This document shows positions 1 through 64,000 of a stretch of 64,000 nt of DNA, piece after piece (position 1 is the stretch's first letter; every line of letters begins with the position of its first letter). Under the pieces are notes generated by a model. The model saw only the letters and a list, made by a program, of their open reading frames with translations. It did not search any database and had not been told where the DNA came from. Origin of the DNA: Antedon mediterranea (lineage: Eukaryota; Echinodermata; Crinoidea; Comatulida; Antedonidae); assembly GCF_964355755.1 (NCBI RefSeq), contig NC_092680.1, positions 19,817,001 through 19,881,000 of the forward strand. Reading direction: 5' to 3'. The position numbers were made by a program, and so were the translations under genes.

Positions 1-1597
1 CACTTCTTCAGTATAGAAGTAGGAACTGGATCTAACCTGCATGATTTTGTTGGTGATTTCATCAGAATGTTGCGGATCTCATCTTGAGATGCTGGTGTAA
101 ATGTTGTGAGATGCTGATGAACAGCTGTCACAGGCTCATTAAATGACATGTCATCAATCTTGAAGTCGTCTCTGATGATCTTGATCTTGTCTGTGAAAAA
201 CTGACAGAACCTGTTCGCAAGATCTAAGTCAGAAAGACTATCTGGGAGAGGTGATACCTGGCGATGATGAAGGAGTTGGTTAACAATTTTAAAAAGTCCT
301 TTCTGATCTGCTGCATGTTCTTCACACAAGCCAATGTAGTAGTTGGCCTTTGCCTTTCTTACCATGGAATTTACATTCCTCTTCTGTGCAATGTAAGCTT
401 GACGATCTATTTCCAGATGAGAGATTCTCCATTTCTTTTCAAGCTTACGCTTTGTTCTTTTCTCAGCATAGATGTCACTGTTATACCAACTAGTGTTTGG
501 TCGGACCTTTACTGTTCTCTTTTTCGGTGGTGCGTGTTTGTCAAGAAGTTCACTCAAAGTGGTGACATATAGTCGTACTTTACTTGATAAATCAAGATTT
601 GAGAGCGAAGTTCCGAGATCAGACTGTGTGATATCTTTACATAATGTCTCAAAATTTATAGCATTCCAATGACGAGTTTCGATGGATTTAGTGATTACGG
701 GTGGCTTCTTGATAAGGAGATTACATGTGATTGCATAGTGATCTGATATACCATCAATGACATTAAGGTTTGAGAAAACAGGAGGATCAGATGAACGAGT
801 GATCAGCAAGTCTAATGTATGACCATGTCGGTGTGTAGGTGTAGACACATGCTGTTGAAGACTGCTTGCTACAAGTAGATTCCGAAAATGAATTGCATCT
901 GCATCATTTGGCATATCCACATGGATGTTAAAGTCTCCAACGAATAGTATGGGAGCCGGCTTCAATACATAGTGATCAACCAAAGTTGAGAATTCTTCAG
1001 TGAAAGCATTTAGACTGCAACCCGTTGATTTGCTTTGAGGACGATATACTGCTACGAGGAAAACTGAGGATGCATTGCTGACTATTTCCACATTTAGCAG
1101 TTCAAATGATTTTGGTAATAATCCCGTGTCATAACATTTAACCGCTATGCTTTCCTTGTAAAGAAGTGCAACTCCACCACCTCTTTTAGTACCAGCACGG
1201 GGAGCATGTTTGAGAGAGTATCCGTTGGGTGTAATATTTCCTATAACTGATGTGTCTTCTGGTTTAAGCCACGTTTCCGAAAGGGCAACAACATCCAGAT
1301 TATGTTCGATAACGAAATCCACAAATTCTGTTGTTTTGTTCCGAACGGATCTTGTATTAATACTGCAAAATTTAATATTGTTTTTAGATAAGAGAGAGTT
1401 TGATGATAAGTCCGGAAATGATAGATTGTTTTTAGTGTGTTTGTCACGCCCAGCTCTTGTACCACGCCTGGTTTTTCTTTTTGGCCTCCTTGGTAATAGG
1501 TGGATACTACAGCTACTGGAGTTCAACTTAAAAGATTGTATAATTAAGCACGATTCTTCAGGAAGTTCACAACTGTTATTGTTATTATGTAGATAAT
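1..1597 (-). mobile_element. LINE (non-LTR retrotransposon) 5' half: APE endonuclease and linker, truncated by window edge
   Basis: Read on the minus strand, one frame stays open from about 1597 down to base 1 with no stop. It contains the ordered motifs of an APE-type endonuclease: SINTRSVRN (about 1365), LSETWL (about 1275), VAVYRPQ (about 1045), FVGDFNIHVD (about 930), THRHGHTLDLLIT (about 825) and SDHYAI (about 740). A basic linker and the region that leads into reverse transcriptase follow (KSCRLDPVPTSILKK at the left edge). The reverse transcriptase itself lies outside the window. The motifs resemble CR1/L2/Rex1-group LINEs; the clade is an inference. There is no ATG in the first part of the frame, so the start is uncertain. 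The absence of stops suggests a young copy. It cuts target DNA to prime insertion of the element. Confidence 0.9.
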
Positions 1598-1663
1598 ATG
1601 TGGATAATATGTGGATAATATGTGGATAATATGTGGATAATATGTGGATAATATGTGGATAAT
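1587..1663. repeat. 11-bp tandem repeat, 7 copies
   Basis: Seven back-to-back copies of ATGTGGATAAT; the first carries one change (GTAGA for GTGGA). It lies exactly between the 5' side of the LINE and the MITE-like repeat that begins at 1664. The LINE frame stays open through part of it. Confidence 0.95.
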
Positions 1664-1810
1664 AAAGCTCTGTCTACACTATCAAACCAGTTCGACATAA
1701 AAAAGTGTAATGTGCCCAAATATGGCAGTGATATGCTTAAACATGATGATGATATGACATCATCATATCCATATATGGGTGCATCACATTTTTTTTGTAG
1801 ACAGAGTTTT
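1664..1810. mobile_element. MITE-like repeat, family A, copy 1
   Basis: Starts AAAGCTCTGTCTACACTATC and ends with GTAGACAGAGTTTT, a terminal inverted repeat. The core contains AGTGTAATGTGCCCAAATAT and the mirrored CATATATGGGTGCATCACA. The same ends and core recur at about 14150-14292 and 37635-37800. No coding capacity, so it is a non-autonomous DNA element. Confidence 0.8.
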
Positions 1811-4654
1811 GGGCCAATGTTCTTGCATCTTTCATAAAGTGCTGCTAACTGATTTTTTATATCTTGACTGGTTACTTATATTCTTTGCTCAAATTTCATC
1901 CAAAACTAACTATGCTAATAATCTTGCATTCAGCGCATTGCATTTAAGTTTTTCATAACAACGCTTATTTGAGAGCACAAATTTATCAGTTTAATAAATT
2001 GTTTATTTGGCGCTATGCAGCAAAAACAGACCCCAAGATATTGGGATAAACAACACGACATAACAACATTAGAAAAAATCTTTCCGACAAATAATAGTTT
2101 TGTTTTCCTCAAAACTAATTACAATTTTCATTAGCAAACTGCAACGCTGTCTAAAATAAACAGGTGATCTAATAAATCAATGGCGCGATATTTTAGTACA
2201 CAAAATCAAATGTGAACGGTTAAAATACAGGTTATGTAATAAATCCACTCAACAAATTTGGCGGTTAGGTCACACCAAGTTTATCATTAATACTGAATTC
2301 ACTCGGTGCTCATGCATTTCAGACTATAAATAGACAGGTAGACGTGACTCGCTTTTGCATGTACCAAAAAAACGTTACAATTTATACTTATGGAAATCAA
2401 TGGAGAAACGGTGTGAATAATTTATCATATCATTTTTGTATTAAGATATGATGTGAATTTCGCATGCTTTAAATATTTTTAAAAGGTTATGCCAAGAAAT
2501 TATAATATTCCATAGACATGTCTATAATAATATGGTTCTCTAAAACTAACATTTTTAACCTCAGTTTTTTTGATAAAAAATCATGTTTTTCCACCCTTTT
2601 CAGAGACTTTATTCAGTAATATTTTCTATTAATATATATTTGAAATTTAATGCTTACATTACACATGATCCATTAAAAAAATATATCATATTTTAAACTT
2701 TGGGTTGGTTTCTACAACTTATCTCATTAAATACAGTATTAGGACCAATCTGTATAATTTTTGTTCATTTTAGGATCAGTAGGGTCCCTACCAAGGGTTA
2801 CAGGTCTCGGGTTTTTAGTTGTTTTAAAATTAATTAGTGTTCCATGACCTTCTCATCAAAATTAATGTCTCTCATTGTTGTGCTATGTCAACATAATGTC
2901 AATGACGGCGAAATGTCCCCAATAATGGGGTTAGCTATGCAAACAAGTAACAAGTAAGCTATAAATTACATAATTTGCGTTCAGTTAGGACAATTTACTG
3001 TATAAATTTTCTCATTACGATCGCTAGATTATAATAATTGTGTTCATTTTCCAATTACTGTAGGACCATCAGTAATACAATGTGTTCAGCCTTGCTAACT
3101 GTTAAATCTATAATTATTGTTTCTTACCAATACCAAGAGTTTGTTAATATAATTTAAGGCCAAATAATAAATTTACATAGAGTGTATGTATTACCATTAT
3201 TTATTTCCTTTTCCTATATTGCTGTAATTTGAATTTTTGTAGTTGTTTTTTTAAGGCCATTCCGTATGCGAGAACCTATTTCAACGTTTTTAAGTTTTAG
3301 TATCCTTTTAAAAGCTATTTATTCTAGACACAGCTACCATGCTGTTCACAAAAACTAGGTCACCTATTTATATCACGTGACCTTGAACAGGAATGATCTT
3401 CTTCAATTATTTTACCTCATACATTCATTTCCGCTGTCTGTTACAGTAAACCATTTCTCACTTTCAATATGTTTACTTTTATGAAACACACAAATTGAAG
3501 CAAGACTAAGAGGATGCAGGTTGACAGTTTTTAATGTTTCTACTACAAATATGAACTAAAAAAAAACAACTGTAATTTTGCTTGCATGCAAGATGGATCT
3601 GATGATAAGAAACTTTGGAAATAAGTTTTAAAAAGACTGTGGTATACTTGTTAGTAGCGAGCTTTGTACGGTAGACGAAAGGGAGAGGTAGATATAGAAG
3701 GATATACAAAATATTAATACGCGTTGAGTATATGAGCCCAGTATACCCTGTTGCGCCCGGACTATAATCAGTATAATGTTGGGTCCGATAGACCGAGCAA
3801 AATTTAAGGTTTTTGAACTTCGCTAACCTAAGACCTATCTACCTGGCTAGCGCAGAAACTTTTCAAACACCAACCCTGTGTGTGCTATCTGTTGTTTCTC
3901 GAAATAACCGTCCCGCTAGGTTATTCCGTCTTAAAGCAAAAACTCTCTATTAATTAAACATACTTTACATCATGGTCTTTCCATGTTCTTCAATGATGTA
4001 AAGTATTCTAGTAAAAGAACTCAGGCAAGGATTTGGTGTTAACGCTGTAGTAATTGTTACAATAATCGCATGCCTTTTATTTTGGTTAATAAAAAACATT
4101 TGTCAACTTTTATTAAGCTAAAAATAGGAAGGAGTATAGCTGCACACTGGTCTAAAAAAATGTATTTAGTGGACAACAAATTGACGTATAATTTACATAA
4201 GTCATAGGTCATTGCAATAGAAAGTTACCTATTAATACAAACACTGAACACTCAGGTTTACAAAATGATATGAAGCTTTTAATAGAGAACTAAGTCATGC
4301 ATAATATTCAAGCATGCATTTACAGTCTTCATGACATGCATGCAGTCACCTAATTGATCTTTATATTTAATTCATTTAACTCCAAGAATATTTATATCTA
4401 AAACTAGATAAATTGGCTACTTAATTTTTGGAATGCTTTTTTAGAATAAAGAATAAAATTAAATAAGTGTATTACTGTATTATATTGAAAACAATTGTTA
4501 TCACCACCACCACCATCATTTTTGGTGACATTTACTTTACTCAACATATTTGCAATGGTTAAAAAAACAAACAAGAAATCAACAAATAATTGGTACTCAT
4601 CAGAATGGAAATTTCATTTCACAGGGTTATCAATTTTATTAAAATATCTAATTC

Positions 4655-4745
4655 TTGTTTAATTAACTGATAATGAGGGAACTTATAAATATTTAAATAA
4701 TATTTGTGAATATTAAATTGTTTAATTAACTGATAATGAGGGAAC
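4655..4745. repeat. 28-bp direct repeat, two exact copies
   Basis: 4655-4682 and 4718-4745 both read TTGTTTAATTAACTGATAAT followed by GAGGGAAC. The offset is 63 bp. The copies are identical, so the duplication is recent or maintained. Confidence 0.9.
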
Positions 4746-4957
4746 AGTTTTGTCCGTATACTGATAGCAAAAAGCTATACAAACCTATTTTCTGTTTTCT
4801 GCAAAAAACACAATACAAAACTATGTTTTTGGACTCAAAATTCAGTTTGAAAAGCAATATTGCTAAACAATTTTTTATACGAAATTAACAAATATTAATA
4901 TTATTAATGAAACAGGTATAAAATTACTATAGTATGGTTATTCAATAATTGTATTAT

Positions 4958-4963
4958 TTTATT
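4958..4963 (-). terminator. Candidate poly(A) signal of MBD2/3
   Basis: AATAAA on the minus strand, about 140 bases after the MBD2/3 stop codon. Position is reasonable for a 3' UTR end, but AT-rich sequence makes chance matches common. Confidence 0.4.
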
Positions 4964-5102
4964 TTTAACTTATGAATATGTTAATTATTAATATCAACAT
5001 ATTCATGGTAGGAAGGCTGCCACCAAGAGTTGTGGTTACCTGAGTGGAGTGATGAATATGTAGCTACCTAAACACTATGCTTTGAGCTGTTGATCAAATT
5101 TG

Positions 5103-5164
5103 TTATTCTCCCTCAGAATTTGGTTCCTCCTCCTCCTCGTCATCATCATCCTCATCTAGTTCCG
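5103..5164 (-). CDS. MBD2/3: MBD2/3 coding exon 6 (acidic C-terminus)
   Basis: Acceptor TTTCTTTTCAG, then ELDEDDDDEEEEEPNSEGE and a TAA stop. Acidic tails are usual in this family. It lies almost 7 kb from exon 5; the phase match (1) and the acidic composition are the support. Confidence 0.85.
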
Positions 5165-8100
5165 CTGAAAAGAAAAACATTTTAAATATTATGGATACCA
5201 AAAAACGTGTTTCTTTACATAGTGGTTGGTGCAAAATAAATAAATTTAAGAGTGTACAGCAGTACTACTGTAGTTTTTAAGTAAGAAAGTTAATGGACAA
5301 ATAAGAAAGAGAATAATTTAAACAGTAGGATGATGTACTTGATGACACACTTTCGACAATGTATGTCATATTTAAAGCGCCTGATACCCATTCAAGTTCA
5401 CTAGTTTCTTTAAATATGCTCGTGCTTGAGATTTGTTTAATAACCGACCTCATATTCGGATGTAATTTGTAAATTATACGGTAGCACCCCCTAAGTTTTG
5501 GCAACGTTTTTTATTCTTAATCTCAGCCTCATATTCGATTTTTCCAAATATGGTTGTGTGCAAACCAGTTTACATAACAACAAAATGTATAGTAGTAGTA
5601 CTGTACTATGGTTACCCACACACACAATAAATTAGAAATTTTAATTAGTATAAGATTTTTTTGGATTAAAATTTACATTAAAAGGATTATATTAATGTGT
5701 ATTTTATATAGAAAAATTAGTTTTAACATACTTTAATTTTAATTCGGCAAGCAATCATATTAATACTTTTTGTCTGAAAAAAATGAAACCAAACGATGTA
5801 CAAAAAGTGGCATAAAATATAATAAAATTGTACTACAAATGGAAAAAAACAAAAAACTATTGTAAAATAATATTCTACACACACATGCTTCAATTAAGTA
5901 ATATAAATTAACTGTGATGGTAATACTCTCATCTAACAACATGTCTGTTACCACCACGTGAATAGAATCTATCGTAACAAAGAAATCAATATTAATTTTA
6001 CATACTATGAACTGTATGTAAATATGTATTGTGTTCATTATAAGAGAAGAGAAGACATGTGTGGTGAGTCAGAGTTCTCGTACACTGGCCTGGATTAGCA
6101 AAGTTTACATCATAACAAACTGTCGATCAGTGCAATTAAAAATCATCATCAGAGTGTACAACAAAGATGTACAGAATGATCATAAGCAAACAGAGCTTAA
6201 ATTGCATGGAACAAAAGAACAATACCATCTGTAGTAGCAATAACTACTACACAAATTATTTTCCAGTGTACTAGTCGCAGATGATGAGACAACCTACACT
6301 TAAATGATACTAAATGCTCGCTGATTACACGTAAACCCCGGGGCTTTTAAATTGATTGCTTTTGTTCTTGTATAACCAAAGAAATACGATGAGGACCAAT
6401 TAATTGCGCCAATTAGTATAGGCTGATAAAAGATCATACAGCGCAATGTAGGATATTAATTGCTCTGATAGTAGATATCTGTAATTGTTATTCTAATTCT
6501 GCTAGAAAGATAAACAATTACATATTAATCAATTTAAAATCGTTTTATAGATTTATTAATTACGTACACTTCTTTAAGGATCAAAATGACAATTAAAACA
6601 AATCTTTAACCAAATAAAGCCTTTTAAAGGCTTTTACAAATGATACTGACGCAATAAGAAATATTAATTTGGTCTTCGGATGGGACGTAAAGTTGTTGGT
6701 CAAGTGTAATTGCACATTAGTGATCATTGGCCACCCAGTGTACTGTAAATTAAATCATTTAATTAATTAAAAACATTAGTTAGAAATGTTAATTTCATAT
6801 TATTTAATAATAATAATAACAACAAAAGTTTGAAAAAAAAACAAACAAAGGAGTATTTTCAAGTATCAAATATTTCATAGTAAAGAGAATATACATTTAA
6901 AAAAATAAAACAAATGAAAGCACTCAGAAACTGAGTGAAGTACTATTGCCAGAGAGGGTGCATGTTGATATTTCGGCCTATGTTAAAAGAATACAAATTT
7001 GTCTTTTTTTTATTGTGAAGTTATTATGATTAAAAAAAAATTCAATAAGCATGTTCTGTAAATATACAGTACTTATTTACACCGAAAAATTCAGAATAAT
7101 AACTTCAAAATTGTAGGTGCTATTGTGCTAACAAACATACAAAAGCAAGTACTATACTGGGCAAAAGTTTGCCAAGTAAAAATAGATAGGCCGTAATTCA
7201 GTTTTGCACCAAATGCTTGATTTAGAAAAACAGTATATCATTAAAATTACATTGTTTATAAATACACTAGGAGAGACTTCTGACTGGGCTGGTTTGGCAT
7301 CAATAATGAGAAGAATAATTATTGGATCCATTAGAATGACAATTTATCATGAAACAGCTTCTATACAACATGTTATAATAATTAACTATATAGCTAGATT
7401 GGATCTCTCAAAATGCTTGGGAAGCCATCGGATGTATTCTGTACACCAGATCATGCTATCAATATGTAGATGTAGGTTGCATTCATTTGCATTCACAGTA
7501 CAACACTGTTCTAGAATAAATCTCTTTAATTATTCACATAAACTTTTAATTCTAACCTAGATAAAGGTTGAAAATAATTTTCTAAAATCTTTTGGATTTT
7601 CGTTGGATACTCACCACTTTGTTAAATTTATTTTATTTTATTTATATTTAAATGTTGTTTTGTAAAACATTGCAAAATAAACAAACGCAAAAAATTACTA
7701 GTAATAAACATACTTTTTAAATAAATCTTAAAAATAGAAATGTTGAATATTTGTTGTTGTTTCTTTTGCCTATCTGGATTTAAGTTTTTATTGAAATAAC
7801 ACTAAACTAACAGACTATACATTTTGGCAATTTAAGCCTACATACAGGTCAAATTAGCAATTTAAGCCTGGTTTCCATAAAATCGCTACACGACAGAGCG
7901 TAGCGATTCTATGGAAACGCTAGAATTTATCGGGGATCTAGTACGCGAGCGCTAAATATTCTTTGGTACACATATACGATTCATCACCGACACAATCGGC
8001 AAAGTTGAACATGGTTGAACTTTGCCGATTTGACTGCGATGAATCGGGGAGCCTTCCCGATTGCGTCGGCGACATCTGCGCGTGTAGCGATTTTAATGGA

Positions 8101-11100
8101 AACCAGGCTTTAAATGATGGGTACCTATCTCTTGTATGTTAACAGTAGTGAAAACTCATGAGGTAGATTTTGCTGCATGACGTCACAGCACATTTATGGT
8201 GATGGCTGTATCTTTGCTACTGTAAATCAAGTTAGGTATACTATTACTGTGGTAAATGCTATACACTCTTTTACTAGGTCCTTATACAGTAGAACTCTAG
8301 GGACAACCTCAGGAGTGTGTGTCGCCACAAAAAATGTGTAGTGACTGGACTGAAGATTAAACGATTTTGAGTATGAAACAAGAAATATTTCTTACTAAAA
8401 ACGTTGCTCAACCTTTTAACGTAACATTTGCCAATGTCGGCAAAACAAGTTTATCCTCAGTATTTTCAACAGGGTGTAATCTGATAGTGTTTCTCAAATA
8501 TCGAATTTAAATAACTACCCGCGCAAATGAGCAACTTTGTAAACTCGACAAATTTGTAAGTACATGCTCGATGACCCAAAGCACGTCTGAGAAAAAAGAG
8601 TCTATGAGATTTATGCACCTCTGACAGAAATGAGAATTTGTAAACTCTTATATCGAAAAATGGCGTAGTTCATAAATTGCTGACTGAGGGCGCAATTTGT
8701 TTACTTTGTTCGTAGCTAAAAACGATTTTTTCGGTTATGTTTTAGACCCTATATTTCAAAAACTACAAGTCAGATTTTCATATTTCTTTTTTTATTGTAA
8801 TATAGATACAAAATACAAAAATTAGTTTGAAAAATATTTCTGAAGATCACTAATTAAAACTGTTACAGTATGTCAACAAGTCGAGCAGCATTTTTTTGTA
8901 AGGACTATTTCTTGTCTTAAAACTGTTATATCAGCATTTTCTGGGTTTTATTGCTTTCAATTTCATTACCTTGTCTACATAATGTCTTGTTCTTTTGATG
9001 AACGGGCAACCGACTGTGATGTTATATTTTTTGTAGCATCTTTCGAGCTAACGACGTGTGTATTTTTCAGTGCTTTAGCTTGCTGCTTCCATTTTGTAAG
9101 TGTAGATTTATGGATTTTCAAATCAGGAAACTGTTGACAGGTATTTTGAAAGGAAGCATCATCTTTGTTTTGTTGTAGCCATTGTAATACATTTTGTTTA
9201 AGCGTGCAAACATCAAGTTCTTTTTTCACCAGTGCCTTCCAGCGACAAAAGGAACTTACCGTTAGACCAATATAATGTTTTAATGTCTCTTTATACGTGA
9301 CATCAGCGTTATGTGATCTTATGAATTTCATAACCTGTTGGCGAAAGAACTTCTTAGTAACCACACTTTGTGTAAACGTCTGTTCTTGTATTTTCGCATC
9401 TGTATTTAATTGGGTTTCTAAGTTCGTTGTCTGGTGGTTATCCACTGGTATATTAGTGGCAGAAACCGATTTTCTTAAAACTGTTATATCAGCATTTTCC
9501 GGATCTTTAGATATTGATTTAGTAGGCCTACTTTGTCCTTTTGATGTCAATTGATCGCTTTCATTACCTTGTCTACATGTCTTGTTAGTGTCTGGTGCTG
9601 TGTCTTGTTCTTCTGATGAACGGACAACCGATTGTGATGTTATATTATTTGTATTTGCAACAGTAGAATCCATTGTCAGTAAATCAGATAGTGTTTCATT
9701 ATTTGTTCGTTTGTTATAAGCTACATTATCAGATGTTTTTGGCAGGTTACTTATTATATCCATTTCAGATGATGGTGAATTTGAAACAATTGAATGTTGT
9801 GTTACAACTGATTTCATTTTTCTTCTTTTTAGCAGTTTTTCTTTATTTTGTTCAACTGGTTCAATTGGCTGATGTGCTTGATCTTGCACAGGTTTATGGG
9901 TATCAAGTGTATACACAGCTATATAGGCAGGTTGTCCTGACATGGTTGGTACAGACACCAATTTGTCATCATCTGATTCTATACAAGCACCTGTCTTATT
10001 ATTCCTTATACAGGAGGTATAATGTCTAGATGATGTCGTCATTCCAAGAGGTGCAAGAGTTGACTGTAACAAATACTGTACATCTGAACCAGTGACAGTT
10101 GGTAAAGACAGTGTGTTTGATGTCAGACCAGAGACATCACTTTTTAGTCCAGGACTATGATCTATTTGTAAAAGAATTATCAGCACAGACGGTGCTGTGT
10201 GAATAACTTTTGTTTGTAATGCCTTGTTGAATGTACAGGCAGTACATAAAAAGTAAATACTATGAGGTTTTGTTAAGGAATTTAGTAGTGCTGTGTGCAT
10301 GGTTTGTGTATCGTTTAGTCTCAAAACATAATGATTTGATTGATCTATTGTTGTAGATACATTACCACATGAATTGCAGGTAATGGTTTGTTCCAATGTG
10401 ATTTTACATGGATCAGTTGGCATATGTTGTAATAATGTTAACATGTACTCATAAGCATCAGACTGTTGGCCCAAATTGAACAATTTGCTATTGTCTGTAA
10501 TTTCCTTCAAAAGTTGTGCAGAAAAATTAGTGAACTGCTTGTAGTCATTACATAGCAGAGTCTTTTGTAGCAATGACGATTGTTTTTTGCATTTGGTGCT
10601 GTAGAAATAACTTGCAACAGAACGCAGAATTTGGATGACTGCATTATGGCAGCAATTGTCAAAGTCATTGTGTAGTGGAATAGGTCTTGCCGTATCTAAA
10701 GTTAAAACAGAATGAACAAATGTTTTCACTCTCAGTCATTAAGACATGCAATGTTGATCAAAATGTGATTGAAAGACCTGACAAGGATCATTAATAATAT
10801 CATGTCACCAATTCAATGGCCCTAAGGGTTGCAAGATCAATTCTCTGCTTCATTATTTTTTTTTTAGTTTCCGTTTTTATAACACTTTTATTGAATTATT
10901 ACTGTACTGTATATTAAAAATTATATTTTTTATATACAATGTACCTACAGTATGTCAAACTGTAAAATGGCGAGTACAATCAAGAACATTGTTCAAGGTA
11001 CAATATAATAACAACTAACCTTTACGGTTTGTGATGTTATCACTACTGCATATCGCGTCTAACTATTACAGTATGTTAATAACATAGTTCTTTATGCTCT

Positions 11101-14100
11101 GATCAATACTATAACGTGTATCTGTTTTTATAATAGTTGTCAATGATGTATTATAATTATATTAACAGCTACAACTTTAAAACATTCCCAATTCAATTAA
11201 TCGGTCCGACTCTGAATACAATATTCACACATCAAGTTGTCTAGGGTCAGAACCTATACAGATTGTCGTACATTATGCATGCATGCCAATATTGGTTTCA
11301 AAATTGTTGTTACATTTTGAACAAAAGTATGTTTTATTTATTAATCAGTCCAACTTTTCAGTCTTAACAATGACCCTTTCCACAATACATAAATACCGTA
11401 TTAAAAACTGAACTAAACAGTAAATGAAGAGAAGTATTATTTAATATGAATATTATTTCCAACTAACTATTAGGTCTATGAACTTGCGTTCAGACACAGA
11501 TCTGTGTCATTCCTATCAGAAATAAAACCACAATACAAAACCTATTTTGTTATATATAATTATATTAGGAGAGGGGCAACAAACAAATACTGCACAAATC
11601 CTTTTCTGGATAATTATTGGAGCAGGTGTTCCTCTGATACTCTGCTGCTAGACTGAATGTTCATCTGATCTGATCATAAATGGTTGGACACCCACCCCCA
11701 TCCCCATCCACGGCCTATAGGTTGACAGCCACAATAAGGTTTTGACCATTATTCAATGATTATTGACAGTGAATCATTATAATACCTGCCTAGGTTGACA
11801 TCCATTTATTGAACAAGATATTACAGACTCTGAATATTATCAGCAAATGTTTTCATAGACTCTCTTTTCCCAGACGTGCTTCGGGTTTGAGCATGACCCG
11901 TTTAAATTTACAAATTCTCAAATCTTTCAGCCTGTAGTACTGAAGCTTCCACTTGATATAGCTTCTTAATGCTTCTGTCCTCTCGAACATACAGTAACTG
12001 CCTATAAAGGCACGGCGCGAAAAATGTAATTAATAAAAATCAGATCAGTTAATTTAATTTAAAAAAAAAATACCTTCGATGGCTTCTACATCCCCTTCAA
12101 GTACCTTCTGTAATCGTTCCCGTACATCTCGTACCCGGTCCTCTTGGTTTTTTATATCGGTTTCATTAACGACAAATTTGATACACAAAGGTTGATCAGA
12201 GTTGATGTAAACGTCTGGATTCTTTTCCAATTGAGACTAAACATTCAATAAAAAAAGAAATTCCAAATTACAAAATGAATGCTATGTTCGTCATGGCAGT
12301 TAATGATGTTATATGCAGTATGACAATCATCATCAAATGAAATACGTAAAGAAATTGTAAAAAATATTACAACAATTTATTGTACACAAATAATTTTTAT
12401 TGTGGTAATCGGAGATAATTTTCATTTCAAAAATTTTATTAGCAATAAATGATAATCGATGAAGTCTCTGTAAGAAACACACTGTAGTTTTATGTTGTAT
12501 TATTTGCTAAATCGTTTTATGAATGTTTAGAAATAAAAGGTAGTTTGAATACTGAAGCATTTTGCTATACGGCTGAAAATGTTCACTTTTGCAGTGGCGT
12601 AAAGGCTATGAGCGCTCACTGGCTAAACCCAGAGGCCCCGCAGCTAATAGGGAGCCCTCAGGAGGGCCCGGAGGAAAAATAAAGGCATTAACTTATGATA
12701 CTGTATATCGTACTGTATTACTGTACAGTAATATAGTACCACAATAGCAATACAATATGCAGAATTATATACTGGACGTATTATATAAATACTGTAGCTT
12801 GAAAATATTCTTTCACATTTTATTCATAAAACTCATAATGTTAAAAGCATGCTGTCTGAAAACTGTTAATAGTACTCTGGACACATCAGATACATTAACA
12901 TTATTATAGGAATTGGCAATGATGTGTATTCCATGGGGAGTTACTATATTCATGTTGAGCAATAACAACGCAGCAGGAATCGATATCTTTAACATTGGTC
13001 ACATTCATTTCATACAATGTTGTACTGACAATGACATGGTTGAAAGATATACCATGATCAGTTAACTTAAAGATTGTCCTGAAAATGTTTTTTTTTATTT
13101 TTTTTATTTTTTTGTTGAATATGCCATTTTGATGTTCCATAATAGTTATCCAGTTTGACCAAAAATTGGAGTGAAAAATAATATTTATTTACCTAAAAAA
13201 AAAGCAAAAAATAGTCATATTGGCTGCCAGCCAATGAATGGGTTTTTGGTTGAATTTGAATAATTTGTCGCAGAAAAAATTGGAAGATGTACACATGATG
13301 CACAAATAAATTAAAAAACTGAGGTTTTTGATTCACGTCTAGTAAAACATTTGCCTAGTAAAAAATAGGCACAAGAAATGGTCTCTTTCATGGCACAAAA
13401 TTTAGATATTTTTTATCATTTTCTTTGAGAAAAGAAAACTGATGAATTAATCTGTAAAGCATTTTTAATAATTTATTTGTTGACTTTTTGAATGGGTGAA
13501 TCGCACAAAAAAGTGGTGCAGAATAAAAAATAAACAAAAACAAATGTTGGAAAACAATAAAGAAAAATAGACTATTAAAAAAATAACGAAACATATTTAC
13601 AGTACAATGTTTTACAATTTTACTTTCATGTAATATAGCATTTTAATTTGCAGGAAAAAATATAATAATGTAGAATATGATATTAATAAAATTGTAATTG
13701 TACTTTTAGTTTTACAATGAAAAAAACCACTGTACTTTACTAGCCAATTGTAATTCAAGTTATTAAAAGTAGAAAAAAAAGAAATATATAGGGATATTAA
13801 AAGACTATTATGTTTTTAACGACTGTGCTTTAAAACATTAAACATATTTATTTTTTCCAAATAGTAGATGACTCTCTGAACTGTGTCTATAATTTACAGG
13901 CAAATTTTCTAATAGTCACATTATGCATCATAAGGTTATATAAACCCTAATAACTGTGCCACATATGATACATATGTGACACAGTATCTCAGAATTTGAC
14001 TATGCTACTGTGAAGATAATGAGAATTGGATGGAAATAGTATAATCAATAGTATATTTTACATGCATTTAGTAATAAATTATTTTATGATTTTGAAAACA

Positions 14101-17100
14101 AATTCATACTCATAAATATTTATGTCTGAATGTTAACTGAGCTCACACTAACAAACTATTTTTGACTTTGAACTTTGAAAAGTGTGATGTGCCCAAATAT
14201 AGTAGTCATAGTGATATGACATCATCATGTCCATATATGGGCACATCACATTGTTTTGTCACACAAAGTTTGATACTGTAATGTAGACAGATTAAAATTA
14301 ATGCTGATGAAACATGAGAGATGAATGAACGAACTGATCAATACCATTTCCAAGCAGTGATCACCGACTTTAATATTCTTGTAGTGTATCTATAAATGAA
14401 TAGGCCTATAATTAAAACCATCCAATATTTATGACTTCCTTTTTAATGATTTTTTTTTTGCATCTACAATCTTCGCATGATTTAAATCTTCTTGCCATGA
14501 TAACTGACAATCACCGTTACTTCAACCTTGATTCCGCATCAATAACAAATTAAAGATACAGATTGCGCATGCAGAACAGTTATTTACAGTACATCTAAGA
14601 ATAAGATACGCATTAGAATGCAAGTTATTCAAAGCTTACATATTATTGAATAGATAAGGTATAACGAGGTATTTACGGCTAACTTAGTAGAATGAGCAAT
14701 TACTTATTATGGAACGCTTTACAATTAATCAATATTTTCTAATTACATATCATCAGCGGACTTAATGGATTCATAGTTCAGTGTATTTAAATTATTTCTA
14801 TTGTGATAATTAAGTATTAGTTTTTCAAATCGTAAGTTGTGAGGCATTTCTAGAGAAAAATTTAGCCGAACAATTGATATAAAAATGACTTAACGTCACA
14901 GCCCCTCCCCCGATTTTCAAGCCGCCTCGGTTTTTGTAAAAAAAAAATTTTTTCTACACCCGGAACCATTTTATTGCATTAAAATTGATCCTGCGTTGGG
15001 TAAGCGTTTAAAAAAAGAAATGACAATGAATTGAAAGGAATAAATAAGTACAGTTTTATTATGTTGATATTTCTATATGCTACAGTAGCATTGATCCAAA
15101 TGATTATGATTGGTGTACAGTACGAAACCATAACTCGCAAGCAGCAATTAAACCTAATAACAATATTTTTGGTTTCTTTTTAAAACAAAAACTAATCTAT
15201 ATATTTTAACACAAACATCAAACTGAATGTTTAAAAGTAAATCAATAATATTATAATAAATGCAAATGTATTTGCAGATAATTAATAAAGTACTGGCTAT
15301 TATTTGCAAACACAAAGCAACTAGAGTAGGTGTGCGCAAGACAACTGTGACACAAATTTGTGAATTTCTTTGTTATCAATAGTATATATGAAGCATTGTA
15401 TTTTGCGAGGTATTTTCTTTCCTGCTTAGGGAGTACTGTACTAACATTCTTCATACCAAGAAACTTATAAGATATTGTCCGAGATCATAGCAGTAGTTAG
15501 GTGCTAACAATATCTTCTCACAATCGCACTTTCTTTTCATAACAATAACTCTGCTCTAGTTTTATATAATTTATCTTTGTTTTGGAATTTGGATGATTTG
15601 TTATTTTTATTTTTTATTTTTCTGTTTGTATAGTAGGTTTGTTGATATGGATGAAATATTTCCAAAATAAAAGAAATTGAATTATTTGATCATTTATTTT
15701 CTCAATTCATAGAGCAGTTGCACTGTAATTCTACCGGGCGGATGCAGTATGACTATTACAAGGCGCTGAAGGAAAAGAAGTATGCACATTTAATTTAAAA
15801 TATATAAAGCAAAAGATGTAAGGACGTGTGGCGCAGTGTGTTGGACGCTGGATTAATGATCGTGATATCGTGGTTCTAATCTCTCGCCGCATATGTATCC
15901 TTAGGAAAAACACTTTTATGGGTACACGGTAATATCAAGATACAACTTCACACTGATACTAGCTGCATTATGGGAGTATGTTTCCATACATGTTTGATCC
16001 AAAATGACTGGTGTAATAATGTGCAGCGCATTAAGACCTTATTTAAGAATGAACTATTATTATTTTTAAAAGGTAAAGTTTCTACAAATGCTGTCTAAAA
16101 AAGACTTTAAATTGTCACAAATTCCATGATTAATAGCAACATTAAATATGGTACCACTTTATTCTGCCTGTGAGAAGCTCAAGGTACAGTACCACCTACA
16201 GTAGCTGCAATGCAATTGTTATGGATAATACATTTTATTTAATCATATTTTAAAATTCTGTGAATCCATTTTTAAATAACATGTAGTTCATTTTCCATGC
16301 GTTAATAATGTTCATACCTTACACTGCATATTACTGTTTTATAATATACTTGAAGCAACGCTTTATCCCCATTAAACATTGTTTTCTATACATGTTTACT
16401 GAACCATGACCTGGCTGTATAATATCCAATTTCCATAACATGCTAGGCAATATTTATGTTATTATATTCCAAGATTAGCAGACAAATGTCAGAGTTAAAG
16501 GCAAAAAATTATAACAAAGAGATAAAGGCAAGCATTGCAACTATAATAATGCAGTATGATAGTTTATTCAAATGTTTTTAATTAAAGACTAAATATAAAA
16601 AACCATATGTTCAAATAATGTTTATACTAGTAAGTAAACTACAGCGTACAATAATGTATGTTTATAGTATTCTAATAATGGTGTTAATGATGGATTATGA
16701 GCAATTTGGGCTCCCGTCTATTTCATTCTCATGGTAACTATTTTTGTTGTGGAATAAATAATATTATTTTATTATTTTAAATTAATACTATTTCTATTTT
16801 ACAGAATACTAATTTCAAGAATTAAAGAACACTGTAGATCTGTATACAATAGAATATCTTACATACAATTTCATAATTTAAGACAAGAATTCTTTGTTAA
16901 ATGTTATTGATGTACAGTAAAGATGGTAATGGTATATGTTAGTACGTGAAAGTATTGTTATGATGATGGTTGTAATAATTGAAAAATCTATAAATTACAA
17001 CACCTTAAACTTGGAAGTTTAGATGGAGAATTATTCATGTTTTATTAAAGGAGCTGGGAGAAAATAATATTATAGCAAAAAGAAATACTAAATATGGTTA

Positions 17101-20100
17101 ATTTATAAAACTGCTAGAAGTTAGTGAATTTATAAATAGATGAAGTTGTTTTCTGACCTTCGAAAATTTTAAAATGGTTAAAAGGTTTATGAATAAGCAA
17201 ATTACATGACCTTTGCCCTCAAAGAATACCTAAACATTGTTGATAAATTTAGAACTAAGTGTATGAACCAATAAATAACATAATTAAAGTATTGATTTTA
17301 TTGAGAAAAAAAGTTCAAATGAACTTGTTTTTCTAACACTTTGTTTATATTTGTATATTAAAAGAATAGTGCATTGATACTGAACATTGTTACAGTACAT
17401 CTTACTACAGCCATAACGATAATGATGTTAAACAGTAATATAATACTAATTAATGAGTATTAAAAATATGAAATTACAGCAAACAGATACTAATGAAAGC
17501 AACAAGAAAAAAGTGGTTTAAAATATATACCGTACTGACGCAGGTATAATCCCACCCCCCTTGAACATGAAATCACGTCAAGTTTGGGGGGTGGGCTTAT
17601 ACCCGAGGATCCAAAAATGCAGATCGTCAAAAACAGCACATGTACACTGTGTATTCCACCATGCGAGCGAGCTGTAGATCTTCGAATTAATAGGTGGGCT
17701 TATACCCGAGTGCCTCATTTTTCATGAAAATTAGTCAAAAGTCGGGGGTGGGCTTATACCCGAGTATGGGGTTATACCCGCGTCAATACGGTAATATTCT
17801 TTCAGGGAGCATGCATATTTTCCCCTTTACTAAAACTAGGCTTCTTTCTAGACTTTTTTACCTTGATATTTTGAAACATTTCAATTTATGATGTGTGGAG
17901 AATTTTCAATAAACTAAACAAAAATAAAGACATTCTTTTGTTTTACAATGGATGTATAAATTTAATTTATTTTAACAATTTATGTTTTAAACACCAATTT
18001 CAGGATTATCAGTATATTTATCTGACATTTTTTTAATGTGAAATATATCTTTATATCACAGTTCGATTCCATTTACCATATATTATGAATTATTACTTTG
18101 TCCTTTAGATACTAATAACAGCGTTTGTTTTTGGAAACAAAAGGGCAAACCAATGCTACAGACTTTCATACAGTGTCATTGTCATGTTTTTATAAGCTGT
18201 ATTCGTGTTTGCTTATTTCTAAATTGACAAGCTGTTCATATAATAATATTGTGTCTATATGAACAAGTAGTGAGCAAAAAAAGTACAAATTAAAAATACG
18301 AATTTGAAGAACCACCACCAATCATTTAAAAACCATAAAATATTAACATGCTTTTTATACCATCTGTAAAAACATCAAGAGGGCCAGTGATGGGTCAGGG
18401 CTAAGTCATAATAATTATCTAGGCCTGTGGCAATGACTGTAAGACCATGGGGGTCAAACAAAAGAACTGAGCTACAGTTATTATACCTAACAAAATTGAG
18501 GGAGATATTGCCAGAAAATGATATTCAAATTTATCAGAAACATTGCAATTAAATGTCTATTATACTTAAACTGATACTTGAGATTAGGTTGTTACGGTAA
18601 CGAATAATAAATCAATAATGTATACAGTACATACATTACTGGATTTTTTTTTGTTTTGTTTTATAAGAATAAGTGATTACTAATGCATTTTGTAATGAGT
18701 ATCTTATTGTTCTATTACATGTTGTAATACATTACATTAATTCCAAGTAGGTGACTTATGGCATATAACAATGATCTTGAATGATTTAGGTCTTTATATG
18801 AAGTAGGCAATGAAAGTATGATAAATATAGATAATATAGTAGATAATATTTTAGATAGCTATTTCAACATCGAATTACTGGGCTTCTGCCTTTATCAAGT
18901 TTCTTTGTCTGTCTGCTGTTATTGATTGCTAGATTAATCAAACTTCAATTTTTTTGATGAGATTTTCAGGTGTACAAAGCCTATTCCACACACACCATGC
19001 ATTTGTGAAGGGCGCTCATCACCAGCCAATCACACTCCACTGCTCTGCATTGACGTGCGTGAATGAACACCCTCATGATTATATGCACTGGGATAACATC
19101 AAATGAAAGGCTGTGTTTAGTGCATTCACCACTGATCAAGCATGAATATATACTCTACACAAAGAAAGGTCACTCAAGTCCATGTGCCTGATCCCTTGTG
19201 TGCGAATTACAAATAACAAGTTTCGGCCAACAGAGGGCGGTATTAATGTTTTTAAAATACAGAGAATACATTGTTTTTTTGAAAGGCCTCTGGTTTAACA
19301 TTCTCAAGTACCCTCCAAATCTGGGTAGTTGACTTGTGGCTACTTATGCTCTGGGGCCCCTTAAGCCTTGGGGCACATGGGTTTAATAACCAGTTAGCGC
19401 TCATAGCCATTATTGCCACTGTGTATCAATAAGAAATAAGGTACATTACCTGTGATGCATTCTGGCCTGTGATTGGTTGTGTGCTCAGGTGTAAACTGGA
19501 TGCAATGCTTTGTATTAGACTTTCATCTGACATACCCGGTCCTACACCTGAATTGTTAGAAAAAAGATTGATTTTGTGAAAAAAGAGAATAAAAAAAATT
19601 AACCAAGAACATGCATCATTTCAAAAGTAATGCATGCACGCGGTTGTTAAGATGGTATACTTATTATTTATTTATCTCACTAATATGTACACAAAGAAAT
19701 ATAACAAAGTGAAGGATGGGACCAACAGGTGGTAAACACCTCTAAAACAGACCAGTCCCAATTTCACAATAAGCCCAGTCATGATCAGTGGATATGTGTG
19801 TGTAGGCAACCCCTTACCCGTCTCAAAAGATGTACTAGGTTCTTTAAAGTGCAAATGAGCTAGATGTGTACACTGGACCTATGGTTTTAGTCCTTATCCG
19901 AGAAGACTCGTTCTACCACCAGAACCATGGAGCGAGTGAGCCTCGAACCCCTGCCGATGTTATGGCTACATAATTATGGTTCCACTATCTTAACCGCTTG
20001 CCCCCTCACTCACTATAGACTAGTGCTATGTTTAACTAGTCCAACAGACAACATCAAACTGGGCTAATATGGAATTTAAATCATGACTCATTTGTTTAAA

Positions 20101-21507
20101 TAGTAGGGACAAAAGTTCAACATTAATGGCTTGCGATGAGGATGATACCAAATGACAAGACCTACTCACTTGTGATTCCTTCAGGTAGTTCCATCTGTAT
20201 TAATAATTCTTCTGCTATGTCTGTTGCGTTTAAACCTTGTAATCGTTTTTCCCAGAACAACTAAAAAATAGGAATTATTATCAATATTATTTAGAAAACT
20301 AATACAAAATAAGTGTATGTCGTCATGCATTTTCAAAAGCACTATTTAAGGTTTTGAAAACGTCTTCTACCACAGATACTCACACTGTGTGTGTAATTCT
20401 AAAAATAATAAATTAAGTTTCATTCCAAGTGAAAAATAAACAGTTAAATATAATTAGAAACAATTAATTTCCAGAAAATGGTCTTCGGGTTGTTTACATT
20501 TTTTTTATAGTTTTATTAGGTACATAATAAATTTTTCCCGATCCAATTATTGCTTAAGTTATGGCATTATAATTGCCTATCAAAAAAAACAATGTTTAAT
20601 TTATATTTATGTATATTTTTAATATAGAATGAAAGAATAGTGTAAAAATGTGAGGGTACAGTAAATAAATAGTTTAAAAACAAAAAAAAATAAAAATTTA
20701 ATTCTTTCATTTCAAATTTCAAGAATACATACTTGTTTAGGTGATTCTTTCGTGTCCGGTTTGACATCGGTTTTGATCTTGTTGGCTGGATGCCTTCTTA
20801 CAGTCGTAACTGGCTGTTTGAAGATGGAAGCTGTCTGCCTTATCGGAAGCACCAATGATGAATCGTGACGCGTACCTTTGTTGTAGTCATAAGAAATGTT
20901 GCGTAACCGCTTGCTCTTACGTATTCCTGCCGATAGTAGTTTACCTGTGCGGAAGTCAAATGAACTTAGGTCCACTGCATCGCCAAGAAATCTTGCAAGC
21001 TGTGGTTTGCTTCGGAATTTCTTTCCACAAGGACTTTACAAAAAGAAACAAATATATATTTTAATATGTTTTAATCAAAAATAAGCAGGAACCATTATTT
21101 ATATTGTCCAGAAAGTATCTAGAGACTAGGTCCCTAGGCTTAGGCCTAGGTATTTATTATAAATATTATAAATATAAAACAAAACAAATTTGTTAAACTC
21201 AAGAGCCTACTATGTAGTTTACGTTCACGCCACCCTTGCTGGATTCTAAAAATATTCTCTAGACCCGATACAACTAGGCCACCACTAGGCTAGGCGCCGC
21301 CTACTAGGCTAGCTAACCTAGCCTCTATACTATATATAGAGGCTAGCCTAGCAACTTAATTTAAAAGGGGAAAAATCATTTGAACCTGTAGTAATAAACA
21401 TCTGATTTCCCGGCTGATAAGCCTGACTTTCGAATAACTTCTTCTCTACTCCATCCTTTTGGCAACGCACCGCATTCCTCAAGTCGTTTTTTGTCAACTT
21501 TATCCAT
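5103..21507 (-). CDS. MBD2/3: Methyl-CpG-binding domain protein 2/3 (NuRD subunit), six coding exons
   Basis: Coding exons in order: 21386-21507, 20733-21033, 20170-20260, 19450-19547, 12074-12236, 5103-5164. All have GT-AG borders and matching phases and give 837 nt, 278 residues, close to vertebrate MBD3 (about 290). Residues about 8-75 are the MBD (LPKGWSREEVIRKSGLSAGK, then SPCGKKFRSKPQLARFLG). Next come VDLSSFDFRTGK, LPIRQTASIFKQPVT, LFWEKRLQGLNA, VGPG and PITGQ blocks typical of MBD2/3. Residues 205-258 carry the EKNP...QPLC region and the coiled coil that in the family binds GATAD2/p66, and the protein ends in a run of Asp/Glu. In the MBD, Lys34 and Tyr38 match MBD2 rather than the His/Phe of mammalian MBD3, so methyl-CpG binding is probably retained (inference). 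The protein acts in the nucleus, recruiting NuRD to methylated DNA. The last two introns are about 7 kb each and full of repeats. Confidence 0.96.
7862..8113. mobile_element. MITE, family C (TTAAGCCTGGTTTCCAT ends)
   Basis: About 250 bp with inverted ends: TTAAGCCTGGTTTCCATAAA on the left, and the complement of TGGAAACCAGGCTTTAA on the right. The similarity runs some 30 bp inward through ATCGCTACACG. The flanking TTAA suggests a TTAA-targeting DNA transposon (piggyBac or Kolobok type, inference). A partial second inverted copy of the end (GTAGCGATTCTATGGAAACG) lies just inside the left end. No coding capacity. Confidence 0.88.
8555..8640 (+). repeat. Repeat family B, left copy (inverted pair around the USP frame)
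   Basis: Contains ATGCTCGATGACCCAAAGCA, CGTCTGAGAAAAAAGAGTCT and ATGAGA. The complement of 11852-11905 carries the same series (ATGCTCAAACCCGAAGCACG, TCTGGGAAAAGAGAGTCTAT). Read inward, both copies match, so they form an inverted pair around 8975-10729. Confidence 0.7.
8791..8796 (-). terminator. Candidate poly(A) signal of the USP-HTH frame
   Basis: AATAAA on the minus strand about 180 bases after the stop at 8975. Would make the frame a 3'-terminal exon. Confidence 0.35.
8912..9655 (-). repeat. Partial tandem duplication within the 3' part of the USP-HTH frame
   Basis: Segment 9473-9655 and segment 8912-9040 share long matches (CTTAAAACTGTTATATCAGC followed by ATTTTC; TTACCTTGTCTACAT; GATGAACGGRCAACCGAYTG). 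At protein level ITSQSVVRSSEEQD (363-376) recurs as ITSQSVARSSKEQD (569-582). In the second copy small changes around 8975-8985 shift the frame into a TAG, so the C-terminus is a truncated second repeat unit. Confidence 0.85.
8975..10729 (-). CDS. USP-type (C19) deubiquitinase with tandem HTH-like repeats, nested in an MBD2/3 intron
   Basis: Numbering starts at the GTG at 10729. Residues about 17-275 form a complete USP domain: NDFDNCCHNAVIQIL (Cys box, catalytic Cys about 26), GQQSDAYEYMLTLL (QQDAHEF box), zinc-ribbon pairs CNSC (118/121) and CTAC (162/165), RHYTSC (His box, His236), an Asp cluster at 253-255 and PAYIAVY (end of domain). Residues 281-460 are low-complexity and polar. Residues about 463-503 and 511-553 are two copies of one unit (VMKFIRSHN...SSFCRWKALVKK and VLQWLQQNK...STLTKWKQQAKA), likely helix-turn-helix DNA-binding repeats. 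The GTG is not a credible start: a TGA lies two codons upstream and the first ATG is residue 96, beyond the catalytic Cys. The real exon probably starts at 10695, after GTTTTAACTTTAG, in phase 1. It could be a nested gene, a transposon-derived protein or an alternative MBD2/3 exon. The USP call is firm; the HTH call is moderate. Confidence 0.85.
   Translation of the reverse strand: MKTFVHSVLTLDTARPIPLHNDFDNCCHNAVIQILRSVASYFYSTKCKKQSSLLQKTLLCNDYKQFTNFSAQLLKEITDNSKLFNLGQQSDAYEYMLTLLQHMPTDPCKITLEQTITCNSCGNVSTTIDQSNHYVLRLNDTQTMHTALLNSLTKPHSIYFLCTACTFNKALQTKVIHTAPSVLIILLQIDHSPGLKSDVSGLTSNTLSLPTVTGSDVQYLLQSTLAPLGMTTSSRHYTSCIRNNKTGACIESDDDKLVSVPTMSGQPAYIAVYTLDTHKPVQDQAHQPIEPVEQNKEKLLKRRKMKSVVTQHSIVSNSPSSEMDIISNLPKTSDNVAYNKRTNNETLSDLLTMDSTVANTNNITSQSVVRSSEEQDTAPDTNKTCRQGNESDQLTSKGQSRPTKSISKDPENADITVLRKSVSATNIPVDNHQTTNLETQLNTDAKIQEQTFTQSVVTKKFFRQQVMKFIRSHNADVTYKETLKHYIGLTVSSFCRWKALVKKELDVCTLKQNVLQWLQQNKDDASFQNTCQQFPDLKIHKSTLTKWKQQAKALKNTHVVSSKDATKNITSQSVARSSKEQDIM
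11852..11960 (-). repeat. Repeat family B, right copy
   Basis: Complement of this stretch matches 8555-8640 (see the left copy), including GAGAATTTGTAAA and AGCACGTCTG. Opposite orientation to the left copy. Confidence 0.7.
12074..12236 (-). CDS. MBD2/3: MBD2/3 coding exon 5 (coiled coil)
   Basis: 163 nt. Encodes SQLEKNPDVYINSDQPLCIK and the helix QEDRVRDVRERLQKVLEG. The donor GAAG|GTATTT leaves phase 1. This phase fits both exon 6 and the acceptor of the nested USP frame. Confidence 0.95.
12590..12665 (+). repeat. Interspersed repeat, copy 1 (GGCTATGAGCGCTCACTGG)
   Basis: GCAGTGGCGTAAAGGCTATG, AGCGCTCACTGG and AGGCCCC recur in the complement of 19350-19430. No coding content. It may be the tail of a larger retroelement. 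Confidence 0.6.
14150..14292 (+). mobile_element. MITE-like repeat, family A, copy 2
   Basis: Same core as 1664-1810: AAGTGTGATGTGCCCAAATA, GATATGACATCATCATGTCC and ATATATGGGCACATCACATT, ending ATGTAGACAG. The left terminus is degraded. Confidence 0.75.
15815..16060 (+). mobile_element. tRNA-derived SINE, family S1, copy 1
   Basis: GTGTGGCGCAGTGTGTTGGA resembles a tRNA A box region and GTGGTTCTAATCTC a decayed B box. The body (AGTATGTTTCCATACATGTT, TGATCCAAAATGACTGGTGT, AATAATGTGCAGCGC) recurs at about 32070-32150. Confidence 0.75.
17528..17793. mobile_element. MITE, family D (TACCGTAYTGACGC ends)
   Basis: Inverted ends: TACCGTACTGACGCAGGTAT on the left, and GTTATACCCGCGTCAATACG with GTA on the right. 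The interior repeats GGTGGGCTTATACCCGAG at about 17590, 17693 and 17746. The flanking TA dinucleotides suggest a Tc1/mariner-type target (inference). The open frame at 17694-17891 is only a by-product. Confidence 0.88.
19350..19430 (-). repeat. Interspersed repeat, copy 2
   Basis: Complement reads CAGTGGCAATAATGGCTATG, AGCGCTAACTGG and later GGGGCCCC, matching 12590-12665. Confidence 0.6.
19450..19547 (-). CDS. MBD2/3: MBD2/3 coding exon 4
   Basis: 98 nt between AACAATTCAG and GTAATG. Encodes VGPGMSDESLIQSIASSLHL and STQPITGQNASQ. Phase 1 in, phase 0 out. Confidence 0.95.
19645..20010 (-). mobile_element. tRNA-derived SINE, family S2, in MBD2/3 intron 3
   Basis: The complement begins GAGTGAGGGGGCAAGCGGTT (A box region) and contains GGGGTTCGAGGCTCACTCGC (B box). 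A long unrelated body follows and ends in an A/T-rich TTATTTATTTATCTC tail. Typical size and order for a SINE. The open frame at 19672-19854 is spurious. Confidence 0.8.
20170..20260 (-). CDS. MBD2/3: MBD2/3 coding exon 3
   Basis: 91 nt between TTTTTTAG and GTGAGT. Encodes LFWEKRLQGLNATDIAEELL and QMELPEGIT, the conserved block after the intrinsically disordered NuRD-binding region. Confidence 0.95.
20733..21033 (-). CDS. MBD2/3: MBD2/3 coding exon 2
   Basis: Acceptor TTTTTGTAAAG, donor GTATGT. It completes the MBD and encodes SSFDFRTGKL, RKSKRLRN and LPIRQTASIFKQPVTTV. It ends ESPKQ in phase 0. Confidence 0.95.
21386..21507 (-). CDS. MBD2/3: MBD2/3 coding exon 1
   Basis: Starts at the ATG giving MDKVDKKRLEECGALPKGW. 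I chose this Met because family members begin just before the MBD. The frame is open upstream to a second Met at 21582, which would add 25 residues. Ends TACTACAG before GTTCAA, phase 2. Confidence 0.93.
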
Positions 21508-22079
21508 GTTTTCCTCGTTTTTTCCTTTTTCTGGGGGGTATCCGCGGGAGAGAGACAGACACACATACAGCTCAGTGTACAAAAAAAATAATAAACTCGG
21601 TAAATGACCTTTATAAGTGTTTAAATCAAAATTATCAAAACTAACAAATGCTCACTACATGATTATATTTTAAATTTTTTAATAATATTTTAATTATAAA
21701 AAAAATACTGTATTAAAGTATTAATTTATTTTTTGGTTAAATTTGTTTTCTTAATAAATTCAACAAAACAATGCACAGAAAGAGGATTCATAATATACTT
21801 TTTTTTTTTGTTGCCGATTGGTGGCGCACTGTGAGCGAGGTAATTTGAGGAGTGTAATTTTGCACAAATCCTGGTTCGGTTATAAGAATTATAATTTTAA
21901 CAGCTTAGGGAATTCTAATTCCTATTCTAAATCCCAAGATCTCAGATTAGCACGATTTAAATATTCCAATCTAAACATAGATAACTTTATTCGTCAACAA
22001 TGTAACATTGTTGACAATTGTCTTCCTTCGCAAGATAGGATAAAATTTAACTTTTATGAGGAGGTTTTGATTTTCTTTC

Positions 22080-22370
22080 AATAATTTCGTTTAGTTCTAT
22101 CATAGAGATATTCTATGGTTCTATAGTGAGTTCTTTATCTTGGAAAAAATATAGAAAAAAATAAAGTAGTAGTAGTAGTCTCCAAGAGTTTGGTATCATT
22201 TTTTTATTGTCTTAAATATTTTCCTTCCAAAATTTCGTTTAGGCCTAGTGATATTTGTTTATCTTGAACAAAAATATAACAAAAATAAAAGTGTCCAATC
22301 TCCTAGAGTCTTGGTATAATTTTAAAAATTGACCTTAAATATTTTCCTCTTTTGATTTGTCTATAGTAAT
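22080..22370 (+). repeat. Two to three diverged tandem units of about 130 bp
   Basis: TTTCGTTTAG, TTTATCTTG, AAAATATA, CTCCAAGAGTTTGGTAT / CTCCTAGAGTCTTGGTAT and CTTAAATATTTTCCT occur twice in the same order, with a partial third unit. Origin unknown. Confidence 0.6.
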
Positions 22371-22971
22371 TTCCTTCTAATAATACTTACGCTTGGTTAA
22401 TGCTTTGAATTCTAACGTGAGACTACGTTTATGGATACCACCATTCCAGAAGTTATTTTAAGCACTGCCCTCCACCACAAATAAATCAGTCGACTGAGCT
22501 AAAACGGTCATCTTGTTTAGGCCTATGGCTAACTAGTTAATACTAGTTCGTTGCCTCAAAATAAATATGCATATTTTCATTCATTTTCATTTTAATCTAC
22601 GTTGAATTCTTTTCTACGATTTGAGACTAATATGTGCATTTTTATGATGTGTTAAAAAGCTAACATTTCTAAAAAATGCTTAATTGGCTTAAAAATGAAC
22701 CCAAAAATACAGAAGGTGGATGGCAACATTTTCCATTATTTTTAAAAGAAAAACACTATTTAGTGATTGGAGAGCTGAAAGTAGTCAAAATAGATCAATT
22801 ATACCCCCGCTACGGCGGCCACACGCGACATGACTGAATAGCTGATAATTGTCTATTGACGAGCTTATTACTGTACTATTATTAATTCATCGTGTCGTCG
22901 TAATGCATATTCATGACCGTCATCTAGAAGAAAAAAAGCTTGTATTAACTAATTTGTAATCAAAATTACTG

Positions 22972-23250
22972 GTTAGCTTAATCGACTGAGCAGCGTCGTG
23001 TTGATAACATGAATGTCGTGGGTTTGAACCCCACGCTGGTGGAATAGAGTTAAAGCTATGCGGGCTATTGGGTTTGTCCTCACAGCATTATACGTCCTCC
23101 TTTCCACCACACATCATGAGACAGCACTAGCAATGCATCTGATGATAATGTGGTGGAAACGACCGTACCCAAAAGGCTATGGCAGGGCCTTAGTGCTGAG
23201 GCAGGGAGAGCACACTTTTTTTTTGTGCCAACATAGAATTCGATCTGATA
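22972..23250 (+). mobile_element. tRNA-derived SINE, family S3
   Basis: GGTTAGCTTAATCGACTGAG (A box region) and GTGGGTTTGAACCCCACGC (B box with a good T stem) are followed by a body with no acceptor-stem partner and an internal GCCTTAGTGCTGAGGCAGGG hairpin. That excludes a working tRNA and fits a SINE. Confidence 0.75.
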
Positions 23251-23599
23251 AATGTTATCTTTAGCGCCCTCAATTTATAGGAACGCCCGCCCGCGACCCT
23301 ATGTCAGAAAATTAAGTTCAAATCAAAATATTTGAAATTTTTAACATTATCATAATTATCGTATTGTTTTATGGATTGTAAACATATTCAAATTCCGATT
23401 AAAAATATAAGCTATTTCTCAAAAGGCGCGTTTGTTTCACTGTGTTGGTGGTTGATACCATTATAATTAGGACTACTCAAGCTGTTAAAATAAATGATTA
23501 TTACGCTATGGTTCTGCTACATTTACGCACGCCAAATATACCTCCTCACCGCGGTATCTTTAAAATCAAGTACTGTGCAATGTGACTAGGCAGGGCAAT

Positions 23600-24060
23600 C
23601 TCATGTACCTAGGCCTAGCTAGAACCTAGAATATAAATTTATATATTTATTTATTTTATATTTACAGTTCTAAGCATACGAAACCGGTATCATTTAGGTC
23701 ATCGTAGGCATGTGCTAGGCTGGCATAGGTCCACTAGCCTGCCTCTCAACAAGTGTAGTTATGTTAGGCCTAAACTAACTAAGGCCTAGGCCTAGGCCTA
23801 GCCTACCTAGGCCTAGGCCCATAGCCTAGGCCTAGGATTATTAACTAGGATAGGCCTAGTACTGTCCATAATCTAGCTAGGCCTAGTTAGTAGTAGCTAG
23901 TAGTTTAATAATTAGGCCATAGGCCTATATAATAGGCCTAGGCTAGAGCATCTATGAACCTATGAGTAAGCCAGCACTATTTTAGTACATTTTAATAATA
24001 CCTTTTCCGTATTTATTAGGCCTAGCCTATATATAGGCCTAGGGCCTATTACTTTTTCAA
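23600..24060. repeat. Dense cluster of TAGGCCTA palindromes
   Basis: Within about 460 bp the palindrome AGGCCT, mostly as TAGGCCTA or CCTAGGCCTAGG, occurs more than fifteen times, peaking at 23770-23840. Single copies occur throughout the window, for example at 31247, 43127, 56053 and 63664. Confidence 0.85.
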
Positions 24061-24189
24061 CAAAACAAATTATGGGTTTTCTTATAATAAAAAAAAAACG
24101 TAATGATAAATAAATGCGTTGACATTTTTTGTTAGCAATTTTACCGTTCGCATAGACCTACATTACTTTATACTATTTCAGAACCTCAG

Positions 24190-24262
24190 ATGTCTGGGAT
24201 ATTTGATACTATTCCTGCCTGGTTCTCAAGCAGTTGTGATGCACAATATAAACAACTTTGGG
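24190..24262 (+). CDS. BRCT-like gene exon 1
   Basis: ATG in DNA reading CCTCAGATGTCTGGG. Encodes SGIFDTIPAWFSSSCDAQYK. Donor GTATAA, phase 1. Confidence 0.55.
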
Positions 24263-27200
24263 GTATAATAATACAACATTTTTACTGTGACCAGGCCTAT
24301 GTAACAAAGTGTTGATTAGCCAATATTCATAAACAATATAGTTTGTAACAATTATTGGATGATTTTGCGACAACTCTGCACTCTTCTAAAATCAAATCTG
24401 ATTTACATTCAAGGCAAATTAAAATGTATGATATTAATATCCAATGCTGTGAATATGTTATAATTATTACAATTATGCAGCTCCCTGTTTAATAGGCCTA
24501 CTCACTGATTTTGTAACTATGAAGGTTCGTTTCCGAAATAAAATTAAAATGAAATGAATGAATACTAAATAGCGTACCATTTTTTTTACAGTTGAACATG
24601 GCGGAACTGTAGTTGTTGATTTATCCACTGCATTGTTCATATTCAGTAATGATCCAAAGGCGAAGGATACCATACGGTAACTAATAACATACAGAGTATC
24701 CAGTCATTTCGCCCCTTTCTTTTTATATACAATAGGCTACAGTACCCAGGGTTTTATCATTTGATCGCAGATGTACAAATAAAGTTCAAATATAGACTTG
24801 CCTCACTTTTGTCGGAGTTTGTTTTATGTTATTGTTATTAAATTAAAGTGGCCAGATAAAGGGATTCTTAAATTGGAGTGGGTAAGGGGTTTGGGGGTGG
24901 GAAGGTGTTCGGGCATAAAGGCGTGAATAAATGATGTTAAAGACTAGACACAGGTACAGTACCACCGTAGTTTAACATACTGAATAGCAATACTAAAATT
25001 ATTTTTTAACAGTATTTAAAATGTGTGTTTCTTAAAGTATCTTTAAATCACGTGCTTATGGTGACGGACTTACAGTCGTGATGGCAGGATATATTGATGC
25101 TTGTTTACAAGTTGGCGATGCTCATAAGATTGCACTTAGCTTATATATCTTGCATCCACCAGAAGGTTAGCCAATGATAATTTTTGTTTTCGTCCTTTTA
25201 AGTAGAAAGCCATACACGTTTTTTGTGCAATTTTTGTAAATAATTAGTTAGCTATGCCTTAGTGGTCTTTCCCCCGCTCATTATATTTTCTATTATATTT
25301 TATATAGCTTACTGTAAAAGAAAATAATATAATCTCCCTAGACTCCATTTTCACATTTTCTTCGTAATAAATAAGTTTTTTTTGTTATTTAATCATAGCT
25401 TTGAATGAAATGAGAAACCCCGTCGAGTCATACACTTTCAGGGAAAGGTGAGTCGGTCAAGTTATAGAGGTCCATGGTTCAAGTAATGTCCCCAACATTT
25501 GACGTCTTATTCTTCTACAAAAGTAGGCCTAATAGTTTGAAATACAGGGTGGTTATTATTGTGTGGTAAACTTGTCCAATAGTATATTGTATTGTATATT
25601 CTTATTGGAAACGGGATGGGCGAACTGAACCCATGATAATGGCCAAAATAATTTTAATTTGATAATATGTTTTTAGAAATTTTTCCTGGAGCAAAATTGT
25701 CAGGATTACTGGTACGTATTTGTGTGTTTTTTTTAACTTTTATCTGATCAAATTAGGCCTAAAGCTGGTAAACGGATTATTGAAAACTTTACTTTTCAAT
25801 CTTCGTAGGCCATGGCACATAAGACAGTGCAAAAGTAAAAATACTGTAAAATGCAATTTGTAATGGTAGGCCTATTTATGTTAATTACTGCATTTTGTAA
25901 TAGTTAAAATGGTCTAATTAACTCCCTTATCATGTTTTATATTTATTTTCAGACAGCGATATCTGTCGGGAGGATGTAGAGTTTGTTCCACATATTAAAG
26001 ATATCCCAACATTCACTGGTATTCTTGAAGATGTGATGATGTGAATTTTAACATTTTAAATTTTAATATTACTGGATTTGAGTTTCGAAAATGCATAAAT
26101 CACTTTAAATTTGTATTTAATGCAAATTCATTTAAAATCTGAACTTCAACAAGATTAAAATTAGTAATTAATTTATTGAATTAGGCCTATTATATTAATA
26201 ATAATACTAATATAATAATATATTATATAATAATATACAGTTTTGGTGTTACTACAACGTTATGTATACAGTAAGTCTTACTGTAAAATATAGAAAAACA
26301 ATTTCAAGAAAAAAAATGTTAATAAAAACAAATTGGTGTTTGCAATGTTAAAGTGTCGATGCTTTATTGAAGCTGATACAATAATCCATTCATAGAAACA
26401 AAGAAAAGTAACAAAAAGGAACGAGAAAAAAAATTAAAGGGACAAATTTTAAAGTAAAAAAGGGAAAACAGAAGAAAAAAGAATAGTTTCGAATGTTATT
26501 ATTATTATGCACATTTCATACGAATCCAACATTGAGCACAAACTCGCCAATTACAGGATGGATAAACTATTAACTATGAAATGAAGAAATGACAATCAAA
26601 TAGTTTGCAAGAAATTAGCCTGCCTTTATTGTTCACTTGAATTTAATGATTACAACAACAAAATCACATGCATCTTGGTATTATTATTATTATTATTCGC
26701 TAAGCTATACACAAGTCTATTTAATATACCAAAAGTGTGCACTCTCCGTAACTAGAGTAATTTCCAATCAATTACACTTATTTTGCATATTTCTTTCAAA
26801 GTGATTGTACGAAACTACAAAAAAACCTATTTGCACTATCTAATACGACTAGAATTAAAAATTATTTTTGTAGTATATTTATAGTTTACTTATTTAAATT
26901 AAGACTATATATTTTAGCACTTATTTCCGAGGAAACGATGAATTTCTACAGCACAATTCTGTGAGAGTACTTTGTATAGGTACCTAATTTAGCAATCAAA
27001 TTGTAAGGATAATAAAAACAAAGAACTTGAATAGGCCTATATAAAAATCAGGAAAAACGCGTTTTGAAATAGGTTTTGATTAACTTATAAAGATTAAATT
27101 AAAAAATCTATAAAATAAAGAAAAAAAAGAGAATTATTCCACTGCTATTATTTTTAGATATTCAAGATTGATAAAAATGTTTTTCTATAGCTAAATTTGT

Positions 27201-27509
27201 TTTGTTGTTGTTATGCTTTACTCTAGTGTATCTCATATCTAGTTGTTATTTTATATTAAGAAAACAAATGAAATATAGTGTACTGTAATTTCAGAAGACA
27301 GCATGGATGATTTTATTGATGATGACGAGGAAGATGAAGAAGAATTATCAAGTAGTGAGGAAATTGAAACTGATGAGTCCAAAAATGATAAGTCAAAAAA
27401 TGATGAGGAGGAATCCGTCTCAAGCGAAGAAGAAAGTGAAGAAGAAGAAAAAGAAGAAAAAAGTGAAGAAGAAGAAGTAAGTGAAGATAAAGAATTTGAC
27501 CCTATGTAA
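24190..27509 (+). CDS. Small BRCT-like domain protein, possibly with acidic tail
   Basis: Exons in phase: 24190-24262, 24592-24676, 25038-25165, 25399-25447, 25677-25711 and 25953 onward. The start Met (MSGIFDTIPAWF) sits just after an acceptor (ACTATTTCAG at 24172-24181), so a non-coding or further 5' exon is likely. The product fits a BRCT fold: IFDTIPAWF, LWVEHGGTVVVDLS (the GG turn), then TVVMAGYIDACLQVGD in place of the usual W-x3-C helix, and LSLYILHPPE. After ESYTFRERNFSW comes either a stop at 26041-26043 (ILEDVMM) or a splice at 26018 (weak donor GTATTC) to an acidic exon, 27295-27509, that begins EDSMDDFIDDD. Phase allows the second. BRCT domains bind phosphoproteins in DNA-damage pathways. 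I do not recognise the orthologue; the domain call is moderate. Confidence 0.6.
24592..24676 (+). CDS. BRCT-like gene exon 2
   Basis: Acceptor TTTTTTTTACAG. Encodes EHGGTVVVDLSTALFIFSND, the Gly-Gly turn region of a BRCT fold. Donor GTAACT, phase 2. Confidence 0.7.
25038..25165 (+). CDS. BRCT-like gene exon 3
   Basis: Acceptor TTTCTTAAAG, phase 2 in. Encodes IFKSRAYGDGLTVVMAGYID, then ACLQVGDAHKIALSLYILHP. Donor GTTAGC. Confidence 0.75.
25399..25447 (+). CDS. BRCT-like gene exon 4
   Basis: Acceptor TTAATCATAG, donor GTGAGT. Encodes ALNEMRNPVESYTFRE. Confidence 0.7.
25677..25711 (+). CDS. BRCT-like gene exon 5
   Basis: 35 nt between ATGTTTTTAG and GTACGT, encoding RNFSWSKIVRIT. Phase 2 in, phase 1 out. 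Confidence 0.65.
25953..26043 (+). CDS. BRCT-like gene exon 6 (terminal or internal)
   Basis: Acceptor ATTTATTTTCAG. Encodes DSDICREDVEFVPHIKDIPT. If unspliced it ends TGILEDVMM and TGA at 26041-26043. A GT at 26019 in phase 1 would join 27295 instead. Confidence 0.6.
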
Positions 27510-27662
27510 TTGGTCAAAGTGGGCAGAAATCAAGAAAAGGCGGGTAAAAGCAGTAGAGCCTTGGAATGTTATTTAAAAGCATTAGATATAGACGACCAAG
27601 ATAAGGCTCTGCAGAAACACGTCTTAAAACTAAAAGATGAATCTCAATGTAGTCTTGTATAA
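27295..27662 (+). pseudogene. ERCC6L/PICH-like C-terminal exon, interrupted by one stop
   Basis: After an acceptor (GTAATTTCAG) the frame encodes SMDDFIDDDEEDEEE and a long Glu/Ser/Lys acidic run to EFDPM and TAA at 27507-27509. The same frame then continues without further stops to 27662: LVKVGRNQEKAGKSSRALEC, YLKALDIDDQDKALQKH, ending SQCSLV. This tail matches the C-terminal TPR-like motif of ERCC6L (PICH), a SNF2 translocase of anaphase DNA bridges, which also follows an acidic region. No helicase exons are present in the window. It is either a duplicated last exon decaying through one stop, or the acidic last exon of the upstream BRCT-like gene. Family assignment is from memory. Confidence 0.65.
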
Positions 27663-27884
27663 TATTTATTATATTTTATAAATTATCATGGTTTTTGTAG
27701 TGGAGTGCTATTAGTAGTATTAGATACTGTAGTTCAACTCAAAGTTACATTAATTAGGCTATGCTGTTATAATTATTGTATATTACATCATCAATATTGA
27801 TTTTCTTTCAGACACTTTTATTCAGAGTTTATTAAAGAATTCTAGTTTTCTAAAAAAAAAATATATAGAGGAAAAAGAGAAAAA

Positions 27885-28149
27885 ATGGATGAAACTGAAT
27901 TTGAAGGAAAGCAAACGGCCGATGAATCAGATTTAGAAGATGAAGTAGAAAACAGCATGGATGATTTTATTGATAGGAAGATGAAGAAGAATTATCAAGT
28001 AGTGAGGAAATTGAAACTGATGAATCCAAAAATGATAAGTCAAAAAATTATGAGGAGGAATCCGTCTCAAGCGAAAAAGAAAGTGAAGAAGAAGTAAAAG
28101 AAGAATTGAAAAAGTGAAGAAGAAGAAGTAAGTGAAGATAAAGAATATT
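27885..28149 (+). pseudogene. Second, frameshifted copy of the ERCC6L-like acidic region
   Basis: 27953-28149 repeats 27301-27494 almost base for base, but lacks eight bases after TTTTATTGAT, has AATTATGAGG for AATGATGAGG, and carries other changes that bring in stops. Its first part (ATGGATGAAACTGAATTTGA; protein EFEGKQTADESDLEDEVE) has no counterpart beside copy 1. It joins SMDDFID exactly where copy 1 has its splice acceptor, so it looks as if copied from spliced RNA. It ends before the TPR-like tail; no clear poly(A) tract or target-site duplication was seen. Confidence 0.75.
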
Positions 28150-28281
28150 AACTAATAACTATATAGCGCTACATTACCTTTTACTTTGCGTACTCAACAG
28201 AACACGAAGAACTTTTTCTTTTACATAATGTATGTACATAAAAGCTCCAGAGACTTTCTAAAATGTTACCACTTGCCAAAC

Positions 28282-28321
28282 AAACGCGTCCGAACACCAA
28301 ACAACCGCGTCCGAACACCAA
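28282..28321. repeat. Short direct repeat, two copies
   Basis: CGCGTCCGAACACCAAA occurs twice, about 20 bp apart. A single event, no array. Confidence 0.8.
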
Positions 28322-28721
28322 AATAGCGTCGTTATAAATGCCACGAAGCATGTACCAGAAAGACATTAGCGCCGCTACACTAGATCGCTAACCAAGAAGT
28401 AAATAGTTTAAGATAAGGAACACCGTGTTAAATAGAATAAACAAGACGCCATAATGGTCGTGACGTTTGTGCTCTAATACTTCATCTACGTCACAGCATG
28501 CTTGGTTACTGAAATAGCTTATGCTTATCTGAACATTTTATAGACTACTATGAAGTAAGACTCAAGAATTCCAATAAAAAAAAAAAGAAATTTTGTCCAA
28601 TTTGACGCACAAACGGCAAATGTTGACCCAAAGGATCCGAAAGTGGAGTTGAAAAAAGTCACTGCATCCACGTAACATTCTTTCCTAAAATTCTACGTAA
28701 AAGTATCAACTCAGTGAAATT

Positions 28722-28731
28722 TATTTATTTA
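28722..28731 (-). terminator. Candidate poly(A) signal of the nAChR gene
   Basis: Overlapping AATAAA hexamers on the minus strand, about 160 bases after the stop codon. Confidence 0.45.
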
Positions 28732-28886
28732 CTATTTTCTGACGAACTTAGAAAGGTTAAGACCGTCTCGGTAAATAAATCAATTTCACTAAGATGTCGA
28801 AAAATAGTTTTTGTAACTTTTCTACAAAAACTGTTTCATCCTCAAAGGGCAATTCTTCGTTTTCGATGACGAACACTAAAGAATGC

Positions 28887-29426
28887 TTATGCGCTCATCC
28901 CGAGTACATCTTTTCTGAAATTAGGGGCTGTGTTAAGAATGACTATGGTCGCAATAATCAAGTAGATACTAAAGAACACCAGTCCAAAACGATCTAATAC
29001 CATCGCAGCATACTTCCAATCTCCCACTACCTCTTCATCTTCGTCAATTTTCTTAAATCGCTCTGTCATAAAGTGGAGTTCATCTAGCACATTGTCCATT
29101 TTTTCTCTACTTTGAGGTATTCCATGATTGTCGCGACCAATAATCGTCTTATCCATAAGCCCATCTTGATTCTCGTGGTAGCTTGCATATCTGACTCCAA
29201 TCACACCCGCAGAGCCTTGTTGGTGTAGCGTCAGTGGTGTGCGTCCATTATTCTGATAACCAGCGGTAGCGGCCATCTTCCTCCTGTAACCAGGTGACTG
29301 GTCGAGCATCTCGATTTCCATTTCCTGATTACTAAGGTTACCTTTCTTGAAGGGTCCTTTAAAAATATGGCCAGGTCTGCTCATGCGCAGAAACCATGGA
29401 AGCCAATCAAGACATATTTTTTTCGT
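28887..29426 (-). CDS. nAChR exon 9 (cytoplasmic loop, TM4, stop)
   Basis: Acceptor TTTCTTTTTCAG. Begins [20 protein letters not shown], ends with the amphipathic helix before TM4 ([15 protein letters not shown]), TM4 and VLGMSA-stop. Confidence 0.96.
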   Translation of the reverse strand, partial: TKKICLDWLPWFLRMSRPGHIFKGPFKKGNLSNQEMEIEMLDQSPGYRRKMAATAGYQNNGRTPLTLHQQGSAGVIGVRYASYHENQDGLMDKTIIGRDNHGIPQSREKMDNVLDELHFMTERFKKIDEDEEVVGDWKYAAMVLDRFGLVFFSIYLIIATIVILNTAPNFRKDVLGMSA

Positions 29427-32400
29427 CTGAAAAAGAAAACAAGAATAAATCATTATAAGCATATCTTGGAAATACATTTTTGAAATCTAAATCTTATATA
29501 CGGTTTGCTCTTAATTCAAAAACAAAAATTAACTATAATTGAAGAGGAAAGCCAAAACATATCTCGAAAGATTGCCCACGGAAATATTTTATAGGAAATA
29601 TTTATAAATAGAAATAAATGTTGTGTTTTGGTGTATTAATCCGGAAAACACATTTAAATAGTATGTAATTGTTGTTGTAGTAAGCTGATTTTGTATATAA
29701 ACTTGTTCTTATTAAGCGTACCGTTGGCCCCATTGTGTGTGTATCTGGGTTACGATGATGGAAGTTCAGTATCGTCATTGTCAGTAGTACTGCCATAGCA
29801 ACCATTAACAACATGGCGCTGAAATAATTTGCTGAAATATGAAATAAATTTGAAATTATTATTTTAGTAAAATTACCAAATACTTTGCAACCCAGCAATA
29901 ATTGCAAATTATCTTGGTGAAGATTGACAAAATGCTTGACCTTAATTAATTGGCGTATTTTAAGGTATAATTTCGATATTAATGATCATTCTAAAAATTG
30001 TAAAATTATTTAATAAACAACGGTATAGTAGCTTGATAATTTTTATAATATTATCAATACAAGACGTAACGCCAGGGAGTTAAGTTACTTGATCAGTTAT
30101 TTTTCTCTGCTCTGACGTAATTTCATTATTAAACTTTAAAAATAATTAGGCTAACTAATACAATTACTTATACGTACATAGCATAGGTGATGCGTCCGAT
30201 GTTGGCGGTAGACTTTCCGTAAATATCATCATAAAAACGGTTAATGACAGCAGAATTGTGACAGCTAAGATAAATAATCGATTTAAAAAAGGTATTAGTA
30301 ATGCGTCATATTAATAATAATAAAAGAATATTAATCAAGTTTAAAATAAAAGGAAGATGCAATCAAATGTTTTCTTGAGTAAATGTAAGTAGTAAGTAAG
30401 TAAATGCAAAATATGTCCTTGTGTCTACATAGTTTAGTTTGAAAATATAGACTATGCTGAGAAATTTAAGAAAACTCAGCTGCAATTAACGAATCTAATA
30501 AGTCTTTGTTGTTGCCATATAATTCTGAAGATAGACACAATTAAAGTTTTATAGTCTATACATGAAGGAAAAAATAATTTTATAATAATTTTTTCCTCAT
30601 GGTCTATACTATAATAGTAAACCAATATTTTTGAGTTTGCAAAATCGGAGTTTGCAATTTAGTTTACTCTGCAAACTTAATGTCTGTATTTTGTCAACCG
30701 GTTTACACTAGCAAACTTCTCTTGACAAACTTGCAAACAAAAGTAGCCAGTGTAGACTGGACTTTAAAGAACCTCTATACTGTGGAAAACTCGAAGTTTA
30801 GGCCTACAAACTTTTGGTAAAATAATTGCTAGTGTAGTGTACCTATAGGCTTAGTTAATGTAAATTAAAGTGTCCCAGCGACTATTTCTTCAGCGAGATA
30901 TATCGATGAGCTTATTGGAAAACTCACCAAATGATAATTTTTCTCCAGTGTCTGGTGGGAGGGTGAATACAAGCAACATCAAACTTGAGATGAGTATGCA
31001 AGGCATCACTAGATTCATGGCATAATACAGTGTCTTACGCTTGAGTTTTATTACGAACGTTATATCGATAAATGGGTCATCACAACATGGGTAGTAAACC
31101 ACATTTCTCAACACGTCAACACCTAAAAAATTAGTAATAGTTGTTATCATTTCATGGTCGTCATATCCTTTATAATTATGATCACGTGGTCATCATGACA
31201 ATGCTTATTATGCCGTTATAAATATCGTCCATGATAATGATATATTACGGTAGGCCTACTAACTTATCGTTATTATTATAGTAGGCCTACGTCATGTCAT
31301 GTTTCCAATTGTGTCAGCAGTGATCGGCGTGTGGATCTAGAATTTACTCAAACTTTGAGGAATCGAAAAAGTAGTCATCACGATCTATCATGATGACGTA
31401 ACTACTTCCGAGGTCATAGGTTGTCGCAAATTGAAAACTCTGTAATACATTTATCACGGCAATTGTCCCCATCCTCGTGAACTTTTATTTCTTTACTGAT
31501 GAGCTGCAATATTGATAAATGTATACTGTGTATTACCCTTGAGATGCCACTCTCCGTTTGGTTTGAATGTACTTATATCGCCCTCTTCCGTCAGTTTTGT
31601 GAGATTGATACGCCCTCCATCATAGGTCCAGGATCCGAACTTTAGCGTGCACACCTGGTCGTCCCAAGGGAAGTTTGTAACATCAATTGAACAAGCACTC
31701 TTAAAGATACCTGGTGGGATCCACTCGCAACTACCCGATGACCCCACGACCACATTAGAATGATAAGTGGAATCAAAGTTTTCGTTTGCACTAAAAGAAT
31801 AATAATATTAGTTTTTTATATAAAATATATTTCAATCAAACAAATAAACAAACGATAAGCAAATGTAAATTAAAGTTTATAATTATCAACATGGGAGATA
31901 TACTTCCATTCACATAAATCAGAGTAGGCCTATATAACACAAATATCGAATCCAACTCTCGCCGCATTGCTTGTATACTTTACAAGATATTTTACTTTGC
32001 CTTTAACCACCCAGGTGTATTGCGGTATTATGAGTACCCGGTTTGATCAAGACAACTTTGCGTTGATTGCTAGCTGCTTTATATGAGTATGTTTCCATAC
32101 ATGTTTGATCCAAAAAAATGACCGGGGTAATAATGTGAAGCGCTTAGAAGCATTGTGCAATAAGCTATAATATTAACGAATATTATTATATAATTTTCGA
32201 ACTGATGGGTAGAGTTTGATATCTCGTATATCTCGTAATCAGAGTACAGTATTATAATCATAATTTTCGGACTTGTGGTAGAGTTTTTATATCCTCATTT
32301 TTATCAAAGTATTATTATAATAATCTTCGGACTGGTGGTAGAGTTTTGATATCTTTGTCATCAAAGTATTACTATAATAACTTTTGGACTGGTGGTAAAG

Positions 32401-35400
32401 TTTGATATCCTCGTCATCAAAGTATTATTAGGCCTATAATAATTTTCTCACTTGTGGTAGAGTTTTGATATACTCATTCTCATCAAAGTATTTTTATGAT
32501 AATTTTCGGACAGTGGTAGAGTTTGGATATCCTCATTCTCAAAGTATTTTAAAAATATTTTTCGGACTGGTGGTAGAGTTTTGATAAGACATTCACACCA
32601 ATCAAAGTATTATTATTATAATTTGTGGACTGTATGGTAGCAATAAGCATATGAAAAGGCATCATCATTATCATTACATGCATTATTTTTATGACCTCTT
32701 AATGGGGTAAAATAAGTGATTATCTTTAGTCTATACATTCGGTTACATCAGAATAGATTAAGTGGTAACAACATAAATATTATAAACATACATTTGGTAC
32801 TAGGGTAAATGGAAATTGCTCGCGTAATTTGAGCAATAATGTGTACCATGGCGACCACGTGGCTTTCTTCTAGAGCGATTTCAGCGGTTATTGAAGGATT
32901 TGTAGAATCTCGTTAAGGAAGCCGTGTATGAAATAACATTGCAAGCGAAATTTAGGCTACAATAACACATTACAATACAGAATCGAACGACAATATAATT
33001 ACGATATATTGTACTATACAAATTATCTGTCAAATGCCAGTTTTCTTTCAAACAAGTTTAATGTTATAGTTAAGTAAATTACAAGTAAACAGAATAATAT
33101 GGGAATATTGCACATTATGCTACAAACCATATTATACGTTCCATGTCGTCTTATGTTTTTCAAGTGTGAATTCACTTTCGTAATTATAGACTTATCAACA
33201 ATTTGAATTCTAAGATGGCATGTTACCACTTTTCTTGTTAACAGATTATAGTTTGGGGTTACAATCTTAAAATTTGTGTTTTTTCTCAAAAACGCGACTC
33301 AATAGTTCACTATGTCGGTCGGTCGGTCGGTCTGTAGGTCTGTCTGTCGGTCCGGTATCACTATGCGTTTTATCGCTTTTCTGTACTTTTTGAACTGTTT
33401 TGATGTACATTACTTTTTGAAAGTTCATTTTTTTCTGAGAGCACGCGACTTATGGCTGTTGGCCTTGTTTCTCATCAGGCTCATATTTTATTATTTTGTG
33501 TATTAACAGAAGACTATTCAAAGATTCTTACTACATTTTATCTTTTTGTTAATATCATTTCAAGTGTTTACACATTTCTCAATTAATTTACCAAATTATG
33601 GAACAAACTGACAAATTATAAATCTTTTAACTTTTAAAAACTCAATCTAAAATATTACTGATTAAGTATAAGTATCTTTTACATTGAATTCCTTCAATTT
33701 TTTTTTTATAAACTGTATGTTTTGTAAATAGTTATTGTTTTGTAAATGTTTGTGTACTAATGTAAATTACTTTGTTAGTTTTTAATTATTATTATATTGT
33801 AAATGTTTCTCTACTGAACCACTTTGGAAATTAATGCTTTAGCACTGACAGTGTCATATCGGAACAAATAAGCACATTTTTCATATACCGGTAGATAATA
33901 TCCAGTAATTCATGTCTACAAATGATGGAATAGATAATGATTAATATGCACTGTAATTGCCTTGTACGTTTAGGTTCTTGATCACATGCTTGGCATTTTA
34001 TAGTGATAGGAAGATTTTGTAACCTTGCTTCATATAATATTCCATTTCTTATGATTGTCATATCAGTTTATAAGATAAGCAATGATGTATGCTTTCTACA
34101 TCACACTGTAGTTTAAGAAACCTATCTTCAATAACACTAAATGTCGGCTCACATCAACGCTACATCACGTGACATGTTGTGATAAGCGACGCAAAAAAAC
34201 ATTGGATGAAATGATATTGTAGCGCGACAAAACGATAAGATATGCGACTTTTTTGAAGTTGATAGAACGCTTCAACTTTTGTCGCGTCGCGCTTCTGTCT
34301 AACATCGTCAGCCCTAAAACAAGATAGACACTCCGTTTTGTCTTGCAAGTTCTGTATACTTACCAGTTATATAGTAGAATATCTGGTGTCCAAATCATAG
34401 AGGGTGGTAGTCGAATAGAACTGATACCCCCATAGTCAGACTCGTTCCACGCTAAAGTAGCGTCTGTCCATGCCTTAAGAAAACGTAACAATACTAATAT
34501 TAATTATATTATCATTAGGGCGCTTTCGGTGAAACGACGACATCATCCGTTAAAGTTAAGGTTTGTGTGTTCCACCGAGACCTTCCTTAATTAATTAATT
34601 ATTGCATAATACCATTGTCATTAATTTTTGTGACTGTTCCTATTCCTATCGACATTGATCATACGTCGGTGTATTTTTATGTTATCTATTTTTTATATTT
34701 ATTTCAATTCACAATCAACAGCGGGAAGCCCGCCATTTACAGACTGGAATACATAAAAACAAGACAAAAGAACATCGAAAAGGTCCACAAGAACCAATTA
34801 CAAACAATTCTTAATTTTGTATTTAAATAGTGATCATAATAAAACGCCAATATAGATCTCTATGTATTAGATGTAATGTTTTATGTAGGAAATGATCATA
34901 CTGCTCTAAATCAATCAAATGTTTTTTGTTTAGATCATATTGTATTAACATGTACTGTTCTCCTTTATGGTCTAATCATTTTAAAAAAGATATCAAACGA
35001 CTTAAAGTTTGTTTGTTATATGATGCTTTCCGGATGTTGTTATGACAACCCAGATTTGTTAGTGCGAGGAATTTGTTTGTGGAAAATAATATTCCATCAT
35101 TTTATGAATATTTGAGGATTTCGACTTACCGATTTCTTACAAGAATAATGAAAAGCGAAAACAGAATGTTAATTTGTATATATAAAATATTTGTTAATGG
35201 ATTCAAACATGTACTACAAATTTTGGAGAGAGGCATTATATACCAAATAGATACAAGTTTTGGTCCTCTTTCCTTCATCTTTTTTTTTTGTAATGTATTA
35301 TACCATATGAACAATTGTCTGAAATAAAAGTTGAATTGAATTGTAGTATACTTTATACCGTCTTAAACAATGTAGGCATACTATGTATATATATCTTTAA

Positions 35401-38400
35401 TATATCAATATCCGACATGCTGTGAGTAGGCAACCTAATGACCGACTGCACTTACCCACCAAAGTTATCAATTCAATCAGATGTTAAGGGAGCAACAAAT
35501 ATTTGTAGCAGTAACCAAAATCAATTAAAAAATAGTAAAAATTGTCCGTGCTTCCAAATTGATTGAATCTTGGTTTAATTTTCTAGAACAATATTTGAAC
35601 TTTTTCTAGCTCCTTCCTATGTTAATACCATTAATACTATTATTGTTATAATTTTATCAGAAACAAAAAGAATTACATTTGAATAGAATTGAAATTACAA
35701 CATCAAAAATGGCGTCATTGCTTTTAAAAAAACACCCATTATCGAATATTCCATTTCAATACAAAAACCTTGTATTTTTCCCCATTGTTGAAAATTAAAA
35801 AGTAGTTTTTACTCTTAATATGATCCTAAACGAATTACCTGTTTCCATGACATATGATTATGTTTATGTGATTGTGTGTTTGTGAGGGAATCGTGTTAAA
35901 TTCTCAGCTAGCTCAGTGATAATACAAGGGGGCAACATAGAATAAATTTCACCAGCTACCTTACATTTTTGTTGTTATACTCAATGTACAGGGCGGGCCT
36001 AGGCCTAGTAATTGAATTACTACAAATGCCAATACAATCTTACTTCCATGATTCTTCTCCATCTGCCTAAATACTAACTGCGTGTCTTTTATGTTGTTAC
36101 AACGTATTTGTACAGTTACATCTCCGTGCCTTAGGATAAGGGGTGACTTTTTCCCCCTAACATACCTAAGGGCTATACAAGTTATACGTCACAAGGGCTA
36201 TGTCTTTAGGGTGTTCAGCTGCTAGTTGGACCGTAGTACTAGGCCATCGTTGTATGTTATTGTGTCTAACTGATTTGATCTCAACATAGTGCGAATGATG
36301 TGGCAATTATTCTGGTCATGGTACTTTTAAAGGCCAATACACTCTGGTTCTAATCTTAAAGATATTCTGTTTCAGTAGAGTAGCTACAAAATGAACATTT
36401 GTTGCTTTGTTGATATTATTTTGGTGAAACGGTAAGCAAAACAAATAAACAAATGACGTAACATTGTATGTTTTATTGGTATTGTTGTAGTTGATTGAAT
36501 AAAATAAAAAATAAAAAAATAAAAATAAAAATACATATTATGTGTATCTATTATCTAGGCCTATAGCCTAATATAATATATACTCTCTTGTATTATACTA
36601 TCTCTTCATTGAGCATCCAAGACAACACTCACGATATTAAAATATGTCATTTAATTCATTAAATTGTATTTTTGTAAAGTTTTTAGGATCTTAGTAGTTT
36701 TTTCAATCGCTCGCCAAAATGACACTTTTTTTGGTTTATTATTTGTAAAGGGCCTACATACTATGTTGATGTTTATAAATGTTGAATTTAAAAAATCTAT
36801 ATTATTCAATGTATTATAGTCAATACGTATAGGCCCTAGTAAATCATTTAAAAAAAATGGGATAAAATGGATCAATTATTATTATGTTTAATTTATTGTA
36901 TTAATTTACGTACCATCGTCGAAATAGAACTGGTGCTCCACCTCGTTTTATGTATGTCAATCGTTTTTTTTGCATTAGAATGTACAATCCTTCACATATT
37001 TCAAGTATAAAAGACCTACTTTTGTTACTTTAGCCTCTCTATACATTTCAATATTTTTAACAGTTGCCAGCGAATTAGGCAATTATTTAATAAATCATTC
37101 AATTAACGATTATGTGATTTATATATAATAAATGACGTCATCACTATGGCAATGGTATTTTCCAGTTGATAGTAGCGATCAAGGTATAATGGTATTCGTA
37201 TCGATTAATGAAACAAAATTGTAAATGTCAAAAGTCGTGCTTAAAGCTTGGTTCCCACTAGAACACAACACAAGGACGTATTAAGCGCAACGTAAGTAAT
37301 TTGATTTGATCATCGCACGAGATGGCCGGATCTCATTCGAATTATTTTGTGATTTGTTAACTTAGTTGCGTTGCGTGTGCGTACTTACAATGAGTCCTAA
37401 TGAAAAACAAGCTTTAAGAGCAAAAAACAAGGTTTTATATTTTTATTTCTAATATAGATGATGAAGCAAAAATATTAACATTAACTAACATCATGTAATG
37501 ACCATTACAAGGAGACTAATTAGCTTTATTACTCTAGTTGTCATTATATATGTTCTCAAATAAGTGAGTGTCAACGTAACGTTGTCGATAAATCGACGTT
37601 AGTAGACATGCTTAAGTTGTGCTTTATGCTGTCTAAAGCTCTGTCTTCACTATCAAACTGAACGGTATATGACAAAAAAAAAATGATGTGCTTATATACA
37701 GTGTGGACACGATGATCACATATCACTACCTTATTTTGGCATATCACTACCATATTTGGGCACATCACACTTCTTTGTCAAACCAGTGTAGACAGAGCTT
37801 GAGTCTCTTATTAGCGACCTCTCGTTTTCACTCCTTCTGCGAATGTTTTTTTTTTCAGCGTACGCACTTTTTACTCGAAGCTGTTCATGTGAATATTATG
37901 AATTTATTAGATATGATTATTTTAATAAAGTATATTTTCGTTACAAACAGCATTGTAAAAAGTGTGTTTTTAACATAGCGTTGTTATTATATTACAATAT
38001 AATCACTTCAATCATGCTTTAATTCGCAAACGTATGGAAAGCAACCCGCGCCAAAATTACAAAGAAATTATACATACACACAACCTTTGATATGGAAGCA
38101 CTGTATGTTATTATTTGATAGTGATTAGAAATTATAATACATACTTAAAAATGAAATAAACGTCATCATATGATATGATTCAATGTTTCTACATTTACGC
38201 TATTATGCTAATGTGATGACGACGATGATGACCTAATTAAAGTGAAAAGTCCTAACACGATATCGTCCATTACTTGGAATATCAAGACATGAACTCAGTA
38301 AACATTATAAAACAAAACAAAACAGACTCAGGCACTTAGAATAATTACAGAAAGATGCAGAAAGATTAGGAAGTGATCTTTTTAGCACTGCTATGCTGTA

Positions 38401-41400
38401 ATAATGCACTATGGTTGACCTGTTTTTAGAATGATCATAATAATGACATGTATTTTTCATAATGTATTTTTTTCAAAACTCCATGCGCGCATATTACCAA
38501 AGAAATTTACCAAAATTAAGTTAGAAAACGTGGAAATAACAAATAGTATGAAATTGTAATTAACTAATTTTCAAATAAATGTATCATTAGAAATAGTCTG
38601 AGACATAAAATTTGGTCACAAATGAACACATTTTAAAATGTGTTTTTTATAATTGGTTTGTGTTAAGTAATGTAATGTCTCTATAATAAGAAAATAGTAA
38701 AAAGGATAACATGCACTAGAAGTACGTAATACCGTAAGATTCATATCTAGATGAATTTCGATATAGCCAGTGAGTGACTGCTGCAGAATCGAGTGTTTTG
38801 GTTGATTTACTTAATATCCTTCAGACTTCGTTTTTTTCTGTTAAAAATCAAGTTATTTCGTATAAACCAATAAAATATGATTCAACTGTATAACCACGAT
38901 TTTGTTGCGAGTCGCAATTTTATCGACATGTTTTGATGACTTTTTTTTACATATACAGAAATGCTAATTCATAACAGTTTATTTTAAAACAAAAATTAAT
39001 TTGTTTACTTTCTATAACATATAACATTTTGCTTGCTTCTTCAGTTCGATTCAAAAATATTAAAAGTAAATTTCATAAACTTTTTAAGAAAAATTGCTGT
39101 TTCATTTTTATAAACAGTTCATTTATATATACAGTAGTGTAAATATGTTAATTTTAATATTTTGTATACACTCGAATGATAAAATAATTTCAATTTTTTA
39201 ATAAATGTTTTCAAATTCACTTAAACTGATACAATGGTTCTATTTTAACACTGTTTATGAATCTTGCCTGTTAAATAGATAAATGTTAACAAATATACAA
39301 TCATACTAATGTAGACTTACTGTAGAGAATAATAAAGAGCAAAGAGTATCCTCTCCAAAAAATCAATACTGGAATTTATAAGGAATCGAGGGAATTGAAA
39401 TTCAATTTATGTATGCTTTTCCGTGGTTTGAAGAAATAAGTCTGTCTACATCTGTACACAGCGTTTAATGTTATTGGGAATTAATTTTAGAACATTGAGA
39501 GTGTACACAGGTAACTAACCGTGCACTGGAAACACATTGTGATATTCCTTTATTAAATTAGTTAAAGGGTAGCTTCGGGAATATCATTACTATTATTGAT
39601 AATAAATATAAATCTTTGTAATAAAATTGATAACAATCCCACTCATTTGTTGATTGCCATGAAACAGAACAAGCGTCATGTAATAAGCAACCCCTCCCTT
39701 TGATAAGTTATTTTCAGTTTTATTTTGTTGACACCATTAATACAATTGCAAGGTGTCTTTAATATTAAGTTTAACACTTCCAGTGTTAGCAAACATAATA
39801 TTATTGCCAGCCATGGTATATATACCAGGGTACCTAAATTGTATAACATAGTGTGAAACCCATATGTCCATTTCAGTTGAGTATTGGTTACACGAAATTA
39901 GCATTACCCGGATCCACACCTATTACAATAGTATCTATTTGTTTATTTTTAACGCTGATCGATATTAATCGATTTTGTTATTTTTCGCATGATCTGCTCT
40001 CAGTGTTTTGAACCTTTTTTTTTCAGTTGATGTCATCACCAACGTGTTTATATGGGTAGGACTGGTGCATTTTCTGGGTAAATAAAGCCGAACTGTGATA
40101 GACTTTTGGCATAACCAGGTTATTGAATTTAACCTTGTGATACAGGTGTAACAATATATGTATATGATTGACAGTTAGATATGTAAACGTTGAAATTATA
40201 CATGAATTGCACCTGTAACATAAGCATGTCACCTGAGGTTTACATAACATGAATTAAGATTAATGTAATTAAACGTCCTATGTTTTTTTAGTACCGGTAA
40301 TAACAAATACATGTAATCTAGTAAAGATGTTCATTTGTCAACACCCTTTAAATGTAAATGTTCTTAGTGTATGGAAGACATTTTTAAATTTAGGTAATAA
40401 AACAAATAATGTTGTTAAATAGTTTGCATATTATTATATTAGTTATTCATTCAATTCCAAAAATAATAATACACTTATCAATGGATTTTCTGAATAGAAT
40501 TTAACATTGTTTTCTAATATAATATAATTTTGTAGAGATGTACTATGAATTGTATTCTAAATTAAAAGTATTGTCGCTAAAATCTGTATTAAAACGAAGA
40601 GGAATTTGCAAAACAAACGAAATTTAAAAACTGAATAACAACGTGGATAAAATGGAGTGAAAGAAAAAATACTGTGTTCTTAATTCTTTCTTTTATCTTC
40701 AGAGACATGATTTATGAAATAACCTATCTTGGTGTGACTTGCATCATAATTTAGTATTTGTTTTAAATACATTTATTTGATCTGACATTTGAATTTGAAT
40801 AATATTGTCATAGAATCACCATTATATTTATTCCATTTATCCTAATGCATTTGGGTATAGTTATTATTAGCATTGATTGACATGAACATTATATAAGTCA
40901 AAGATGCTCTGCACGTGGAATGCCATTATGAGATGTGCGAGAGCGCGTCGTAGTAGGCCTAATTAGTCAGTACAGTTTATTTTTGTATTAATTTATACGT
41001 AATTTTTACTTTCTATGAACCAGAGATTCAAAAATAAAAGATTGAATGAACAAATTAATTAATTAATTATCTTAATTTATAACTTAAATTCGGGGAATGT
41101 TCTTTGAATTTATTTCTTGTAATAAAAAGTCATTCTCTTTATCATTTATTTTATTTTTGATGATGTATAATAAAGTAATTTTGATTTGTATATTGTTAAA
41201 TGTGTTAATAGCTATCTAATAGGCCTTATAGCAAAATATTAAAATATATACAAAACGACTCACCAGCGTCAGCCAAATATTCGTTGTAATAATCTGATTA
41301 ACTTCGTCCTAATAAAAACAAAAATTGTTAAAATGTAACTCATTTTTACAATTCATATTTGGATAAAGCAAGGTGACAAAAAATACATCTTTCATAAAGG

Positions 41401-44400
41401 CTTTGAAATAATATGAATTGGTCATTGAAAATTCTTATTATAACTGCGGCCTCACTGGCCACTTTTTTGAGTTGAGATAACACGTAAGAAAGAACACGGA
41501 AAGCTTGTATTCATGCAACAATCAACATATTTTATTGCGTAAATTCTCCATGTAGTAGTGTAACTTCTTTAATACTTACTTAAGCTTGGTTCCCACTAGA
41601 ACGTAACGCAAGGACGTAAACGCAACGCAAGCGTTTTAACCAATGACAAGCGAAGTTATAGACAGTTAGCAATCACAAGCGAATAAGCCATCGCTTGTGA
41701 TTGGTCAATTCACTTGCGTTGCGTTACGTCCTTGTGTTGCGTCGCTAGTGGGAACCACGCTTAAGTCTACACGCTGGCATCATCTCAACTAGCCACACTA
41801 GCAGTGAGATTTCTCTTATACGTCGCCTGGTCTGGAATTTATGTAAATGAGCCCAGATAGGCATGCGTTCTACAACAACTACGTAATCATTTAGCTTGTT
41901 TACGCATACTGCCGTTGCACTATTATTATTGTTATAAAACTAACGCGTCACAATTAGAGTCAAATAAATGATGATGGATCCGCCTTGATCAGTCAAAAAT
42001 AACAATCAACCACGCAATAATAGAACGGAGGAAAAATAAAATAATATTCAATAATTAATAGACAACTCTCGATTAAGATTGTTATTATTATTACATGAAC
42101 ATTAGGAAGGCGATTACGTCAATTTTTAGCGCGGGTGTGGTTAAATTTTGTGTCGAAACGAAAGGAGAACCATCGTGATAAGTAGTTGGCCTTTCTGCCT
42201 GGGCAATATACTTTCAACGTTCCCAATCATCAGTACTCCCCTCTTTAGTAGTAAGCGAGTGTAAAGGGAGACCAATATATGGTGCTAGTATCTAACTGCA
42301 GACGTTGCCAACAATAAAAAATATCCACTAAATTTCCTACGGATCAATATTATAGCCGTGTTTGAGATTATTTTACAGTCACGCTTATTTTAGTAACATA
42401 TGTTATATTATATTGAAACTATTCAAAATAAACAATTATATTTTTCTTAATTGTTGCTTTTTTTCTTGGTTTTGTGGGCAAATAAGTTCAAAGAACTTTA
42501 AGGCTTACCAACCAGAATATATATATATAAAAAATACATAAACATAATCTATAATATAAAAAATAATAATAATTATTAAATATAATCACATTAATTAAAA
42601 GTTGTATGGTTGTATGATGAGAGTTTAATTATATGACTGTTAATGATAAATTAATAATTGACATTGAAACAAATTATTGTGGCATAATAACAAGTAAAAG
42701 AGGCAGAAATTACTGTTGAATTATGTTCAGGAGTATCTATAATATTATATTCCAGTTTAATACTCTACTATCTGTCTATAAAATGGTTTTAAAGACGTCT
42801 GGTTGATTGGATCAGAGTTGCCATGACTAGGTCAAATGTCACAGGGCTCATCATCGGCGCTAAATGAATTTGACAGAAGAAATCGTTATCTTGTAGAACA
42901 TCTTCCCAATTAGTGTTGACTGCTTATGAACCACGTGAATGTTACTAATTACATTATTTTATATTATATATTAACAATCACGCAATGTTTTTACTTTTAA
43001 ACTGAATTGTCAAGCACAAAAGATAGTTTTACGATTCTACCTCATCAAATTTTGTGTTTTTTACTATTAGCTTTTTTGTGTGTGTTCATGGTCGGTATAA
43101 AATAAAATTGAAAATGAAATCGTGTAGGCCTAGGCCTATTATGTGTGTAAACAGCGACTGGACTTTCCTCATATTCGGTAGGCCTACGTAATGTGATGTT
43201 GTTGTTCGATTCATATGCGCTTATACAATCAAAAGATTGTCCCAACGCGCTGAGAGAAAAAACAGAAAGAAATTAAAAAGATAAAAGATGGTTTTTTTAA
43301 GAGTGTTTTGAAAACTATAATAGAGGATGCATTTTTAATAAGATTAGGAAGATTGTTCCACGGTTTAGGGGCTTTTCACAAAAAGAAATGTTCAAATTAA
43401 ATTTTTTGATCTGGCATTGATATGCAATTTATTAATTAAATTAAAATATATAAATTCATTCTCGAAACATCATTTTTGCTATAAAAACATCGCTATTAAT
43501 TATTGGACGTTGATTTTTTTTTTAAATATCAACAAACAATATTGTCAGTGTGAACACGTGTTGGAATAATTTCACATTCACGACCTTGTATGCCTGGCCA
43601 TGTCTGACTCAATCTTTGTTTTCCGAAATGATTTTCACACATTTGGTGAGTTTGGGAAATCAGATTCAATCGATTTGGAATCGATCGAATCACAAGGACA
43701 TTGAAAAGCAATAATTATTTCACAATATTCATACTCATATGGTAGTGGATGTGGGTATGATTCATAATTATTTGAAATGAACAAGGCATTCGTTATTATA
43801 ACTTTTCGTATATAAATTTTATTTATTTATTTGACCAAAAAAGAACAATAAAAACAGGTTAGCAAAAACAAAAGCGACATGACATGACTCAATGAGTTAG
43901 TAGTTTTTTTAAATTTTATTTTTTTTGTGTGGGGTTGTAGATTGGTGGTTATGATGCTTGACTATCACTCCAAGGGTCCTGGGTTCAAGTCCCGTTACAT
44001 GTCAGGATTTTTTCTAAGGACAAAATTACAACTCCACTCCCAAAGACTTGTAATAATTAATACATAATTATAAATTAATAATAATATTAAATATGGTTTA
44101 AAAAAAAATAATAAATTTAGAAATACAGCTGTTTATACTGTCAAAATTACATTAATATCAACATCAAAATGGTATCAATCATAATTAAAATATAACATTA
44201 ATATCCCAGATGTATCATTTATGGGTCTAGGCCCACCTGGCTCTTTATCACTCGGCCCCATTTATGTCTGTCTTCATTGTAGCTAAAGTCTCATACTGCA
44301 GTCGTTTGTAACCTGTTTCAGAGTTAAGTAGCCTACATCAATTAATATAATTATAGTTAGTTTAGATTTTATTTTTTGTTTTTTATATTCTGTATGCACC

Positions 44401-47400
44401 AGGTTTACTTGTATTATATAAATGATTGATTATCCAGCTGTACATTTATTTATTAGTATTATTTTATATGTCTTGTTTTATATTATAAATGTATCAGCGG
44501 GATTGTAAAAAAGCTCTATAACACTAAAGAGAATGCTGGAATCTCGTTCGACTTTCCGAACCTAGTTTTGGAATGTGGTAATTATAAGCTTAATATTTTA
44601 TGGGCGCAGCTTTAAAATAGTTATTACAGTACATAAATTAAAGCTCAAGTTCACGTGTTCGTTTAAAAGAACTGCCCTAAAGCCTGTAATTAAGTTTTAC
44701 GTATGATTCATAAGTTACAGGCCCTGCTCTATGATTGCAATCTATTCGCAGCTGAGAAAATATCAACTGTCCAATCAGAGAGCCTACATTCTGTGTTCTA
44801 TTCCTATGTGAACAGTTCAAAACGATTTACAATTTTCAGTTTGAACGTTTCAATCACGCTTACCGGCGCTTGCCAAGGTACGCGATCGATCAGTTAACGA
44901 AGTCCGTTGGACCTATAATTTTGAGATTCCTAAAAAATTGAAAATATCTTGATTGGTTATATAAGGTCACGTGGTCTAGCCTACAAAATCAATGATTGTT
45001 GTAACATAAACATTTTTGAACTTTTTCTTAAAAACGTGAGAACAATATTATAAGTACAACATTGGTTGTTACGAGCGTACATCCGATTTTAAAAATGGTT
45101 TCAACTACACATTCGGTATAACGGAATATTTTGAATTAAAAAAAAATTTAATTTAATTTAATTACTTTATAAACTATGTGTAGTTAACGTATTGTAATGG
45201 TTGAATACAGAACAGGGGAGGGGGAGGGGGAGCTTAGTTTGAATATAAAGAATACTTTCATGGAATAATTATAAATAAAACTTCGTAATTATTCTTCGAA
45301 AAAGCCAACATGAACTAGGAACAAGCTACAGCATAAGATCACATGACTCTAATAGAGAAATATCTTTGAAAACAACATACTTGGAAAATGTGTTATGTTT
45401 TAATCGCTTTGGTATTTGACACGTGACTTGTAAAAACGACTTCCGAAAGCTTTTATTTTTCTATTACTAATGAGAAGGTAAAATTGTTAAAAAAGCACTA
45501 AAAGATTTGCTGACGTCATGATGACACTGTTTTCTCATAATTCAGTTGTTATTCAATTTCAACCAAAGACTGTTTTAAGTTTGGTATATTTCTAATAATT
45601 GTTCCGGTTTTCCTATGTATTTTGTTTTTAATTCTATTGTTCCATTGAGATTCAGTTCGTTTTTTTTAATTCACCGTTGAAGCCATAAATAACTTTTTTT
45701 TATACGACGTTGTTTAAAGAAATATTGAGCTGGGTTACTGAATTAATACATTGATCCTCGTCTTATGCACTAAGTGCTACAGCATCTTTCCACGTTTTCT
45801 CAGGGCTTTACTCACTGCAGACAAAGGTCAAGGCAAATCTTAGGTGGAATAATGTTTTTGAAATAAATGAATGTCTTTGTGAATATAATGTTTAAAATCA
45901 CTTAGTTGAAGACAAATGGAAAATAAAAAAATAAACACACAACTATGAGAGCCATGCAGAGAGAAAGAAAACATATTATCATTCAAAAGTCTGACTGTAG
46001 AAATATTTAGAAGAATAAGGGCAACATGAGATAGATTAATATAGTGTGAACAGAGGTTAACGATTGGGATTCTCATCTTTCATGCACAATGTATCTCGAT
46101 AACATGGTTTACTTCAACTATTTTCTAAAACGAAACATGCAGAACTTGTGTGGTTGTTTCTACAGACGTAGGCCGCATGCCTTGTATTTTTGCAACACAC
46201 TAGTTACTTAAAAAACAATATTCTAAAACTTACAACGTCCATGATTTGTTGTAACGTCATGCCCATCGCAACCGTTAACGCATCGCTTTCGTTTATTGCA
46301 GGTCTAGCAAATTCCCGATAAGGAAACTTACTTAGCAAATCATTCATCAACCGACGTTCGTGCTCTCCCGGCTCAACTATTAAGGCAAAACACAAAAGTT
46401 AAGACAATCATAGGAATTAAGACTAGGTTACTTACAATAAGCAATACTACTAAACAACACAAGCAGTACAAAAAGCATAAATTAAACGAGTATTTATTAT
46501 ACGCCATCACCAGTTCCTCAAAAGTTTCGCTGAAGAAGTGTTTTGAAGCTCCAATGATGTTATGCCTAAACATGTATGCTTTCAAAATCAACTAAGAATC
46601 TGAAGCTCAAATGTGATCTATTTATTAGGAGAAGATATACCCACATTATTCTCATTAGCACCCTACATTGAAGTTTCCGTTCGCTTAATAACCCAACTCA
46701 ACCAATTAACGAAGATTAAGGGAAGACGAAGGAGTCTAAATGAAGCCATGCAAAGGGGAAATAACAGCAAGAGGTGCTGCAAGAATTTAAATATAAGCGT
46801 TACAGTGAGCCCAATGTATGCTTACAAAAATAACAAAAGCTTGTTTTTTCTAGCGAATGTAAGCTATAAAATAGATAAAAACATAGAAAAATATACATAA
46901 AAAGGTAATAAAAAGGAGGAAGAGCAATTGGAAACAAGACTGAAAATATTGAGCTAAAGATTATGCACTAAAGATGAAAACATGCACTTAAAGTTTTTTG
47001 AAAGAGATTGAATCTTGTTTTTAAGATTAAGACAAACAAAATGTTTGGATGCAGATTTCCAAAGTTAAAACCCTAAATCAGTAATAACTATAAGTTAACA
47101 AGCGTGCACTACAAATTAAGACATGAATTCATGAAGAAAAATGTTCGGGAGTTGTTTTTACAATACTTGCCATTTCTATCCTGTTTCTGTTTCTTAGCCG
47201 CCTCTGTATGCATACATTATACATAGGATAAATTAGGGACAGTTTCATTAATATAGTAGTATCTTTAATCTATAGTTTTTACAAAATAATGAATAGCCCG
47301 GAAATATTTTGATCAATTACATCTTTTTAATAGAATGGAACCGCGATTGGAGTAAAGGTATGAGAGTCTGTTTATTTTCTTTTATTATTGTTATTTTGGT

Positions 47401-49464
47401 ATTAACAAATCATAATGGAATGGAACGTGCAAAATCAATATCTAGAAGTCGAAATCTAATGTCTATTTTCTACTGCGTTGCTAACGACAGAGGGATGATA
47501 AGTTGATGGGATCAACATTCATTCTCAAAAGAAAGGAAACATAAAATAAAAATAAAATCGGATCAAATGACATAACAAACAACAGGATTACTATACAAAA
47601 CATACACGTTTCTTGATTTATATAATACGTCATCAATTATTTGAAAAAAAGAAGATTTTTTTATTATTTAGCCAATTCATCTTTGAAATTTACAGTAAGT
47701 TACGGTATATATAGAATAATAAATAATAATTTATTTAGTAATGCTTTTCTGAATAAAGTTGATGATAGAAGAAGTTATATAAGAAGAACAATACAACAAT
47801 GTTAATTAAAAATGCACATTTTAAAAATAATTATTGAAATTAACTTGTCATCAACCTTTAATCTTATAATATTTCTTATTTATCAGTATATCTAAAATCA
47901 CGATCGCCGTTATCAACCTTTAGCGCAAGGATGGTAATTATATAATTAATTTAACATAAAAATAGTTTCTCTTTGTATCTACGTGAGTAACTATGTAATT
48001 GGATATACAAATGACCATTTCCTAGCAGTAATTATTGGTGAGTGCTTAAAGATTGTAGTAAATTGTTCTCCCGTGATTGGAGGCCTAACCGTCATACAGC
48101 TATTGATTGCAAGTTTTTGGCCACTCTGCTGAATCTGTCTATTACCTAGCTATTTAGTGTATCTAACTAATTAGCATTTAGATTGATACACTTGTAATGC
48201 CAACAGTGAACAAAACTTAAATTAACCGTAAATCTGTTTGGAAAATGAGACAGTTGTCTTTTTATTTATTAAAAGGAAGAGTGGTTCATAGTCTACTACA
48301 GTCATTAAGAAGACGATCAATTTAATTTGTGACTTTAATTAATACAATAGTAAGATATTAATAAAACGACCCTATACTTTTATGGCTAGGAATTGGCTAG
48401 TTTGTCAAAATATAAAAGCAGTAATGTTCTAATTCCAGTGTAATATAGTAGCCTTTCAATTACAGGGTCGGGTATTATACTATATCATAAAATACTAATT
48501 TTAAGTTTAATCAGGTAAGAGATAAGAGATACTCTAACAGCTGCAAATAAACCATATATTGGGCTAACAGATTTAAGAACTAAACAAGAATTTTCAATTA
48601 ATTTTCAAAACTCGAACATAAACAATTTCTAAAAATTGTCTGTCACTGCTTACTAAATAATTGTGAAAGTTGGCATTCCGTTAATTGTAGATAGAAAGAA
48701 TGGTGGATGATAAGAGTAGCTATATGCGGAAAGATGATAACAAGCAGCAAACTACAGAGATGCTGAAGTAAATGATAACATTCCACATAACTTGATAATT
48801 ATCATCTTTTTAGATTGTTTTAATCCATATGATTCATTATAGATTAATGATTAATAATGTCTATAGACCCAATAACAATAAATATATAATTAATCTATAA
48901 TTTCTGTTTTGGGTCGAGAGGCCTATGGTGAAAATATTTTTTAATTTGCGTTGTTCTCCATTCCATATCTTTATTGAATTGTATTGTTTTTGATGTATAA
49001 AGTTCCGAATAAAGTCAATTTAATATATTAATGTCTGTAACAAATAGCACTAGATTGAATAGTATTATAGCATTAAACAATGATACAAAATCTGTAACAT
49101 ACATCTACTTAGGAAAGAATGAATACACTCTTCTCTGATCTACTGTACATAAAATCAATATAGAGAAAGGGTAAATTACATTGCTTTTAAATCACTTTTG
49201 AAATCTTATATTTAAAATTATTTTTAATGGTATTTATTTATTTAACATTAATTAGATATTATTTTGATAAAGTTATTATTTCTTAGTTGTTAAAATAAAT
49301 GGTTGATTATCATGATTGGTCCATCTATATTTATTACAATACTAGGTTCATATATCAATAATAATGCTAACAATATAATTAGATTATAAAACATGATACA
49401 TACCCACTGGAACCACGATGAGGATGCAAACTAAAACGATGGTTGCTGCCAGACGAATAGCCAT
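28887..49464 (-). CDS. Nicotinic acetylcholine receptor alpha-type subunit, nine coding exons
   Basis: Coding exons: 49404-49464, 46234-46376, 41264-41308, 34364-34473, 31537-31790, 30928-31122, 30178-30264, 29722-29831, 28887-29426. Phases all match, giving 514 residues. Residues 1-20 are a signal peptide ([20 protein letters not shown]). The ligand-binding domain has WLTLAWTD (Trp85), WTPDILLYN, the Cys-loop C153-C167 ([15 protein letters not shown], with Trp for the usual second Phe of FPF), SWTYDG (Trp174) and the vicinal pair Cys217-Cys218 that marks alpha subunits. TM1 is about 235-258. TM2 ([19 protein letters not shown]) keeps the Glu before the pore helix, so it should pass cations. 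TM3 lies at about 300-322, a cytoplasmic loop follows, and TM4 is at about 474-499. Exon sizes 45, 110, 195, 87 and 110 equal those I recall for vertebrate CHRNA7; the 254-nt exon corresponds to two CHRNA7 exons. The subunit assembles as a pentameric acetylcholine-gated channel in the plasma membrane. Confidence 0.96.
29722..29831 (-). CDS. nAChR exon 8 (TM3)
   Basis: 110 nt. Encodes [20 protein letters not shown] then [19 protein letters not shown]3 is unusually rich in methionine. Donor GTACGC, phase 0. Confidence 0.95.
30178..30264 (-). CDS. nAChR exon 7 (TM2)
   Basis: 87 nt. Acceptor TATTTATCTTAG. Encodes [20 protein letters not shown] then PTSDASPML, the pore-lining helix. Donor GTACGT. 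Confidence 0.95.
30525..30605. repeat. Imperfect foldback in nAChR intron 6
   Basis: TATAGTCTATACATGAAGGA on the left pairs, with a few mismatches, with TTTTTTCCTCATGGTCTATA on the right around an A/T loop. Likely a foldback remnant. Confidence 0.55.
30928..31122 (-). CDS. nAChR exon 6 (loop C and TM1)
   Basis: 195 nt. Encodes [20 protein letters not shown] and the TM1 helix [20 protein letters not shown], ending [12 protein letters not shown]. Phase 1 in and out. Confidence 0.96.
31537..31790 (-). CDS. nAChR exon 5 (Cys-loop)
   Basis: Acceptor ATTCTTTTAG, donor GTAATA. Encodes [14 protein letters not shown], the Cys-loop, [15 protein letters not shown] and NGEWHLK. Equals two exons of vertebrate CHRNA7 without the intron between them. 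Confidence 0.95.
31940..32165 (+). mobile_element. tRNA-derived SINE, family S1, copy 2 (truncated)
   Basis: Shares TAGCTGC, GAGTATGTTTCCATACATGT, TTGATCCAAAA and GGTAATAATGTG with 15900-16040. The tRNA-like head is missing or decayed. Lies in nAChR intron 4. Confidence 0.7.
32195..32640. repeat. Minisatellite, about seven units of roughly 60 bp
   Basis: Diverged units each read TCAAAGTATTATTATAATAA, then TTTTCGGACTGGTGGTAGAG, TTTTGATATCCTCATTCTCA. Unit length varies by small indels. Non-coding, inside nAChR intron 4. Confidence 0.85.
33290..33470 (+). repeat. GTCGGTCGGT repeat family E, copy 1 (with insertion)
   Basis: CGCGACTCAATAGTTCACTA, a run of GGTC/TGTC tetramers, CCGGTATCACTATGCGTTTT, then about 80 extra bases before AGCACGCGACTTATGGCTGT and TGGCCTTGTT. 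The same modules occur at 55629-55731 and 58042-58149 without the extra bases. Confidence 0.85.
34140..34320. repeat. GC-rich possible foldback island beside nAChR exon 4
   Basis: GCGACGC, GCGCGACAAAACG and TTTTGTCGCGTCGCGC occur within an AT-rich intron, partly as inverted copies. Probably another decayed MITE; boundaries unclear. Confidence 0.35.
34364..34473 (-). CDS. nAChR exon 4 (110 nt)
   Basis: Encodes [20 protein letters not shown] and [16 protein letters not shown], covering the loop D Trp and the loop A region. Donor GTAAGT, phase 2. Confidence 0.96.
34930..35338 (+). mobile_element. LINE 3' end fragment (reverse transcriptase C-terminus)
   Basis: One frame reads [28 protein letters not shown], a TGA, then [20 protein letters not shown] and [17 protein letters not shown]. 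The [11 protein letters not shown] block is typical of the C-terminal end of LINE polyproteins. The TGA sits where CGA (Arg) would fit, a CpG decay. Ends AATAAAAGTTGAATTGAATTG, a simple tail. It lies in nAChR intron 3 and is dead. Confidence 0.75.
37241..37418. mobile_element. MITE, family F (TTAAGCTTGGTTCCCACTAG), copy 1
   Basis: Begins TTAAAGCTTGGTTCCCACTA followed by GAACACAACACAAGGACGTA. The right end is decayed but keeps AAGCTTTAA. Same family as 41580-41764. Confidence 0.75.
37635..37800. mobile_element. MITE-like repeat, family A, copy 3
   Basis: AAAGCTCTGTCTTCACTATC at the left, AGTGTAGACAGAGCTT at the right. The core has two copies of CATATCACTACC and ends GGGCACATCACACTT. The best-preserved ends of the three copies. 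Confidence 0.85.
41264..41308 (-). CDS. nAChR exon 3 (45 nt)
   Basis: TTTTATTAG|GACGAAG to CTGACGCTG|GTGAGT. Encodes [16 protein letters not shown] 45-nt exon at this place is typical of the family. Confidence 0.95.
41580..41764. mobile_element. MITE, family F, copy 2 (near-perfect long inverted repeat)
   Basis: 185 bp. Left end TTAAGCTTGGTTCCCACTAG; the complement of the right end reads TTAAGCGTGGTTCCCACTAG. The pairing continues inward about 50 bp with AAGGACGTAA and CGCAACGCAAG. The TTAA ends suggest a TTAA target. No coding content. Confidence 0.9.
43926..44060 (+). mobile_element. tRNA-derived SINE, family S4
   Basis: GTAGATTGGTGGTTATGATG (A box region), CTGGGTTCAAGTCCCG (B box), then a short body and an AT-rich tail. 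The 3' side does not pair with the 5' GGGGTTG, so it is not a tRNA gene. Confidence 0.7.
45213..45232 (+). other. G-run cluster (possible G-quadruplex)
   Basis: GGGGAGGGGGAGGGGGAG in nAChR intron 2. There are only three G-runs in strict register, so quadruplex formation needs a split of one run. Confidence 0.4.
46234..46376 (-). CDS. nAChR exon 2
   Basis: Acceptor TTGCCTTAATAG, donor GTAAGT. Encodes [20 protein letters not shown] and [13 protein letters not shown], then MTLQQIMDV, the conserved N-terminal helix and first strands. Confidence 0.95.
46377..49403 (-). other. nAChR intron 1
   Basis: 3.0 kb, AT-rich. The open frames at 46613-46900 and 47309-47506 have no recognisable content. No repeats with clear ends seen. 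Confidence 0.6.
49404..49464 (-). CDS. nAChR exon 1 (signal peptide)
   Basis: ATG at 49464. Hydrophobic [20 protein letters not shown]. Donor GTATGT, phase 1. No other ATG with a fitting leader was seen next to it. Confidence 0.85.
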
Positions 49465-51499
49465 TATCCCTGCAGTTGACGACGCAATATGAAAAACGAG
49501 AAATCAGATGGCAAACGCAAAATAACTACATACACATCAACTCCGTAAACTCTGGGAGAGGAAAAAGATTATCGCAAAACATTCAGACATTGGATTGTCA
49601 AATCTGATGTATGAACCAGCACCTCTTTACCTCACGGATGCTTGTTAGCAGACTGACTTAGTGTGTCCTCGGTTGGATATGCGACGCAACACGTATCTAC
49701 CGTATCCGATGTATCACGTCATAATGTGTCAAAGCTCCGTGTCAAGCTTTTATGTTTAGGTGAAACTGGATAAAAAAGACCATAGACTGGGCATACAATA
49801 ACGACAACAATCACACAGCTTGATATTTCACGAGATTGGCTTAAGCTTGAAACGTATTTCTATTTTAGCGCATGCTCATAACGAAGAGATCCGAAAATCC
49901 GAGAGGTTTTAAGACTGCTGCGACCAATGTTCTCTGCTTGAGCATAATTAATAGTGATTAGTATAATACAGATAGGAATAAAACATTATGATGTGATATA
50001 CTGTCATATATAACTCAAAAGTGGAAGACCACACTCGTGGTATTACCAGTGCCTAGCTTTAAAGCACACAATTCCGATTTTGAAGATGTTTGCCTGCGTA
50101 AAATGATCGATAACATATCGCAACATAATTTCAAAATAGCCTTAAGCTTCGTTTACACGAAGCAATAAGAAGTTAGTAACGTGAGACCGAGTAGTATAGC
50201 GTTAATCAAACTTCGAAAGAGCAAACGTTTTAGAAAGTGTGTACACACTACGTCATCGGTTTGCGTTTCATTTTTCTTTATGACTATTTAAAATAGTATT
50301 ATGAAGATATGTACTAACAATTTAAGATGTATCGTTTGTTACCACAACTAAATCATTTCAAACGAACGAATCATATTTCGGCCTAGTTATGAACCACCAC
50401 TAACATTAGATACATTGCTTCTGACATTAGTAATTATTGCTAAGTCGTTACCCGTATTTTCTTGTTATGTCTCAATCGACTAGCTTGTAATTTGTTGCCA
50501 TAACTTATGTAATTAATTTCCGCAAAAGAAGTTCTTAAGCGCGTAGTAAAGTGGATCTATCTAATGTGTTTATTTTGGTGTGTGTCGTTCAGTGTATCGG
50601 AATACAAAATGATACATAACTGGTATTTACAATATGATTTTGATTGAATTGATTTTAATACTGTAGTATGGTGGTTACAATTTAAATATAATGTCAGTTT
50701 CAAATAGTACTAGCTCGCTTTGGCTTTCAGTACCAGTTCATAGGAAAACAACAACGGTATTCTGTCATGAGATTAATTCTTAGAGAATATGAGTTTTTAG
50801 TTCTCATAGTGGACATTACGTAACACGCTGTTCAATATGCTCTAATTAAAAATAATTAAGACATTACAACGAACAGATTTTAATTAATTATCAGTAATTA
50901 ATATTCAATATTAACAGAAAATGTTTGAGTTTGCTAGTTGAATTACAGTAACGAACCAATAAACATTTCCGATTGCCACCCGATCCATGTGCTGTACCAT
51001 AAGCATATGGAAGTATTTTCAACTGTATGTACTGTACATATTATAGCCCAAAAATGTGTATTTGCTCACTGGAAAGAATGACGAAATTCAAAGGTATTTA
51101 TAGCTATTAATAACAACCAATCAAATTCTTATATTATAGTGAAATAATTAAATGTTTAACGAGAGTACAGTGTGAAACCAACTCACAAACAAACCGTCAT
51201 AAAACACGCCACCTATAGTACTTGGCAAAGGTAATTAAAACGAACAAAGAAAATTAAAAACATTTTTAATTTTATTCATAAAACAAACTATTTTTTAAAG
51301 TTCTAAAAACTGTATTGTATAGTTTAGAAAAATCAGATTTCGATTTTACGACGTACATGGAATTTTTGAAAGTGGACCGTTAGCTGAGCGTTAGTAGTAC
51401 AAAATCGATGGATTAAATCAATAACATTAAATACGAAGGCATACAGCGTTATTGAAACCGACATGAATATTTCAAATATCATAATCCTGTATGTTGTCA

Positions 51500-52435
51500 T
51501 ACATTAGTCATTTACATCATCATCGAATTATTATCTTCAACTGAATCCTTCCACTTCTATCATCTCAACATTATCATTTTCCTCATTCCATCAATGCCAA
51601 TTATTCTCAGCATTCCTCATCATAGTATCATCTACATCCTTTTCATTTCATTTTTTCATTCATTTATTTATTCGACCAATTAACATTAAATTAATACAGG
51701 ACCGAAACAAAGCACAATGGTTAGGGGCAACTAAAGCAAAAACATTACTATAACTCAAAGAGTCAGTTGCCCCTTAAAAACATCGAAATACAAGAAATAT
51801 TGCACCAAGTAAAACAATCGTAGGCCTACAAGCTTATTAAAAGTCTCTTTATACTCAAAATTAGTATAAGGGATCGGTACATAAATATACAAAATTAACA
51901 GATTAATAATCGGAAACAGCATCTCATCCTCTTCCTCTTGGTCCCATTCTATCAATATCCAATATCTTGCCATTCTCATCCTCCTCATCTTCATAGGCCT
52001 TGTAATCATCCTCATTATTATGTTGTTATCATTTACATTCTCATCATTCTTGTCTCATCTTCATCATCTCAATCTTCCTAACCTCCTCCTCATGATTTTG
52101 AACAACCTCATTATCATAATCATCATTCTCCTCATCCCAACCTCCTCATTATTATTCTTCCCATACTTTCTCATTTTCATCATCATCGTCGCCATCGTCA
52201 TCATCATATCATCATCATCCTTATCACTAGACCCTCTTATTCTCATTATTACCCTCATCATACTCTTTTCATCATCGCATTATCATCTTTCTCATCTCAT
52301 AAGTCATCAATATCAACCTCCTTTCATTATAGAATTATCACGCTCCTCTCCGTACCATCTCGTTCTCATGTCATTCGTCCCTATTATCACCCTATCCTTG
52401 ATTACACCTGTAACTCCTTTTATGTTCCTCTCCTA
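51500..52435. repeat. Pyrimidine-rich CAT/CTC low-complexity tract
   Basis: Repeated TCATCATC, TCCTCCTCATC and TCTCATCTTC give one long leucine/isoleucine/serine-rich open frame on plus and a Met/Arg-rich one on minus. Both are artefacts of composition. Confidence 0.85.
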
Positions 52436-55400
52436 AATAAAAATGTATTTTTATAATAGATATAACGGTTTTTTGTGTGTGTTTATTAACAAATGGATTG
52501 TCTGTTTAAAAGTGTAATTATAATAATAAGTGATGTACATGGGTGAATATACCATTATCATGTCAGACTAAGTAATTGTCAGAATACAGAATTCTACGCA
52601 TTTATATTTATGTCACTTAACAGATACGCGATCGGGTTCTAACCTTTATCTAAAACACAAAACAATGGATTTTCTCTCATCATTAATTGAGTTAACATAT
52701 CTACAAGAAGCATTGAGATTTCTTGACAAGATAGTACCTAAATGTACACTATGTAAGTACTTTATGTATCCTTCTCAGTTTACTGTGGTCGTTGGAAATT
52801 TTATTCTAAATGAAAAATTGTAATTACCATCATTCAATCCAGACTAAAAAAGTGTTAATCAGGCATAAATGTAATTATTAAACGTAATTTACTTTTTAAT
52901 TCATAATAAAAGAGTGGATAGGATGTGATTTAATTAAGTTTCTCATATTTTTAAGCTAAGTAGTAAGAAAACAAAAAGTAGAACAGTTTAGATAAACAAA
53001 TACGACTTAAGTGAGCACTTGGAAAATTGATAAAATACCCCAGAGCTGGTAGGACCCGTAATACTAACATGAAATCAATTGCTATTATTATTTCATCTGC
53101 TAAGGGATCATGAACCAGGTTAGATGCGTCAAAGAGATACGCGAGTAGGTTAGAGTGCCAATATTGCATAGGCCTATTCAAGCAATTAGAAACATGTACT
53201 AATACTACCCTGCGTGTAAACAGTACTGTTTTTACCAAAGGCTCTAAATTAGTTTATAACACTCAAGATATTTTATTTACGATGACAGTTTAATGAAATA
53301 GATGAGCCTACTATTAGATTCAGTTCAATTAAACAACCAATGGTTCTAATTTTGTTTAACACTAGAAATAATATTCTTTATTTATGATGACAGATTAATG
53401 AAATAGTGTGGGCCAACTACTAATTTCAGTACTAACTTGTGTGTATAATACTTATTTCACTTGTTTCCACAACAATTTTGTAGGCTATACATGTAATATT
53501 GACTTCGAATAATTATAAAAAATAAAGGTACACTATCGTCACTTCCTATACCAATACAAATCTTTACACACAATCGTCATATTTGTTTTAAAAAGTAATT
53601 CCTTTTTAATGTATTGATTCCGCCCCCCCCCCCACCCAACTACTATTTTCTTTTAAGATAATGACCTTTTGATCTGGGAACACAACATAGTACAATAGTA
53701 TAGTACAATATATTAATAAAAACAAACGTGTATACTCAGATTTAACAGCAGATCTGGATTTTGAACTAATGAACTAAAGACAAATTGAGCCTATTGCCTC
53801 TTTCCTCCATGTCTGAAATCCTAACCATTAATTTATTTTATTGAAATATATCTCAGATATCAGTGCAATTTCAAGAGAAATTGTTAGTTTTATTTCTTGT
53901 GACTACGAACAAATGAGAAAATGCCAAATTTAACTTAATATGTTCTAAACTGAATAAACAAAAATCCAAAAATGAATAGCGGATGAAGCTACATTTTACC
54001 ATTATGTTTATTTAGTTCGGAAATCACCATCAAAACGGCGCATTCTTAGCATATTTACTGCAATTTAAGAATTCACATTTATCATAATTTGATGTGTCGC
54101 AAGTTATATTACTATGGCTCTACCAAAAGCAAATGTACGCACTATCGGTTACATTGCTCAGAGTCGGTTGATGAAACCATCGAACGCTTGGCTAACGCAT
54201 ACATCTTTAAGTAAAAAAGATAATTTAATTTCTGGGAACATCCCAATAAATCGATAGTATTTTGTAACTAAAGAAGACCATTGTGGTATACGCGTTACAA
54301 TTAATTTGTTCAAATTGCTTTGTTTTAAGGACATTTAGGTAACAATACATACGCCACCAATAGTTTCATTTATCTCATTATTGACTGAGCTTGCAGCGTC
54401 TAAGAGATTTGAAGTGCCGTGAAAGATCCAAAGGGGTGTTTACTTACACATTTCTTATCAAAAGGCAAATAATTAACTATGAATCTAACCATATTCTACT
54501 CAGGCTGTCTCATTTTCTGGAATCAGAAAAGCTCAGACACAAATTGGAAATACATTATTTATCAAAACCTTCAGATAGCATGACCTGGTACAATATTAAA
54601 ATCCAGAACTGAAACTATGCCAAATGTAGGATATTTATGAAGAGAATTTAAATTATCGATAAATAATAGTGTAAAGCAAATATAATTTCTTTTTATGATC
54701 AATTAGACATTATTAGCACAATGAATAATTCATAATTAAACTATGCCTTGAAGGTGGGGCCTGTAATTTTCCAAATAGTTTTTTTTTTGCAGTGTAATTT
54801 CAACTATTTCTTGACACACTCTAAAGAAATATGTATCATAGTCTGATAAAGTATTTTTATAAAATGTTTTTAATGTGTTATGCTCATGTGAGGATTTAAG
54901 AATGTTACAACTGCAAATATCTTTAAAGTTAAGCAACTAAGCTTCAAAGAGATAGTGTATACAACATCAAGAATTGAATAACCGACAATGACGTCAAATT
55001 TTTTAGTTAATTTGACTGGAACAGAACTGTGTCTCAACCGGCACTTCTATTCTATAAATACATCCAAAGGTATATGTTTATAGAAAATGATTTTAGACTT
55101 ACCTTTAACAGGCCTCCTACCAAATGATGTTTTAAAGTAAAACAAAATCAATAGAATTAGTCGGAAGAAATATTTGTATGAAATAATTTTTTTAAAGTGT
55201 TATTAATCTAAAACTATTTAACAGTAAAGTGTTTCAGAATGTGTTTCAAGGGGTTTTCACAGAAAATGTTCAGAAATATGTTCACTTTAAATATCTTCTC
55301 TAGTAGGCCTATGTTTAATGCTACGATAAAATCATTTTAAAGAAAAAGCACCGTGTTGAAACAACGCATTTAAAAATAAAATTAATAGTAAATACCAAAA

Positions 55401-55628
55401 AAAATTGTATATACCTCTATACCAACTGTCACTAATTGCATGATCGCACTAAAATCAATTTGTTGTTACTTAAATTACCCCCATGCTACCTTTAAGAAGA
55501 ACATATGTCGTTTTAGCAATCGTTTTTTTCAATAATACCCAATTTGCTGTACGTATCCAATCATATCATAAGAATTGTCGAGTTAGGTTACAATATGAAA
55601 ATGAGAAAATAGAAGAAAAGTCGTTTTT

Positions 55629-55731
55629 AGTCGCGTGGACGCGACTCTATAATTCACTATGTCGGTCGGTCGGTCTGTCGGTCCGGTATCACTATGCGTT
55701 TTAGCACGCGACTTATGGCTGTTGGCCTTGT
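55629..55731 (+). repeat. GTCGGTCGGT repeat family E, copy 2
   Basis: AGTCGCGTGGACGCGACT (a small palindrome), ATAATTCACTATGTCGGTCG, GTCCGGTATCACTATGCGTT, then AGCACGCGACTTATGGCTGT and TGGCCTTGTT. Confidence 0.9.
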
Positions 55732-55792
55732 TAATTAACAAATCGGTATGTTAGCTTTTTGAAATGATTACACGAATTAATTTTATTAATTT

Positions 55793-55849
55793 AAAAAACA
55801 GTTCCTTACATCTGTTATAGTTATTAACAGAAGTAAGGAACTGTTTTTT
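55793..55849. repeat. Near-perfect foldback, 25-bp stem
   Basis: AAAAAACAGTTCCTTACATC plus TGTTA pairs with TAACAGAAGTAAGGAACTGT plus TTTTT, one mismatch in 25, loop TAGTTAT. Size is in the range of small hairpin precursors, but no expression evidence exists here. Confidence 0.85.
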
Positions 55850-55872
55850 CTTTTTACATTGATCATCAAATC

Positions 55873-55924
55873 AAATATGAATTTGATCATTTAATACCGT
55901 ATTAAATGATCAGATTCATATTTT
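55873..55924. repeat. Second foldback, 23-bp stem with 3-4 nt loop
   Basis: AATATGAATTTGATCATTTA then ATA, loop CCG, then TATTAAATGATCAGATTCAT then ATT: one mismatch. It begins 24 bp after the first foldback. Confidence 0.85.
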
Positions 55925-58041
55925 TAATAACCAAATCCAGTGCATTTACATATTTGCTGGTATAAAACAATGTTTACTAAGTTAGCTATGTATCATATCA
56001 TATTTTGCCAGTGCGTGTTTTAACGAAAGATAGTATGCATCTGTTAACAATTAGGCCTAATTGCCTGATGGAATTGATAGATTGAATATTTACATTGGTT
56101 GGGATTTTGTAAAGATTCTAGTGTAGGTTTTTCCAAAATTAAAGATAAAATAAAAACTGTGTAAAACAAAAAAAGAATAAGGCCGTAACTTTTCTTCAAT
56201 AAGTTATATCTAATCAATCAATACACATTCAAATTATCGACACAAATTGTTGATAAAATGATTAACCTAATGCATAAAGATAAAGGTAAAATAAATACCT
56301 GCCAATGCTTTACCTGGTGTAAAACGCGCATGTGTGCGTGTTTGCACGTAAAAGTACGCTACAAAATCAGTCTCTCTACGAGTGTGACATTAAACCTCTC
56401 GGATTCGAACAACTCTGATAATAGGCGACAAGTTTACAAGAAGTGTGAAGATAACGCTCTGCGTTTTATACTTAACAGGGAATCACAACATCTAAGATCT
56501 GTCGATGCAGTATATCGTTTTTATATAAGAATATCCATTTTGGATCACGGTTATCTCTAGCCTCCGGATGAAGATCTAACAAATATGCCCCAAAACAGTC
56601 ATTAACATGACACAATTGAACATACAATTAACAGGCTTCTAAATGACCTTACCTTTTGAATGTCTTGATGGTAGTCGGTGATACTAGAAATTAGTGGGTA
56701 CAAAAAAAAATATTAGAATTTAGAAATGACCAATCCGATAGAAACAGAACATACTTTTATCTATTCTTGGATGCGGTTCTCTCGACGAGATCTCGGAAAT
56801 GCCTTGCGCAGAATTGAGTGTTTGTGCTAGAGTAGTGTATTCGTGTTGGTGTTATTAGCGAAGGGATGAGGTAATCGATATAATTCTATTTTCTGCATGT
56901 ACCTAGTGAGATCCCAGAGGATTTCCTTGTCATTGATCCTAGTTGATATTGTAATCGTTTATTTAGGCTGCTACATAAACGTGTTGATAGAATTTGTCTT
57001 CATTAGAAGTGTTAAAATCAATTATGGATAAATCGTACCACTAATGTTTGTCCAGTGTTTGTCAAATCTAGGTACGCAACATATCTTATCGAAATGCTCA
57101 CACTGACCGCAATTTCTTAGTACGTTATGAGATTAATAAAGAAGGAAACATAGACATAAAGTTTTCCGATCATCAACAATCACAGAAGTGGTTTAAAAAT
57201 ATATTTCATCTCGCAAACGCGAACAAAATAAAGACTAAAAAGGCTGTAATTGATTCTTAAATAAAAGTGTAGAGAAACTTTTATTGATTGAAACAACATG
57301 TGTATTTACTATAATTATTGATTCTGATCTGTATCATGGCATAAAAACATTCGCTGTTAACTCCTCAACTACTTGAAAAAAAAGTTAACATGTTTTCCCG
57401 GAAATGATTATTTTGTTTGGGTTTGCATAGTTATATCCTCTGCTGGACAATTCATATCACAATACTGTATTAAATAAAAAAAAACCTTATCCAAAAGCAT
57501 TCACTTTTTTTCTTTTACACAAACATTCGCGGTAATGTGCATATGGGAGCTTATGTTTGCTGGTATTAAGTAGGTAACGTTTGTAGCCACACTCAACAAC
57601 ATTTATAGGCATAACTTAAGTACATTGAGGTGTTAACTGCTGCAATTTCCTCGGCGAAATTCTTGAAGTAGGGTAAATCTTAAAAGCATATTACAAAAAT
57701 AAATCACATTAAGTTTGTACTGTATCGTATAGTCTTCAAGGAATTGTATTAGTTCAACTGAAGTAACAAACTATGTAAACAAACATAATTATAGCATACA
57801 CATGTATCATTAAACACTTATATAAAGCATATTGTCGATGTTATAGTAGGGCTACCTAAAGTTCAAAGTTCACATGTCTGCTAACTAAAAAAAATGTCTA
57901 GACAAGGTAACCATTTTTTTTATACAAACACAAACAAAGCGCTATATTTGGTAGGTATATCCTAAAATATTATTATAAGATAGTCAAAATGTAGAGGCCC
58001 ACAATGTTTTTCGGTAAAATAATTATTTTAGAGTCATTATT

Positions 58042-58149
58042 AGTCGCGTGGACGCGACTCAATAGTTCACTATGTCGGTCGGTCGGTCTGTCGGTCGGTC
58101 CGGTATCACTATGCGTTTTAGCACGCGACTTATGGCTGTTGGCCTTGTT
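58042..58149 (+). repeat. GTCGGTCGGT repeat family E, copy 3
   Basis: Almost identical to 55629-55731 over its whole length (AGTCGCGTGGACGCGACTCA, GTCCGGTATCACTATGCG, CACGCGACTTATGGCTGTTG), with one extra tetramer pair. Confidence 0.9.
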
Positions 58150-61100
58150 CTCTATTCACAGCTACGAATAAGAATGCACTATTTGTTTTGTACATTCTTA
58201 TACTCCATCAGAAGAATAAAAAAATGATAAGTATATAACAATATCTGCAAAAGACATTTTGTTTGGCATCATGCCAACTATAATAAACTAATCTTTTTTA
58301 AATTGTGGACATTTACATTATGATTTGTACAACATAAGAAAGGCATCTATTTTGAAAAAAATACTGTGAACCTTAACTAGGATATTGCAATCGATATATT
58401 TAAATTTCATGACCTTGAAAACATGCACAACGTTTGAAATTGAATATGGCGACTGGATACAGAATATTGCATATGAAACATTTGGATTTGTCTACCTTAA
58501 AATCTACACTTTGCTACTTGAACGATTGAATTAATTATCAACAAATCTGGTAGACTCCTTGCTTTGAAATGTAAAACATTCGATGTAGAAAAAATTGGTA
58601 ACTCAATATATGTATCAAACTCTCTATTTCGAAGATGTTTATTTGTGTGAATTCATAGATGTTTTATCTGTAAATGCTTACCGAACATTGTACATTATCA
58701 GTGTCAGGAAATTCACCCAGATTTGTGTTAATTACAAGAATTAACTTATAAAATTGTAAAATCTATTTTTAGAAGTTAAAATTCAGAGCGTCCAAATTTT
58801 TTGGTTGAATACAGACCCAATGTTACAAACAAGCATGAGTTAGATTATTACAAATGTTTTCACAGTTTTTGGAATTAAAAAGTGGTTACTAAAATGGGAA
58901 AACGAGATTTTAAAGATATTTTTGACATATTGAATGATGAACAATGTTGTGGAATACTTCGATTGATTTTGTGAAGAAAATGCTACCAAACAAACTCCTT
59001 TCAATAAGGTAACTTGGATTTTACTGAAACTTTTTAAATAGTTAGAAAACAGATACTTTGCATATTGTCATAAAATATCATATAAAGTAACTATATAAAT
59101 AAATGGGAAAACAACAACAAAAACTACGTTTCACAATCAACTAAATTTTAATTATTATTATTGAGGAGTGATTGGAAGAAAAATACGGTACTTAATTTTG
59201 TTCACTTATTTAGCATATAATGCTCTACATACTTGATATTCATAAATTATAGTCACTGAATATAGATTTTACTCATCTCATCCCAGGGGAAGTGTTCCTA
59301 AGTATTCAACTAATTCATTACTAGCAGATCAATTTGATTTCATTTCCAAATAATTATCAATTTATTCACGTAAAGCAAATGAATGAATCTTCACAGAAGC
59401 ATTAATACTACACATTCGTAATCTCTCTGTTAATGTTACTGCACGAATTGGAGTGGGTAGTGTTTTAAATTAACGAGGGTACACTCGCGACCTATTGTGA
59501 TCAGATCTATCTTTACTGTATTTCTCCACTCGAAGGTATCGTGCACATTTGAAGCTTAAGATTCTACTGTACAAAAATACGCAATCGTCACGCATGAATG
59601 CATAGAGAAGAGGGATAGTTTATGGCCACACATTGCTGAAACATAATAAAATGAACTATAAACAAGTGAAATATAACAATAAGCCCCGTCTCTCGGTCAT
59701 GAAGTTATAATGTCTCCATAATTAGACCTACATTTCCGAAGATTTTCTCATCTTTGCCTTTTCACATTAGTATCTGCTTCAAGTTTATTGCTTGGTATAG
59801 ACATACATTTAGGCTGATAAAGATAAATATTGATCACAGAATCCCAAAAATAAATTTAGATAGTAAATTTAATAAATTCCGGGTCTCAAATTCTTACATA
59901 ATCATCTCCTGAACTTTCCACTGCTAGAAACATTACAAGTGTGAACAATTTAGGCGCGAAAACGTTAATGAAGCGGACGGAATGAAATTAACAGAAAATA
60001 ATTGGTGTTAAACGCGGAGTGTACAGCTGTTAGCACGAATCGTCTTGCATCAAGCATTTCAAGATTCTTGCAAAACAAACAACACAGTATTTCTGTACCG
60101 AATGAAATTAATATCACTGATGATAACAGGATCGAAGCTAAAAGAACTCATTAGACTTTTACCAGTACCGAAAAAACGGAAAAATCTCCCAGCTGGGAAC
60201 AAACATTGCTGCTAAACCGAACCTAACCTACTGAAGTATTAGACAATAGTTTCAATTTCTTTTATTTCAGAAATTTCATCCACATCAAACAAACGTACAA
60301 ACAGAAAAAGCAAATTTGCAAACTTTATCACCTGCAACCTTTGGTCAAACTTTCTAATATTCAAGTAAGGGACCAATTACTCGGCTGTGTCAGCGACTCT
60401 GTTCAATTCAATTCATTGTGAACGCCGTTACACTGCATCCAGGTTGCGAAATAGTTATCATTAGCGTACTATTTAAACTAATTTTAACTAATTAGATATA
60501 AGTCATTATCTCAGTTGAAACTATGCTTTTATAGCTTCACACCTAACATTTGAAAACACCGACCTAGTTAACAACATTATGGCACATTTACGCAATATTG
60601 TTTTTCCATTTATAGTGAAAAATAATATGTGTTTATACGTTTTGTCCTAATTGAAATATAGAATTTTAGATTTGGCTAAAATAATTACAAAAGGGTAATT
60701 GCTAGAAAGATATTGTATTTGCTAAATCTCATGAGAAACGGGCTCCAAACCACAAGAGAAAACATGTTCTAATTTTGAACTGATATATAATATCAAACTG
60801 GTAAACCATATTGGAACACATAATTATATTATAATAATATGTAGTTGACCGAAGACGAGAAATAAATGTAGTTCCTAAATACAATTATTAGTACCGGATA
60901 CACGATGACCAAGCTATAATCTCTAAAACTTAAGAACGCAACTGCTTTGTAGAGAACTATCATCAAAACTAAATACATTTTTTGCAGACATTGTGGTACA
61001 TGTAAGCCTACCAGTGTTAGCAAAACAGCCATTTAAACTTGAAATCATTTGTATTATTATGCTTCAGTAGGCCTAATGGGAACGACACAAGAAGTACACC

Positions 61101-61321
61101 AGGAGGATTGAAACCCACTTTCGGGACCCAATTTACAGAGGGGAGGGTATTGTTGATTGGTTTCCAGTACCTTCAAGTTCATATTTATTAAAGTTCTTAC
61201 ATCTTGTGTACAAAATTGTTTCAAGTACTGGACATAAATACATCACTTTACTAGGCCTATTGTTAAGGTCTTAAAATTATACTATTCATGGTACGGCTGC
61301 AATGATGCTATTGTTTTACGT

Positions 61322-61499
61322 TATGGCTAAAGATACGGAGGAATAGGAACGAGTTTTATATTTAGGAACGAGTTTTATATTTTGGTACGAGTTTTAGGAA
61401 TGCAATTTTAACGTACCTTTAGCAAACGGAAGTGCCCTCTATAATTACCGTACCGTTAGTTTTTAGAAATATGGATACGGTACCGTATCTTTAGCCACG
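61322..61499. mobile_element. MITE-like element, family G
   Basis: TATGGCTAAAGATACGG on the left, CCGTATCTTTAGCCACGG on the right. The interior has GGAACGAGTTTTATATT repeated in tandem, and TACCGTACCG. About 178 bp, no coding capacity. Confidence 0.75.
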
Positions 61500-62808
61500 G
61501 CGATTGCTTTATCCATATACAGTAAGATCAATAAAACACAGTTCGTATTACGAAGTGCCGCCGTGGTTAGGACTATTTCTTACAGATCCTCTTTATCGAG
61601 GATTAACGCCTGATATGTAATCAAGGTAATAATATTGAAGTATTATTATGAAATCAGTACACTATGTTACAATACCTGCCTAGCGCCCTCATCATATCCT
61701 GACTCAAGACGATGTCATCCAGCCGTGGTCCGGTATCTTATTTGTTTCGTTGACCCTATAGATATAAAATAATCAACATTGTAATCACAAATAAAAAATA
61801 AACGCAACATAATTTCACTGAGAATGAAATGGTTAAAGATACTACGTTGATACATGAAAAGTATTAGCCGCCATCCAAGCACGGCCATCCAAAAGCATAC
61901 GGTAAGCCTACCGTACCACACAAGGCCGGCCGAAAGTGGCCTTTGCCAGGCTTGAATACAGTTAGATGGCAACAAGCTGCTACACTACAAATTGGGGCTA
62001 AAATTGATACTGTAGTTAAGTTTTCAAACAGAGTTTAAACATATAATATCCAATTTCTGGCTAGAATTAGTTATATAATTCATTAATGTCTTCATTTAAT
62101 GAACTATCTAGCTATAAATATTACATTCTGAAATACGATTAAGGAACGAAAAACTAACTTTAGAGAGGAGTACCGTACAGTATAATAGTTATCATAATTC
62201 ACCGAGACAGACTAGAAGTTATACGCATCACTTCACATGGCTACGTTGAGACGTGACACAGGTGAAAGTTTCCTGTTAGCCATGACGGTATGTTACAACA
62301 AGTTTGGAATTTGTGTAAACTTTTATTTGTGTTGGACTACGTTTCTTTTTAAGGATTCTACAATTTTAAATAAAATGTGCTTGGTTTTATGATTGCTAAG
62401 TTTTAAGCAATAACATTTTTTTAAACATTTTTGAAATTATACACATTTATTAATATACAATAATGTGAAACATTTCTACGTAATTTGCAATATTGATTTA
62501 CTTACTGCAATGGTAGGACAATTTCCGTGTCACGCCATGTCACGTGAGTGGCATAGAGTTTGTTATATTGGCTCACGTGTTTGTTATTTACAGTTGCAGC
62601 ATTGAATTAATCAATCGATACAATTTAATTCGTTCAACTAGCCTAAATATTTGTTTTCTATTAAAATCCACAATACTGTTCCATAAATTAACGGGACATA
62701 GCTAAAGCATGATTATTGCTATGAATTTGGTAAACTTAAAAAAATGTTTCCGACCTTGTTTTCTGTGTGTAATGTGTCGCTATGTGAGAAATAAAGCTAG
62801 ATGTTATA

Positions 62809-63363
62809 TTAAAGATGTATTGTCCCTTTGACTAATTCCAAAAAAATTAAAAATAATAGATTTCGAAAAAAGGTGGGTCATTTTGAAGTATCATAATAGT
62901 TATTAACTATCACCAAAAATTTTTCGAAAAAAAAAAAATTTAACTGAAATACAGACGTTTTTTTGGTAAAAAAATAACTTTGACTTCCAGTCAAAGTTTT
63001 CAATCAAAACATATCCCATAATGAAACGCGCTTGTTTGGCTACTCTGTATGCATAATCATAAAACTTCCTCATGATCTGTGTGAAAATACCTTCTTAACC
63101 GTGACGAGTTGTAAACAATCCTAATTTAGCATATGCATAATGCGTACTCATGGTTTGAAATCTTTGTTTACTTTCGCTCGTGACGATTTTCCAGATGAAA
63201 TGTAATCAAACTAATTTACCTGTTAATTATGTAAACTTGTTGTTTTTGGCTCAAATTTTCGACTTAAAGTGAATAACTTTAATATTACTTTGATATGGCC
63301 ACTTTAAATTTAGAATATTTTGACCTTCATTTTTTTGTGTTTCAAGGGACAATACATCTTTAA
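62809..63363. mobile_element. MITE-like element, family H (555 bp)
   Basis: TTAAAGATGTATTGTCCCTT at the left is matched exactly by the complement of AAGGGACAATACATCTTTAA at the right. Contains A-rich runs and no open frame. The terminal TTAA could be the target site. Confidence 0.88.
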
Positions 63364-64000
63364 GTTGTATCGAACGAAATATTATAATCCTATGTATTCT
63401 ATTATTTACATTATTATAGACCTAGTCTTGTAAAATCAAATTCATACCGATAATGATGCAAAAATAAAACTTCTGATTGACATTGGCATGACCAATATTT
63501 AAAGACTTTATATTTACAATTTATCAAATATTCATATTTTGTATTATGTGTAGGCAAGAAATAAATCCTGCTCGCTCAATGCTATGAATCTTAATACAGT
63601 ATATTGTTTGTAAAAAGTTGTAAGTTTATATCCTTTTTTCGGAGTTAGAATAATAGGTCTACTTAGGCCTAATGTGACACGGTATTGTACAATTTTTTGA
63701 TTACATAAATTGAATTGATTTTTTGCTGTGTGGAACGAACAAGATACACATAAACTAGGTTCATTTAAAATTAATATACGATCAACATTTGCCCAATTTT
63801 GGGCATGCAACTATTTTATTTAGGTAAACATGGAAAACTGTCTGTTTATAAACAACGCATATTTGTTTTCACCTTAAAAACTATAAACATAACGAAATAA
63901 TTAAAAACACAGTAATCCAGTACTTAAATATACAGTATTTTACAATATAACAAGAAAATACATTATAATCGTTATTCTTGTATCTATATACCACTATGAA

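Follow-up and report, generated by a model that had tools for sequence, protein, structure and literature searches.

What kind of protein joins a USP deubiquitinase domain to a tail resembling tandem helix-turn-helix (HTH) repeats, and does it belong to the host's chromatin or to a transposon? The question is raised by a stretch of 64,000 nucleotides from the crinoid Antedon mediterranea (C11:19817001-19881000, hereafter the window), which we studied within a 354-Mb assembly of 18 contigs. A preliminary description had placed such a fusion at 8975-10729, strand not given, and had suggested a new kind of chromatin or transposon protein. The reported stretch proved to be a single minus-strand frame of 586 codons; 20 Markov shuffles of the window each gave a longest stop-to-stop frame of between 103 and 158 codons. 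On present evidence, a transposon-carried USP deubiquitinase is more likely than a host chromatin enzyme. The parts of the frame are listed here, with residue numbers following the 584-aa frame.

10735-8978, minus strand: open frame, stop to stop, 586 codons, with a USP domain, a linker and two HTH-like units (compared with Markov shuffles).
10669-9911, minus strand: USP (Peptidase C19) domain, residues 21-273 (Pfam UCH and alignment to 8bs9).
10654-10652, minus strand: catalytic Cys26 (alignment to USP36 structure 8bs9).
10024-10022, minus strand: catalytic His236 (same alignment).
9973-9968, minus strand: Asp253/254 (same alignment).
9910-9350, minus strand: polar linker, residues 274-460, including a DNA stretch, 9893-9747, similar to short transposon copies.
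9349-9218, minus strand: HTH-like unit 1, residues 461-504 (repeat score; HTH_23 match below cut-off).
9217-9059, minus strand: HTH-like unit 2, residues 505-557 (repeat score; HTH_Tnp_1 match below cut-off).
8912-9035, minus strand: partial, shortened duplicate of the linker stretch 9470-9653 (self-comparison).

The assignment to Peptidase C19 held. Pfam UCH matches residues 21-273 over profile positions 5-254 of 254 (E 1.3e-9; 38.5 bits, cut-off 23.9) and is the sole above-cut-off Pfam match in the window protein, in which Pfam detects neither Herpes_teg_N nor OTU at E up to 1. Every USP motif previously noted by eye was found, namely NDFDNC (21-26), LGQQSDAYE (86-94), the CxxC pairs CNSC (118-121) and CTAC (162-165), HYT (236-238) and AYIAVY (268-273). 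In an alignment of structure 8bs9 (USP36) with a profile built from the window USP and its nearest paralogue, the USP boxes were matched by Cys26, the QQ-D-A-E box and His236, and Asp253/254 fell at the Asn-Asp box. Cys26, His236, Asp254 and the four zinc cysteines are unchanged across three transposon USPs of the genome; the window USP is predicted to act as a deubiquitinase. Like the cellular USPs USP36, USP46, USP12 and USP14 it has the family's catalytic boxes and zinc-binding CxxC pairs; it differs from cellular USPs in its Cys box, NDFDNCCHNA, and in shuffle-level scores against two presumed cellular USPs (see below). Searched alone against PDB sequences, the window USP returned nothing at E up to 1, and a single-sequence AlphaFold2 model of the domain was uninformative (mean pLDDT 33). 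An NCBIfam search gave no family. A viral or phage origin was considered and rejected: phage records held no relative at E 0.01, and 239 pattern matches in viral contigs yielded 0 confirmed.

The start of the frame is less regular. Its earliest in-frame ATG is at residue 98 of 586, downstream of the catalytic Cys26, and similarity to a related USP on C3 begins at residue 5, so that either an exon further upstream or damage to the start has to be assumed. Because there is no in-frame ATG before the catalytic cysteine, the copy of the gene in the window may be incomplete or dead. At the other end, positions 8978-9035 of the linker duplicate lie within the frame, and the remainder lies past its stop.

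The two units of the tail are related to each other (alignment score 50, against 19.6 +/- 3.8 for shuffles, with 0 of 5000 as high), so the tandem repeats of the preliminary description are real, and it is their HTH identity that stays below threshold. With the repeats searched alone, HTH_23 (E 0.012; 15.9 bits, curated cut-off 24.6) and HTH_Tnp_1 (E 0.026; 15.2 bits, curated cut-off 24.1) both matched, but no HTH family in the repeat region exceeded its Pfam cut-off, and two unrelated families did comparably well (Xre-MbcA-ParS_M, E 0.026; p55_CTD, E 0.014 over residues 431-489). An AlphaFold2 model of the region, made from the single sequence without an alignment, has two groups of three helices each that would fit HTH units, at a mean pLDDT of only 44. 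The top match among PDB sequences had E 0.99, PHROGs gave a chance-level match only (E 0.18), and no second genomic copy of the region appeared at E up to 10 among the best candidates scored. That the tail consists of tandem HTH-like units of transposase type is a fair reading of its sequence, although unproven. The tail may bind DNA, as the preliminary description proposed.

Relatives of the USP within the genome give clues to its origin. When the genome was searched with the window USP, the matches listed were the query itself and C3:8303153 (28-32% identical, E 1.7e-12). The latter belongs to a transposon-like locus, C3:8299549-8304712 (L001:50-5213), whose second frame encodes both USP (1.7e-20) and Ulp1/C48 (9.8e-19). 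The long frame of this locus, which we ourselves read as a transposase (Pfam names none), has distant relatives at two other loci, L005 and L006. Decayed copies of the C3 element are present on C4. L005 (2624-5387) has a PHD finger (3.8e-8), both relatives contain NTCTIDNLL, which by eye resembles a cysteine-protease box, and they are perhaps Rehavkus-like, a name that we take from part of PMC6446971.

Pfam UCH (PF00443) has 71 matches in the genome, including one at C7:13812479 that is followed after 3-4 kb by a match to Helitron Rep (4.1e-6). At this locus, successive frames on one strand encode, in order, USP (2.1e-20), a coiled-coil-like stretch, Rep, PIF1 (2.7e-18) and Pif1 2B.

C7:13812350-13820255, all on one strand: Helitron with USP (L035:6351-9845 and L036; Pfam).

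A second copy of this type is found on C1 (L037/L038, minus strand); its main pieces are 94-99% identical, and it is interrupted by another element. A search with the C7 USP gave 12 matches in seven places, on C7, C1, C2 (two), C11, C5 and C10, with pieces on C2, C11 and C5 being 87-96% identical and the C10 relative 41-43%. Smith-Waterman z-scores of the window USP were 26.5 against the C3 USP and 12.8 against the C7 USP, in contrast to 0.0 and 0.5 for two presumed cellular USPs (the two strongest of the 71 PF00443 matches, of which the one on C5 covers profile positions 64-254 only). At E up to 10, the matches listed for the window USP did not include the C7 USP, and for this pair phmmer gave no hit and blastp 1.5e-7. 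By these alignment scores, the window USP is related to the transposon USPs of the genome and not to the two presumed cellular ones.

Other deubiquitinase classes are carried by a rolling-circle element of the same genome. A Helentron at C7:6468831-6478022 (L025:1832 to L026:1122) has an uninterrupted frame of 3064 codons with OTU (5.7e-10), Herpes_teg_N (VTD; 5.8e-9), Rep, PIF1 and endonuclease domains. Rep frames of comparable length are numerous in the genome.

The DNA around the frame shows that it lies within a transposon, as the following features summarize.

12027-8376, minus strand: transposon of ~3.65 kb with the frame inside; start TTTTTCGCGCC.. at ~12027 and end ..AAGAAATATTTCTTGTT at ~8376, ends common to L019-L022, L024, L003 and L004.
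12025-11296, minus strand: 5' part of the transposon, in separate pieces 69-83% identical to an abundant family (DNA comparison).
8429-8376, minus strand: 3' terminus of the transposon, including the 14-bp palindrome AAGAAATATTTCTT (repeat copies).
8854-8922, plus strand: inverted second copy of the family's 3' end (repeat comparison).

A DNA search with 12000-8500 gave at least 78 matches among the best 40 of 1245 candidates; nearly all of those listed fall within 11991-11404, and a few within 8838-8654. The full copies L019-L022, which are 92-98% alike, start with CGCGCCGCGGC behind a T and run to GTAAGAAATATTTCTTGTT; L019 and L020 measure 3362 and 3689 bp when trimmed to approximately these ends. 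Similarity of the window to the first six copies begins at 12023-12025 in five and at 11991 in the sixth, and the family's 3' end is found at 8429-8376 on the same strand as the start. Since both family ends lie on one strand and ~3.65 kb apart, flanking the frame in correct order and orientation, the frame is inside one element. This gene-carrying element occurred once in genome searches in which the best candidates were scored. One subtype of the 3' end occurs 401 times in exact form across the genome (reversed control, 0). Positions 8536-8607 are an inverted piece of the transposon's 5' part, and together with 8854-8922 they perhaps represent a small nested relative. A separate piece, 8654-8838, shares 83% identity with a further dispersed repeat of ~1.1 kb (L015-L017), which in L015 spans TAGGGATA.. 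to ..TATCCCTA and is perhaps a different kind of transposon.

Part of the gene is itself shared with shorter members of the family. The linker DNA at 9893-9747 is 71-76% identical to seven of eight short copies and 83-86% identical, in two pieces, to the eighth. In L024, L003 and L004 the start, the linker piece and the end follow one another in the same orientation; L003 and L004 are segmental twins, 97% alike over 5 kb, so that with L024 they amount to two independent insertions, not three. Neither family end was seen in L002; L029-L032 lay outside the end test, and L028 is the L024 locus again. Length differences to the window that are inside the piece and common to nearly all copies are 18, 3 and 3 nt, multiples of three that would fit a coding past; others are 5 and 11 nt, at the edges, or private to a copy (1, 2, 4, 17 or 19 nt). 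Base differences were about equal at second and third codon positions (5, 11 and 12 for L002), with no third-position excess across the eight copies counted, among which L032, in two pieces, has counts of 16, 18 and 18 that include misaligned bases. Given the non-triplet differences and the lack of a third-position excess, a coding history of the linker piece is only suggested by its sequence, and the piece bears no sign of purifying selection.

The features of the family resemble those of Helentrons and their relatives, the HINEs, which are described as having subterminal inverted repeats, a 3' palindrome, T-rich ends and TT insertion, often with internal tandem repeats (PMC4067079, in part). 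Subterminal inverted repeats are present in L019 and L020 (CGCCGCG/CGCGGCG) and in L024 and L003 (CGCTGCT/AGCAGCG), varying between subfamilies with both ends changing together; some AT-rich 7-mer inverted matches in relatives are probably due to chance. The window copy has none of at least 7 nt. The 3' palindrome is found in the window, L019, L020 and L024, and is absent from L003. T runs stand at most ends, and no target-site duplication is evident, as judged by eye from the flanks. Of 87 Rep matches in the genome, four families were compared for ends, and none of the stretches fetched (L025/26, L027, L033/34, L035-L038) contained an autonomous element with the ends of the window element. 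One candidate partner, at C1:29681497, was rejected because the 3' end 8.9 kb downstream of it belongs to a separate copy of ~600 bp. As the window copy shows no inverted repeat of that length and no autonomous partner was found in these stretches, the label of Helentron/HINE-like rolling-circle transposon, based on sequence features, is probable. The likeness to HINE/DINE-1 elements lies in the inverted repeats (in relatives of the window copy), the 3' palindrome, the T-rich ends and the high copy number; the difference is that those elements are described, in the sections of PMC4067079 that bear on them, as non-coding, some of them having captured fragments of genes.

No transposase was found in the window element by tblastn with the C3 and L005 frames. 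An origin of the gene in a C3-type transposase element was likewise rejected, the best match of the C3 frame and three L005 frames in the window having E 0.17; this applies to what still stands in the window.

Upstream of the element, on the same strand, is a gene for a methyl-DNA-binding protein.

21480-12074, minus strand: MBD2/3 gene, several exons, one intron of ~7 kb (MBD, MBDa and MBD_C matches).
12236-12074, minus strand: last conserved MBD2/3 exon (MBD_C, profile positions 49-94 of 94; profile match).

The transposon starts ~50 bp past this exon. The window also contains, at 3-1673 on the minus strand, a 557-codon frame that by eye resembles LINE endonuclease/reverse transcriptase; at 28890-31807, again on the minus strand, exons that by eye resemble a nicotinic acetylcholine receptor subunit; and at 22967-23042 on the plus strand a tRNA match of 29.3 bits (cut-off 29), perhaps a pseudogene or SINE.

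How the frame should be understood depends on which of several readings best accommodates these observations. The one we favor, at about an even chance of being right, is that a non-autonomous rolling-circle-like transposon of Helentron/HINE type carries as its cargo this frame, made up of a USP, a linker and an HTH-like tail. It could also be a captured or decaying fragment of a transposon or host gene, functionless and open only through its youth. The missing in-frame ATG ahead of the catalytic cysteine, the single copy (best candidates scored), the linker part duplicated and decayed past the stop, and the linker comparison with no third-position excess all agree with this. However, 586 codons are free of stops while the surrounding repeat is 17-31% diverged from its relatives, and the catalytic residues are retained. 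Nor did a parent gene turn up: among the best candidates scored, in an assembly that may have gaps, the next USP is only 28-32% identical, and nothing at E up to 10 duplicates the HTH part. We regard a functionless fragment as unlikely, although it is the strongest of the competing readings.

The remaining readings assign the protein to the host. As a domesticated gene for a DNA-bound deubiquitinase, with repeat copies merely on both sides, it would be an intact, single-copy frame adjoining a host gene amid common family repeats (401 exact 3' ends in one subtype), with a parallel in nematode F-box proteins that captured a transposase HTH and are kept by selection (PMC12062965, in part). Against this, the start and end are ordered and spaced as in one element, and the linker piece is found between the same ends in short copies elsewhere, which means that part of the gene's own sequence has moved; we consider such a host gene distinctly improbable. 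Splicing of the USP-HTH frame onto MBD2/3, which would create a methyl-DNA-binding deubiquitinase, is invited by the shared strand, the ~1.4 kb between them, and the agreement of the exon end at 12074 (GAAG|GTATTT) with a candidate exon start at 10695 (pyrimidine-rich acceptor), both in phase 1. Such agreement is expected by chance in one case of three, weak similarity to transposon USPs extends upstream of the acceptor (residues 5-11), and AATAAA motifs lie in between, so we give this fusion hardly any weight. Of the two roles first envisaged, that of a transposon protein is therefore backed by the position of the frame between repeat-family ends, and a host chromatin role has no support in the present analysis.

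For transposon cargo of this kind, a possible mechanism can be outlined. A transposon would have landed immediately behind the conserved part of MBD2/3, bringing a USP from a lineage that other transposons of the genome carry too. The tail would tether the enzyme to DNA, plausibly to that of the transposon or to a replication protein on it; candidate targets are the ends of the element itself and the Rep/helicase by which it is moved. There the USP could remove ubiquitin from proteins at the DNA, and transposition proteins might thereby escape proteasomal removal, or local repair and chromatin marks might be edited. Of this account, the frame, its domains, the element ends and the kinship of the transposon USPs are shown, and DNA binding, substrate and benefit to the transposon are inferred.

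Ubiquitin proteases in transposons are already in print, so the element is not alone of its kind; what sets it apart is the USP class and the HTH-like tail. Helentrons carry VTD and OTU deubiquitinases, with VTD enzymes tested, and Helitrons have been proposed to benefit from deubiquitination, with different classes of enzyme serving it (PMC9741609, in part). Ginger and Mutator elements contain OTU and Ulp1, and in Trichomonas one protein combines transposase_11 with Peptidase C19 (PMC2836005, in part). Among the best-ranked open-licence papers, a scope outside which Repbase falls, none was seen to describe USP or C19 in Helitrons. Like the VTD/OTU Helentrons, the window element is probably a rolling-circle-type transposon with a papain-fold deubiquitinase; it differs in that the enzyme is a USP (C19) with an HTH-like tail and the element lacks Rep/helicase, whereas the C7 element has its USP ahead of Rep/helicase. 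The cut-and-paste transposons with ubiquitin or SUMO proteases (Ginger1, Mutator and protist transposases) offer a similar cargo; the window element differs from them in having no detected transposase, and it is the genome's C3 element that combines USP with Ulp1. Caenorhabditis F-box A2 proteins also join a ubiquitin-system domain to a Tc1/mariner HTH, but they are described as E3 adapters with a single HTH in a host gene family (PMC12062965, in part).

These comparisons suggest that transposons recruit the USP class as they do the two known deubiquitinase classes. We tentatively propose, as a possibility short of probable, that USP is a third deubiquitinase class in rolling-circle transposons, besides OTU and VTD. 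This rests on the C7 and C1 Helitrons, in which it lies ahead of Rep/helicase; the window would provide a free-standing USP with a tandem HTH tail in a small non-autonomous element, able to sit on DNA and act at the transposition site. This bears on why transposons carry ubiquitin proteases. If three unrelated deubiquitinase classes are indeed found in the rolling-circle elements of one genome, deubiquitination itself, rather than a peculiarity of one enzyme, is likely what the elements need, and a USP with a DNA-binding-like tail outside Rep/helicase would make that need testable with a single small protein. It would also offer a plausible route to host genes that fuse ubiquitin enzymes with DNA-binding domains.
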